Of a stretch of 48,866 bases of DNA, positions 1 to 48,866 are shown in pieces. The notes under the pieces were generated by a model. The model saw only the letters and a program-made list of their open reading frames with translations, was not told the DNA's origin and did not search any database. Source of the DNA: Muribaculaceae bacterium (GTDB lineage: Bacteria; Bacteroidota; Bacteroidia; Bacteroidales; Muribaculaceae); the NCBI GenBank assembly GCA_017620885.1, contig JAGAUF010000009.1, positions 1 through 48,866 of the forward strand. Reading direction: 5' to 3'. The position numbers were made by a program, and so were the translations under genes. How positions within the stretch are numbered: the stretch's first letter is position 1; each line of letters begins with the position of its first letter.

Positions 1-1010
1 CGGAGGTGCTGGCTCCAGCTCATCTCTGATACGTGGATCAGACCCTCTACGCCGGGAAGAACCTCTACAAATGCACCGTAGTCCATCATAACGACTACTT
101 TCCCCTTGATGTGGTCGCCAACCTTCAAGTTGGGATCCAGAGCCTCCCACGGGTGGGGGAGAAGCTGCTTCAGACCGAGAGCGATGCGCTTCTTCTCGTC
201 GTCGAAGTCGATGATAACGACCTTGATGTCCTGATCAAGCTCGACAACCTCGTGCGGATCGTTTACGCGGCCCCAGCTCAAGTCGGTGATGTGTACGAGA
301 CCGTCTACGCCACCAAGGTCCACAAATACTCCGTAAGGAGTGATATTCTTGACCTTTCCTTCGAGCACCTGACCTTTCTCCAGCTTGGAGATGATCTCTT
401 TCTTCTGCTGCTCCAGTTCTGCCTCGATGAGAGCCTTGTGGCTCACAACGACATTCTTATATTCTTGGTTGATTTTGACAACCTTGAATTCCATAGTCTT
501 GTCGACGAATACATCGTAGTCGCGGATAGGACGAACGTCGATCTGTGAACCCGGCAAGAATGCCTCGATGCCGAATACGTCGACGATCATACCGCCTCTC
601 GTGCGGCTCTTAACATAGCCCTTGATAACCTCGTCGTTGTCCATAGCCTGATTGACGCGGTCCCAGCTGCGCGTCTGGCACGCTTTCTTATGGGACAGTC
701 TAAGCTGACCGTTCTTGTCCTCAAGTGCCTCGATGTAAACCTCTACTTCATCGCCTTCCTTCAGATCGGGATTGTAGCGGAACTCGGAAATGGGAATGAT
801 GGCGTCCGACTTGACGCCGATGTCTACGCGTACCTCGCGTTTGTTGATGCTTTTTACGACACCGGTCACTACCTCGTCGTCCTTGGCCGACTTAAGTGAG
901 TTGTCATAAGTCTTGATTTGCTCTTCACGAGTCTGAGGAGCTGCTGTTTCGCCTTTTTCGTAGGCATCCCAATCGAAATCTGCGATAGGGCTTTTAACTT
1001 GTTCAGTCAT
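1..1010 (-). CDS. rpsA: 30S ribosomal protein S1, N-terminal part (runs off the left edge)
   Basis: About 336 N-terminal codons are visible; the C-terminus lies outside the window. The ATG at 1010 gives MTEQVKSPIADFDWDAYEKG, the acidic leader usual for Bacteroidota S1. Repeated S1/OB-fold RNA-binding domains follow: about residues 43-108 (VVTGVVKSINKREVRVDIG), 124-193, 211-283 (EGKVKNITPYGVFVDLGGVDG), and the start of a fourth (GKVVVMMDYGAFVEVLPGVEG). S1 binds mRNA on the 30S subunit. In Bacteroidota it operates with few Shine-Dalgarno sites, and the starts in this window likewise lack them. A strong promoter lies about 290 nt upstream, so the mRNA has a long leader. Identification is certain; only the C-terminal domain number is unknown. 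Confidence 0.96.
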   Translation of the reverse strand, partial: MTEQVKSPIADFDWDAYEKGETAAPQTREEQIKTYDNSLKSAKDDEVVTGVVKSINKREVRVDIGVKSDAIIPISEFRYNPDLKEGDEVEVYIEALEDKNGQLRLSHKKACQTRSWDRVNQAMDNDEVIKGYVKSRTRGGMIVDVFGIEAFLPGSQIDVRPIRDYDVFVDKTMEFKVVKINQEYKNVVVSHKALIEAELEQQKKEIISKLEKGQVLEGKVKNITPYGVFVDLGGVDGLVHITDLSWGRVNDPHEVVELDQDIKVVIIDFDDEKKRIALGLKQLLPHPWEALDPNLKVGDHIKGKVVVMMDYGAFVEVLPGVEGLIHVSEMSWSQHL

Positions 1011-1296
1011 TAAAAATGATAAAATGATAAAAATAGTACTGTAAGAGCCATCGGCACGTCTGCATATTCCAGTCACATACCCTCTTCAGGATACTTCTGC
1101 ATCTCTTTCGCAACGTCTGTCCGATCCGGAGCCCTGCGCTCGCTTGACCGGATTATACCTTTTCAGAGCCTCGAGGACGTGTGAGAAAGGGTGTCGTTTT
1201 GAAATCAACACACTGAAAATCAGCAGGTTCTGCCAACGCTTTCCTGCAGTACAATGTTAATATAATACTCTAATGCGCTTGCTCACTGATGCTTGC
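1011..1296 (-). promoter_or_regulatory. Long untranslated leader of rpsA
   Basis: Between the predicted start of transcription near 1296 and the rpsA ATG there are about 285 nt with no convincing reading frame. On the minus strand several short helices can be drawn, for example GCAGG with CCTGC enclosing about 15 nt soon after the 5' end, and TCCGGATCGGA further on. The last 30 nt before the ATG are A/T rich, the usual Bacteroidota initiation context. Ribosomal protein leaders often carry autoregulatory structures and S1 represses its own mRNA in gammaproteobacteria. Whether this leader does so is inference. Confidence 0.45.
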
Positions 1297-1302
1297 GCGT
1301 TG

Positions 1303-1334
1303 CAAAATTACAAAAAAAATCCTTCCCCGCCAAA
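1303..1334 (-). promoter_or_regulatory. Bacteroidota-type promoter of rpsA
   Basis: Read on the minus strand: TTTG (complement of 1331-1334), exactly 20 nt, then TAATTTTG (complement of 1303-1310). This matches the -33 TTTG / -7 TAnnTTTG consensus of the Bacteroidota primary sigma factor at every specified base. Confidence 0.85.
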
Positions 1335-1399
1335 TCCATCGACTCTTTTCCAATCTTTTAATCGATTGAGCTTTGTTGCTGAATGAAAAAGTCAATCCG

Positions 1400-2335
1400 T
1401 TATTTCAGAAATTTGACGGCATTTTTGAAACCGTCTGCATTGAGTTTGAAACGATAGTCCTGCGGACTGTATTTTTCGTAATGCATCAATACGGTTATCT
1501 CGCCTCCCTTGTCGAGTATTTTAAGTAGATTTGAATAGTCTTCGCCCATAGTCGTTAAAATAGGTCCTATTTCTCCTGATTGGCCCGAATTCCATAAGAG
1601 GAATTTATGAACGTTCCCTTCGCTGTCCTTGATTATTGTCTGGTAAGGCGCGTCATCGTCTTTTGCAATGAATGATCCATATTCTAGCAATTTCAATGAA
1701 AATGTATTTTTATCCACGAAAAGGAGGGCGGAAAGGTCAGAATTGCTTGTGGCGGAGTTGCTGAATTCTCCATTGCCGGTCAAGACGAGATAGTTGTTTT
1801 TAGTTTTGTCACCGAATGAGTCGGAATAGTTTTTCAGTTTCCATTCTCCTGTTTGTGTGGGAACGGTAATTTTCACTTCCTGTTCGTTTTTCTTGTCCCC
1901 GACGATGCGTCCGTATCGGTTGATGGATGTGGCTGCCAGATATCTGATGGCTCCGTCATAGTCGAGCTTTTCATAGATTGTTCCTTTGCGTGCTTTCTCC
2001 CAAGCGTCTTTGTCCAGATATACGCTGTCGGCGTCAAGAGTATGTATGGCCTCATATTTTTTATTGCCTTGTTTCAGATAGAGATATTCTATCTTGTTGA
2101 TGACTTCATTCCCGAATCCATTTTTTCCTCTCATGTCGCAATGGATGATTGTGAGGGAATCGTTTTCATAGGAGGCGTCGATGTTTTCGATTTTGACGCT
2201 TGCCGGGTCGTTGGCCACTTCTTTGACCATTGCTTCCATCGATGTTTTTGCTTCGGAGGCGGTCTTGGCTGACTGGCTGCAGGCACTCAGTGCCAAGGCA
2301 GCGACGGCTGCGAAGCCGATAATTGTGTTGCGCAT
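1400..2335 (-). CDS. Putative lipoprotein of unknown function, 311 aa
   Basis: The N-terminus is a lipoprotein signal peptide (MRNTIIGFAAVAALALSAC, lipobox LSAC with Cys19), so the mature protein is predicted to be lipid-anchored, probably in the outer membrane. The rest is polar, with segments such as VKIENIDASYENDSLTIIHC and a C-terminal ITVLMHYEKYSPQDYRFKLN; no enzyme motif is visible. I do not recognise the family. The gene stands alone between rpsA and the DUF4954 operon, 141 nt after the latter, and has its own -7 box (2389-2396). A lipoprotein is well supported; its function is unknown. Confidence 0.8.
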   Translation of the reverse strand: MRNTIIGFAAVAALALSACSQSAKTASEAKTSMEAMVKEVANDPASVKIENIDASYENDSLTIIHCDMRGKNGFGNEVINKIEYLYLKQGNKKYEAIHTLDADSVYLDKDAWEKARKGTIYEKLDYDGAIRYLAATSINRYGRIVGDKKNEQEVKITVPTQTGEWKLKNYSDSFGDKTKNNYLVLTGNGEFSNSATSNSDLSALLFVDKNTFSLKLLEYGSFIAKDDDAPYQTIIKDSEGNVHKFLLWNSGQSGEIGPILTTMGEDYSNLLKILDKGGEITVLMHYEKYSPQDYRFKLNADGFKNAVKFLK

Positions 2336-2388
2336 AACTTTGTGATTTTACAGGTTAATCAAAATTGTAGGAATTTAAGTTCCCGAAG

Positions 2389-2396
2389 CAAAGTTA
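2389..2396 (-). promoter_or_regulatory. Probable -7 box for the 1400-2335 lipoprotein gene
   Basis: On the minus strand this reads TAACTTTG, a full match to TAnnTTTG, about 54 nt before the ATG. The expected -33 position has no clear TTTG, so this is a partial promoter match. Confidence 0.4.
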
Positions 2397-2476
2397 CGCG
2401 GCGGTGTATGCCAGACTAAGGCATATAAGTGTTAAAAAAACTAAACGATGCAAATAGCTGATTGCTACGTTTCAAC

Positions 2477-4231
2477 TCAGAGGGCGAGTATGGCGTGTTC
2501 GGCGGTGAGGTTGTCGCGGTAGATGGTGCGGTCTTCTTCGATGTGACGGTCAAAGAGGTCGGCGGCGTGCATAAGCTCGTTTTTCGTGCGGCGCCATTCG
2601 TCGGGGAACCGGTTGCCAATCCAGCGAAGTTCGTCGGCCGCGAATGTCTCGAAGGCGTCATCGAGAATAGTGCGGATTTCGCTGATGTTGTCAGCTTGAA
2701 GCACTTGGTCGAGCGTCCGTCGGGTGATGATTTGTCCACCGAGATCCACCCATTCATCAGCTGTTTCTTCGGTACGCGCAGGCAGTTCGTCGCCCTCGAT
2801 GCGTTCTGTGAGATATTTGCTCAGGGCCTCAGTGTAGATGATTTCGGCGCGTTCGAGATGCGCGCGACGCATCTTCATACCGCGCAGTCGGATGAAACCG
2901 TCGTCGTCGGTCGGCTTGAGCTGAAGCTGTCGCATAAGGTCGATGGCATGGAGGATGCGGTCGGCCGTCATAGGGTTGAGTACGGAGAAATGGATGCGGT
3001 CGGAAAGAGTGAGCTTGCGTTTCAGTCGGCGGTCGCGCGTCGGCCATTTTTTCTCGTCGCGCAGCAATCCGCACGAACGCAGCATCATTCCCGGCACGAT
3101 AGAGGTTGCCCCCTTGTCGTCGCCGAAAAGGTAGGAGAACGGAAATTCGGAGCAGTCGGGATGGTTCTTGTGCGCGCCCATAACGAGCGAGAAAGGCCCG
3201 ATTTTCGCGCCCCACATTATATAACTGAAACTGGCGGTCTTGACACCGCGTTCCATTATGCCCCAATGTACGGGACCTAATTTATAGGTATGGTTGCTCT
3301 GATTCGTGCCACTGCCGGCGTTCATAAACGATGTCATCGCGCCAATCAGGAGTGTCGATTTGTGCATCGATACAGTATATGGTCCCGCGAAAAGCGCGCA
3401 GGCCTCGCCGTTCTCCATAGAGCAGTTGGCGAAGAAGAGGGAGTCGTGGGAAGTAAAGCCTTTTTCCAGCACGGCGCCTTGTCCTATGAAGGTGTTGCGC
3501 AACAGGGCACCGCTGTCAGCTTTCCCATCTACAATCATAAAATTCTCAGCATCCACGCCGTCTCCCACGTAGGCGAATCCTCGGCTTGACTGCGCGTTAT
3601 TGAGGATGGCTCCGTTGCTCAGCCGACGCGCTCCGTGGATGTGTACACCACTGTCTACGTGGACGTTAAGCAGTTCACCAGCGTCAATGATTTCCGCACC
3701 GTTGCCGATAGAATGGGAGATAGGGTGCATTTCCATCTCCTCGTCGAGCATAGGGAAAAAGACTTCTTCGGCCCAGCGCGGTCGGAGAGCCATAAGCGTG
3801 GCTATCTGTGCGTCGAGTTGCGGAAAAAACTTTACGGGACGTGACGAAGTCTCGTCGAGTACGGCTGCCGACACGCCGTTGCCGCATGGCGCTTCCGGCT
3901 CGAAGATGATGGCTGCCGTATTCTCGATACGCACATCGTCGCCGATTTCGGCGCTGCGTATCTCTCGTCCTATATTGCGTATGCAGACGTTGTCGCCAAG
4001 CCGACAGTCCGCCAGACGGACGTTTCTGATTCCCGTCGGATGTCCGCAGTCGCGGCTCAGCTCGCCGATACTCACCGTGCCGAGGAAATCCGTGTCGCGT
4101 ATAAGGGTTAAATCGGTTTTGTCCGTTATGCTGACGAGTTTCCAGTCCGTGGCCTGACAGCCTCGGCTTTCCAGTTCCGTTATCTCTTCCGCGGTCGGTG
4201 TCCGCCGGTTATGCTTCTCCGTCTTCATCAT
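2477..4231 (-). CDS. DUF4954 family protein, hexapeptide/beta-helix type
   Basis: Product of about 584 aa when started at the double Met MMKTEKHNRRT (4231 or 4228). A longer frame begins at 4294, but its extra residues lie inside hflX and are unlikely to be used. The centre has many short turns typical of left-handed beta-helix proteins (IGDDVRIENTA, IGNGAEIIDAGELLNVHVDS, ALLRNTFIGQGAVLEKGF) and a conserved stretch HKSTLLIGAMTSFMNAGSGT. The C-terminal third is charged and helical. This matches DUF4954, a Bacteroidota family resembling nucleotidyl- or acyltransferase beta-helix domains; its substrate is unknown. The start overlaps the end of hflX by 20-23 nt, suggesting translational coupling. 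Confidence 0.85.
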   Translation of the reverse strand: MMKTEKHNRRTPTAEEITELESRGCQATDWKLVSITDKTDLTLIRDTDFLGTVSIGELSRDCGHPTGIRNVRLADCRLGDNVCIRNIGREIRSAEIGDDVRIENTAAIIFEPEAPCGNGVSAAVLDETSSRPVKFFPQLDAQIATLMALRPRWAEEVFFPMLDEEMEMHPISHSIGNGAEIIDAGELLNVHVDSGVHIHGARRLSNGAILNNAQSSRGFAYVGDGVDAENFMIVDGKADSGALLRNTFIGQGAVLEKGFTSHDSLFFANCSMENGEACALFAGPYTVSMHKSTLLIGAMTSFMNAGSGTNQSNHTYKLGPVHWGIMERGVKTASFSYIMWGAKIGPFSLVMGAHKNHPDCSEFPFSYLFGDDKGATSIVPGMMLRSCGLLRDEKKWPTRDRRLKRKLTLSDRIHFSVLNPMTADRILHAIDLMRQLQLKPTDDDGFIRLRGMKMRRAHLERAEIIYTEALSKYLTERIEGDELPARTEETADEWVDLGGQIITRRTLDQVLQADNISEIRTILDDAFETFAADELRWIGNRFPDEWRRTKNELMHAADLFDRHIEEDRTIYRDNLTAEHAILAL

Positions 4232-5435
4232 ATTTCTGGTAAAGGAAATCGTTGTAGGGGAATCGTTCGGCATGTATTTGCCGGGCTTTCTCATAGAGCA
4301 TCTCCTTGAGCTCGTCGATGTTGATGCGTTCTTTGGCCGAGATGAAGACGCAATTGTTGTTCATCTTTGCCATATAGGTCTGCTTGAACTCTTCCAACGG
4401 GATGTTTTCGCGCTTGCGTTCCGTCAGGTCGTCTTCCTCTTTCGGAATGTAGCTGAAAGCGTCTATCTTGTTGAAAACGAGAATCATCGGCTTGATGTTC
4501 TTGCCGCATACATCAGCGAGAGTCTGATTCACCACCTCGATTTGTTCTTCAAACTGCGGATGGCTGATGTCTACGACGTGAACGAGGAGATCGGCTTCGC
4601 GCACCTCGTCGAGAGTCGATTTGAAGGAGTCCACGAGGTGTGTGGGTAGCTTGCGGATGAATCCGACAGTGTCGGTCAGCAGGAAAGGCAGATTGTCGAT
4701 TGTCACCTTTCGTACCGTCGTATCGAGCGTCGCGAAGAGTTTGTTCTCGGCGAATACGTCGCTCTTGCTGAGCAGATTCATCAGAGTAGACTTTCCGACA
4801 TTGGTGTAGCCTACCAGCGCGACACGCGTCAGCTTGCCACGGTTTTTGCGCTGAATACTCTTCTGTCGGTCGATGCTTTTCAGCTCTTCCTTCAGACGTG
4901 AAATTTTGTCGAGGATGATACGGCGGTCGGTCTCTATCTGCGTCTCGCCCGGTCCGCGCATACCGATACCGCCCCGTTGTCGCTCAAGGTGGGTCCACAT
5001 ACGCGTAAGTCTCGGCAGAAGATACTGGTATTGAGCCAATTCCACTTGAGTTCGTGCAGTGGCCGTCTGAGCCCGTTTAGCGAATATATCGAGAATCAGG
5101 CTTGTGCGGTCGAGTATCTTCACCTGAAGCTCCTTCTCGATATTGCTCACCTGTTTTGTCGTCAGATCATCGTCAAAAATCACGAGGCCGATTTCGTTAG
5201 CTTCAACGTATGCCTTGATTTCTTCAAGTTTGCCTTTGCCGACGTAGGTACGGGGATTGGGATAATCCAGTTTCTGCAGGAAACGTTTCTGAGGTTCGGC
5301 TCCAGCGGTCTCGGCAAGAAAAGCGAGCTCGTCGAGATATTCGTTGGCCTTTGTCTCGTTCTGTTTCTGCGTAATCAGACCCACCAGCACCGTACGTTCG
5401 TTGGCCTCTTTGTCTATGATATGATCCTCTGTCAT
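4209..5435 (-). CDS. hflX: GTPase HflX
   Basis: HflX binds the large ribosomal subunit and splits stalled ribosomes, notably after heat stress. The 408-aa protein has the family layout: an N-terminal HflX domain with YVGKGKLEEI (64-73), a helical linker with GPGETQIETDRR (161-172), and a G domain with G1 GYTNVGKS (209-216), G3 DTVG (255-258), G4 NKID (322-325) and G5 SAK (366-368). All GTP-binding motifs are intact. It starts 8 nt after the OmpH-like gene and its end overlaps the DUF4954 gene, so the three are almost certainly one transcript. Confidence 0.97.
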   Translation of the reverse strand: MTEDHIIDKEANERTVLVGLITQKQNETKANEYLDELAFLAETAGAEPQKRFLQKLDYPNPRTYVGKGKLEEIKAYVEANEIGLVIFDDDLTTKQVSNIEKELQVKILDRTSLILDIFAKRAQTATARTQVELAQYQYLLPRLTRMWTHLERQRGGIGMRGPGETQIETDRRIILDKISRLKEELKSIDRQKSIQRKNRGKLTRVALVGYTNVGKSTLMNLLSKSDVFAENKLFATLDTTVRKVTIDNLPFLLTDTVGFIRKLPTHLVDSFKSTLDEVREADLLVHVVDISHPQFEEQIEVVNQTLADVCGKNIKPMILVFNKIDAFSYIPKEEDDLTERKRENIPLEEFKQTYMAKMNNNCVFISAKERINIDELKEMLYEKARQIHAERFPYNDFLYQKYDEDGEA

Positions 5436-5443
5436 TGGTTACC

Positions 5444-6046
5444 TTATTTCTTTACCTTGTTGTAGCGGGCGTTGAGGCCTTCAATCACCTCCTCGGTAAT
5501 GTCGAGCTCGGGATTGATATAGAGCGTCGCATTCTTGAAGAAAATGGCGTCGTAGCCGTGACTGACGTTGTAATCTTTGATGAACGCGTCGATAGAATCC
5601 TGTACTATCTGCTGCGCCTTCATAGCCTCGTTAGCATACTGGTTCTGAAGATTGCCGGCCGTCTGCTGGGCATTGTTCTGCATCTTTGCAAACGCGTCTT
5701 GGTCAGCCTTATAATTAGCTTCTGAAGCGTAGCCGTTGTTTTGCATCTTCTGCTGAATCGACTGCGCTTTGGCCTGCAACGAACTTTCATGGCGTTTCAG
5801 CTGATTTTCCATGTTCGTCTGCATACGCGTCATCTCCTCGTTGTAGTCTTTGGCGAGATTATAACGGCTCAATACCGTGTCGATGTCCACATAACGATAG
5901 TTGGGCAGGTTGCCTTTCGAGGCACCTTTCTTTGCAGTAGCGGTTTTTTGCGCAGGCTTTGTTGCGCTGTCGTCAGAACTACAAGCCGTAATAACGCCTC
6001 CTGCCAGAAATACTGTCAGGGCGGCCGCAATAATAGATTTTCTCAT
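5444..6046 (-). CDS. OmpH/Skp-family lipoprotein
   Basis: The 200-aa product starts with a lipoprotein signal (MRKSIIAAALTVFLAGGVITAC, lipobox ITAC). After a low-complexity Ala/Lys/Thr linker comes the OmpH-family opening YRYVDIDTVLSRYNLAKDYN, then a long Gln/Ala/Lys-rich coiled coil (about 60-150) and a short C-terminal fold ending INPELDITEEVIEGLNARYN. Skp/OmpH proteins are periplasmic trimeric chaperones for outer-membrane proteins; this one is predicted to be lipid-anchored. It precedes hflX by 8 nt and follows a small membrane-protein gene by 14 nt. Confidence 0.88.
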   Translation of the reverse strand: MRKSIIAAALTVFLAGGVITACSSDDSATKPAQKTATAKKGASKGNLPNYRYVDIDTVLSRYNLAKDYNEEMTRMQTNMENQLKRHESSLQAKAQSIQQKMQNNGYASEANYKADQDAFAKMQNNAQQTAGNLQNQYANEAMKAQQIVQDSIDAFIKDYNVSHGYDAIFFKNATLYINPELDITEEVIEGLNARYNKVKK

Positions 6047-6060
6047 ATATGTCTGTTTTC

Positions 6061-6240
6061 TTATATTTCAATGTTTTTGACGCCGATATTGTTCTGACGT
6101 CGCTGCTGTTTCTCACCGTTGTGCCGGCATGCATGACCGTGCAGAAACTGCCTCCTCCCTTTGCGCCCGAAAATGATACGGACGCTCATCAGAAAGACGC
6201 AGACCGTCAGAATGACTACGACTAAGAGTATAATCTTCAT
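6061..6240 (-). CDS. Small single-span membrane protein, 59 aa
   Basis: The frame runs from ATG at 6240 to TAA at 6061-6063. It encodes one hydrophobic helix (IILLVVVILTVCVFLMSV, about 3-20), then a strongly basic tail (RIIFGRKGRRQFLHGHACRH and NGEKQQRRQNNIGVKNIEI). The layout, helix followed by a His/Cys/Asn-rich basic tail, resembles small conserved Bacteroidales membrane proteins, but I cannot name a family. It ends 14 nt before the OmpH-like gene on the same strand, which supports it as the first gene of that operon. There is no good Bacteroidota promoter just upstream; TAATTTCG near 6255 is one base off the -7 consensus. Confidence 0.6.
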   Translation of the reverse strand: MKIILLVVVILTVCVFLMSVRIIFGRKGRRQFLHGHACRHNGEKQQRRQNNIGVKNIEI

Positions 6241-6339
6241 AATTCAATTGGCGAAATTAGCGAAAAATTCTCACATCAGCTGTTTTTGCGCAATAATAAA
6301 TGTTAAAATTGCGATGTTTCTTTCTTTTTTCAGTTTTCA

Positions 6340-6371
6340 TTTGCCCGTTCCGAAAATTATTTGTATTTTTG
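6340..6371 (+). promoter_or_regulatory. Bacteroidota-type promoter of the first pepD
   Basis: TTTG at 6340-6343, 20 nt, TATTTTTG at 6364-6371: both boxes match the consensus. The predicted 5' leader before the ATG at 6445 is about 67 nt. From here the dipeptidase, muramidase and second dipeptidase can be read as one unit down to the terminator at 10143-10206. Confidence 0.85.
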
Positions 6372-6444
6372 GGTCGAATTTTCCGAATCGTTACACGATT
6401 AGGAATTAGCTTAGAACAAAACTACTTAAACGAATATCCTAAAA

Positions 6445-7902
6445 ATGGAAGTAAAAGACCTTAAGCCTGCCCTGATATGGCAGTGCTTCGACGAAATCAC
6501 TAAGGTGCCTCGTCCCTCATGTCATGAAGAACAAATCCGCGAATATCTCATCAATTTCGCAAAGAAACACAACGTGGCCTATAAGACCGACGATTGCGGC
6601 AATGTCGTTATGACCAAGCCCGCTACGCCCGGACATGAAAACGCCCCCACTGTGATTCTGCAAGCTCACATGGATATGGTGGCTGAGAAGAACAACAACG
6701 TGCAGCACGATTTCCTTAAAGATCCCATCGATACATATATCGACGGCGATTGGGTAAAAGCCCGCGGCACGACCCTCGGCGCCGACAACGGTATAGGTAT
6801 GGCTGCATGTCTGGCTGCAATGATCGATGATACGCTCGTTCACGGTCCTCTCGAAGCCCTCTTTACCATAAATGAGGAAATCGGCCTTGAAGGTGCCCAG
6901 AACCTCGGCAAAGATATGATCTCCGGAACTATGCTGCTCAACCTCGACTCCGAGGATGACGGCGAAATCTTCGTAGGATGTGCCGGCGGTATCGACACAA
7001 CTGCTATTTTCTCCTATAAGAAGAGCGTGGCTCCCGAGCACTTCTCTTATTACAAGCTTTCCGTTTCAGGTCTGCTCGGCGGTCACTCCGGTTCCGACAT
7101 CAACGCCGGCCGTGCCAACGCCAACAAGCTCGTGGCTCGCTTCATCTGGGAACTCTCTCAGAAATTCGACATCGTAGTCAATGAGTTTGACGGTGGCAAT
7201 CTCCGCAACGCCATCCCGCGTGAAGCTCACGCAATCTTCGGCGTTCACACCGACCATAAAGAATACGTGGAAAAACGCCTCGCTGAGTATGCAGCTGAGG
7301 TAGCAAACGAATACAAGGCTACTGAGCCCGTAGTAAATATTGAGCTCGAAGCAGCCGCTCGTCCCGATTTCTGCATCGACTCCGACACATCGTTGGCTCT
7401 TATCCGTTCCATCTACAGCGCTCCTCACGGCGTTTACGCTATGTCAAGAGCAATCGAGGGTCTTGTAGAGACATCTACTAACCTTGCTGCTGTCAAGATG
7501 ATCGAAGGCGACAAAATCAAAATCACCACTTCGCAGCGTTCTTCCGTTGAATCCTGCAAGGCCGACATCGCCGGTCAGGTAGAAGCTCATTTCCAGCTCG
7601 CAGGTGCAGAAGTATCTCATTCCGACGGTTATCCCGGATGGGCACCCAATATGGAGTCTCCCATTATGAAGATTGCTTCTGAAGCCTACGAGGAGCTCTT
7701 CAACGTTAAACCGGCCATCAAAGCCATTCACGCCGGCCTCGAATGTGGTCTCTTCCTCTCGAAGTATCCTCAGCTCGACATGGTAAGCTTCGGCCCGACA
7801 ATGACCGGTGTTCACTCTCCCGACGAGAAGCTCAACATCCCCACTACGGAGAAGTTCTGGAAACATCTCTCCCGCGTATTAACCAAAGTCGCTGAATTAT
7901 GA
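6445..7902 (+). CDS. pepD: Aminoacyl-histidine dipeptidase (PepD-like, M20)
   Basis: PepD is a cytoplasmic di-zinc peptidase that cleaves Xaa-His and other dipeptides. The 485-aa product has the full M20C layout: HMD at 75-77 (first zinc ligand), GADNG at 112-116 (bridging Asp114), catalytic Glu pair in NEEIGLEG (143-150), Asp168 in NLDSED, HSG at 214-216 in the lid domain, and C-terminal HAGLEC (429-434) with the last histidine ligand. No signal peptide is present. The next gene overlaps its stop by 4 nt (ATGA), and a close paralog follows at 8673. Confidence 0.95.
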   Translation: MEVKDLKPALIWQCFDEITKVPRPSCHEEQIREYLINFAKKHNVAYKTDDCGNVVMTKPATPGHENAPTVILQAHMDMVAEKNNNVQHDFLKDPIDTYIDGDWVKARGTTLGADNGIGMAACLAAMIDDTLVHGPLEALFTINEEIGLEGAQNLGKDMISGTMLLNLDSEDDGEIFVGCAGGIDTTAIFSYKKSVAPEHFSYYKLSVSGLLGGHSGSDINAGRANANKLVARFIWELSQKFDIVVNEFDGGNLRNAIPREAHAIFGVHTDHKEYVEKRLAEYAAEVANEYKATEPVVNIELEAAARPDFCIDSDTSLALIRSIYSAPHGVYAMSRAIEGLVETSTNLAAVKMIEGDKIKITTSQRSSVESCKADIAGQVEAHFQLAGAEVSHSDGYPGWAPNMESPIMKIASEAYEELFNVKPAIKAIHAGLECGLFLSKYPQLDMVSFGPTMTGVHSPDEKLNIPTTEKFWKHLSRVLTKVAEL

Positions 7903-8630
7903 TGCGCGAGCGGCTGAAGGCCGCCCTCGCTTTCGCTTTAATCGCCTCCGGAGCCGTCCTTGCTATGGCACGGCTCCCGGAAGGCGCCACCGTCCGTCGC
8001 GCCAAGAATTACCTCGACGGCCATAGCAACGATTCCATATCGACGTCCCACACCGGAAAATATGACGGGCTCACCGATGCCGACTTTGCAAAAGTGTCCG
8101 CTGAGATCGGTGTGGAGCCGGCGGCTATGAAGGCGGTCGTCTCCATCGAGGCCGGCCACGCCATGAAGGGCTTTTGGGCCCCGGGAGTCCCCGTAATCAA
8201 TTTCGACCGCACGATGTATAACAAGTACCGTGGTAAAGCCGCTTCAAAGGTGGGTGCCAAAGGGGAAACCGTGCCGGCCGGACTCTCGGGATACGCCTTG
8301 AGGCAGTGGACTCAGCTGATAAATGCCCGCAAGGTAAACGCGCAGGGCGCAAACCTCGGAACTTTCTGGGGTATGTTTCAGATAGGTGGCTTCAATTATA
8401 AACTGTGCGGCTGTTCTTCGGTTGACGAGATGGTGAAAAAAATGTCGGAATCCGAGCTTGAACAGCTTGAGCTCTTCGCCCGTTTCCTCGTAAATACAGG
8501 GATGGTGAAAGATCTTAAAGCGAAAAACTGGGCTGCGTTCTCCCGCAGATACAACGGACCGGGGTATGCGCGTCGCGGCTATCACACCAAGATGGCCGTC
8601 GCATACGCACGATTCTCTAAAAAGAAATAA
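7899..8630 (+). CDS. N-acetylmuramidase-like exported protein (DUF3380 type)
   Basis: A 243-aa protein with an N-terminal hydrophobic segment (about 8-24, ALAFALIASGAVLAMA) predicted to export it. The body fits the N-acetylmuramidase (DUF3380) family: AAMKAVVSIEAG with candidate catalytic Glu84, the family element PVINFDRTMYNKY (98-110), GTFWGMFQIGGFNYKLCG in the middle, and FSRRYNGPGYARRGYHTKMA near the end. Such enzymes cut the MurNAc-GlcNAc bond of peptidoglycan. The start codon overlaps the pepD stop (ATGA), so the two are translationally coupled. Its place between two peptidase genes suggests wall-fragment turnover, which is inference. Confidence 0.85.
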   Translation: MMRERLKAALAFALIASGAVLAMARLPEGATVRRAKNYLDGHSNDSISTSHTGKYDGLTDADFAKVSAEIGVEPAAMKAVVSIEAGHAMKGFWAPGVPVINFDRTMYNKYRGKAASKVGAKGETVPAGLSGYALRQWTQLINARKVNAQGANLGTFWGMFQIGGFNYKLCGCSSVDEMVKKMSESELEQLELFARFLVNTGMVKDLKAKNWAAFSRRYNGPGYARRGYHTKMAVAYARFSKKK

Positions 8631-8672
8631 CGGAAAGGCCTCATACCCTCCTAAGAATTATTACAAAAAATA

Positions 8673-10127
8673 ATGAAAATCACAGATCTTGATCCGAAGC
8701 TTGTCTGGCAGTGCTTCGATGAAATAACAAAAGTGCCGCGTCCGACGCATCATCTCAAAAAGATGGAGGAATTCCTCGTAGGATGGGCTGAAAAACATAA
8801 TATCCCCGTTAAGGTGGACGCAGTAGGCAATGTCTGCATGACTAAGCCCGCCACTCCCGGCCACGAGAATGCCCCGACAGTTATCCTTCAGGGACATCAG
8901 GATATGGTGGCTGAGAAACGTGGCGATAAAAAACACGACTTCCTTACTGATCCTATCACTACGATTGTGGACGGCGACTGGGTGAAAGCCGACGGCACCA
9001 CGCTCGGCGCCGACAACGGTATGGGTGTGGCTTCCGGTATGGCCGTTCTTCTCGACGACAGCCTCGTTCACGGCCCCATCGAGTGCCTCTTCACCGTTGA
9101 TGAGGAGCAGGGTCTTATCGGCGCCAACGGTATCCAGCCCGGATTCGTGACTGGCAAGATTCTTCTCAACCTCGACTCCGAAGACTTCGGTCAGATCGTT
9201 ATCGGCTGCGCAGGCGGTAAGGTAACGGTTGTGAAATTGCCGTTCACTCGCGAAGACGCTCCGAAGGATTACGCTTACTATCGCGTATGCATCGACCACA
9301 TGAAGGGTGGCCACTCCGGTATGGAAATCGGCCTTGGCCGCGGCAACGCCAATAAGCAGCTCTGCCGTCTCCTCTGGGAAGCCGGCCGCAAATTCGGCAT
9401 CGTCCTCGCCGACATCGACGGAGGCAACCTTGCCAATGCCATCCCACGCGAATGTCACGCCATCGCCGGCGTTCCTGCCGCTAAGAAGGCTGACTTCGAG
9501 AAATTTGTGGCAGAATTCAGCGATATGATTCACTCTGAATTCCTCCTCGCTGAAGGCCCCGACTTCATCTGCGAAGCCAAGCCTGCCGACGCTCCCGCCA
9601 AGATTATCGCTCGCGAAACAGCCGACAAGCTCATCGCAACGGTATTCGGTTGCCCCAACGGAGTTCAGGATATGTCGAACGCTGTTCCCGGCCTTATCGA
9701 GACTTCCTGCAATCTCGCTTCAATCAAAATCCTCCCCTCCGACGAGATTAAGGTTGAAGTTCACCAGCGTTCTTCCGTCGATTCACGTCGCGACGAGATA
9801 GCTGACCGCGTAAAGGCTCTCTTCGAGATGATCGGCGCAACCGTAACCTTCGACGACGCATACGTAGGTTGGGCTCCCAATCCTGAAAGCCCCGTCCTCA
9901 AAGTGGCTGAGCAGAGTTTCGAGACGCTGTTCGGTGAAAAACCGCGCGTAGAAGCCCTTCATGCCGGCCTTGAGTGCGGCCTCTTCCTTGAGAAGATGCC
10001 CGGACTGGATATGATTTCCTTCGGCCCGACGCTGAAAGACATCCACTCTCCGAGTGAAAAAGCCAATATCCCCAGCGTGAAGAAATACTGGGAATTCCTT
10101 TGCGACATCCTCAAGCGTCTTGCCTGA
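8673..10127 (+). CDS. Second PepD-like aminoacyl-histidine dipeptidase
   Basis: A 484-aa paralog of the 6445-7902 product, collinear throughout: HQD at 75-77, GADNG at 112-116, DEEQG around 143-147, HSG in the lid domain and HAGLEC near the C-terminus. All metal and catalytic positions are kept, so it should be active. The main visible differences are HQD for HMD at the first zinc site, DEEQG for NEEIG at the catalytic Glu, and changes in the lid domain, which could alter specificity. It begins 42 nt after the muramidase stop and ends before a strong terminator. Confidence 0.93.
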   Translation: MKITDLDPKLVWQCFDEITKVPRPTHHLKKMEEFLVGWAEKHNIPVKVDAVGNVCMTKPATPGHENAPTVILQGHQDMVAEKRGDKKHDFLTDPITTIVDGDWVKADGTTLGADNGMGVASGMAVLLDDSLVHGPIECLFTVDEEQGLIGANGIQPGFVTGKILLNLDSEDFGQIVIGCAGGKVTVVKLPFTREDAPKDYAYYRVCIDHMKGGHSGMEIGLGRGNANKQLCRLLWEAGRKFGIVLADIDGGNLANAIPRECHAIAGVPAAKKADFEKFVAEFSDMIHSEFLLAEGPDFICEAKPADAPAKIIARETADKLIATVFGCPNGVQDMSNAVPGLIETSCNLASIKILPSDEIKVEVHQRSSVDSRRDEIADRVKALFEMIGATVTFDDAYVGWAPNPESPVLKVAEQSFETLFGEKPRVEALHAGLECGLFLEKMPGLDMISFGPTLKDIHSPSEKANIPSVKKYWEFLCDILKRLA

Positions 10128-10142
10128 GCGATAGAATGATTC

Positions 10143-10206
10143 ATCCGCAGGATATATATATAGGTGTGCGCGCGTACATCTTAATATATCCTGCGGATTC
10201 CTTTTC
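10143..10206 (+). terminator. Rho-independent terminator after the dipeptidase operon
   Basis: A 15-bp perfect stem (ATCCGCAGGATATAT with ATATATCCTGCGGAT) closes a loop of about 26 nt and is followed by TCCTTTTC. It separates the dipeptidase unit from the next gene. Confidence 0.8.
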
Positions 10207-10258
10207 TACTTTACTAACCCGCTCCTCTATAATCACCCTTTCTGCAATTGACTCAAAT

Positions 10259-11389
10259 ATGAAAAACCTGTTCTATATAATAGCTCTTATACTGTTCTGC
10301 CTGTCGGATATATGCGCGCAGGAATTTCATGATGCCGTTCTGAATGATGTTCATAACGGTAATCCCAAGTCGATCACATATTTGGATGAGAATTTCAAAG
10401 AATTGAAAAAGTATGAATATTTCTCCGACGGCCGTCTCAACGATAGCAGCTGCAGTTTTGAGTATGATGAAAATGGTTACTGCATTTTGAAAAGAGAAAA
10501 CGGAATCCTTTTTATCACCGAAACGAGCTATGAATATGAGAATCTCGTGGGCGTCATTGTCTGTACGAAGGAGCAAAAGAACAATATGAGCCTGATTCAT
10601 AATTACAGCAACGTCACATTCCCTTTCCCTGAATCTGAAGTTGAGGCCGGGGCCGTTCTGGGTATGATGAGCTACGATGAGCTCCTTTTCAGCCGATACG
10701 TGGTGGATGAGAAAGGCAACTGGGTATCGCGCACTGTAACGGATGATTCCGGTAAAAAATATACAGAGCACCGTAAGATAGTATATTGGGATGATGTGAC
10801 GATGGATTGGCCGTATACGGACGTCGTGAACAGTATGACGCCGCCGGCGGTGGATTTCAGGCAGAATATCATCTCCGTGCATCCCGGCTTTTTGCTTCTC
10901 TATCATTTCGGATGGATAAATCCCTCCGCATCGCTCGAAGAGGAGGTGAAATTGCTTCGTCAGGCCGGTGCTGATCCCGCTTTCTGGACATCGGGCTATC
11001 GTAAAAATGATGTGGAGGTCGTATATGGCCGCGAATACTCCGCAAAATCATTCGTCCTTCCCAATTCCGACATCATCGTAAAGGATTTTGTATTCTGTGT
11101 TGATTCTGAGGAAAATGGTAAGCGTGTCGTGAATTATTATTTTAAGTTTTACGGCGACGATTATGGAAGTATGGATGAAGCTAATAAAGTGGCTGAAGAA
11201 TTTTTAGACGAGATGAAAGCGCAAATTGAAGAAATTACTGATGGTGAATACTTCGACCAAATATCCGACGATCCCAAGCGCAAGGAGCAATCTTGGCGTT
11301 TGGATACTCCGGGAGCAAGAATCGATATTGGGCTGGAGTACAATGTTTCGCATTATTACGTCTTCCTCATTATGCCTACGCTGAGGTGA
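10259..11389 (+). CDS. Exported protein of unknown function, 376 aa
   Basis: The start at 10259 is chosen because it gives a clean signal peptide (MKNLFYIIALILFCLSDICA, cleavage before QEF); an upstream ATG at 10100 lies in the previous gene and terminator. The N-terminal half has YD-repeat-like phrases (LKKYEYFSDGRLNDSS, FEYDENGYCILKREN, YVVDEKGNWVSRTV), the pattern of proteins made of short beta strands. The C-terminal half (from about NAVHPGFLL onward) is mixed alpha/beta with no catalytic motif I can name. It is predicted to be periplasmic or surface located. I do not recognise a family for the whole protein. Confidence 0.75.
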   Translation: MKNLFYIIALILFCLSDICAQEFHDAVLNDVHNGNPKSITYLDENFKELKKYEYFSDGRLNDSSCSFEYDENGYCILKRENGILFITETSYEYENLVGVIVCTKEQKNNMSLIHNYSNVTFPFPESEVEAGAVLGMMSYDELLFSRYVVDEKGNWVSRTVTDDSGKKYTEHRKIVYWDDVTMDWPYTDVVNSMTPPAVDFRQNIISVHPGFLLLYHFGWINPSASLEEEVKLLRQAGADPAFWTSGYRKNDVEVVYGREYSAKSFVLPNSDIIVKDFVFCVDSEENGKRVVNYYFKFYGDDYGSMDEANKVAEEFLDEMKAQIEEITDGEYFDQISDDPKRKEQSWRLDTPGARIDIGLEYNVSHYYVFLIMPTLR

Positions 11390-11453
11390 ACTTTATATTG
11401 TTGCTCCGTGTTAATAATCCGGAAACCGATTTAATGCCAAAAACACACAAACT

Positions 11454-11945
11454 ATGAAAATTCTGAAATTATTATCGCTCTGCCTTCTGGCAGTCGCAGC
11501 AGTCTCATGTACCGGCGACGAGGCAGAGAAAGTGGCCGCAAAACTTAACAATGGAGAACAGCTTACGCAGCAGGAATACGGCGTGGCAATTGATTATTGC
11601 GGAAAATTCGCAGAGAAGGCCGAAGGTCTGCAGGCGTCGATTGATGCGCTGCCGGATGATTCGTCCACGGCTGACAAGGATGCTGAGAAACTTGCGGACT
11701 TGAAAGAGAAATATCCATACCTTGATCTGTTCAATAAGGCTATTCAGTCGGCGACTCAAGATCAGGTAGGGAAGGACAACGTTAAGAAAATCAACCGTTA
11801 CGCGTCGCTTGTATGGTTCAGTGCCCCGCAATGGGCCACTATTTCTACCAATCCTGATGCAGTAGGATTAGTAGAGGAAACCCCTTCAAACGATAGCGAT
11901 ACTGCTGTGATTATGGGCGCGACAGGCGAAACTGTTGTGAAATAA
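11454..11945 (+). CDS. Small lipoprotein of unknown function, 163 aa
   Basis: A lipoprotein signal (MKILKLLSLCLLAVAAVSC, lipobox VSC with Cys19) is followed by an acidic helical domain (AEKVAAKLNNGEQLTQQEYG, later EKLADLKEKYPYLDLFNKAI). No motif is recognisable. It follows the 10259 gene by 64 nt on the same strand and ends before a terminator at 12017. The NGEQLTQQEY segment resembles a helix-turn used in small Bacteroidota lipoproteins, but this is only an impression. Confidence 0.75.
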   Translation: MKILKLLSLCLLAVAAVSCTGDEAEKVAAKLNNGEQLTQQEYGVAIDYCGKFAEKAEGLQASIDALPDDSSTADKDAEKLADLKEKYPYLDLFNKAIQSATQDQVGKDNVKKINRYASLVWFSAPQWATISTNPDAVGLVEETPSNDSDTAVIMGATGETVVK

Positions 11946-12016
11946 CTTGAAAAATTGATGATATTCAGAAGCCGTAAGAACGGATTCTGAAATAAACCAA
12001 ATCATTTTTGTGTCTT

Positions 12017-12058
12017 GGAAGCGGAGATGCCCGTCCGGGGTGTTTCCGCCTCCTTTTT
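12017..12058 (+). terminator. Rho-independent terminator after the 163-aa lipoprotein
   Basis: GGAAGCGGA.. pairs with ..TCCGCCTCC, extended inward by a GCCC/GGGG core, and is followed by TTTTT. The roughly 225 nt after it (12060-12284) are A/T rich and show nothing I can support. Confidence 0.8.
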
Positions 12059-12284
12059 ATATGGAGATGTAAGCTTATTGTATTTGTTTTTGGAATGAAA
12101 TGTTAAAAAGGGGGATGAAAAATGATGTTTAATAACAGATATTCCCCGGGTGCAAAAGTCTTGATATTTTACAGGTGTAAAATAATTGAAGTTGGAAATA
12201 GTCTTTTTAAATTATATTTGTCTGAATATGCGCTGTTTGGGATGACTTCGCTTTACAAATGAAAAAAATTTTAGGTCATTAAGA

Positions 12285-12316
12285 TTTGCATTACATTAAA
12301 TTATTTTGTAATTTTG
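12285..12316 (+). promoter_or_regulatory. Bacteroidota-type promoter inside the glmS upstream region
   Basis: TTTG at 12285-12288, 20 nt, TAATTTTG at 12309-12316: both boxes are perfect and the spacing equals that of rpsA and pepD. There is no evident protein frame downstream for more than 600 nt, which implies an RNA gene starting near 12322. Confidence 0.8.
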
Positions 12317-12321
12317 CAGTC

Positions 12322-12595
12322 GAGTTGGTGAGACAACTCCCCCTCGGCTGCGAGACGCCGGCGAGCGGGTAGATGAAATGATGAAAATTCCGGCTGTATC
12401 GACAGCAATGTCGCGGTTTCTTACATTCCCCAAGTGGTTGCACGTCTTTATTTGCGTTAATCCAACCTTTATAATACCACGGGAAACTTAAACTGCTAAA
12501 GTACAATTGAGAAGAATTGAAAATATACGGCTTATCTAACACCATGAAAACGACCACGAGGTGAGTGGCCGCGACTGGAATTTTCATCATACATC
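12322..12595 (+). ncRNA. Candidate structured non-coding RNA of about 270 nt
   Basis: Starts just after a perfect promoter. Its 5' end folds as GAGTTG/CAACTC (12322-12339). A perfect 12-bp long-range helix pairs 12380-12391 (GATGAAAATTCC) with 12577-12588 (GGAATTTTCATC); inside it sit a small hairpin (12393-12406, GCTGT-ATCG-ACAGC) and a second long-range helix of 7 bp, GTCGCGG (12410-12416) with CCGCGAC (12569-12575). Further hairpins: GGTTG/CAACC (12436-12467), CAATT/AATTG (12504-12519), CCAC/GTGG (12554-12568). A pyrimidine-rich tract ending in TTTTT follows (to 12640). A micro-frame MKTTTR (12544-12564) is present, probably by chance. It is not tmRNA, RNase P or SRP RNA; a diverged 6S-like RNA remains possible. 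The 3' end is uncertain. Confidence 0.5.
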
Positions 12596-12709
12596 TTGTT
12601 CCCTTTCTCTTTCTTCTTTTCATCCTCCGGTTGCCTTTTTACTCTTGATATGTTCTGTGTTAGTGTTGTGTTAGTATACGGCAAGAAGTTTCATATTTTT
12701 CATAATATT

Positions 12710-12741
12710 CTTGCTTTCACTTCTTTTTTTTATTAATTTTG
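12710..12741 (+). promoter_or_regulatory. Probable promoter of glmS
   Basis: TAATTTTG at 12734-12741 is a full -7 match. Twenty nt upstream the -33 element reads CTTG (12710-12713), one base off TTTG. It puts transcription start near 12748, leaving a leader of about 235 nt before glmS. Confidence 0.65.
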
Positions 12742-12747
12742 CACCGC

Positions 12748-12982
12748 CTGAATTCGGCATCGACGCTTTTAAAAAGGTGTCGAGTGCGTATGCACGTGCC
12801 GGAAATTCTGTTTTATGCAGTTGAACCTCAGGAGGGAAGAATGCTGTACGGATCGTAATCTTTATGAAAATCTTTTTGATAACGTCCTAATCCGGCCATA
12901 CGGTTTTTCCTTTCCGGGTGCGCGGCCTATTAGAATGTGTCCGCGTAATTTTTAATTTGAATCAGATAAGAAGTTTTAATTT
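12748..12982 (+). promoter_or_regulatory. Structured 5' leader of glmS with a compact three-way junction
   Basis: P1 pairs GAATT-CGGCA (12750-12759) with TGCCG-GA-AATTC (12797-12808, GA bulged). P2 is TCGACGCT.. with ..GGTGTCGA (12760-12783). P3 is GTGC-GTAT-GCAC (12784-12795). There are no unpaired bases between P1/P2 and P2/P3, and one between P3/P1. About 110 nt further on comes a GC hairpin with a U-rich tail just before the start codon (12920-12958). GlmS makes glucosamine-6-phosphate, and its gene is RNA-controlled in Firmicutes (glmS ribozyme) and enterobacteria (GlmZ); this fold resembles neither. A regulatory role is inference. Confidence 0.5.
12920..12958 (+). terminator. Possible attenuator just before glmS
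   Basis: GCGCGG (12920-12925) pairs with CCGCGT (12941-12946) across a 15-nt loop and is followed by AATTTTTAATTT, only 25 nt before the glmS ATG. The position fits an attenuator rather than an end-of-gene terminator. GGCC at 12894-12897 could compete with the 5' arm. The stem is short, hence the low confidence. Confidence 0.35.
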
Positions 12983-14827
12983 ATGTGTGGTATTGTAGGT
13001 TATGTAGGTGGTGGAAATGTATATGACATCCTTATAGGAGGTCTTCACCGTCTCGAATACCGTGGCTATGACAGCGCCGGCGTTGCTTTGGAATCTCCCT
13101 CCGGGAAATTGAGCGTTTACAAAACGCTTGGCAAAGTCAGCAATCTCGAAGCATTTTGCAAAGACAAAGATACAGATGCCTCTGTAGGTATTGCTCATAC
13201 TCGTTGGGCTACTCATGGCGAGCCGTCCGACTGTAATGCTCATCCTCACTACTCCGAGGACGGCAATATAGCGATTGTGCATAATGGCACGATTGAAAAC
13301 TATAAGATTATCAAAGACGCGCTGACCCAGCACGGATGCACTTTTAAATCTGAAACGGATACGGAGGTGCTCGCCCAGCTTATTGAATATGTACGCGTGA
13401 CGAATAATTGTTCACTCGTCGACGCTGTCCGCGAGGCTCTTAAAGAAGTCATTGGAGCGTATGCGATTGCTGTGATAGAAAAAGATCACCCCGATACGAT
13501 TGTTGCCGCACGCCAGAGCAGTCCGCTCGTTGTCGGAATAGGCGACGGCGAATATTTCCTTGCCTCCGACGCCACTCCGTTTGTGGAATTTACCGACAAG
13601 GTGGTGTATGTGGACGACGGACAGATCGCGGTCATCACACGTGGCGAACCGCTTCGTTTGCTCGACCTTGACAATAAAGAGAGCAATGTAGATGTCAAGA
13701 AATTGAAAATGTCTATCTCGCAGCTCGAAAAAGGCGGCTATCCGCATTTTATGCTCAAAGAGATTTTCGAGCAGCCCGAAACGCTGCGCGACTGTATCCG
13801 CGGTAGAGTTGTGGAAGGCGGCAAGCGCGTCATACTCAATGGAGTATTCGATAATCAGGAGAAATTCCTGAAAGCGGAGAGAATCATTCTCGTGGCTTGT
13901 GGCACTTCATGGCATGCTTCGCTCATCGGTAAATATCTCCTTCAGGATATGTGCCGTATCCCGGTGGAGGTGGAATACGCAAGTGAATTCCGATACTCCA
14001 ATCCCGTCATCATCGACCGCGACATCGTAATCGCAGTATCTCAGTCGGGCGAAACGGCCGATACGCTCGCCGCAATCAAGATAGCCAAGAAAATGGGCGC
14101 CTTTGTTTACGGTATAAGTAATGTAGTAGGCTCGTCAATACCGCGCGAAACCGACAGCGGTACATATATCCATGTCGGTCCTGAGATTGGCGTGGCTTCT
14201 ACGAAAGCCTTCACAGGGCAGGTGATGGTGCTCACGCTCCTTGCTGTCTGCATAGGCCAGCTGCGCGGTCATCTAAATGCCGAGCAGGTGCAGAAACTCG
14301 GCGAGGCAATCCTCAAGATACCTGCCTACGTAAAGGAAACGCTTAAACTTGACAAGACCATCGAACGTCTGTCGCTCATATATACCTACGCGCATAACTT
14401 CCTTTATCTCGGTCGCGGATATTCATATCCGGTGGCCTTGGAGGGTGCTCTTAAGCTGAAGGAAATCAGCTATATACACGCTGAAGGTTATCCCGCTGCC
14501 GAGATGAAACACGGCCCGATCGCGCTGATTGACTCCGAAATGCCTTCCGTCATCATCGCGCCCAAAGATCATCTTTACGATAAGATTGTCAGCAACGTGC
14601 AGCAGGTCAAAGCTCGCGGAGGCAGCATTATCGCCATTGTTTCTGACGGCGACGAGACGATTTCCGGCATCGCCGACCATGTCTTGAAGGTGCCCGACGT
14701 GCCCGAATGTCTGACGCCCATCATTACGAGCATACCGCTTCAGCTCCTCAGCTATCATATCGCCATCAATAAAGGAAAGGACGTCGATATGCCGCGCAAT
14801 CTCGCAAAGTCAGTCACGGTAGAATAA
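12983..14827 (+). CDS. glmS: Glutamine--fructose-6-phosphate aminotransferase (isomerizing)
   Basis: GlmS converts fructose-6-phosphate and glutamine to glucosamine-6-phosphate, the first step toward UDP-GlcNAc for peptidoglycan and lipid A. The 614-aa product begins MCGIVGYVGG, with Cys2 as the glutaminase nucleophile after Met removal, and has the glutaminase motifs HRLEYRGYDSAG and HTRWATHGEPSDCNAHPH. Two SIS domains follow (ACGTSWHASLIGKYL, AVSQSGETADTLAAI) and the C-terminal ..PRNLAKSVTVE typical of the family. Its upstream kilobase is unusual for a biosynthetic gene. Confidence 0.98.
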   Translation: MCGIVGYVGGGNVYDILIGGLHRLEYRGYDSAGVALESPSGKLSVYKTLGKVSNLEAFCKDKDTDASVGIAHTRWATHGEPSDCNAHPHYSEDGNIAIVHNGTIENYKIIKDALTQHGCTFKSETDTEVLAQLIEYVRVTNNCSLVDAVREALKEVIGAYAIAVIEKDHPDTIVAARQSSPLVVGIGDGEYFLASDATPFVEFTDKVVYVDDGQIAVITRGEPLRLLDLDNKESNVDVKKLKMSISQLEKGGYPHFMLKEIFEQPETLRDCIRGRVVEGGKRVILNGVFDNQEKFLKAERIILVACGTSWHASLIGKYLLQDMCRIPVEVEYASEFRYSNPVIIDRDIVIAVSQSGETADTLAAIKIAKKMGAFVYGISNVVGSSIPRETDSGTYIHVGPEIGVASTKAFTGQVMVLTLLAVCIGQLRGHLNAEQVQKLGEAILKIPAYVKETLKLDKTIERLSLIYTYAHNFLYLGRGYSYPVALEGALKLKEISYIHAEGYPAAEMKHGPIALIDSEMPSVIIAPKDHLYDKIVSNVQQVKARGGSIIAIVSDGDETISGIADHVLKVPDVPECLTPIITSIPLQLLSYHIAINKGKDVDMPRNLAKSVTVE

Positions 14828-14839
14828 ATCTTCGCATAG

Positions 14840-14893
14840 CATCGCGCAATAGTCAAATGATATGGAGCGGCACTCCGCAGTCGCGATGTTTTG
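14840..14893 (+). terminator. Likely terminator downstream of glmS
   Basis: CATCGCG (14840-14846) pairs with CGCGATG (14882-14888), with an inner GGAG/CTCC stem, followed by TTTTG. An alternative pairing GTCAAA/TTTGAC overlaps it. The stem is fair and the T-run short. Confidence 0.45.
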
Positions 14894-14941
14894 ACTTTGC
14901 TAATGTTGATTTGCTTGATAATCAATTAGATAATATATGTA

Positions 14942-14968
14942 TTCAAAGGCGTCTCTGACGCCTTTGAA
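14942..14968. repeat. Perfect 12-bp inverted repeat with a 3-nt loop
   Basis: TTCAAAGGCGTC, TCT, GACGCCTTTGAA: all 12 pairs are Watson-Crick. No T-run follows on either strand, so it does not look like an ordinary terminator. It lies about 75 nt before the promoter of the tRNA-tuf cluster, in the 308-nt glmS-tRNA gap, which otherwise holds only the terminator and promoter listed here. Confidence 0.7.
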
Positions 14969-15043
14969 CGTATAGGGCGATAGGGGATTAATCTCGTGGG
15001 CGGAATTTATTCCGCAGAAAAAATGCATTTTTTTAGCGAAAAA

Positions 15044-15075
15044 CTTGCACGGGGAGATTTTTGTTATTAACTTTG
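15044..15075 (+). promoter_or_regulatory. Promoter of the tRNA-tuf cluster
   Basis: TAACTTTG at 15068-15075 is a full -7 match; CTTG at 15044-15047, 20 nt upstream, is one base off the -33 consensus. Transcription would start about 55 nt before tRNA-Tyr. Confidence 0.65.
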
Positions 15076-15135
15076 CACTCGATTTCGGTTTTGAGGCCGG
15101 GCAGCGGTCCGACATACTCATCCGGGGTCAATTAG

Positions 15136-15218
15136 GGGCGAATACCAGAGTGGCCAAATGGGGCAGACTGTAAATCTGCTGGTTTATACCTTCGGTGGTT
15201 CGAATCCATCTTCGCCCA
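15136..15218 (+). tRNA. tRNA-Tyr (GTA)
   Basis: Class II tRNA of 83 nt. Acceptor GGGCGAA/TTCGCCC, anticodon stem GCAGA/TCTGC with loop CTGTAAA (anticodon GTA), a long variable arm, and T arm GGTTCGAATCC. The 3' CCA is not encoded (ACA follows). Confidence 0.96.
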
Positions 15219-15226
15219 CACAAATT

Positions 15227-15299
15227 GCGGAAGTAGCTCAGTTGGTAGAGCATCAGCCTTCCAAGCTGAGGGTCGCGAGTTCGAACCTCGTCTTCCGCT
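15227..15299 (+). tRNA. tRNA-Gly (TCC)
   Basis: 73 nt, acceptor GCGGAAG/CTTCCGC, D arm GCTC/GAGC, anticodon stem TCAGC/GCTGA with loop CTTCCAA (TCC), T stem GCGAG/CTCGT with one G-U pair. CCA is not encoded. It lies 8 nt after tRNA-Tyr. Confidence 0.96.
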
Positions 15300-15308
15300 C
15301 TTTTTCTT

Positions 15309-15380
<72 letters not shown>

Positions 15381-15406
15381 CAAAATGGTGAATATCCTGT
15401 CGCGGT

Positions 15407-15433
15407 AAGCCGGCTTATCTTTGCTGGCTTTTT
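15407..15433 (+). terminator. Hairpin with T-run between tRNA-Thr and tuf
   Basis: AAGCCGGC pairs with GCTGGCTT (one G-T pair) and is followed directly by TTT. It may set the ratio of tRNA to tuf transcripts, since I find no clear full promoter between it and tuf (61 nt). Confidence 0.55.
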
Positions 15434-15494
15434 GCGGTAAAGAATAGCCGCCGTCAATGTGAAATAATTTAATCAAAATAACAGTAGCAAAATT

Positions 15495-16682
15495 ATGGCT
15501 AAAGAAAAATTCGAAAGAACCAAACCGCACGTGAACATCGGTACGATCGGTCACGTCGACCACGGTAAGACTACTCTTACTGCTGCTATCACCAAAGTGC
15601 TTGCTGAAAAAGGTCTTTCTGAAGCTCGTTCATTCGATTCTATCGACAACGCTCCTGAAGAGAAAGAGCGTGGTATTACTATTAATACCGCTCACGTAGA
15701 GTATGAAACTGCTAACCGTCACTACGCTCACGTAGACTGCCCGGGACACGCCGACTATGTAAAGAACATGGTAACTGGTGCTGCTCAGATGGACGGTGCT
15801 ATCATCGTTGTGGCTGCTACCGACGGTCCGATGCCTCAGACTCGCGAGCACATCCTTCTCGCTCGTCAGGTGAACGTTCCGCGTCTGGTTGTCTTCATGA
15901 ACAAGTGTGACATGGTAGACGACGAAGAGATGCTCGAACTCGTTGAGATGGATATGCGTGATCTCCTTTCACAGTACGAATACGATGGTGACGAGACTCC
16001 TATCATCCGTGGTTCCGCACTCGGCGCTCTTAACGGAGAACCGCAGTGGGTAGAGAAAGTTATGGAGCTTATGGATGCTGTTGGTACTTGGATTCCGCTG
16101 CCTCCGCGTGACATTGATAAACCGTTCATCATGCCGGTTGAGGACGTCTTCTCAATCACTGGTCGTGGTACTGTTGCCACCGGCCGTATCGAAGCTGGTA
16201 TCGTTAAGGTAGGTGACGAAGTTCAGATCCTCGGTCTTGGTGCTGACCGCAAGTCGGTTGTTACCGGTGTCGAGATGTTCCGTAAGATCCTCGATGAGGG
16301 TGAGGCTGGTGATAACGTAGGTCTGCTCCTCCGTGGTATCGACAAGAACGAAGTTCGTCGTGGTATGGTAATCTGCCACCCGGGTCAGGTTAAGCCTCAC
16401 GATCACTTCAAGGCTCAGGTTTATATCCTGAAGAAAGAAGAGGGTGGTCGTCACACTCCGTTCCACAACAAATATCGTCCTCAGTTCTACATCCGTACGC
16501 TTGACGTAACCGGTGAGATCACTCTCCCCGAGGGTATCAAGATGGTAATGCCGGGCGACAATGTAGAGATCGATGTTAAGCTCATCACTCCCGTTGCTTG
16601 CGATCAGGGTCTTCGCTTCGCTATCCGTGAAGGTGGCCGTACGGTTGGTTCCGGTCAGATCACATCCGTTATCGACGATTAA
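15495..16682 (+). CDS. tuf: Elongation factor Tu
   Basis: EF-Tu carries aminoacyl-tRNA to the ribosome as a GTP complex. The 395-aa product has G1 GHVDHGKT (19-26), the switch I sequence [18 protein letters not shown]3 DCPGH, and G4 NKCD in [15 protein letters not shown]. Beta-barrel domains 2 and 3 follow ([29 protein letters not shown]) and it ends [11 protein letters not shown]. Codon use is strongly biased, as expected for a highly expressed gene. It sits in the classical tRNA-tuf-tRNA-secE arrangement. Confidence 0.99.
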
Positions 16683-16749
16683 TTTGCCTCTTGTGGCATA
16701 AATGTTCCGCTTAAGCTTAGGCTGACGGGACAGACAAAATAAAAAAAGA

Positions 16750-16777
16750 GGGGCTTTCCGCCTGAGTGGAAAGCCCC
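16750..16777 (-). terminator. Strong hairpin after tuf, oriented as a minus-strand terminator
   Basis: GGGGCTTTCC and GGAAAGCCCC form a perfect 10-bp stem with an 8-nt loop. On the plus strand no T-run follows and tRNA-Trp begins 5 nt later. On the minus strand the hairpin is followed by CTCTTTTTTTATTTT, a good terminator tail. It would stop antisense transcription entering tuf, or act as an mRNA/tRNA processing structure in the sense direction. Confidence 0.6.
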
Positions 16778-16782
16778 GACAT

Positions 16783-16858
16783 ACGGGAATAGCTCAGTCG
16801 GTAGAGCACTGGTCTCCAAAACCAGGTGTCGGGAGTTCGAGCCTCTCTTCCCGTGCCA
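16783..16858 (+). tRNA. tRNA-Trp (CCA), with encoded 3' CCA
   Basis: Acceptor ACGGGAA/TTCCCGT with discriminator G, D arm GCTC/GAGC, anticodon stem CTGGT/ACCAG with loop CTCCAAA (CCA), T stem GGGAG/CTCTC. Positions 16856-16858 read CCA, unlike the three upstream tRNAs. It sits 12 nt before secE. Confidence 0.95.
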
Positions 16859-16870
16859 ATTGAAATAAAT

Positions 16871-17062
16871 ATGAAGTTAATAAAGGACATAAAGGAATCT
16901 TATACCGAATTGGTATACAAGGTTTCTTGGCCGACTCAGAAGCAACTTGTCAATAGCTCGGTGTTGGTGCTGATCGCTTCCATCATCATCGCTGTATTCA
17001 TCTGGGCTGTCGATAAGGTATTCGATCTTCTTATGGAGTTGGTCTACAGTATACAGTTTTAA
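16871..17062 (+). CDS. secE: Preprotein translocase subunit SecE
   Basis: SecE clamps SecY in the inner-membrane secretion channel. The 63-aa single-span form has the conserved amphipathic KDIKESYTELVYKVSWPTQKQ followed by a membrane helix (about 29-47, VLVLIASIIIAVFIWAVDK). The start at 16871 (MKLIKDIKESY) is chosen because the upstream ATG at 16826 lies inside tRNA-Trp. It precedes nusG by 22 nt, the near-universal order. Confidence 0.95.
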   Translation: MKLIKDIKESYTELVYKVSWPTQKQLVNSSVLVLIASIIIAVFIWAVDKVFDLLMELVYSIQF

Positions 17063-17084
17063 CTTTTAAAGCAGGTAACAACCA

Positions 17085-17636
17085 ATGGCTGAGAAGAATA
17101 AAGGATGGTACGTTTTGCGTGCCATATCAGGCAAGGAAGCGAAGGTCAAGGAGATGCTTGATGCTGCAATCAAGAATACTCATCTTGGCGATTACGTTTC
17201 ACAAGTGTTGATACCCACAGAGAAGGTTTATACTACGCGCAATGGCAAGAAAGTCATAAAGGAGCGCAATTTGTATAGCGGCTACGTATTTATCGAAGCC
17301 GTTCTCACCGGAGAGGTGATATATGAATTGCGCAATATGACAAATGTCATTGATTTTTTACGCGGTCGCGAGAAGGGTAGTATGCCGGAGCGCCTTCGTG
17401 AGACGGAGGTTATGCGGATGCTCGGACAGCTCGACGATATGCGTAATGCTGTGGACGATGAGACCGAAGAATTTATTGTCGGTGAACCGGTGAAGGTGAC
17501 CTTCGGGCCTTTCAGTGGATTCAGTGGCACGATTAAAGAGGTCAACAACGAGAAAAAGAAGTTGAAAGTCGAGGTCAAGATTTTTGGTCGTGGCACCGAC
17601 TTGGAGTTGGAAAATTCCCAAGTGGAAAGAGAGTGA
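17085..17636 (+). CDS. nusG: Transcription termination/antitermination factor NusG
   Basis: NusG binds RNA polymerase and links it to Rho or the ribosome. The 183-aa product has the NGN domain (WYVLRAISGKEAKVKEMLDA; ERNLYSGYVFIEA) and a C-terminal KOW domain (VGEPVKVTFGPFSGFSGTIK). There is no large insertion, so it is the housekeeping NusG rather than an UpxY-like capsule paralog. It lies 59 nt before rplK. Confidence 0.97.
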   Translation: MAEKNKGWYVLRAISGKEAKVKEMLDAAIKNTHLGDYVSQVLIPTEKVYTTRNGKKVIKERNLYSGYVFIEAVLTGEVIYELRNMTNVIDFLRGREKGSMPERLRETEVMRMLGQLDDMRNAVDDETEEFIVGEPVKVTFGPFSGFSGTIKEVNNEKKKLKVEVKIFGRGTDLELENSQVERE

Positions 17637-17695
17637 GATGCGTGATGTTACGCGCGTATTGAGCTCAGGAGATCAAACTTTTAAAGAAAACAAGA

Positions 17696-18139
17696 ATGGC
17701 TAAAGAAATTGCTGGACAGATCAAATTGCAGATTAAAGGCGGGGCAGCAAACCCCTCGCCGCCGGTAGGACCCGCTCTGGGTTCTAAGGGTATCAATATC
17801 ATGGAATTTTGCAAGCAATTTAATGCCCGCACCCAGGACAAGGCAGGTAAGGTACTTCCGGTTGTAATTTCATATTACACCGATAAGTCTTTCGATTTCA
17901 TCGTAAAGACGCCTCCTGTAGCAGTTCAGCTCAAAGAGGTTGCAAAGCTCAAGAGCGGTTCTGCTCAGCCTAACCGTGACAAGGTAGCTGAGATTACTTG
18001 GGAGCAGGTAAAGACAATTGCCGAGGACAAAATGCCTGATTTGAACTGTTTTACTTTAGACTCGGCTATGCGTATGGTAGCCGGCACAGCGAGAAGTATG
18101 GGTATCACCGTCAAAGGGGCGTTCCCCGAAAATAACTAA
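17696..18139 (+). CDS. rplK: 50S ribosomal protein L11
   Basis: 147 aa, with the family signatures [20 protein letters not shown] and [19 protein letters not shown] at the N-terminus and the rRNA-binding C-terminal domain ending [16 protein letters not shown]11 forms the GTPase-associated centre with 23S rRNA. rplA starts 15 nt downstream. Confidence 0.98.
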
Positions 18140-18154
18140 TAAACTTCAATTGAA

Positions 18155-18850
18155 ATGAGTAAACTGACAAAAAATCAAAAGTTGGCTTTGTCGAAGATTG
18201 AAGCTAATAAGGCCTATACGCTTGCAGAGGCTTGTGAGAAAGTGAAAGAAATCACTTTCACCAAGTTTGACGCATCGTTAGACATTGACGTCCGTCTTGG
18301 CGTGGATCCTCGTAAAGCTAATCAGATGGTACGTGGCGTAGTTTCGCTGCCTCACGGAACGGGTAAGCAGGTACGTGTACTTGTGCTCTGCGGTTCCGAT
18401 GCTGAGGCTGCCGCAAAGGAAGCAGGTGCCGATTACGTTGGTCTTGACGAATACCTTGAGAAGATCAAGGGTGGATGGACTGATGTAGACGTAATCATCA
18501 CTCAGCCTTCCGTAATGGGTAAGCTTGGTCCTTTGGGTCGTATTCTCGGTCCCCGTGGCCTTATGCCTAACCCGAAGAGCGGTACGGTAACTATGGACGT
18601 AGCTAAAGCTGTAAAAGAAGTAAAGCAGGGTAAGATTGACTTCAAGGTAGATAAAACCGGTATTGTACACGCATCGATTGGCAAGGTATCGTTCACTCCT
18701 GCCCAGATGACTGACAATGCACGTGAATTTATCAATACACTGATCAAGCTTAAACCGGCTACTGCCAAAGGTACATATATCAAGAGCATTTATCTTTCGA
18801 GCACGATGAGCCCCGGCGTAAAAGTCGAGACCAAGTCAGTGTCTGAATAA
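18155..18850 (+). CDS. rplA: 50S ribosomal protein L1
   Basis: 231 aa, full length. It shows [20 protein letters not shown], the hinge region [20 protein letters not shown] and the C-terminal [21 protein letters not shown]1 forms the mobile stalk near the E site and represses its own operon in many bacteria. It lies 23 nt before rplJ. Confidence 0.98.
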
Positions 18851-18873
18851 TCAATTAAACGACTGAAAAGACA

Positions 18874-19392
18874 ATGAAAAAGGAAGATAAAGCACTTATT
18901 ATAGATATGATTGGTAAGACGCTTGCTGAATACAGCTGCGTATATCTTACCCAGACGGCCGGACTGAATGCCGAGAAGACGAGCGCGCTTCGTCGTGCCT
19001 GCTTCAAGGATGAGATCAAGATGCTTTGCGTGAAGAACACCCTTCTTAAGAAGGCTCTCGAAGCAAGCGAGATTGACTATTCAGAGCTGTATGATCTTCT
19101 TCACGGTGAAACGACGCTGCTTCTGAGCAACACCGGAAACGCACCCGCGAAGCTCATCAAGAAATTCCGTGACAAGAACAGCACGCTTCCGATTCTGAAA
19201 GGTGCATACGTCGAGGAAACTGTATATGTTGGCGAAGAGAATTTGGAGACGCTCGCCAATATCAAGAGCAAGAGCGAACTTATCGGCGATGTTATCACAT
19301 TGCTGCAGTCGCCTGCTAAGAACGTCATCAGCGCACTCAAGAGTGGTGGCAACACGATTCACGGTGTTCTTGAGACTCTCTCCAAACGATAA
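18874..19392 (+). CDS. rplJ: 50S ribosomal protein L10
   Basis: 172 aa, anchoring the L7/L12 stalk. The N-terminal rRNA-binding domain has KEDKALIIDMIGKTLAEYSC and ALRRACFKDEIKMLCVKNTL. The C-terminal helix that binds L12 dimers is IGDVITLLQSPAKNVISALK. rplL follows after 38 nt of A-rich spacer. Confidence 0.97.
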   Translation: MKKEDKALIIDMIGKTLAEYSCVYLTQTAGLNAEKTSALRRACFKDEIKMLCVKNTLLKKALEASEIDYSELYDLLHGETTLLLSNTGNAPAKLIKKFRDKNSTLPILKGAYVEETVYVGEENLETLANIKSKSELIGDVITLLQSPAKNVISALKSGGNTIHGVLETLSKR

Positions 19393-19430
19393 TCAACTAA
19401 AATTAAAAACAAAAAAAACAAATACACAAA

Positions 19431-19805
19431 ATGGCAGATTTGAAAGCATTTGCAGATCAATTGGTTAATCTCACTGTAAAGGAAGTTAACGAACTGGCAC
19501 AGATCCTCAAAGACGAGTACGGCATTGAGCCGGCCGCAGCAGCAGTAGCAGTAGCAGGTCCCGCAGCAGGCGGTGCAGCTGCAGCTGAGGAGAAGACTGA
19601 GTTTGACGTAATCCTCAAGGCTCCCGGCGCAAGCAAGCTCGCTGTCGTGAAACTTGTTAAGGAACTCACCGGCCTTGGCCTGAAAGAGGCTAAAGAGCTC
19701 GTTGACAACGCACCCAGCCCCATCAAGGAAGGCCTTCCGAAGGCTGACGCTGAGGGCCTGAAGAAGCAGCTCGAAGATGCTGGTGCTGAGGTTGAACTCA
19801 AGTAA
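19431..19805 (+). CDS. rplL: 50S ribosomal protein L7/L12
   Basis: 124 aa. The N-terminal dimer/L10-binding helix pair is followed by an Ala-rich hinge ([20 protein letters not shown]) and the factor-binding C-terminal domain [20 protein letters not shown], ending DAGAEVELK. The hinge is encoded by a GCA/GCT-rich run. The gene is followed by the unusual 1,033-nt spacer before rpoB. Confidence 0.98.
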
Positions 19806-19827
19806 GAATCCGTAAGGAAAAAATATC

Positions 19828-19872
19828 GGTTAAGGACGGCATTGTTGAGGCAATGCGCGTTCTTAACCTTTT
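19828..19872 (+). terminator. Attenuator hairpin between rplL and rpoB
   Basis: GGTTAAG (19828-19834) pairs with CTTAACC (19862-19868), continued inward by ACG/CGT and GCATTG/CAATGC (small internal loops), followed by TTTTCC. It lies 23 nt after rplL. By analogy with the E. coli rplL-rpoB attenuator it could let only part of transcription continue into rpoBC. Confidence 0.65.
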
Positions 19873-19952
19873 CCAATTTCCGGCTGACAACGGGGGCACC
19901 GTTCGCGAATCAGTAACGGTAGCTATGAGTCAGATGCCGGTTTGCTAAAATT

Positions 19953-20008
19953 TATGATAGCTTCGGGGAGAATAGGGTCGTGTGAATCCCACTCCGGTCG
20001 TTATCATA
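19953..20008 (+). promoter_or_regulatory. Second hairpin in the rplL-rpoB spacer
   Basis: TATGATA (19953-19959) pairs with TATCATA (20002-20008); inside, GGAG/CTCC and GGG/CCC can stack. It is not followed by a T-run, so a processing site or protein-binding structure is more likely than termination. Its role is unknown. Confidence 0.4.
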
Positions 20009-20168
20009 TTTTGGTATGAAATCCCTTCTAATGGCAACGTTGAGGGTTGGGGTATTGATTTTTGGGTGAAGATGGATTTATGTCGAGCATAGATACGTAA
20101 AAGTTATTTAATGACTTTTGTGATTGTTTAAGATATTTAAGCACGATATTTGCATAGGGGACGGTATA

Positions 20169-20196
20169 ATGATCAGACGCGCATAGATGATCAGAC
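20169..20196 (+). repeat. Direct repeat ATGATCAGAC, two copies 18 bp apart
   Basis: Exact 10-nt copies at 20169-20178 and 20187-20196, each containing the palindrome TGATCA. The 18-bp period is not an exact helical multiple. It could be a protein site or chance. Confidence 0.4.
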
Positions 20197-20326
20197 TACA
20201 TACAATTTGAAAATATTAGTCAGGCGACTGCTTCATGCGATGAGGTGGTGGCATTTTTGTGGCTCTATCCGGAAGCAGGTTCATATTAGGGTGAAGACGT
20301 GCGGAGGTAAGAAATAAAGGAGTCGC

Positions 20327-20677
20327 GGATAAAGGGTAGAATGGGAGAGAGAAAATGGGAAGAGGTTTAGAGGTATTGGGTGAAGAGCATTTGAGGATAA
20401 GAGGGAGAGAGGATGAAGATTAGGGAAGGATAGGATATAGAGGATTTGGAGAGGAATAAGTATGGGTGAAAGAGGATTTTGAGGATATAGGGAAGAATGG
20501 GAGAGAGTTAAGAGAATTGGGGAAGAGATTTAAAGGATTTGGGGAGAAAGTTAGAGAATCGGGTGAAGAGGATTTGAGGATATAGGGAGATAATAAGGAT
20601 TGTGGAAGGACATAAAGGATTTGGGAAGAGATTTTAGGATAAGGGGGAGAAGAGATTTAGGGATAAGGAAAAAGAGA
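20327..20677 (+). repeat. Cytosine-depleted, G/A-rich repetitive tract upstream of rpoB
   Basis: In 351 nt the plus strand has only three C (20388, 20560, 20611), and 20389-20559 is 171 nt with none. The tract carries a degenerate unit of about 28-30 nt (GGGTGAAGAGGATTTGAGG.. then ATATAGGGA) at about 20378, 20464 and 20561, that is 86 and 97 nt apart; shorter motifs such as AAAGGATTTGGG and AGAATGGGAGAGAG also recur. No protein frame is apparent. An RNA from it can form almost no G-C pairs. Its role is unknown. Confidence 0.85.
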
Positions 20678-20755
20678 CAATAATGAATGGGATTCTGAAG
20701 TAGAATCGATGAGTTGCCTGAACGTGTAGTGGCTGGTAATGTGGCGATTATGCCG

Positions 20756-20786
20756 CACCGGTCCGGAGATGATAAGCGGACAGGTG
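20756..20786 (+). promoter_or_regulatory. GC-rich hairpin 53 nt before rpoB
   Basis: CACC (20756-20759) with GGTG (20783-20786) and GTCCG (20761-20765) with CGGAC (20777-20781), one mismatch between them, 11-nt loop. It ends the unstructured tract and stands just before the rpoB translation start region. Confidence 0.4.
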
Positions 20787-20838
20787 ATTTGTAGAGGCTA
20801 TTGATGGAGACCAAAGAACATAGAAATAAAGAATCGCA

Positions 20839-23800
20839 ATGTCAAAGAACGTACCCGAAAAGCCGCGCGTGAGCTTTGCGTCGATAAAAAATCCGCTGCC
20901 GTTTCCGGATTTTCTTGAGATACAGTTGAAGTCATTCCATGACTTTTTGCAGCTCGATACGCCTCCAGAGAACAGAAAGAACGAGGGTTTGTATAAGGTA
21001 TTTGCCGAGAATTTCCCGATTGCAGATACCAGAAATAACTTCGTACTGGAGTTTTTGGATTATTATATAGATCCACCGCGTTATAGCACTGACGAGTGTT
21101 TGGAGCGTGGACTGACCTACAGTGTGCCGCTGAAAGCGAAGCTTAAACTTTATTGCACGGATCCGGATCACGAAGATTTTGACACAGTAATTCAGGATGT
21201 ATATCTGGGAGCAATCCCTTATATGACGGAGCAAGGCACGTTTATCATTAACGGTGCTGAGCGTGTAGTAGTTTCGCAGTTGCACCGTTCACCGGGTGTA
21301 TTCTTCGGTCAGAGCATCCATGCTAATGGCACGAAGCTGTATTCGGCGCGTATCATTCCGTTCCGTGGCAGCTGGATTGAGTTTGCCACCGACATTAACA
21401 ATGTCATGTATGCATATATCGACCGCAAGAAGAAGCTTCCTGTAACTACGCTTCTGCGTGCTATCGGTCTTGCAAGTGACAATGACATCAATGAAGTATT
21501 TGATATCGCTGATGAGATCAAGGTCAATAAGACGAATCTCAAGAAGTCGATTGGCCGCAAGCTGGCTACAGCTATCCGCAGCATCTGGTATGAGGATCAG
21601 GTGGATCAGGATACCGGTGAGGTGAATCAGATCGAGCGTTCGGATGATATTGCGAAGCGTGGAGATGAAATCACGGAAGAACTTATTCCTACGATTATCG
21701 AGAGCGGTGTGAAGACTATTCTTCTCGAAAAGGAGAACGTCAGCACGTCGGATTACAGCATCATCTTCAATACGCTTCAGAAAGATATGTCGTCGACGGA
21801 GAAGGAAGCCGTCAATGAGATCTATCGACAGCTGCGCAACGCGGAGCCGCCAGATGATGCGTCTGCTCGCGAGGTAATCACGAATCTTTTCTTCTCGGAG
21901 AAGAGATACGACCTTGGCGAGGTAGGCCGTTATCGTATCAATAAGAAGCTGAATCTTGACACTTCGATGGATGTCCGCGTATTGACGCGCGAGGATATTG
22001 TTGAAATCATCAAGTATCTCATCGAGCTTATTAATGCGAAGAGCGACGTGGACGATATCGACCACTTGAGCAATCGTCGCGTGCGCACGGTAGGTGAGCA
22101 GCTCTACAATCAGTTTGGAGTCGGCTTGGCTCGTATGTCCCGTACAATTCGTGAGCGAATGAATGTGCGTGACAACGAGGTGTTTACGCCTATCGATCTT
22201 ATCAATGCGAAGACGATTTCGTCGGTTATCAATACCTTCTTCGGTACGAACGCCTTGTCGCAGTTCATGGACCAGACCAACCCTCTGGCCGAGATCACAC
22301 ACAAGCGCCGTATGTCTGCGTTAGGCCCCGGCGGTCTGTCGCGTGAGCGTGCAGGATTTGAGGTGCGCGACGTTCACTATACGCACTATGGTCGTCTTTG
22401 CCCGATTGAGACGCCGGAAGGTCCTAACATCGGTCTGATTTCGTCGCTTTGTGTATATGCGAAAATCAATAATCTCGGCTTCATCGAGACTCCTTACCGC
22501 AAGGTAGAAAACGGCAAGGTGGACCTCAACAATGACGAGGTAATCTACCTGACAGCCGAACTTGAAGAGGGTAAGACTATCGCTCAGGGTAACGCTCCTC
22601 TGAACGATGACGGCACCTTTATCCGCAACAAGGTAAAGGCTCGTATGGACGCCGATTTCCCGTTGGCAGCTCCTGAAGATATTGAGCTGATGGACGTGGC
22701 TCCTATTCAGATTGCGTCGATAGCCGCATCGCTTATCCCGTTCCTTGAGCACGATGACGCTAACCGTGCGTTGATGGGTTCAAACATGATGCGTCAGGCA
22801 GTTCCGTTGCTTCGCAGCGAGGCTCCTATCGTCGGTACCGGTATTGAGGGTCAGTTGATAAAGGATTCTCGTACGCAGATCACTGCCGAGGGACCGGGCG
22901 TAATTGAATTTGTGGATGCCACTGTTATCCGCATCCGCTATGACCGTACGGAGGATGAAGAATTTGTATCCTTCGAGTCTCCGGTCAAGGAATACAAGAT
23001 TCCCAAATTCCGTCGTACGAACCAGAGCACGACAATCGACCTTCGTCCTATCTGTAACAAGGGAGACCGTGTGGAGAAGGGAGATATTCTTACGGAAGGT
23101 TATTCTACCGAGAAGGGCGAGCTTGCTCTCGGACGCAATTTGAAGGTGGCATTTATGCCATGGAAAGGTTACAACTATGAGGACGCCATCGTGCTCAACG
23201 AGCGCATGGTGAGAGAGGATATTCTGACCTCAGTCCACGTAGACGAATATACGCTTGAGGTGCGCGAGACTAAGCGCGGTATGGAGGAGCTGACTTCGGA
23301 TATTCCGAATGTGAGCGAAGATGCCACGAAGGATCTCGACGAGCGCGGTATCATCCGTGTCGGTGCGCATGTAGTTCCAGGCGATATTATGATCGGTAAG
23401 ATCACGCCGAAAGGTGAGAGCGATCCGACGCCGGAGGAGAAACTTCTGCGCGCCATCTTCGGCGACAAGGCCGGCGATGTGAAGGATGCGTCGCTGAAGG
23501 CGTCTCCGTCGCTGAAAGGTGTTGTAATCGGCACGAATCTTTTCTCACGTGCGGTGAAGAAGAAAGGTGGCAAAAACAGCACGAACAACGAGCTTGCCGA
23601 GCTTGATGCAAGATACGAGGTACAGCAGGAAGAACTTAAAGCCGTTATGGTCAATAAGATGGCCACCTTGCTCCAGACGTATAAATCGGAAGGCGTTAAG
23701 GATTTCATCGGCGTAGACATCATCCCGAAGGGTAAGATGTTCAGCGAGGTGAACTTCGGCTCGATAGATTATGAGACCATCAATGTAGGCGGCTGGACTG

Positions 23801-24654
23801 ACGACGAGCGTATCAACGGTATGATAGGTCATCTTATCACGAATTATCTGCGCAAGTCGAAAGAGATCGACAGCGAGCTTCGCCGTAAGAAATTCGATAT
23901 CACGATTGGCGACGAGCTTCCGTCGGGCATTATGCAGATGGCGAAGGTATATATAGCCAAGAAGCGTAAGATCGGTGTCGGTGACAAGATGGCCGGCCGT
24001 CACGGTAACAAGGGTATTGTATCGCGCGTCGTAAGACAGGAGGATATGCCGTTCCTTGAAGACGGAACTCCGGTGGATATTGTACTGAACCCTCTGGGTG
24101 TGCCGTCGCGTATGAACCTTGGTCAGATATTCGAGACCGTATTGGGATGGGCCGGCCGTGAGCTTGGCGAGAAATTCGCTACTCCTATCTTCGACGGCGC
24201 ATCGATGGACGATATGAATATGTGGACCGACAAGGCAGGCCTGCCTCGTTATGGCAAGACCTATCTGTATGATGGCGGAACCGGAGACCGCTTCGACCAG
24301 CCTGCTACGGTAGGTGTGATTTACATGCTTAAGCTCGGTCACATGGTCGAGGATAAGATGCACGCCCGCTCGATAGGTCCGTACTCATTGATTACGCAGC
24401 AGCCGTTGGGTGGTAAGGCACAGTTTGGTGGTCAGCGTTTCGGAGAGATGGAGGTATGGGCGCTCGAAGCATTCGGTGCTGCGCATATTCTTCAGGAGAT
24501 TCTGACCGTCAAGTCGGATGACGTAATGGGCCGAAGCAAGGCGTATGAGGCTATCGTGAAAGGCGAGCCCATGCCGACGCCCGGAATGCCGGAGTCGTTA
24601 AATGTGCTTCTGCATGAGCTTCGCGGACTTGGTTTGAGCATTACGCTCGATTAA
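20839..24654 (+). CDS. rpoB: DNA-directed RNA polymerase subunit beta
   Basis: 1,271 aa, a usual Bacteroidota length. Recognisable parts are the start [20 protein letters not shown], the rifampicin-pocket region [20 protein letters not shown] and [20 protein letters not shown], the active-site lobe [37 protein letters not shown], and the C-terminal [20 protein letters not shown]. In the pocket I see the common sensitive residues (Q-MDQ, H-KRR, S-ALG). The gene is 26 nt before rpoC and on one transcript with it. Confidence 0.99.
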
Positions 24655-24680
24655 ACGAAAACAAAAGAAGGAAAACAGAA

Positions 24681-27600
24681 ATGGCTTTTAGAAGAGAAAA
24701 CAAAATAAAAAGCAATTTTTCGAAGATAACGATAGGACTTGCGTCTCCGGAGGAAATAAAAGAGAAGTCGAGCGGTGAGGTATTGAAGCCCGAGACGATC
24801 AATTATCGCACGTATAAGCCGGAGCGCGACGGATTGTTCTGTGAGAAGATCTTCGGCCCGGTGAAGGATTATGAATGTCATTGCGGTAAGTATAAGCGTA
24901 TCCGTTACAAGGGTATCGTCTGCGACCGTTGTGGCGTCGAGGTAACAGAGAAGAAGGTTCGCCGTGAGCGTATGGGCCATATAGAGCTTGTAGTTCCGGT
25001 AGCCCACATCTGGTATTTCCGTTCGCTTCCGAATAAGATCGGTTATCTTCTCGGATTACCGTCGAAGAAGCTTGACGCCGTGATTTATTACGAGCGTTAC
25101 GTTGTAATCAATCCGGGTGCGGCTGCGGATCTTGACATTGTCAAGGAGCGCGGAGGACTGGAGAAACTCGATCTTCTGACTGAGGATGAGTATCTGGCCA
25201 TTATCGACAATCTCCCGGCAGGCAACGAGCTTCTTCCCGACGATGATCCCAATAAATTCATCGCTAAGATGGGTGCCGAGGCCATCTATGATTTGCTTTG
25301 CAACATAGATCTTCGTGCATTGGCAGCTGAGCTTCGCGACCGTGCCGAGAAGGATGGTTCGCAGCAGCGCAAGACGGAGGCCTTGAAGCGTCTTCAGGTT
25401 GTGAATAGCTTCCTGAATTCAGCAGGTCGCAACAAGCCCGAATGGATGATTCTTAAGGCTGTGCCGGTTATTCCGCCGGAGCTTCGTCCTTTGGTACCGC
25501 TGGATGGTGGTCGTTTCGCTACGTCGGATATCAACGACCTTTATCGTCGCGTAATTATCCGTAACAATCGTCTGAAACGTCTTATAGAGATTCAGGCTCC
25601 GGAGGTGATTCTCCGCAATGAGAAGCGTCTTCTTCAGGAGGCTGTAGACTCCCTTTTGGATAACAGCCGTAAATCGTCGGCAGTGAAGAGCGACGTCAAT
25701 CGTCCGCTGAAATCACTTTCCGACTCGCTGAAAGGAAAGCAGGGACGTTTCCGTCAGAACTTGCTTGGTAAACGTGTGGATTACAGTGCACGTTCAGTAA
25801 TCGTGGTAGGTCCTGAGCTGAAGATGCACGAGTGCGGTATTCCGAAGCTTATGGCAGCGGAATTATACAAGCCGTTCATTATCCGTAAGCTGATAGAGCG
25901 CGGTATCGTTAAGACGGTTAAGAGTGCGAAGAAGATCGTAGACCGCAAGGAGCCGGTAGTTTGGGATATCCTTGAATATGTGATGAAGGGTCATCCCGTG
26001 CTGCTGAACCGTGCCCCGACACTTCACCGTCTCGGTATTCAGGCATTCCAGCCGAAGATGATCGAGGGTAAGGCAATTCAACTTCACCCGCTTGCATGTA
26101 CGGCATTCAACGCCGACTTTGACGGTGACCAGATGGCAGTTCACTTGCCGCTGGGCAACGAGGCTATCCTTGAGGCTCAGATGCTGATGCTCGGTGCACA
26201 CAATATCCTTAACCCTGCCAATGGCGCACCTATTACCGTGCCGTCGCAGGATATGGTTCTCGGCCTGTATTACATCACTAAGCTCCGCAAGGGCGACAAG
26301 GGTGAGGGCTCGGTATTCTACGGACCTGAAGAGGCTGAGATCGCATACAATGAGGGTCGCGTGACGCTCCATGCACCTGTGACAATACTTGTAGAAGATA
26401 AGGACGAGAACGGCAATACTGTCAAAGTCCTGAAGAAAGATACTTCCGTAGGTCGCGTACTCTTCAATCAGTACGTGCCTGAGGAAATCGGCTACGTCAA
26501 TGAGATTATCTCTAAGAAGTCGCTCCGCGTGATTATCGGTAAGGTAATCAAGGCTTGTGGTGTGACCCGTTCGGCGCAGTTCCTTGACGACATCAAGAAC
26601 CTCGGATACAAGATGGCATTCCGTGGCGGTCTGTCGTTCAACCTCGGTGATGTGATTATCCCGAAGGAGAAGGAGGAATACGTAGCAGAGGGATACGCTC
26701 AGGTAGAGGAAGTGATGCAGAACTATCAGTTGGGTCTCATCACGGGTAACGAGCGCTACAATCAGGTGATTGATATATGGACGCACGTGAATTCCAAGCT
26801 TGCCTCAACGCTTATGAAGCAGATGGCAGAAGACCAGCAGGGCTTCAATTCCGTCTACATGATGCTTGACTCGGGAGCTCGTGGTTCAAAGGACCAGATC
26901 CGTCAGTTGTCGGGTATGCGTGGTCTTATGGCGAAGCCGCAGAAGAGTGGTGCCGAGGGTGGTCAGATCATCGAGAACCCGATTCTTGCGAACTTCAAGG
27001 AGGGTCTTTCGGTGCTTGAGTACTTCATCTCGACGCACGGTGCCCGTAAGGGTCTTGCCGATACCGCACTTAAGACGGCGGACGCCGGTTATCTGACGCG
27101 TCGTCTTGTAGACGTAGCGCACGACGTGATTATTACAGAGGAGGATTGCGGCACGCTCCGCGGCCTTGTCTGCACAGAGATAAAGAATAAGGAAGAGGTT
27201 GTGGCCACGCTTAGCGAGCGAATCCTCGGCCGAGTATCAGTTCACGACATCTACAACCCTGAGAATGAGGACGAGCTTATCGTAGCCGCCGGTGAAGAGA
27301 TTACCGAGGCTATCGCAGAGAGAATCGAGAAACTTCCGATAGAATCGGTAGAAATCCGTTCGGTTCTTACGTGCGAGGCGAAGAAGGGCGTTTGTGCGAA
27401 ATGTTACGGTCGTAACCTGTCCAACCACCGTATGGTGCAGAAGGGTGAGGCTGTCGGCGTAATTGCAGCACAGTCGATTGGTGAGCCGGGTACTCAGCTT
27501 ACTCTTCGTACATTCCACGTCGGTGGTGTTGCCGGTAACGTCGCAGCTGTAAAGGACGTAACGTCGCGCTATGATGGAAAACTTGAAATCGACGAGCTTC

Positions 27601-29075
27601 GTACAGTCAAAACCGAAGACGGTGGCGAGATCGTAGTAGGGCGTATGGCCGAGATGCGTATAGTCGCACCTAAGACCGGTGCAATCCTTACGTCAGCCAA
27701 CATACCTTACGGTTCGCGACTATTCTTCCACGACGGTGATATGGTCAAGAATGGCGATATGATCTGCGAGTGGGACCCGTTCAACGCCGTAATCGTGACG
27801 GAAGAGGGTGGTAAAGTAAGATTCGAGAACGTGGAAGAAGGCGTTACGTATCGCGTTGAAGTCGATGAAGCGACCGGTATGCGCGAGAAGATTATGATCG
27901 AATCGAAGGATCGTACGAAAGTTCCTGCTGTCGAGCTTATCGACAAGGACGGTAACATAATCCGTACGTATTCACTTCCTGTAGGCGCACACCTTCTGAT
28001 AGATGAAGGTGAGATGCTGACTCCGGGTACAATTGTTGCGAAGATTCCGCGTGCGTCGGGTAACGCCGGTGACATCACGGGTGGTCTGCCGCGAGTAACC
28101 GAGCTGTTCGAGGCCCGTAATCCGTCGAACCCTGCAGTGGTAAGCGAGATCGACGGTGAGGTTAAGTTTGGCAAGATCAAGCGTGGTAACCGCGAAATCA
28201 GCGTAACGTCGAAACTCGGTGAGGAGAAGAAATATCTCGTGCCGTTGGCCAAGCAGATTCTTGTTCAGGAGAATGACTACGTCAGAGCCGGCACACCTCT
28301 GTCGGACGGTGCAATTACACCGAGCGACATTCTGAATATCAAGGGCCCCACGGCAGTTCAGGAGTATATCGTCAATGAAGTTCAGGACGTTTACCGTATG
28401 CAGGGCGTTAAGATCAATGACAAGCACTTTGAGGTTATCGTACGTCAGATGATGCGTAAGGTGAATATCATTGATCCGGGCGATACCCGCTTCCTTGAGC
28501 AGCAGGTGGTAGACAAGCGTGACTTCATGGAGGAGAACGACAACATCTGGGGCAAGAAATATATTATCGACTCGGGCGACAGCCAGACGTATAAGGCCGG
28601 TATGATCATTACTCTGCGCAAGCTGAGAGATGAGAACAGCTCGCTGAAACGTAAGGACCTCAAGACGATGACGGTGCGCGATGCAGTACCGGCAACATCG
28701 GAACAGATTCTGCAAGGTATCACGCGTGCTGCACTTCAGACGTCGAGCTTTATGTCGGCAGCATCGTTCCAAGAGACAACGAAGGTGCTGAATGAGGCTG
28801 CTATCAACGGAAAGACAGACTATCTCGAAGGAATGAAGGAGAACGTGATTTGCGGTCACTTGATTCCCGCAGGTACGGGTCTTCGTGAGTACGATAAGCT
28901 GATTGTTGCCAATTACGAGGAGTATGAGGCATTGCGCAGAGAGGAATCTGCATCAGATGTTGTTGAGGCGGAGGCCGTAGAAATCCTGAAAGAGGAGGAA
29001 AAGACGGTCAATCCGCTTACAACTGAGGAAGTAATCGCAGAGATAGACGGCGATGCAGAGAAGCCTGAGGCTTGA
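24681..29075 (+). CDS. rpoC: DNA-directed RNA polymerase subunit beta'
   Basis: 1,464 aa. The N-terminal zinc site [20 protein letters not shown], clamp motif [20 protein letters not shown], catalytic loop [12 protein letters not shown], trigger loop region ([20 protein letters not shown]) and second zinc site [16 protein letters not shown] are all present. The C-terminal extension after about residue 1,400 is acidic ([20 protein letters not shown]). It is preceded by an A-rich start region (AAAACAAAAGAAGGAAAAC) and followed by a strong terminator. Confidence 0.99.
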
Positions 29076-29100
29076 TGCGTTTCCGGATAAATAGATAAAT

Positions 29101-29139
29101 GAGAGGGGCAGTGGTAATGAACGACTGCCTCTCTTTTTT
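29101..29139 (+). terminator. Terminator of the rpoBC operon
   Basis: GAGAGGGGCAGT pairs with ACTGCC-TCTC (one offset G) and is followed by TTTTTT. It closes the ribosomal protein/RNA polymerase operon. Confidence 0.9.
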
Positions 29140-29228
29140 ACTGTCCTACCTTTTTAATGAGAGAGGAGGACGAATTTAATGTGAGATTGGAGGGAGATAA
29201 TTTTGGAAGAAGAATGATTGGAAAAAAG

Positions 29229-30047
29229 ATGAAGAGAATAATTGTCTTATTTACGGTATTGGTCGGGATGCTCGGTTGCGGCAATGCGACTGCCGAGACG
29301 TTTGACTGGCTGAGAGCGGCGCAGGGAGCAGTAAAGGTTTATCAGTCGTATAGCCTGAGCGACGCGGACGTGCGCAATTATGTGGCTCAATATATCAAGC
29401 AGCTTGACGCGCAGAGCAAGGTTGCGCCGGCCAATAGCCCGTATACGATTCGTTTGAAAAAACTGACGAAGGGGCTGACGTCGGTCAATGGCGTTCCGTT
29501 GAATTTCAAGGTTTATATGACTAAGGAGGTGAACGCTTTTGCGTGTGCGGACGGCAGTGTGCGTGTATATTCCGGTCTGATGGATCTGATGAGCGACGAT
29601 GAGATTTTGGGCGTTATCGGCCATGAGATCGGCCACGTGGCGAACAATGACACACGCGACGCGATGAAGGCAGCGCTGAAGACGTCGGCGTTGCGCGATG
29701 CATTGAGTGCCGGCTCGGGCTGGGTTGCAGCGCTGTCGGATTCGCAGTTTGGCGCGCTTGGCGAGACGCTGATGAATTCGAGCTACAGCAAGAAGCAGGA
29801 GAGCGCAGCTGACGACTACGGATATAATTTTCTAAAGAAAGCGGGGAAGAATCCGTGGGCGATGGCGCAGGCCTTTACGAAGCTGAAATCGCTTTCTGGG
29901 AGCAGCAATCAGAGTCGATTGAGTTCGGCGTTGAATGGTCTTTTCAGTGATCACCCGTCGACGGATAAGCGTATTAAGGCGATGGAGAAGAAGGCTCGCA
30001 AGGATGGTTTTGCTGTTCCGAGCGGCTATACTCCGATGACGAAATAA
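29229..30047 (+). CDS. M48-family metalloprotease, lipoprotein
   Basis: The start at 29229 gives MKRIIVLFTVLVGMLGC, a lipobox (MLGC, Cys17); an in-frame ATG at 29157 would spoil the signal peptide. The 272-aa product has the zinc motif HEIGH (132-136) in ILGVIGHEIGHVANN and the third ligand Glu191 in QESAADDYGYN, the layout of BepA/LoiP/YcaL-like periplasmic M48 proteases that act on outer-membrane protein quality. All catalytic residues are intact. It is first in a run of three lipoprotein genes. Confidence 0.9.
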   Translation: MKRIIVLFTVLVGMLGCGNATAETFDWLRAAQGAVKVYQSYSLSDADVRNYVAQYIKQLDAQSKVAPANSPYTIRLKKLTKGLTSVNGVPLNFKVYMTKEVNAFACADGSVRVYSGLMDLMSDDEILGVIGHEIGHVANNDTRDAMKAALKTSALRDALSAGSGWVAALSDSQFGALGETLMNSSYSKKQESAADDYGYNFLKKAGKNPWAMAQAFTKLKSLSGSSNQSRLSSALNGLFSDHPSTDKRIKAMEKKARKDGFAVPSGYTPMTK

Positions 30048-30107
30048 TCATTTTTCGATTGTGACATTTCTCGCAAACTGAAATAAAGATTTAGGGTAAT
30101 TGATGAT

Positions 30108-30806
30108 ATGAAAACGATGAGAATTATAGCAGCGGCGGCCGCTGTTCTGATGCTGACAGGGTGCGGAGCGAGCCGGAGCGTGCAGCTTCCGGGGAAGAGT
30201 GTGCCTTTCGCGGAGGGGAAGAATTATTTTGTTCGCAATGGCGTGGCTGACGGGCAGCGTCTTCTGAAAATCGTGAGCGAGAAGGATTTTGATTCTCTGT
30301 TCGGGATGGCTGCGACGATGTCGCCGGATGGCCAGCCGACGGCGATAGATTGGGAGAAGCAATATGTTATCGCGGTGATCGACAGCGCTATGCCGTATGC
30401 GGAGAATATCGTGACGGAGGCTCTACGGAGCGATGCGGGTCGGTTGGCGGCTTATTTTACGCTTGACCGCGGCAACGAGAAGCAGTCGTATACTATGCGT
30501 CCCTTTGCGATGATGATAGTGGATAGGAAATATAATCTTCCTGTGGATTATAAGATTGAGCTGCAGGAGGAGAAGCCTTATCGCTTTATCGTCTATTGCA
30601 AAGATAAGAAGAGCCTTGACAATGCGGTGAAATTTGCGAAGAATCGTGGCGATGAGGTGACGTATGAATACAACACAATCAATGCGTTTGCGGTCAGCGT
30701 GAATTCGTGCCGGTTGCCGTCGGAGGGTGAACGCGTCTACGGCAGCTGTAAGGGTGTCGTCAATGTCTACAGGGATGGGAAATCCACCGTGCAGATGAAG
30801 AAATAA
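30108..30806 (+). CDS. Lipoprotein with PrcB-like and inhibitor-I9-like segments
   Basis: Lipoprotein signal MKTMRIIAAAAAVLMLTGC (Cys19). A later Met (30117) is an equally plausible start. Residues about 45-150 hold IDWEKQYVIAVIDSAMPYAE and SYTMRPFAMMIVDRKYNLPV, which resemble the PrcB_C domain of protease-complex lipoproteins. The C-terminal part (DEVTYEYNTINAFAVSVNSC) resembles peptidase-inhibitor I9 propeptides. Both calls are from pattern, not search, and are moderate at best. It lies 60 nt after the M48 protease gene, which makes a protease partner or inhibitor role plausible. Confidence 0.55.
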   Translation: MKTMRIIAAAAAVLMLTGCGASRSVQLPGKSVPFAEGKNYFVRNGVADGQRLLKIVSEKDFDSLFGMAATMSPDGQPTAIDWEKQYVIAVIDSAMPYAENIVTEALRSDAGRLAAYFTLDRGNEKQSYTMRPFAMMIVDRKYNLPVDYKIELQEEKPYRFIVYCKDKKSLDNAVKFAKNRGDEVTYEYNTINAFAVSVNSCRLPSEGERVYGSCKGVVNVYRDGKSTVQMKK

Positions 30807-30832
30807 AACAACGATAGAAAATTTTATATGAG

Positions 30833-31825
30833 ATGAAATATAGACATATTTTGGCAGGAATGGCAGTCGGCGCGATGATGCTGAGCTGCGGCAAGAAGGA
30901 GAGTACGCTTGAGCTGAGCTATCCTGAATTTGATGGTGAGAAGATCGAGTTGATTTCGTTTAATGACTCGACGATTCTTCAGACCGGGATGCTGACTCAG
31001 GGGAAAGCGAAATTTGACAACAGTGAGCTTCTGAGCGAATCGGGACCGCAGTTGGCTCAGATCGTGATTGACGGACGTGTGAAAGGCTTCCTCGTGATTG
31101 AGGAGGGAAATCTCGTGCTTACCGACACGATGAGCGTGGCAAAAGGCAGCCCGATGAACGATCTGTTCGCACGCGAGATAAGCCGTCTGGATTCTGTTGA
31201 GAATCTGAACGATATGATCGCATACGCAAAATTCGCGCAGCAGAAATATAATGAGAATAAGGGAAATGTGCTTGGAGATTATTTCGGCGTGGAATGGCTG
31301 AAATATGGAGAGCCGAAGGAGGTGCTGGCGATGCTTGAGCAGGCTCCGGCGAAATTCCGTGAATCGAAGCGTGTGCAGCGTTTCGCTCGCTATGCGCAGT
31401 TGCGCGGCAAGACGGCAGTAGGTGAGAAGTTCGCCGATTTTGAGACGACATTGCCCGACGGCAAGAGGGAGAAACTGAGCGATTTCGTGAAGCCGGGAGT
31501 CTATACGCTTGTGGATTTCTGGGCGAGCTGGTGTCCGTACTGCATCAAGGAGATGCCGGAGGTGAAGGCTTTGTCGGAGAAATATGCCGGGAAACTTCAG
31601 GTAGCAGGCGTTGCCGTGCGCGACGAGGTGGCCGACACGGACAAGGCTATTGCTAAGCACGGCATCACATGGCCGGTGATGAAGAATGCAGCAAAGATAC
31701 CATACGACGTCTATGGATTTTCGGGAATTCCGTATCTGATTCTCATCGGTCCCGACGGGACGATAATCGCCCGTGGCGAATCGGCAGCACAGACGGCCGA
31801 CCGACTGGCTAAGCTGATTAAATAA
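30833..31825 (+). CDS. TlpA-like thiol-disulfide oxidoreductase lipoprotein
   Basis: 330 aa with lipobox LSC (Cys19, MMLSCGKKE). An N-terminal beta domain (about 25-110) of the DUF4369 type precedes a helical linker and a thioredoxin-fold domain from about 195. The redox site is CPYC (Cys234, Cys237) in DFWASWCPYCIKEMPEVKAL, with the cis-Pro region SGIPYLILIGPDG. Such proteins reduce or isomerise disulfides on the periplasmic side. It starts 26 nt after the PrcB-like gene and ends one base from the convergent nth gene. Confidence 0.9.
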   Translation: MKYRHILAGMAVGAMMLSCGKKESTLELSYPEFDGEKIELISFNDSTILQTGMLTQGKAKFDNSELLSESGPQLAQIVIDGRVKGFLVIEEGNLVLTDTMSVAKGSPMNDLFAREISRLDSVENLNDMIAYAKFAQQKYNENKGNVLGDYFGVEWLKYGEPKEVLAMLEQAPAKFRESKRVQRFARYAQLRGKTAVGEKFADFETTLPDGKREKLSDFVKPGVYTLVDFWASWCPYCIKEMPEVKALSEKYAGKLQVAGVAVRDEVADTDKAIAKHGITWPVMKNAAKIPYDVYGFSGIPYLILIGPDGTIIARGESAAQTADRLAKLIK

Positions 31826-31826
31826 T

Positions 31827-32477
31827 TTATTTTTTAGCTCGGGATTCTTTCTCGAAATATTTACAGAAACCGGATATGCCGCAGAGGTGGCAGTCCGGTT
31901 TTCTTGCTTTGCAGACGTAGCGTCCGTGGAGGATGAGCCAGTGATGCGCTGTTGCAATTTTGTCTTCGGGAATGTGTTTTACGAGGGTTTTCTCGGTCTG
32001 CAGCGGAGTGGTGGAATTGTTGGTCAGGCCGATGCGGTTGCTGACGCGGAATACGTGAGTATCGACGGCCATAGCAGCCTTGTTCCAGACCACAGAGAGC
32101 ATTACATTAGCTGTTTTTCGGCCGACGCCCGGCAGCTTCATGAGGGAGTCGATGTCGGAAGGCATCTCGCAGTTGAATTCGTCGACGAGCATTTGAGCAG
32201 CGCGTTTCAGATGGCGCGCCTTATTGTTTGGGAAGGTGATGCTCTTGATGTATTCGAAAATCTCCTCAATCGGAGCATCGGCGAGCTCGCGTGGCGTCGG
32301 GTAGGCGGCGAATAGGGGAGGCGAGACGATATTGACGCGTTTGTCGGTGCATTGAGCCGAGAGAATTACAGCGAGCAGAAGATGAAATGGGGTATCGTAT
32401 TGCAGCTCGGTGGATGCCTCGGGCATATTGTTTTCAAACCAAGATATGATGTTGTCGTAGCGTTGTTTTACGGTCAT
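31827..32477 (-). CDS. nth: Endonuclease III
   Basis: Nth removes oxidised pyrimidines by glycosylase and AP-lyase action. The 216-aa product has the helix-hairpin-helix LPGVGRKTA (115-123) with catalytic Lys121, Asp139 in AVDTHVFRVSNR, and the Fe-S cluster cysteines 189, 196, 199, 205 (C-X6-C-X2-C-X5-C). All are intact. It follows pheS on the same strand, but a terminator lies between them. Confidence 0.97.
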   Translation of the reverse strand: MTVKQRYDNIISWFENNMPEASTELQYDTPFHLLLAVILSAQCTDKRVNIVSPPLFAAYPTPRELADAPIEEIFEYIKSITFPNNKARHLKRAAQMLVDEFNCEMPSDIDSLMKLPGVGRKTANVMLSVVWNKAAMAVDTHVFRVSNRIGLTNNSTTPLQTEKTLVKHIPEDKIATAHHWLILHGRYVCKARKPDCHLCGISGFCKYFEKESRAKK

Positions 32478-32490
32478 TGGGGTGGCGATT

Positions 32491-32525
32491 AAAAACGGAT
32501 GCAGGCAGAGATAGCCGGCATCCGT
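32491..32525 (-). terminator. Terminator of pheS
   Basis: On the minus strand ACGGATGC pairs with GCATCCGT and TTTTT follows. It stands between pheS and nth, 14 nt upstream of the nth start, so nth depends on read-through or on a start site in this small gap. Confidence 0.8.
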
Positions 32526-32549
32526 GTATTCTGTTTTGTGTGTAGTGTA

Positions 32550-33578
32550 TTATTTTCTTGCCGCGTCAAATTCGTGGAGGAAACGGACGTCGTTTTCGCT
32601 GAACATACGGAGGTCCTTGACACGATATTTGAGGTTGGTGATTCGTTCGATACCCATACCGAAGGCGTAGCCGGTATATTCTTTTGAGTCGATTCCGCAG
32701 GCTTCGAGGACGTTGGGGTCGACCATACCGCAACCGAGAATCTCGACCCAACCGGTTCCTTTGCAGAACGGGCAACCCTTTCCGCCACATATATGGCAGC
32801 TGATGTCCATTTCGGCTGACGGCTCGGTGAAGGGGAAGTATGACGGACGCAGACGGATTTGCGTTTCAGGACCGAACATTTCCCGTGCGAAGGCAAGCAG
32901 GACTTGTTTGAGGTCGGCGAATGAAACGTTACGGTCGATGTAAAGGCCTTCCACCTGATGGAAGAAGCAGTGAGCGCGGGCTGAAATCGCTTCGTTGCGG
33001 TAAACGCGTCCGGGGCAGATGATGCGGATAGGGGGCTGCGTCTTTTCCATCACACGTGTCTGCACGGATGATGTGTGTGTGCGGAGGAGTACGTCGGTCG
33101 GGTTGCGCTGAATGAAGAACGTATCCTGCATATCGCGAGCGGGATGGTCGGCGGCGAAATTGAGCGAAGAGAAGACATGCCAGTCGTCTTCGATTTCCGG
33201 ACCTTCAGCGATGGTGAATCCCATACGGGAGAAGATGTCGCAGATTTCGTTTTTGACGATGGAGAGGGGATGACGGGTGCCCGTTGCAACGGGAGCCGCT
33301 GTGCGCGTCAGGTCGATTGATGCCGAAGCGTCGTCATCGGCTGCGGCGAGTGATTCGCGCAGTGCGTTTACCTTCTCGGTTGCGAAATTCTTCAGCTCGT
33401 TGAGCTTCTGGCCGAGTTCGCGTTTCTGTTCCGGAGGAAGAGCGCGGAAGTCATTGAAGAGGGCCGAAACGAGCCCTTTTTTGCTAAGATATTTGATTCT
33501 GATCTGCTCGACTTCTTCCGGTGAGGAAGCGACGAGAGATTCAATTTCTGCTTTGAGTGAGTTGATTTTATCAATCAT
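32550..33578 (-). CDS. pheS: Phenylalanine--tRNA ligase alpha subunit
   Basis: 342 aa. The N-terminal coiled coil (about 1-90) binds tRNA; the class II catalytic core follows: HPLSIVKNEICDIFSRMGFT, motif 2 PGRVYRNEAISARAHCFFHQ, then CHICGGKGCPFCKGTGWVEI and motif 3 GFAFGMGIERI (here YAFGMGIERITNLKYRVKDL). PheS pairs with PheT, which is not in this window. Its promoter is at 33629-33660. Confidence 0.98.
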   Translation of the reverse strand: MIDKINSLKAEIESLVASSPEEVEQIRIKYLSKKGLVSALFNDFRALPPEQKRELGQKLNELKNFATEKVNALRESLAAADDDASASIDLTRTAAPVATGTRHPLSIVKNEICDIFSRMGFTIAEGPEIEDDWHVFSSLNFAADHPARDMQDTFFIQRNPTDVLLRTHTSSVQTRVMEKTQPPIRIICPGRVYRNEAISARAHCFFHQVEGLYIDRNVSFADLKQVLLAFAREMFGPETQIRLRPSYFPFTEPSAEMDISCHICGGKGCPFCKGTGWVEILGCGMVDPNVLEACGIDSKEYTGYAFGMGIERITNLKYRVKDLRMFSENDVRFLHEFDAARK

Positions 33579-33628
33579 AGGGGTATATTTCTATTGCGGC
33601 TGATTGTTTTGTCGCCGCTATTGAAATG

Positions 33629-33660
33629 CAAAGTTACGAAAAATCTGTGAAATGAGCGAA
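33629..33660 (-). promoter_or_regulatory. Probable promoter of pheS
   Basis: On the minus strand TAACTTTG (complement of 33629-33636), 20 nt downstream of TTCG (complement of 33657-33660). The -7 box is full; the -33 box matches three of four. Confidence 0.55.
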
Positions 33661-33694
33661 TATATTGCCGGGAAATTAAGGGAAGGCAGAACGT

Positions 33695-33718
33695 TTTCTT
33701 CCGACATTTCTTCCGACA
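33695..33718 (+). repeat. Tandem 12-bp repeat TTTCTTCCGACA x2
   Basis: Two exact copies, 33695-33706 and 33707-33718, in the 404-nt gap between the divergent pheS and 33983 genes. Apart from the two promoters, the rest of that gap is A/T rich and shows nothing else I can support. Confidence 0.5.
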
Positions 33719-33864
33719 TTATCTATCTTCAACTCCGACGAAAATTACGGTTTTTACGTGTATTGTACGTGGTTTAAACCTTTCATTTATACCTTAATCT
33801 GCAAAATTTGTAAACAAGCTCTTGTAATTATTTCAAATCGATGTTAAAAATATTTTTAATTATT

Positions 33865-33895
33865 TTTGGTAAGTTGTAAAAAAAAACTAACTTTG
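33865..33895 (+). promoter_or_regulatory. Bacteroidota-type promoter of the 850-aa surface protein
   Basis: TTTG at 33865-33868, 19 nt, TAACTTTG at 33888-33895. The leader to the ATG at 33983 is about 80 nt and ends in AATAACCAAAAATCAAGACA, an A-rich start context. Confidence 0.8.
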
Positions 33896-33982
33896 CAGCG
33901 TGTGCGGTTACCTTATCCCATTTCGATGACATATTAGGCCGTACTAAAGTGATAAATATTTAATAACCAAAAATCAAGACAG

Positions 33983-36535
33983 ATGAAAAGAACCTTTTTC
34001 TTCTTTGTGGCGTTGCTATTATCCTTGCCCGGGATGATATCGCATGGAGCCGTAGTGTCGGTGCCATACGTCGGATGTGTGCCCGCCGATGGGTCGACCA
34101 TTGAATCATTTGATTTCGAGATGGAATTCGATCTTTCGGAGATGGTGAGCAATTACGGTCAGTCAGACCTTTACGGCCTGAGAATCAATGATGAAACGAA
34201 TCCTAAGAAGTCATATTTCACTCGGCTTTATAGAGGAGATGTCGCACCGGAAAATTTGATAGCCGAATGTATGGTGCCTACCCAGACATGGAATTCAGAA
34301 AATTTTGTGCCGGGTGGCAAACTGAAATTTAGTTTTCCGGGAGTTCCGGAGGATGGAGTGAAATATACCGTAAGTTTTGGCAATCGCATAGGTGGCTGCA
34401 AAAAGGGTGCAGAGACCGGTTTCAAAACGAGATTTAAAAACTACAATGAATCACCGATGAATCTGACGTTTACCGGCAAATCGGATGTCAAGCTTCTCCG
34501 TCCGTCTGCATGGAGAAGTCCGGCAGGTACTGTAGAATCAGTATCGAAGGTTGAGGCAGTTTTCCCAAATCCAATTTCCTTGACCGGCACAGAAGCCGCA
34601 ATTCTCAGTCTTGACGGCAAAGAAGTTGCACAGGCTGTAAGAATAAGCGTCAGCGATGTGGAATCGGAAGTGGTGGTAATGGAATTTGATAACGTCGCGC
34701 TGATTAAGGATAAGAATTATCTGATTACACTCAGGGAGGGAAGCGTGGCAGAGACTGCTAATCCGTCTATTACCAATGCCGCTGCGAGCCGTGGAGTAAT
34801 CGGCAGTAAGCCTTTCTCATTCAAGTTAAAGAATCCGAGGATAGAATACGATGAGTACGGATTTCCGAAGATGCTGAAGTTGGATGTAGAGCCGAAAGAG
34901 TATCAAGGATATTACATAACGATCGTATCGAGGCACAGTGAAGCTCAGCCTAATGGCACTACGAAATATGTGTCCCCGTCAATTAATAGCGCCACGACCA
35001 ATAATTCTGCAGGAAATATTACGATCAGTTATTCTGAAGGAGAAGTAATAATTAGTTGCAGTTATCTCACCTATTCACCGGGAGAAGAATATTATCTGTA
35101 TTGCCCTTCCGGTCATATTGATCTCAATATGAATGGTAGTAATAGAATTGATGATGCTTTTGAGTTAATAGCCGATTCCGACGAGGTCAGATTCCGAGTT
35201 CCCGGAATAGAAGAGATGGGCGATAAATTCCCGAAGATTAAACTTGATGGTCCTGTGGCAGTTTCAGAGCATCATCGCAATCCAGAATTGAAATCAGGAG
35301 AAGCGAGTCTTGAGCGTCTGGACGTTCTCGAAATAAAATGCAATCACTATAAGTATTCAGAGACCGATGAGACGAGCGAGAATTTTATTTCTTCGACGGG
35401 CCTGAAGGGACAGCTCTTTGAGATGACTCCGGAGGGTGATGTCCTCATAAAGGAGGTAAGCCTCGGGCATGCAAAACGCGGCTCTAACGGGTTGTATTTA
35501 TATCCTGTTGCCACAGTGACTGTGAATGAAAATCTTATAGCAGGTAAAAAATATAAGATTGTCATTCCCAAGAATGCATACCGTCCTCAGAGTGGCCGTT
35601 TCCGTGCATGGGTGCAAAGCGAACCCTTTACATTTATAATCAACGGAGCGATGGCGTTGTCATGCAAGGTTGAGAGTTGCTCATATAATGAGAATGACAA
35701 GATAAAGAAAATGACTCATGCTCTTTTTTATATGAGCAATGAGGTTGAACCGGTAGGCGACAATCCTATGACAGTCTTCGAGTGTGCGAACCCTGCAATC
35801 GTTGGATCAGCTTGTACCGCACCGCTTAAAGTCATCAACCGCGATGGCAAATCCATTCTTGTGGCCGACTTTATCGGCTATAATGAAAAGACGCTTCTGA
35901 ACGGTGGCGTGGAGCCCATCATCAGTGAAAAAACAAAGTATTATAATCTGACTTTGCCCGCCGGCGTCGTGCATCAGAAAGGATATTCCGATGTTGTGAA
36001 CGAGGAATATAAGATACAACTTGAGATATCGGCAGATGCCGGAGTCACGATAATTGAGCCGGAATATATTACGCTAAGCGTCAAGGTGAACGATGTATTT
36101 GTCAATACCCTCCGAACAGTGAAGGGAGAGACGGTTACTGTCAATTTTGACCTCGGACAGAATTGGGAAATCACTTCTTTGAAGAAGAACGGTTACGTTG
36201 TGCTTGACCAGCTTAAAGGTACGGAATATACTTCTGTTCCCCTTCAGGAAGACAGTGAAATAGAGGCTGTGACTGAATATACAGGCGATTTTATGATAGA
36301 ACATTCCGACGGCGTGTTTGGTATCGAGGGAAGCGCACTCAAAGTGTACGCCGATGGAGGCCGCATAATCGTAGAGGGACTCGTGCCGGGTCAGGGAGTA
36401 AGTGTATACAGCACAACCGGTATGACTGTCGGCACGGCAAAAGCTGAAAAAGATATCGTTAGCATCACGGTAGCTCGTGGCGAGACTTATGTCGTAGTTG
36501 TTGAAGGGAAGGCAGCAAAACTTCTTGTGAAGTAA
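33983..36535 (+). CDS. Large exported protein with Por-type C-terminal tail
   Basis: 850 aa with a signal peptide (MKRTFFFFVALLLSLPGMIS, cleavage near HGA). The body is beta-rich with several similar blocks (VVSVPYVGCVPADGSTIESF; SKVEAVFPNPISLTGTEAAI; repeated TYSPGEEYYLY-like and GKKYKIVIPKNAY-like strands), suggesting tandem Ig-like domains. The last 80 residues (LKVYADGGRIIVEGL.. GVSVYSTTGMTVG.. ETYVVVVEGKAAKLLVK) match the pattern of the Por secretion tail, the T9SS sorting domain. No T9SS component is in this window, and gut Bacteroidales often keep such tails without the system. Probably a surface or secreted protein; its ligand is unknown. Confidence 0.75.
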   Translation: MKRTFFFFVALLLSLPGMISHGAVVSVPYVGCVPADGSTIESFDFEMEFDLSEMVSNYGQSDLYGLRINDETNPKKSYFTRLYRGDVAPENLIAECMVPTQTWNSENFVPGGKLKFSFPGVPEDGVKYTVSFGNRIGGCKKGAETGFKTRFKNYNESPMNLTFTGKSDVKLLRPSAWRSPAGTVESVSKVEAVFPNPISLTGTEAAILSLDGKEVAQAVRISVSDVESEVVVMEFDNVALIKDKNYLITLREGSVAETANPSITNAAASRGVIGSKPFSFKLKNPRIEYDEYGFPKMLKLDVEPKEYQGYYITIVSRHSEAQPNGTTKYVSPSINSATTNNSAGNITISYSEGEVIISCSYLTYSPGEEYYLYCPSGHIDLNMNGSNRIDDAFELIADSDEVRFRVPGIEEMGDKFPKIKLDGPVAVSEHHRNPELKSGEASLERLDVLEIKCNHYKYSETDETSENFISSTGLKGQLFEMTPEGDVLIKEVSLGHAKRGSNGLYLYPVATVTVNENLIAGKKYKIVIPKNAYRPQSGRFRAWVQSEPFTFIINGAMALSCKVESCSYNENDKIKKMTHALFYMSNEVEPVGDNPMTVFECANPAIVGSACTAPLKVINRDGKSILVADFIGYNEKTLLNGGVEPIISEKTKYYNLTLPAGVVHQKGYSDVVNEEYKIQLEISADAGVTIIEPEYITLSVKVNDVFVNTLRTVKGETVTVNFDLGQNWEITSLKKNGYVVLDQLKGTEYTSVPLQEDSEIEAVTEYTGDFMIEHSDGVFGIEGSALKVYADGGRIIVEGLVPGQGVSVYSTTGMTVGTAKAEKDIVSITVARGETYVVVVEGKAAKLLVK

Positions 36536-36579
36536 TAGTAAAGGCTAAGAGCCGGCTCTAAGAAACTGATAATCAAAAA

Positions 36580-36611
36580 AGGCGTCCATCGTTATGACGG
36601 GCGCCTCTTTT
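36580..36611. terminator. Bidirectional terminator between convergent genes
   Basis: AGGCGTCC and GGGCGCCT form an 8-bp stem; CTTTT follows on the plus strand and TTTTTTGATT on the minus strand. It serves both the surface protein gene and the convergent dehydrogenase gene. Confidence 0.8.
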
Positions 36612-36636
36612 AGGTTGGTATTGATTATGGCATGTT

Positions 36637-37611
36637 TCAGGCCATAGTTTTTTCTTTGATACCGAATTTGATGCGCAGGTTTTTGAGCATATCCTGCGTC
36701 ATGAGGTCGAGATCGTATTCGGGCTTCCAGTCCCATTCGTTGCGAGCGCAGCTGTCGTCGAGGCTGTTGGGCCATGAGTCGGCGATCTTCTGACGGAGCG
36801 GATCGAGCTCGTAGCTCATCTTGAATCCGGGAACGTATTCCTTGATCTTATTGTAGATGATTTCGGGATCGAAGCTCATCGAGGCGATGTTGAAGCTGTT
36901 GCGGTGAACGAGGCGTGAAGGATCAGCTTCCATGATTTCGACAGCGGCGCGGAGAGCGTCGGGCATGTACATCATGTCCATGAACGTGCCGGGCTTGAGC
37001 GGGCATTTGAATTCCTCACCCTTGACAGCTGAATAGTAAATATCGACTGCATAGTCGGTAGTTCCGCCGCCCGGAGGCGCTACGAAAGAGATGAGTCCGG
37101 GGAAACGTACCGAGCGTGTGTCGACACCGAAACGGCGAGCATAGTAGTCGGAGAGCAATTCTCCGGAAACTTTTGTTACGCCGTAGATAGTGGCGGGACG
37201 CTGGAGCGTGTCCTGCGGAGTTTTGTCTTTGGGGGTATCGGGACCGAATGAGCCGATAGAGCTTGGCGTAAAGAGTGCGCAACCCTTTTCGCGGGATACC
37301 TCAAGACAGTTTACGAGACCGCCAACACCGATTTTCCAAGCGAGCTGCGGTTTTGCCTCGGCTACTGCGCTGAGCAGCGCAGCGAGATTGTAGATTGTGT
37401 CGATGTTGTACTTCTCGACAGCCTCGGCTATCTGAGCGGCGTTGGTAATGTCTACTTCTGCAGCGGGGCCGCTTTCGAGAAGTGTGCCTTTGGGTTCGGC
37501 ACCTTTAATGTAGCCGGCAACTACGTTGCCGCCACCGTAGATGCCGCGTAGTTTCATGGTGAGTTCCGACCCAATTTGGCCGGTAGCTCCGATAATAAGA
37601 ATATTTTTCAT
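36637..37611 (-). CDS. Short-chain L-threonine 3-dehydrogenase
   Basis: 324 aa from the ATG at 37611 (MKNILIIGATGQIGSELTMK); an upstream frame to 37704 would run back over the kbl promoter. It is an extended SDR: NAD-binding GATGQIG (8-14), and catalytic Tyr143/Lys147 in TIYGVTKVSG, with Ser117/118 in TPSSIGSFG. This epimerase-like SDR group includes bacterial L-threonine dehydrogenases, which oxidise threonine to 2-amino-3-oxobutyrate. The divergent neighbour kbl uses exactly that product, which strongly supports this call over a sugar epimerase. Confidence 0.88.
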   Translation of the reverse strand: MKNILIIGATGQIGSELTMKLRGIYGGGNVVAGYIKGAEPKGTLLESGPAAEVDITNAAQIAEAVEKYNIDTIYNLAALLSAVAEAKPQLAWKIGVGGLVNCLEVSREKGCALFTPSSIGSFGPDTPKDKTPQDTLQRPATIYGVTKVSGELLSDYYARRFGVDTRSVRFPGLISFVAPPGGGTTDYAVDIYYSAVKGEEFKCPLKPGTFMDMMYMPDALRAAVEIMEADPSRLVHRNSFNIASMSFDPEIIYNKIKEYVPGFKMSYELDPLRQKIADSWPNSLDDSCARNEWDWKPEYDLDLMTQDMLKNLRIKFGIKEKTMA

Positions 37612-37646
37612 TCTGTTAGATCTAAGATCGTGAATAATATTTTCTG

Positions 37647-37684
37647 CAAAATTACAATTTTTCTCAGAAAATTTACTAATTTTG
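37647..37684. promoter_or_regulatory. Overlapping divergent promoters of the threonine pathway pair
   Basis: TAATTTTG on the plus strand (37677-37684, toward kbl) and TAATTTTG on the minus strand (37647-37654, toward the dehydrogenase). The expected -33 site of each falls on or next to the other's -7 box, and neither has a clear TTTG there. Both start sites lie about 30 nt before the start codons. The two polymerases could not bind at once. Confidence 0.55.
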
Positions 37685-37717
37685 AGGGAAATTAATTCTA
37701 CCAAAATTCAAAATACC

Positions 37718-38911
37718 ATGTATAAGGAATTTAAGAGCCACTTACAGAAAGAGTTACAGGACATCAAGGATGCCGGCCTCTACAAAAACGAAAGAATCAT
37801 AACGACACCTCAGAAGGCCGATATCGAAGTTGAGAACACTCAGGGTGAAGTGCTCAATTTCTGCGCTAACAATTATCTCGGACTTTCCGACAATTCCCGT
37901 CTGATCGAAGCAGCTAAGAAAGCTATGGACCGTCGCGGCTACGGAATGTCGTCAGTGCGCTTCATCTGCGGTACGCAGGACCTCCACAAAGAGCTTGAAA
38001 AAGCCATCAGCGACTATTTCAAGACTGAGGACACAATCCTCTATGCCGCTTGCTTCGACGCTAACGGCGGTCTCTTCGAGCCTCTTTTCACGGCTGAAGA
38101 CGCTATCATCTCCGACTCGCTCAACCACGCTTCAATCATTGACGGCGTGCGCCTCTGCAAGGCAAAACGTTTCCGCTATGCCAATGCAGATATGGCCGAT
38201 CTGGAGCGTTGCCTGAAGGAAGCAGCCGACTGCCGCTATAAGATCATCGCCACTGACGGTGTCTTCTCTATGGATGGTAACGTTGCTCCGATGGACAAGA
38301 TTTGCGAACTGGCCGACAAATACGGCGCTTTGGTAATGGTGGACGAGAGCCACTCAGCCGGCGTTGTAGGTCCCACAGGTCACGGCGTTGCTGAGCAGTT
38401 TAACTGCTATGGCAAGATCGATATTTTCACCGGTACGCTCGGTAAGGCTTTCGGTGGCGCTATGGGCGGTTTCACCACCGGTCCGAAAGAGATCATCGAT
38501 ATGCTCCGTCAGCGTTCACGTCCCTATCTTTTCTCTAACTCCGTAGCTCCTTCGATCGTAGGCGCCAGCATCGAGATGTTCAAGATGCTCAAAGAGAGCA
38601 ACGCCCTTCACGACAAGCTCGTTGAGAACGTGGCTTATTTCCGCGACAAGATGCTCGCTGCCGGCTTCGATATCAAGCCGACGCAGTCAGCCATCTGCGC
38701 CGTTATGCTCTACGATGCTAAGCTCTCGCAGGACTTCGCTGCCGAGATGCAGAAAGAGGGTATTTATGTTACGGGCTTCTATTATCCCGTTGTTCCGAAA
38801 GATCAGGCTCGTATCCGTGTTCAGCTCAGCGCAGGCCACAACCGCGAGCAGCTTGACCGCGCCATTGCAGCCTTTATCAAGGTGGGCAAGAAGCTCGGCG
38901 TACTGAAATAA
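37718..38911 (+). CDS. kbl: Glycine C-acetyltransferase (2-amino-3-ketobutyrate CoA ligase)
   Basis: 397 aa from the ATG at 37718 (MYKEFKSHLQKELQDIKDAG). PLP fold-type I enzyme of the alpha-oxoamine synthase family: GTQDLHKELE (85-94), SDSLNHASIIDGVR with the cofactor-stacking His137, DESHSAGVVG with Asp209, and the Schiff-base Lys243 in FTGTLGKAFGG. It cleaves 2-amino-3-oxobutyrate with CoA to glycine and acetyl-CoA. The divergent dehydrogenase supplies the substrate, so the pair degrades threonine. Confidence 0.96.
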   Translation: MYKEFKSHLQKELQDIKDAGLYKNERIITTPQKADIEVENTQGEVLNFCANNYLGLSDNSRLIEAAKKAMDRRGYGMSSVRFICGTQDLHKELEKAISDYFKTEDTILYAACFDANGGLFEPLFTAEDAIISDSLNHASIIDGVRLCKAKRFRYANADMADLERCLKEAADCRYKIIATDGVFSMDGNVAPMDKICELADKYGALVMVDESHSAGVVGPTGHGVAEQFNCYGKIDIFTGTLGKAFGGAMGGFTTGPKEIIDMLRQRSRPYLFSNSVAPSIVGASIEMFKMLKESNALHDKLVENVAYFRDKMLAAGFDIKPTQSAICAVMLYDAKLSQDFAAEMQKEGIYVTGFYYPVVPKDQARIRVQLSAGHNREQLDRAIAAFIKVGKKLGVLK

Positions 38912-38937
38912 TCATACATACACAGACAAATTCTTAG

Positions 38938-38978
38938 AGGGTGATAATCGGGCGAAGAATGCTCGACTATCCCCTTTG
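38938..38978 (+). terminator. Possible terminator of kbl
   Basis: GGG-GAT-A-TCGGGC pairs imperfectly (one bulge, one mismatch, one G-U) with GCTCGACTATCCCC, followed by TTTG. The U-tract is weak. Confidence 0.4.
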
Positions 38979-39011
38979 TCGTATAATTCAATCAATTAAT
39001 TTATTAATACA

Positions 39012-39980
39012 ATGAAAAAGATTCTGATTGCCTCTCTTTTATGTCTCTCATTTGTAGGAGGGACAGTGTCGGCATACGCGGCTCTGCAGCGCAAGGCTAC
39101 GAAAACTTACGCCAAAAAGAAATCGGGTACCGCTTCAGCCCTCACTACGGTCACACCGAAGTCGCTCGGCGCGAAGTTTGAAAATCATAAATTCTATAAT
39201 ACCATCGGTTCGTTAAATGTGCTTACGGCCGAGATTACGTGGGCAAAAGGGATTGCCGGGCAGGTCATCAAGGCTTTCGACACCAAATATCCTGCGAAGA
39301 AGGCTAAGCTGACCGATCTTGAGAAGCTGGAAGAATATCGCGGCATGCTATTCGTAAGCTATTGGGCGAACAGGGCCGGGACAACTGTTGAGATGCGCCA
39401 TTGCAGCTCAATGGAGTGGTGTTATGCGAAGATGACGACGTATTGTATCTATTCCAAGCTCGTGGATAAGGCAGCCGATGAGACGCAGAAGAGTGCTATC
39501 TATTCCGCCATTCTCACCGGCGAAGCGATGAACTCCAACAACGGCACGTTGATTTCCACCCTCGGGGGCTTTGGTGCCGCCGGAGGTAGTCTTCAGCCTA
39601 TTTTAGAGATAGACGGAATGACGGGCGCTGAGCAGGAGTGGCATAAACTCTTGGAGAATATACTTGGAGTGATGAACGGAAAGAGGGTGCATGCATCGAC
39701 GTCGATGCAGCAGGCGTTGCAGATGCTGGATGCCGAAGTGCGGGATCAATGCGCTGCCGTCAAGGAATATGCGGATTGTACTCCTATGATTACGGAAGAG
39801 ATGATTCCTAATGTGAACGCCGCTATGAGCAAAGAAAAGACGCTTATAGACGCATGGGGAGCCGCAGTTGATAAAATATTCACGGGCAATGCCGATCGTG
39901 CGACACAGGCCGCCAATGCCACGATTGCCTATGTAGAAAGCATTGCCTCATTAGCAAATTCAATGATTGGGGATGTGTAA
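39012..39980 (+). CDS. Exported protein of unknown function, 322 aa
   Basis: Signal peptide MKKILIASLLCLSFVGGTVS with cleavage near AYA-ALQ. A basic linker (RKATKTYAKKKSGTASA) is followed by a mostly helical domain with conserved-looking phrases (YRGMLFVSYWANRAGTTVEM; SSMEWCYAKMTTYCIYSKLV). No enzyme motif is apparent and I do not recognise a family. It stands alone, convergent with the symporter gene 21 nt away. Confidence 0.7.
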   Translation: MKKILIASLLCLSFVGGTVSAYAALQRKATKTYAKKKSGTASALTTVTPKSLGAKFENHKFYNTIGSLNVLTAEITWAKGIAGQVIKAFDTKYPAKKAKLTDLEKLEEYRGMLFVSYWANRAGTTVEMRHCSSMEWCYAKMTTYCIYSKLVDKAADETQKSAIYSAILTGEAMNSNNGTLISTLGGFGAAGGSLQPILEIDGMTGAEQEWHKLLENILGVMNGKRVHASTSMQQALQMLDAEVRDQCAAVKEYADCTPMITEEMIPNVNAAMSKEKTLIDAWGAAVDKIFTGNADRATQAANATIAYVESIASLANSMIGDV

Positions 39981-40001
39981 TCCTGAAAGGTAAGCTGAAA
40001 A

Positions 40002-41231
40002 TTATTCCGAGAGAGTCCGGCTGACAGGGTCACTGTCGGCCGTTCTTCTTTCTGAACCGAAGAAGTGGTCGATAATGACGGAGATGTAGCCGTCGCCGGT
40101 GATGTTGCAGGCAGTGCCGAAGCTGTCCATAGCGATGTATAGGGCAATCATAAGAGCCTGATTAGCTTCGTTGAAACCGAGTATGCCACCGAGCAGCCCC
40201 AGAGAAGCCATAATGCAGCCTCCGGGGACTCCGGGCGCCGCCACTATGGTGATGCCGAGCATACAGATGAATCCGGCGAACATCGGGAAATCGTAAGGGA
40301 GATCCTGCATCAGCATAAGGGCGACGGCGCAGGCTACGATTTTCAGTGTGCTGCCGCTCATGTGGATAGTGGCGCAGAGAGGTATGGTGAAGCCGGCAAT
40401 GTCTTCGCTGACACCGAGACGCATCGTCTGGCGGAGCGTTACGGGAATCGTGGCGGCAGAGGATTGCGTGCCGAGTGCCGTGAAATAGGCCGGCATCATC
40501 GTCATAAGCATCTTGAGCGGGTTTTTCTTATTGAAAAGAGCGGCGATGCAGAACTGGAAGACAAGGAGGAGGAATGTGAGGATGAAGATAATGACGATGA
40601 TTTTGGCGAATGTGCCGAGGACGGGTCCTACCTGTCCTGCTACAGTCATATTGAGGAATATGCCGAAAATGTAAAGCGGCAACAGGGGTATGATGACGCG
40701 GGCTATGGAGAGGGTGATGATGTCGCGAAATTCATCGGCTATCACCTTGAGAGATTTCGATTGTATTGCCGCCATCCCGATGCCAAGAAGGAAAGCGAGG
40801 ACGAGTCCCGTCATGACAGTCATGAGAGGGGGCATCTCGATGGTAAAATAGGGGGTGAGGTCGTGTCCTTCCGGTGTGGATGCGAGGGCACCGGGAGAGA
40901 TGAAATAGGGGAAGAGGGCATCTCCGGTGAAGAAGCTGATGAAACCTGCGAAAATTGTGTCAAGATATGCGAGCGCGGCCGTAACGAGCAGCACGAAGCC
41001 TGCTTTTTTGCCGATGTCGGCGATGGCCGGCGTTATGAAGCCGAGGATGATGAGAGGGATGAGGAATCCGAGAAACTGGCTGAAAATGGCGTTGAATGTT
41101 GCAAAGATTCTTCCGAACCCCACCGGGAAGAAATAGCCGCAACCTATGCCGAGGCATATAGCAATAAGAATCTGCAGAAGTAAGGGGATACGGATTCGTT
41201 TTTTCTCTGTCGTAGTTATATTTTCAGACAT
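40002..41231 (-). CDS. Dicarboxylate/amino acid:cation symporter (DAACS/SLC1 type)
   Basis: 409 aa, membrane protein with the SLC1 fold. Family motifs: FTALGTQSSAATIPVTLRQT (hairpin HP1 serine-rich loop), FTIPLCATIHMSGSTLK (TM7; MSGS replaces the MDGT of glutamate carriers), GITIVAAPGVPGGC (HP2) and MDSFGTACNITGDGYISVII with the NxxGD cation site (TM8). It should move a dicarboxylate or amino acid with Na+ or H+. The porin gene ends 25 nt upstream on the same strand, so both are likely co-transcribed. Confidence 0.93.
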   Translation of the reverse strand: MSENITTTEKKRIRIPLLLQILIAICLGIGCGYFFPVGFGRIFATFNAIFSQFLGFLIPLIILGFITPAIADIGKKAGFVLLVTAALAYLDTIFAGFISFFTGDALFPYFISPGALASTPEGHDLTPYFTIEMPPLMTVMTGLVLAFLLGIGMAAIQSKSLKVIADEFRDIITLSIARVIIPLLPLYIFGIFLNMTVAGQVGPVLGTFAKIIVIIFILTFLLLVFQFCIAALFNKKNPLKMLMTMMPAYFTALGTQSSAATIPVTLRQTMRLGVSEDIAGFTIPLCATIHMSGSTLKIVACAVALMLMQDLPYDFPMFAGFICMLGITIVAAPGVPGGCIMASLGLLGGILGFNEANQALMIALYIAMDSFGTACNITGDGYISVIIDHFFGSERRTADSDPVSRTLSE

Positions 41232-41256
41232 ATATGGTATAGGGGATTTTAAGTTT

Positions 41257-43314
41257 TCAGTTGGCGAAATCTACACTGAGTCCGAATTGCAGCTTGCGCG
41301 GATTGACCGGATAATGCGGCATAGCGAAGCTATTTCGTGTGAAAAGGTTCTGGTCTACGTGGCTGTAAAGGACGTAGAAACGCACTTTATACAGTTTGCA
41401 GGTAGCATAGACATTGCAGAAGGGGAAATTACCTACGTGTACGTCGTCGTTGGTTGTGAAAGCCATTAGCGCAGGCTGATAGTTCATTCCCCGGTAGCGT
41501 GTATAATAATCGCAATCGATTCCAAACTGTACGTGCAGCACCTTAAAGGCGGTGAATTTCAGATACATATTGGAATAGATGGAGAGGGCTGGGAGCGGAA
41601 TGGCCGTGTTGTTTGATGTGGCCTGATATGTTATGCGGTTGTCCCAGTTCCAGATGCCGAAGCTGAGCTTCTGGTCGAGGCTGGCCGAGAAAACCTGTAT
41701 GTTGCCGCTTTCCTGTACCGGGAGACCGTTGGCATTGAAATAAACATAGTTCTGGATGTTTTCTACTCCGGCGCTCAAGACAGTTTTTGTCCACGGGATA
41801 GTAAGCTCTCCACCGATTCGGAAATCACGTGTTTTGCCGAATTCGGAATTGTTCCATGCGAAATGATTGGAGATGTAGTGTTTGATGAGCCAAGGCTGGG
41901 CGGTATTGTGGAAGAATCCTTTGGCCTTAATCTGCACAGTGTCGCCGAGCATACGGAAGCGCGTGGCGGCTTCCGCGTCTATTTCGACGTCGCCGGCCAC
42001 ATCGCCAATGATGCCGAATTTTGCGCGTGCCGAATACGTCAGTACGGGATGTTGCGTAGAATTGAGTTCTGCGCCCACCCACAGCAGGTTCTGGCTTCCT
42101 TTGCGGAGCATCGCGACATTTTCAGGCAACGGATCGGTGAGCGCAGGTTCGTCGTCGGAGGATTCTTCGTCGCCGTAGCCGAGGGAATAGTCGGTCGGGA
42201 GACGGAATTTGCGCGTATCAAACGTGGCGTAGGCCGAAAGACCGAAAGGCACCCACTTGTTGAATCCCTCCACCATTTCGACGCCGAGAGTATTGGCGAG
42301 CGACCAATAGTGAGAGCGGTCGAAAGTGCCGGAGCTATTGAGATAGCGATTGGCCCAGAACTCGTCGCCCTCGCTTACGGAGGTGTTTTTGAAGTCGTGT
42401 GAACCGCTTTTATAATCCAGAGAATAGAGGAATTTGGTCACCGGCACATAGACGTCGCGTGTAAGCGTATCATTCACCTGCACTTCCTTCCAGAAGCCGA
42501 CGTTATAGGCATGGTTCATATAAAACTGATCGCCATTGACACGGTTCTGGGCGCCGCTCAGACGCGTGGGGATGCTCATAGAGCTGATGCTCGATACGCC
42601 ACCTTGCAGCTCGGCAGGGTCGAGGATATAAAGGTCGTCGGTGATGCCACCGTTCTCCAAGTTAGTGTGGTTGAAATGATAATAAAACGCCTGAGCCTCG
42701 TAGCGGTCGCCGCGATAGTAGCCGTTGAATCCGAAATTTAAATCCTTGGCCGACTGATTGGCATAATTCCCCTTTGCATAGAGATAGTCGATATGGGCTC
42801 CGATGCCGATGCGTCGATTTACGTTGCCGGCAAATACGGCAGAGAGGCGGTCCTGACGTGTTTCACGTCCTCCCCCGAAATTGTAGGAAAGCAAAGTCAT
42901 CGGGATGTAGACGTTGTAAAACTTCTGCTTGTAGGACGTCGGGCGCCAAGCGTTGATAGCGTCCTGAAAGAAGAAATCCGTGCGCTTTTGGCGGTCGAAG
43001 AAAATCATATTGATTCCCGGGCTGCCCATATTGCCTTCAGAGACCCAAGCGTCGCTCACCATCGAGGGGATGCTGAGACGCTGATAATTGTATGTCAGCG
43101 TGTCCATCACTGCCGGGCGATGTGCGCCGAGAGGGTAGGAGAGCGTCCAGCAGTTGCCGGCCTTGTAATGCGTTTCGGTCGCCGACGTCCCCGTGGCGGT
43201 CGTACCGTGTGCCCCGTTGCCGGGACGCATCCCTTGGGCATTGGCCATAGAGGTAAGGGCCATAACGATAATGGCCGCCAAAACTGTTATTTTGCGGGTA
43301 AAATTCATTTTCAT
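41257..43314 (-). CDS. Putative outer-membrane porin (Porin_10 type)
   Basis: About 685 aa from 43314 (MKMNFTRKITVLAAIIVMAL, signal cleavage near NAQ) or from the second Met at 43308. The body fits Porin_10: NTLTYNYQRLSIPSMVSD-like start (MDTLTYNYQRLSIPSMVSDA), FNVYIPMTLLSYNFGG-like strand (YNVYIPMTLLSYNFGGGRET), AHIDYLYAKGNYANQSAKDL and a C-terminal strand ending RKLQFGLSVDFAN with the aromatic strand pattern of beta barrels. It is predicted to be a large outer-membrane barrel, possibly feeding the symporter encoded 25 nt downstream. Confidence 0.85.
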   Translation of the reverse strand: MKMNFTRKITVLAAIIVMALTSMANAQGMRPGNGAHGTTATGTSATETHYKAGNCWTLSYPLGAHRPAVMDTLTYNYQRLSIPSMVSDAWVSEGNMGSPGINMIFFDRQKRTDFFFQDAINAWRPTSYKQKFYNVYIPMTLLSYNFGGGRETRQDRLSAVFAGNVNRRIGIGAHIDYLYAKGNYANQSAKDLNFGFNGYYRGDRYEAQAFYYHFNHTNLENGGITDDLYILDPAELQGGVSSISSMSIPTRLSGAQNRVNGDQFYMNHAYNVGFWKEVQVNDTLTRDVYVPVTKFLYSLDYKSGSHDFKNTSVSEGDEFWANRYLNSSGTFDRSHYWSLANTLGVEMVEGFNKWVPFGLSAYATFDTRKFRLPTDYSLGYGDEESSDDEPALTDPLPENVAMLRKGSQNLLWVGAELNSTQHPVLTYSARAKFGIIGDVAGDVEIDAEAATRFRMLGDTVQIKAKGFFHNTAQPWLIKHYISNHFAWNNSEFGKTRDFRIGGELTIPWTKTVLSAGVENIQNYVYFNANGLPVQESGNIQVFSASLDQKLSFGIWNWDNRITYQATSNNTAIPLPALSIYSNMYLKFTAFKVLHVQFGIDCDYYTRYRGMNYQPALMAFTTNDDVHVGNFPFCNVYATCKLYKVRFYVLYSHVDQNLFTRNSFAMPHYPVNPRKLQFGLSVDFAN

Positions 43315-43316
43315 CA

Positions 43317-43348
43317 CAAAATTACTACTTTTTTCGCATCTCCCCAAC
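43317..43348 (-). promoter_or_regulatory. Promoter at the very start of the porin gene
   Basis: On the minus strand TAATTTTG (complement of 43317-43324), 20 nt downstream of GTTG (complement of 43345-43348). The ATG at 43314 is 2 nt after the -7 box and the second ATG (43308) is 8 nt after it, so an mRNA from this promoter would be leaderless or nearly so. Confidence 0.5.
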
Positions 43349-43394
43349 TTTTTTCTTCACCTTTATATAACCTTTGTCGGCCGTGAAAAGGAGA

Positions 43395-43426
43395 AGACGT
43401 GCCAAATTAAAAAATCTGACACGTCT
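43395..43426. repeat. Imperfect inverted repeat upstream of the porin gene
   Basis: AGACGTG (43395-43401) with CACGTCT (43420-43426), extending inward with two mismatches to an A/T core (12 of 14 pairs). It could be a terminator for the efflux operon read from the right or an operator; no T-run follows on the minus strand beyond the A/T core. Confidence 0.4.
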
Positions 43427-43498
43427 TGTACTAACGGAGGAGAGGAGAAGTGGTAAGGAAGTATGGTCGGGAAGCGGGAGAGACGCCACCCGATGAAA

Positions 43499-43792
43499 TC
43501 AGATTGTCTGCTCCACGTTCCAGACGAATGCTCGCAGGCCGAGCAGCGGACGCTCTTCGTCGAGCTGCTTCAGGCGCGCGAGAAGAGTGTCGATGCGGTC
43601 GTCTTCCACGACGGTCAGGATGGCCGAGGCCAGCGACGGCCAAGCATGGCTGCCGTAATGCGGATCGCCGGTCTTGCTTCCGCGCCCCTGTACCTCGCCA
43701 AACGACGTGAAACCACGGCACGAGAGACGGTCGAGTATCTCGATTATTTTATCTTGATGAGCCTGATCGAAGGCTATGAATACAGATTTCAT
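43499..43792 (-). CDS. PII-like, PG0541-type transporter-associated protein
   Basis: 97 aa: MKSVFIAFDQAHQDKIIEIL, RLSCRGFTSFGEVQGRGSKT, SAILTVVEDDRIDTLLARLK, and GLRAFVWNVEQTI at the end. This is a small alpha/beta protein with the look of the PII/NIF3-like ferredoxin fold; the FGEVQGRG phrase resembles the T-loop start of PII. In Bacteroidota such genes sit next to RND efflux genes (PG0541 family). Here it follows the RND gene by 21 nt, so it probably binds or regulates the pump. Ligand and action are unknown. Confidence 0.8.
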   Translation of the reverse strand: MKSVFIAFDQAHQDKIIEILDRLSCRGFTSFGEVQGRGSKTGDPHYGSHAWPSLASAILTVVEDDRIDTLLARLKQLDEERPLLGLRAFVWNVEQTI

Positions 43793-43813
43793 AATTTTCT
43801 GATATATAACAAT

Positions 43814-46800
43814 TTATTGTTTATCCCCACTGCTTTTAGCCGCTAATTGTTTGCGAATCTTGCGGCGCGTATTGCGTACTCCGTTACCGGCGAAGATACA
43901 GTACATCACGGGTACGAAGAGCAGCGTAAGGATGGTCGAGAACGTAAGACCTCCAATCACGGCCGTACCCATAGGACGCCACATCTCGGCTCCCTGTCCG
44001 GAACCGACAGCCATCGACACCATACCAAGAATCGTGGTGAGCGTAGTCATGACCACAGGACGCAGACGTGAGCGGCCACCATGAATCACCGCCTTGCGGA
44101 TGCTCATACCGCGCTCGCGGTTAAGTGTGATATAGTCGATAAGCACGATACCGTTTTTCACCACGATACCGATAAGCATAATCGCGCCGATCATCGACAT
44201 CACGTTGAGCGTATGTCCCGTCATCCACAGGATAAGGAAGACGCCGGAGAAGGCGAACAGCAGCGACGACATGATGATGCCGGGATAGGTGAGCGATTCA
44301 AACTGAGCAGCCATCACAATGTAGACGAGAATGATGATAAGGATGCCGAGCATCATCAGATCGCTGAACGAATCCTGCTGGTCTTCATACGAACCGGCGA
44401 TGCCGATGCTGATGCCCGAGGGAAGGTTCATTTCGTCGATCTTCATCTGAGCCTCCGTGACAACTTGGTCGAGAGGCACGCCATCAACAACGGTTGATAC
44501 GGTGATGATGCGTTCGCGGTCCTTACGCTCGATGGTAGGAGGTGTGAAGCGTTCCACTACCTTTCCGAGCTCACGGAGCTTGACGGGCTGTCCGGTAGAG
44601 CTCATAATCGTGATATTTTCCACATCCTGAAGTGAAGTACGGTGTTCGGGATCGTACATCACCTTGATGTCGTATTCCTCACCGTCCTCGCGGTATTGTG
44701 AGGCTGTCGCGCCATTGACACGGTTACGGATATATGTGGCAACCGTGGCCATGTTGAGCCCGTACATCGCCAGCTTCTCACGGTCGAAATCCACCTGATA
44801 TTCAGGCTGATAGTCGGAACGAGAAATCGTGATGTCGGCCGTGCCCGGGATTCCTTCCATAATCTTGCGGAGCTGCTGAGCTACAGAATCGGTTTCCGTG
44901 AAATCATAACCGTAAATTTCAAAATCGACAGTAGCCTGACCGCCCATGCCCTGTCCGCGTCCGCCGCCGACATTAACCTGAGCTTTCTTGAACTCCGGAT
45001 ATCCGCGTTCAATGTCCTTACGCATATCGTCGGCGATGTCCTTGATATTCCTTTCGCGGTCGCCCGGGTCGGAGAGACGTATGTTCATCGAGACGATATG
45101 AGAACCGTTGTCAGAGAGAGAGGCGAAGGTATTGTCTGTACCGGCGGGACCGACAGTATAGCTTGAGACAAGAATTTCGGGATACTTTTTGCGCCATTCG
45201 GCGTCAAGTCGAGCCACGGCGTCGCGTGTGATTTCTACGCGTGTGCCGATAGGAGTCTCAAGCGTGACGCCAAGACGTCCGTTGTCTTGCATCGGGAAGA
45301 ACTCCGTTCCGACAAACTTCAACAGGAAGAGAGAGCCGACGAAAATGCCGAGACATACTATGACTGTGACCGTCTTGTGTCTTACCACGAATTGGAGCAG
45401 TCGGGCATAACCGTTGTCGAAAGAGTCCAGACCGCGTTCTATGGGCTTATAGAGTGTGTTGTAGAGCTTTCCGTGGTTTTGCACGCGACGCAACCATTGT
45501 GAGCAGAGCATAGGCGTCAGCGAGAGCGCACATGTCGTCGAGATGATCATCATAATGGTCACCATCCATCCCAATTGCTTGAAGAGCACACCCGTCATAC
45601 CCGTGACGAGGGTCAGCGGGAAGAATACGGCGATAAGCGTCAGTGTGGATGCTATAACGGAGATTGCCACCTCGTTGGTACCGTGTACGGCCGCCTGCTT
45701 CGGATCAGCTCCGCGTTCGATGTGTGTTGTGACGTTTTCCAATACCACAATGGCGTCGTCGACCACCATACCGATGGATATTGACAAGGCCGAGAGAGAA
45801 ACGATATTCAGCGTGTTGCCCGTCGCGAATAGGTATATGAACGAGGCAATTAGGGAGACAGGAATTGTGATGACAATAATCATCGTGGCTCGCCATCGTC
45901 CGAGGAAGACGAACACGACTATCATCACGAAGAGGAGGGCATAGAGCACCGTTTCTTCAAGAGAGGCGATGGTATTGCGGATATTGTCGGAGGTGTCGAC
46001 GATTACGCCGAGCTTGACGTCGCTCGGCAGACGCTTCTGCAGCGACGGAAGCATCTTCATTACCTCTTCGGAGATTTGTACTGAGTTGGCGCCGGACTGC
46101 TTTTGAATGATAATCATGGCACCCTCTTTACCTCCTACAAACGTCTGCTGCGTGCGCTCTTCGAGCGAATCATCAACACGCGCCACGTCGCGCAAGAAAA
46201 TTGTGCGTCCCTCGAAGGAGCCAACGGGAATATTGCGCAACTCTTCCGTTTCTTCAAATTCACCTTGTACGCGCATAGCGTAAGTATTGGAACCGATATC
46301 GAAGGAACCGCCCGGGATGTTGCGGTTCTCGTTGCCTATCACGCTGGAAATCTGTTCCACAGTGAGATGATAGGCTTCGAGGCGCGCCGGGTCGCAATAT
46401 ACGTGCACCTCGCGCTTAGGCGCACCGGAAATCGACACAGAGCCGACTCCGTCGACACGTGCAAGCGGGTTGGCTACGTTATCGTCAAGAATCTTATAAA
46501 GACCGGCCATTGATTCCGTGGCTTCAACAGACAGAAGACATATAGGAATCATATCGGTCGAGAACTTGAAGATGATAGGATTTTCGGAATCGTCCGGGAG
46601 GGTCGATTTCACCATATCGAGCTTGTCTCGCACGTCGTTGGTCAGCACGTCGATGTCGTAGCCGTATTCAAATTCCAGTGTTATGACAGATGTATTTTCA
46701 CGCGAATCCGACGTGATGTGCTTCAGGTGCTCTACAGAGTTGAGCGTATTTTCAAGAGGCTTGGTGACGTTCTGCTCTATATCCTCCGCACTCGCGCCCG

Positions 46801-46954
46801 GGTACATTGTGATGACCATGATTGTATTGGTATCGATGTCCGGGTAGAGGTCTATCGGGAGCTTGGCGAGGGAGAACAGACCCAAGATGACGACGGCGAT
46901 GAAGCAAAGCGTCGTCATGACCGGCCGTTTGACTGCCGAACTGTATAAACTCAT
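43814..46954 (-). CDS. RND-family efflux pump inner-membrane subunit
   Basis: 1,046 aa, full-length HAE/AcrB-type permease. It opens with the TM1 region [20 protein letters not shown]; the porter domain has [22 protein letters not shown]4 carries the proton-relay aspartates in [16 protein letters not shown], and TM10-12 include [20 protein letters not shown] and [20 protein letters not shown]. It should be proton-driven and export drugs, lipids or metals through the partner adaptor and outer-membrane channel encoded next to it. Spacing to the adaptor gene is 32 nt. Confidence 0.95.
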
Positions 46955-46986
46955 TTTCTTTCAGTCTTAAATGTTGTGTGTAGCGA

Positions 46987-48045
46987 TTATTTCAGCACTT
47001 TTACTGCGGTGCCGTTGGAGAGCTTGCCCATACCTGAAACGACAACGGATGCGCCCGAAGGAACGCCGGAAAGAATCTCATATCCGTCGTCGAGGCGCTG
47101 TCCGAGCGTCACCTGAACGTATTGAACGGTGCCGTCCTTATAAATATAGACATAGTGGTTGCCACTACCGGGCTGCTTTACGACAGCCTGATCGGGCACT
47201 ACGACATGAAGTGCGGAACCGAGGTTGAGCTCTACGCGTCCGAACATACCGGGAAGGATACGGCTGTCGTTGTTAGGGAGCGTGATTTCTACGCCGAACG
47301 TACGAGTCTGCACATCGACGGTAGGAGCAACCATTGTCACAGTACCGTTGAAAAGTTCGGAACCGTAAGTGTCGAATTTCACGGCAGCGCTCATACCCTT
47401 CTTGACGTATGCGAGATCGCTTTCAGAGACATTGATGACAATCTTGACGGGATTAACCTGCGAGACAGTGAGAACAGGCATTGTGCCGGTCATATCGCCC
47501 GGATCGTAATTACGTGCCGTCACGACGCCGCTGATCGGTGAGACGAGGACAGTATTCTCGGCGGCGTTGCGCAGCGTGCGTTCAGCCTGAGCCACGGCAT
47601 TGCGGGCATTGACCAGCTGAGTTTCCATCTGGTCGACCGACTGTTTGGTGCCTCCTCCGATGCGGTAAAGTTCGAGGGCGCGGTTATAGTCGGTCTGGAT
47701 ATTGCGGAGGTTGGCTTTTGCCGTATTTACCTGAAGTTGATAGGTGGCGGCGTTCACGTCGTCGAGAACAACGAGGCGCTGACCTTTGCTGACGCGCATA
47801 CCTTCATCTACAAATATTTCGCGGATACGTGCAGGCACCTGCGAGGCAATGTTGTTTACCTTTTCGGCTTCGACGGTGGCGGTGTATTCGGAGAGCTGAC
47901 TGACTTCGCGCTCCACAACCGTGGCTATTTTCACTGCAGGTTTCTCGTCCGCCTCCTGCTTGTTTGCATCCTTATCCTTGCCGCAGGCCGTCATCAAGAG
48001 AATGAGCGCGGGAAGGATTCCAAGTATGTATATGCTTTTTTTCAT
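46987..48045 (-). CDS. RND efflux periplasmic adaptor (membrane-fusion protein)
   Basis: 352 aa lipoprotein (lipobox MTAC, Cys21, then GKDKDANKQEA). It has the lipoyl/barrel-sandwich halves (IASQVPARIREIFVDEGMRV; ENTVLVSPISGVVTARNYDP), a coiled-coil hairpin between them (about 95-145), then beta-barrel and membrane-proximal domains. It links the RND permease to the outer-membrane channel. It sits 68 nt after the TolC-type gene and 32 nt before the permease gene. Confidence 0.94.
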   Translation of the reverse strand: MKKSIYILGILPALILLMTACGKDKDANKQEADEKPAVKIATVVEREVSQLSEYTATVEAEKVNNIASQVPARIREIFVDEGMRVSKGQRLVVLDDVNAATYQLQVNTAKANLRNIQTDYNRALELYRIGGGTKQSVDQMETQLVNARNAVAQAERTLRNAAENTVLVSPISGVVTARNYDPGDMTGTMPVLTVSQVNPVKIVINVSESDLAYVKKGMSAAVKFDTYGSELFNGTVTMVAPTVDVQTRTFGVEITLPNNDSRILPGMFGRVELNLGSALHVVVPDQAVVKQPGSGNHYVYIYKDGTVQYVQVTLGQRLDDGYEILSGVPSGASVVVSGMGKLSNGTAVKVLK

Positions 48046-48113
48046 CGCTGATTTACTGTATTTTTAAGGTTTTCGTTCGGTTTAGTTTGGAGAGGTAATA
48101 TGCCGACAGGGAT

Positions 48114-48866
48114 TTATTCGATAGTTTTGATTTTCTGTTTGTAATTGTCGGGCTTGATATATTCGATTCCCGAGCGGTTGAGCGTGTCCTCTTTGCCGAG
48201 CAGGAGGTCAAGTTCGCTTGTCGAGACGAGGTAATTGTATATGGCCTGATAATAAGTGAGCTGAGCGGCGGTGTTGGCGTTTTCGCTGTCGCGCAGATTC
48301 AGATACGTGGCGGCGCCGATTTCGAAGCTTTTCTGCATAATGTCGTAAGCTTTCTGAGCCTGTCTCATACCTTCGGCGCTCGAAGCGATCTGCCGTACTT
48401 CCTTGTTGATGTTGTCAAGGGCGAGATCCACTTGCATATTGAGGTTGTTGAGCAGTGTTTCGCGCTGCAGTTCCAGTTCCTTCTGCTGCACCTGCGCACC
48501 TTTAAGTCCGTAATATTTTGAACCTCCGGAGAAGATAGGCACCTGAACGGCGAGTCCCACCGTGCTGTAAGGGTTGAATTCCTGATTTTTAAACGGATTG
48601 CCGTTGCTGAGCGACAACCAGCTGATGTTGTAGGTGGCTGCGAGGGTAGGAATCCAAGCAAGTTTCTTCAGTTCAACGTTCTGTTTTGCCATCTCCTGCT
48701 GCAACTCAAGTGAGCGGAGAGTCGTATTGAGAGAGAAGGAACGATCTTCGAGTTGATAGCCGTACATCTCTTGCTGCATCTCCTTCAGCGTCACAGTCGG
48801 GTCTACATCGACGGTCTCATCGAGGCCCATAAGCACTTTGAGCTGAAGTTTGCACTGGCGGATGGC
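48114..48866 (-). CDS. TolC-family outer-membrane efflux protein, C-terminal part
   Basis: Only the last 250 or so codons are visible; the gene continues past the right edge. The OEP pattern is present: long amphipathic helices (NTTLRSLELQQEMAKQNVEL; LNNLNMQVDLALDNINKEVR; AYDIMQKSFEIGAATYLNLRDSENA) and the barrel stretch YNPYSTVGLAVQVPIFSGG. It forms the trimeric exit duct of the pump. The gene is first of the efflux operon visible here. The segment LRDSENANTAAQLTYYQAIY is the family's usual C-terminal helix. Confidence 0.92.
   Translation of the reverse strand, partial: AIRQCKLQLKVLMGLDETVDVDPTVTLKEMQQEMYGYQLEDRSFSLNTTLRSLELQQEMAKQNVELKKLAWIPTLAATYNISWLSLSNGNPFKNQEFNPYSTVGLAVQVPIFSGGSKYYGLKGAQVQQKELELQRETLLNNLNMQVDLALDNINKEVRQIASSAEGMRQAQKAYDIMQKSFEIGAATYLNLRDSENANTAAQLTYYQAIYNYLVSTSELDLLLGKEDTLNRSGIEYIKPDNYKQKIKTIE

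What the first reader, a model, noticed from the sequence alone, without database searches (positions are those of the whole stretch)
20327..20677. A 351-nt stretch with almost no cytosine in the rplL-rpoB spacer
Seen: three C in 351 nt of the plus strand, including 171 nt (20389-20559) with none, next to a highly expressed operon; the window as a whole is about half G+C. Inference: RNA from it cannot fold by G-C pairs, and it is the reverse of a rut site (Rho prefers C-rich, G-poor RNA). Loss of C may let a 1-kb untranslated spacer escape Rho-dependent polarity before rpoB. The G-rich nontemplate strand might also form R-loops.
Basis: partly seen in the sequence, partly recalled or inferred. 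Interest (0 to 1): 0.78.

Follow-up and report, generated by a model that had tools for sequence, protein, structure and literature searches.

The report
Cytosine-free tandem repeat before rpoB
A gut-type bacterium carries, just ahead of a core RNA polymerase gene, a worn tandem repeat whose short unit happens to contain no cytosine; this explains the odd composition, and it may also leave the untranslated RNA out of reach of the terminator protein Rho.

Summary
In detail: 3 C in 351 nt, 171 nt of it free of C. The tract is not one that lost cytosine. It is a degenerate head-to-tail array of about 16 copies of a C-free 21-nt unit, GGGAAGAGATTTAGAGGATTT, which aligns over 349 of 351 nt at 83% identity; 59 sampled 500-nt pieces elsewhere in the window score at most 37 against 304. 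One C-free founder plus duplication accounts for the composition. It lies in the inferred ~680-nt leader of rpoB, downstream of a terminator hairpin behind rplL and of a promoter-like block identical in one sister species. None of 89 complete same-genus spacers has the tract. The two sister species carry other repeat units, upstream of their promoter-like blocks, and another pair differs by about two copies of a 23-nt repeat. Selection against C within the array is not shown (p = 0.11).

The parts
19431..19805 (+). rplL (ribosomal protein L7/L12)
   Evidence: ORF list; rplL matches in relatives
19828..19872 (+). terminator-like hairpin behind rplL (stem 19828-19868, then TTTT)
   Evidence: 19815-19880 folds with -29.3 kcal/mol, z -7.27; similar stems followed by T open the relatives' spacers printed (read by eye)
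20123..20154 (+). promoter-like block of rpoB: ATTG (20123-20126), 18 nt, GATATTTG (20145-20152); GCACGATATTTGCA (20141-20154) is identical in sister species G067, only similar in G087
   Evidence: the TAnnTTTG/TTTG consensus is from PMC7366714 (passages); one mismatch in each element; inferred, no TSS data
20159..20838 (+). inferred rpoB 5' leader, about 680 nt
   Evidence: inference from the promoter-like block; composition C 0.08, G 0.35
20327..20677 (+). C-poor tract: degenerate tandem array of about 16 copies of GGGAAGAGATTTAGAGGATTT (21 nt); best-preserved copies about 20357-20690
20690..20838 (+). folded 3' part of the leader, up to the rpoB start
   Evidence: -44.3 kcal/mol, z -3.43, 1 of 200 shuffles as stable; no Rfam match
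20839..24654 (+). rpoB
   Evidence: 93 of 111 same-genus genomes, its own included, have the N-terminal 200 aa

Best explanation
The tract is a degenerate, species-specific minisatellite in the 5' leader of rpoB. A roughly 21-nt sequence without cytosine was duplicated head to tail about 16 times by slippage or unequal exchange. The copies then diverged by substitutions and small indels, so the whole stretch inherited the founder's lack of C. The spacer between the rplL terminator and the rpoB start is free to grow in this genus, and different species carry different repeat units there. As RNA the array is an unstructured, purine-rich (79% A+G) linker that offers Rho no C-rich landing site, so it should not stop polymerase before rpoB. 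Shown: the array and its unit, its absence from the relatives read, other units in sister species, copy-number change in another pair. Inferred: the promoter and leader, the duplication mechanism, neutrality of the array towards expression.
For: A 21-nt unit aligned in wrap-around fashion covers 349 of 351 nt: 83% identity, 42 indels, 15.7 copies, score 304. With one random-seed procedure for both, the tract scores 261 against 165-213 in 25 dinucleotide shuffles. 59 sampled 500-nt pieces of the window score at most 37 with the unit. TRF finds periods 21 and 43 in it. Window, G067 and G087 form one clade (support 100/99; the run warns that bootstrap values are rough); G067 has a 34-nt unit x 6.9 and G087 an 18-nt unit x 14.1 in the same spacer, both containing C. 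G078 has a 9-nt unit x 7 and G086 a 41-nt unit x 4. G063 and G097, 97% identical over the region aligned, differ by a 47-nt indel next to a 23-nt repeat. 0 of 89 other complete genus spacers has a C-free run over 40 nt.
Against: TRF reports only 161 of the 351 nt as an array, and autocorrelation at 22 nt is modest (z 3.3). The 21-nt unit was found by eye and then tested; a 44-nt unit scores slightly higher (322) and 22- and 24-nt units nearly the same (292, 307), so the founding length is not settled. Only 2 of 57 changes are to C; not significant (p = 0.11) but it leaves room for selection. No second strain of this species was available, so copy-number change was not seen in this array itself.
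Confidence: 0.8

Rival explanations
1. Rho-proof leader under selection. The array, however it arose, is kept free of C because any C-rich stretch in a ~680-nt untranslated leader would recruit Rho and cut rpoB expression; only C-free or C-poor founders can expand downstream of the promoter.
For: 0 of 603 windows of the leader have C>G. Seven long leaders (280 nt or more: window, G067, G087, G034, G030, G004, G078) together have 99 of 3310 such windows, against 142 of 454 in eight shorter leaders, 531 of 3739 in this rpoB and 657 of 4318 in rpoC. C-containing arrays lie upstream of the promoter-like block in G067 and G087, in G063 and, by eye, in G086; this C-free one and the C-poor one of G078 (1 C in 9; block assigned by eye) lie downstream. 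Rho is encoded. In B. subtilis purine-rich RNA escapes Rho (PMC13323073).
Against: Promoters were assigned from sequence, partly by eye, in 16 spacers that I picked, not in the whole set; one of them (leader 72 nt) is too short for a window. The seven long leaders come from one weakly supported 14-row clade (83/78), not seven independent cases. G067 and G087 do have C>G windows in their leaders (77 of 542, 22 of 815). The part of this spacer upstream of the promoter has none either (0 of 158). Genes of this genome are only 51.6% purine, below the 54% the paper gives for B. subtilis. Changes to C are not significantly rare.
Confidence: 0.25
2. R-loop or G-quadruplex element: the G-rich nontemplate strand and purine-rich RNA form a persistent hybrid or G4 that tunes transcription.
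For: 16 runs of three or more G in the tract, G 40%, nearly no C on the nontemplate strand.
Against: G4-like starts are no more than in 100 shuffles (13 against mean 13.5 for two-tetrad, 0 against 1.5 for three-tetrad). No relative read keeps such a tract. No DRIP data.
Confidence: 0.07
3. Antisense Rho trap: read from the other strand the tract is a 351-nt C-rich, nearly G-free RNA (C139, G3) that would terminate antisense transcription coming from rpoB.
For: Composition of the complement; PMC13323073 reports that pyrimidine-rich antisense RNA is suppressed by Rho.
Against: It follows automatically from the sense composition. Antisense transcription was not examined beyond the mechanical promoter scan (4 sites, all on the minus strand, against a shuffled mean of 2.2).
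Confidence: 0.08
4. Mutational origin: strand-specific cytosine deamination in a heavily transcribed region removed C.
For: C is missing on the nontemplate strand only.
Against: Deamination would turn C into T, but T is only 20% and purines are 79%; the repeat unit itself has no C.
Confidence: 0.02

Closest known systems
Bacterial minisatellites / VNTR loci in intergenic regions (family name recalled; MLVA papers seen in the listing)
   Same: Head-to-tail copies of a unit of tens of bases, intergenic, unit differs between species, length changes between near relatives of the genus
   Different: Old and degenerate (83% identity with many indels), inside the inferred leader of an essential gene, and without C
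BrickBuilt minisatellite-MITE of Porphyromonas gingivalis (PMC4596501, passages including parts of the abstract)
   Same: 23-nt tandem unit, intergenic, same order Bacteroidales (order recalled)
   Different: BrickBuilt has small inverted-repeat ends and several genomic copies; the spacer here occurs once in its genome, and no inverted repeat was reported in it (a scan that also missed the rplL hairpin)
Purine bias of transcripts as Rho avoidance (Dierksheide et al. 2026, PMC13323073)
   Same: Purine-rich, C-poor sense RNA; complement is pyrimidine-rich
   Different: That work concerns bacterial genes, mainly of Bacilli; 'bacteroid' has 0 hits in its text; here one leader array, and genes of this genome are not strongly purine-biased
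rplL-rpoB attenuator region of E. coli (recalled)
   Same: A hairpin between rplL and rpoB partly separates ribosomal from polymerase gene expression
   Different: Here rpoB has its own promoter-like block and a long inferred leader

Membership tests
Intergenic minisatellite | Several head-to-tail copies of one unit of about 10-100 bp | tested here: met
   15.7 copies of 21 nt at 83% identity over 349 of 351 nt; shuffles and sampled window pieces lower
Intergenic minisatellite | Copy number varies between strains of the species | not testable with these tools
   One genome per species held; a length change was seen only in another pair of the genus
MITE-borne minisatellite (BrickBuilt type) | Inverted-repeat ends | tested here: inconclusive
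   0 inverted pairs, but that scan (seed 9) also missed the rplL hairpin, so short or imperfect ends could be missed
MITE-borne minisatellite (BrickBuilt type) | Several genomic copies | tested here: not met
   The spacer matches only itself at E<=0.001 in its own genome; the best other own-genome match is 20 nt, E 0.22
Rho-avoiding purine-rich transcript | No stretch with C in excess of G | tested here: met
   0 of 603 78-nt windows of the leader; 150-nt C-G at most -19
Rho-avoiding purine-rich transcript | Strong purine bias across the genes of the genome | tested here: not met
   51.6% purine in script-called ORFs of 150 aa or more in the sampled stretches (547,922 nt)
Rho-avoiding purine-rich transcript | Expression depends on the composition when Rho is active | not testable with these tools
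   Needs reporter and bicyclomycin experiments
Known structured leader RNA (Rfam) | Match to a family covariance model | tested here: not met
   No match between rplL and rpoB at E<=1 (15000-30000); none at E<=0.1 in eight loci
R-loop forming region | RNase H-sensitive RNA-DNA hybrid in vivo | not testable with these tools
   Only G clustering seen

The most novel reading that the evidence does not exclude
The rpoB leader of this clade is a place where repeats may expand only if they are free of, or very poor in, C: the promoter divides the spacer into an upstream half where arrays of any composition are tolerated and a transcribed half where Rho filters every founder, so that the array is a Rho-proof spacer whose length tunes rpoB.
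Probability: 0.2. Interest if true: 0.6.

Novelty: new member of a known kind. Interest (0 to 1): 0.35.

Why it matters
It shows how an extreme base composition can come from repeat expansion rather than from base-by-base selection, which should be ruled out before composition is read as function. If the Rho filter is real, repeat arrays upstream and downstream of mapped promoters in these gut bacteria would give a natural test of how Rho shapes untranslated RNA outside the Bacilli.

Tried and rejected
G-run periodicity of 7.4 nt (power 3.49 against a 95th percentile of 2.03 in 100 shuffles) was first read as a possible binding register; it is about one third of the 22-nt period and I take it as part of the repeat.

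A 26-nt match of 20755-20780 to many genus genomes falls in a coding region that I take, from memory, to be secA on the other strand; rejected as chance.

Selection against C inside the array, tested on changes from the unit: 2 of 57 to C, against 9 of 71 in the arrays of G067 (6 of 22), G087 (0 of 37), G078 (1 of 9) and G086 (2 of 3), p = 0.11; not accepted. Copies are not independent, so even this p is rough.

A genome-wide G>C bias of long leaders: 24 of 38 co-directional spacers of 250 nt or more are G>C (p = 0.14). The tail is lopsided (of 68 of 150 nt or more, 20 have skew 0.2 or more and 3 have -0.2 or less; convergent 6 and 2 of 20, divergent 2 and 2 of 23), but replication strand was not controlled. 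ORFs were called by a simple script, not by a gene finder.

A profile search of own-genome stretches with the repeat unit (nhmmer) printed no rows, not even the tract itself, so it probably failed; not used.

G087 also has two short TRF calls (2.1 and 2.3 copies) downstream of its promoter-like block; not followed.

Paper searches. No title or abstract beginning listed there describes a C-free rpoB leader; this is a statement about those five listings only. PMC13269538, PMC7366714 and PMC4596501: passages only. PMC13323073: abstract, passages and sections 7, 8, 10 and 24. Other listed papers: listing only.

Full report
WHAT IS THERE. The tract is as described: 3 C in 351 nt (20327-20677), 171 nt without C (20389-20559), while the next C-free run of the window is 74 nt. 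In 499,056 nt of the same genome (40 of 118 contigs) no other C-free or G-free run exceeds 75 nt. It lies between rplL (19431-19805) and rpoB (20839-24654). The genome, held without a name, belongs with Muribaculaceae-like Bacteroidales: the nearest named L10 proteins (86%) are from uncultured Muribaculaceae, Bacteroidales and Porphyromonadaceae assemblies (best 80 kept).

IT IS A TANDEM REPEAT. TRF reports periods 21 and 43 and the repeat finder six families of direct repeats in the spacer. A wrap-around alignment to GGGAAGAGATTTAGAGGATTT covers 349 of 351 nt: 329 aligned positions, 83% identity, 42 indels, 15.7 copies, score 304. Units of 22, 24 and 44 nt give 292, 307 and 322. With random seeds the tract scores 261 and 25 dinucleotide shuffles score 165-213. 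Fifty-nine sampled 500-nt pieces of the window score at most 37 with the unit. When the whole spacer is offered, the alignment drifts outward to 20040-20810 for only 29 extra points, through poor copies with C; I do not count these as array. The unit has no C. A random 21-mer lacks C with probability about 0.5 to 1.6% at C = 0.226 to 0.18, so one founder plus duplication makes an otherwise near-impossible tract unremarkable.

THE SPACER TURNS OVER BY REPEATS. Of 111 same-genus genomes 93, its own included, have the rpoB N-terminus. I read 89 complete spacers other than the window's (two of them from one genome, G109): median 290 nt, longest C-free run 40 nt. The sister species G067 and G087 fall outside the 89 because no full rplL match lay in the first stretch fetched; the longest C-free runs there are 29 and 33 nt. 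In 78 of 80 named loci, which partly overlap that set, the longest is 32 nt. On a tree of 93 rows (600 columns, bootstrap not settled) the window, G067 and G087 form a clade (100/99). G067 carries a 34-nt unit x 6.9, G087 an 18-nt unit x 14.1. Both units contain C and both arrays lie upstream of the promoter-like block. G078 has a 9-nt unit x 7, G086 a 41-nt unit x 4. G063 and G097 differ by 47 nt, about two copies of a 23-nt unit.

WHERE IT SITS. A hairpin of -29.3 kcal/mol (z -7.27) followed by TTTT ends the rplL unit. The block GCACGATATTTGCA (20141-20154) is identical in G067, where the rest of the spacer hardly aligns (E = 0.015 for the block); in G087 the matching block is only similar and is no BLAST hit. 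It resembles the Bacteroides promoter (TTTG, then TAnnTTTG; PMC7366714, passages) with a mismatch in each element. The leader would run from about 20159 to 20838, about 680 nt; that paper gives a median 5' UTR of 32 nt for B. thetaiotaomicron. The array RNA is nearly unfolded; the last 149 nt before rpoB fold well (z -3.43).

RHO. Rho is encoded. I counted 78-nt windows with more C than G: this leader 0 of 603, G067 77 of 542, G087 22 of 815, G034 0 of 411, G030 0 of 272, G004 0 of 462, G078 0 of 205; together 99 of 3310. Nine shorter leaders were also cut out: eight give 142 of 454 and one is too short for a window; rpoB has 531 of 3739 and rpoC 657 of 4318. These 16 spacers are those in which I could point to a promoter-like block, partly by eye. 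The trend fits the rule that exposed RNA avoids C excess, shown for B. subtilis in PMC13323073. Against it: the seven long leaders belong to one weakly supported clade; the untranscribed part of this spacer also lacks C>G windows (0 of 158); genes here are only 51.6% purine; and changes to C within the array are not significantly rare (2 of 57 against 9 of 71, p = 0.11). Arrays that contain C lie upstream of the block in G067, G087, G063 and, by eye, G086; this C-free array and the C-poor one of G078 lie downstream. Rho evasion is therefore a likely property and an unproven cause.

VERDICT. A real, striking feature with an ordinary origin: a worn, C-free minisatellite in the rpoB leader. What remains open is whether Rho decides which repeats may live downstream of the promoter.

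Noticed in passing
L004, L008, L011, L015, L020, L021, L119, L192, within about 120 nt before rpoB: A conserved leader RNA (GACYGR..., TCAGACG, TCGAG) in another clade of the genus: 8 sequences, 18 predicted pairs, 8 with changes on both sides; no Rfam match at E<=0.1 in L004, L008 and L015, the three of the eight scanned. It may be an rpoB autoregulation element.
   Followed up: partly
rplL-rpoB spacers of L031, L042, L114, L115, L118, L120, L121, L122, L124 and others: Another recurrent element with CTTGTCATG (22 of the spacers in hand, the named and genus sets overlapping) and a stem ending TCTGAAAAT before TTTGTGT (22). No Rfam match in L031 and L114.
   Followed up: partly
L003, L005, L134 (rpoB leaders of 349-539 nt): Long leaders share GCATCCGA...TCATCGTTTTGAG-like or TCGTCGTTTTGG-like stretches behind a TAACTTTG promoter-like box.
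   Followed up: no
L134 (G004), rplL-rpoB spacer of 1839 nt: An ORF-like insert lies between rplL and the rpoB promoter-like box; by eye it looks like a carboxymuconolactone decarboxylase/cupin-type gene (recalled, not searched).
   Followed up: no
window 20690-20838: The part of the leader next to rpoB folds better than 199 of 200 shuffles (z -3.43) without an Rfam match.
   Followed up: no
L164 2377-3020 and 16191-17213, L172 15111-15414: Other long co-directional spacers of the same genome with strong G>C on the sense strand (skew 0.36-0.43); L164 2416-2509 holds a 19-nt tandem repeat.
   Followed up: no
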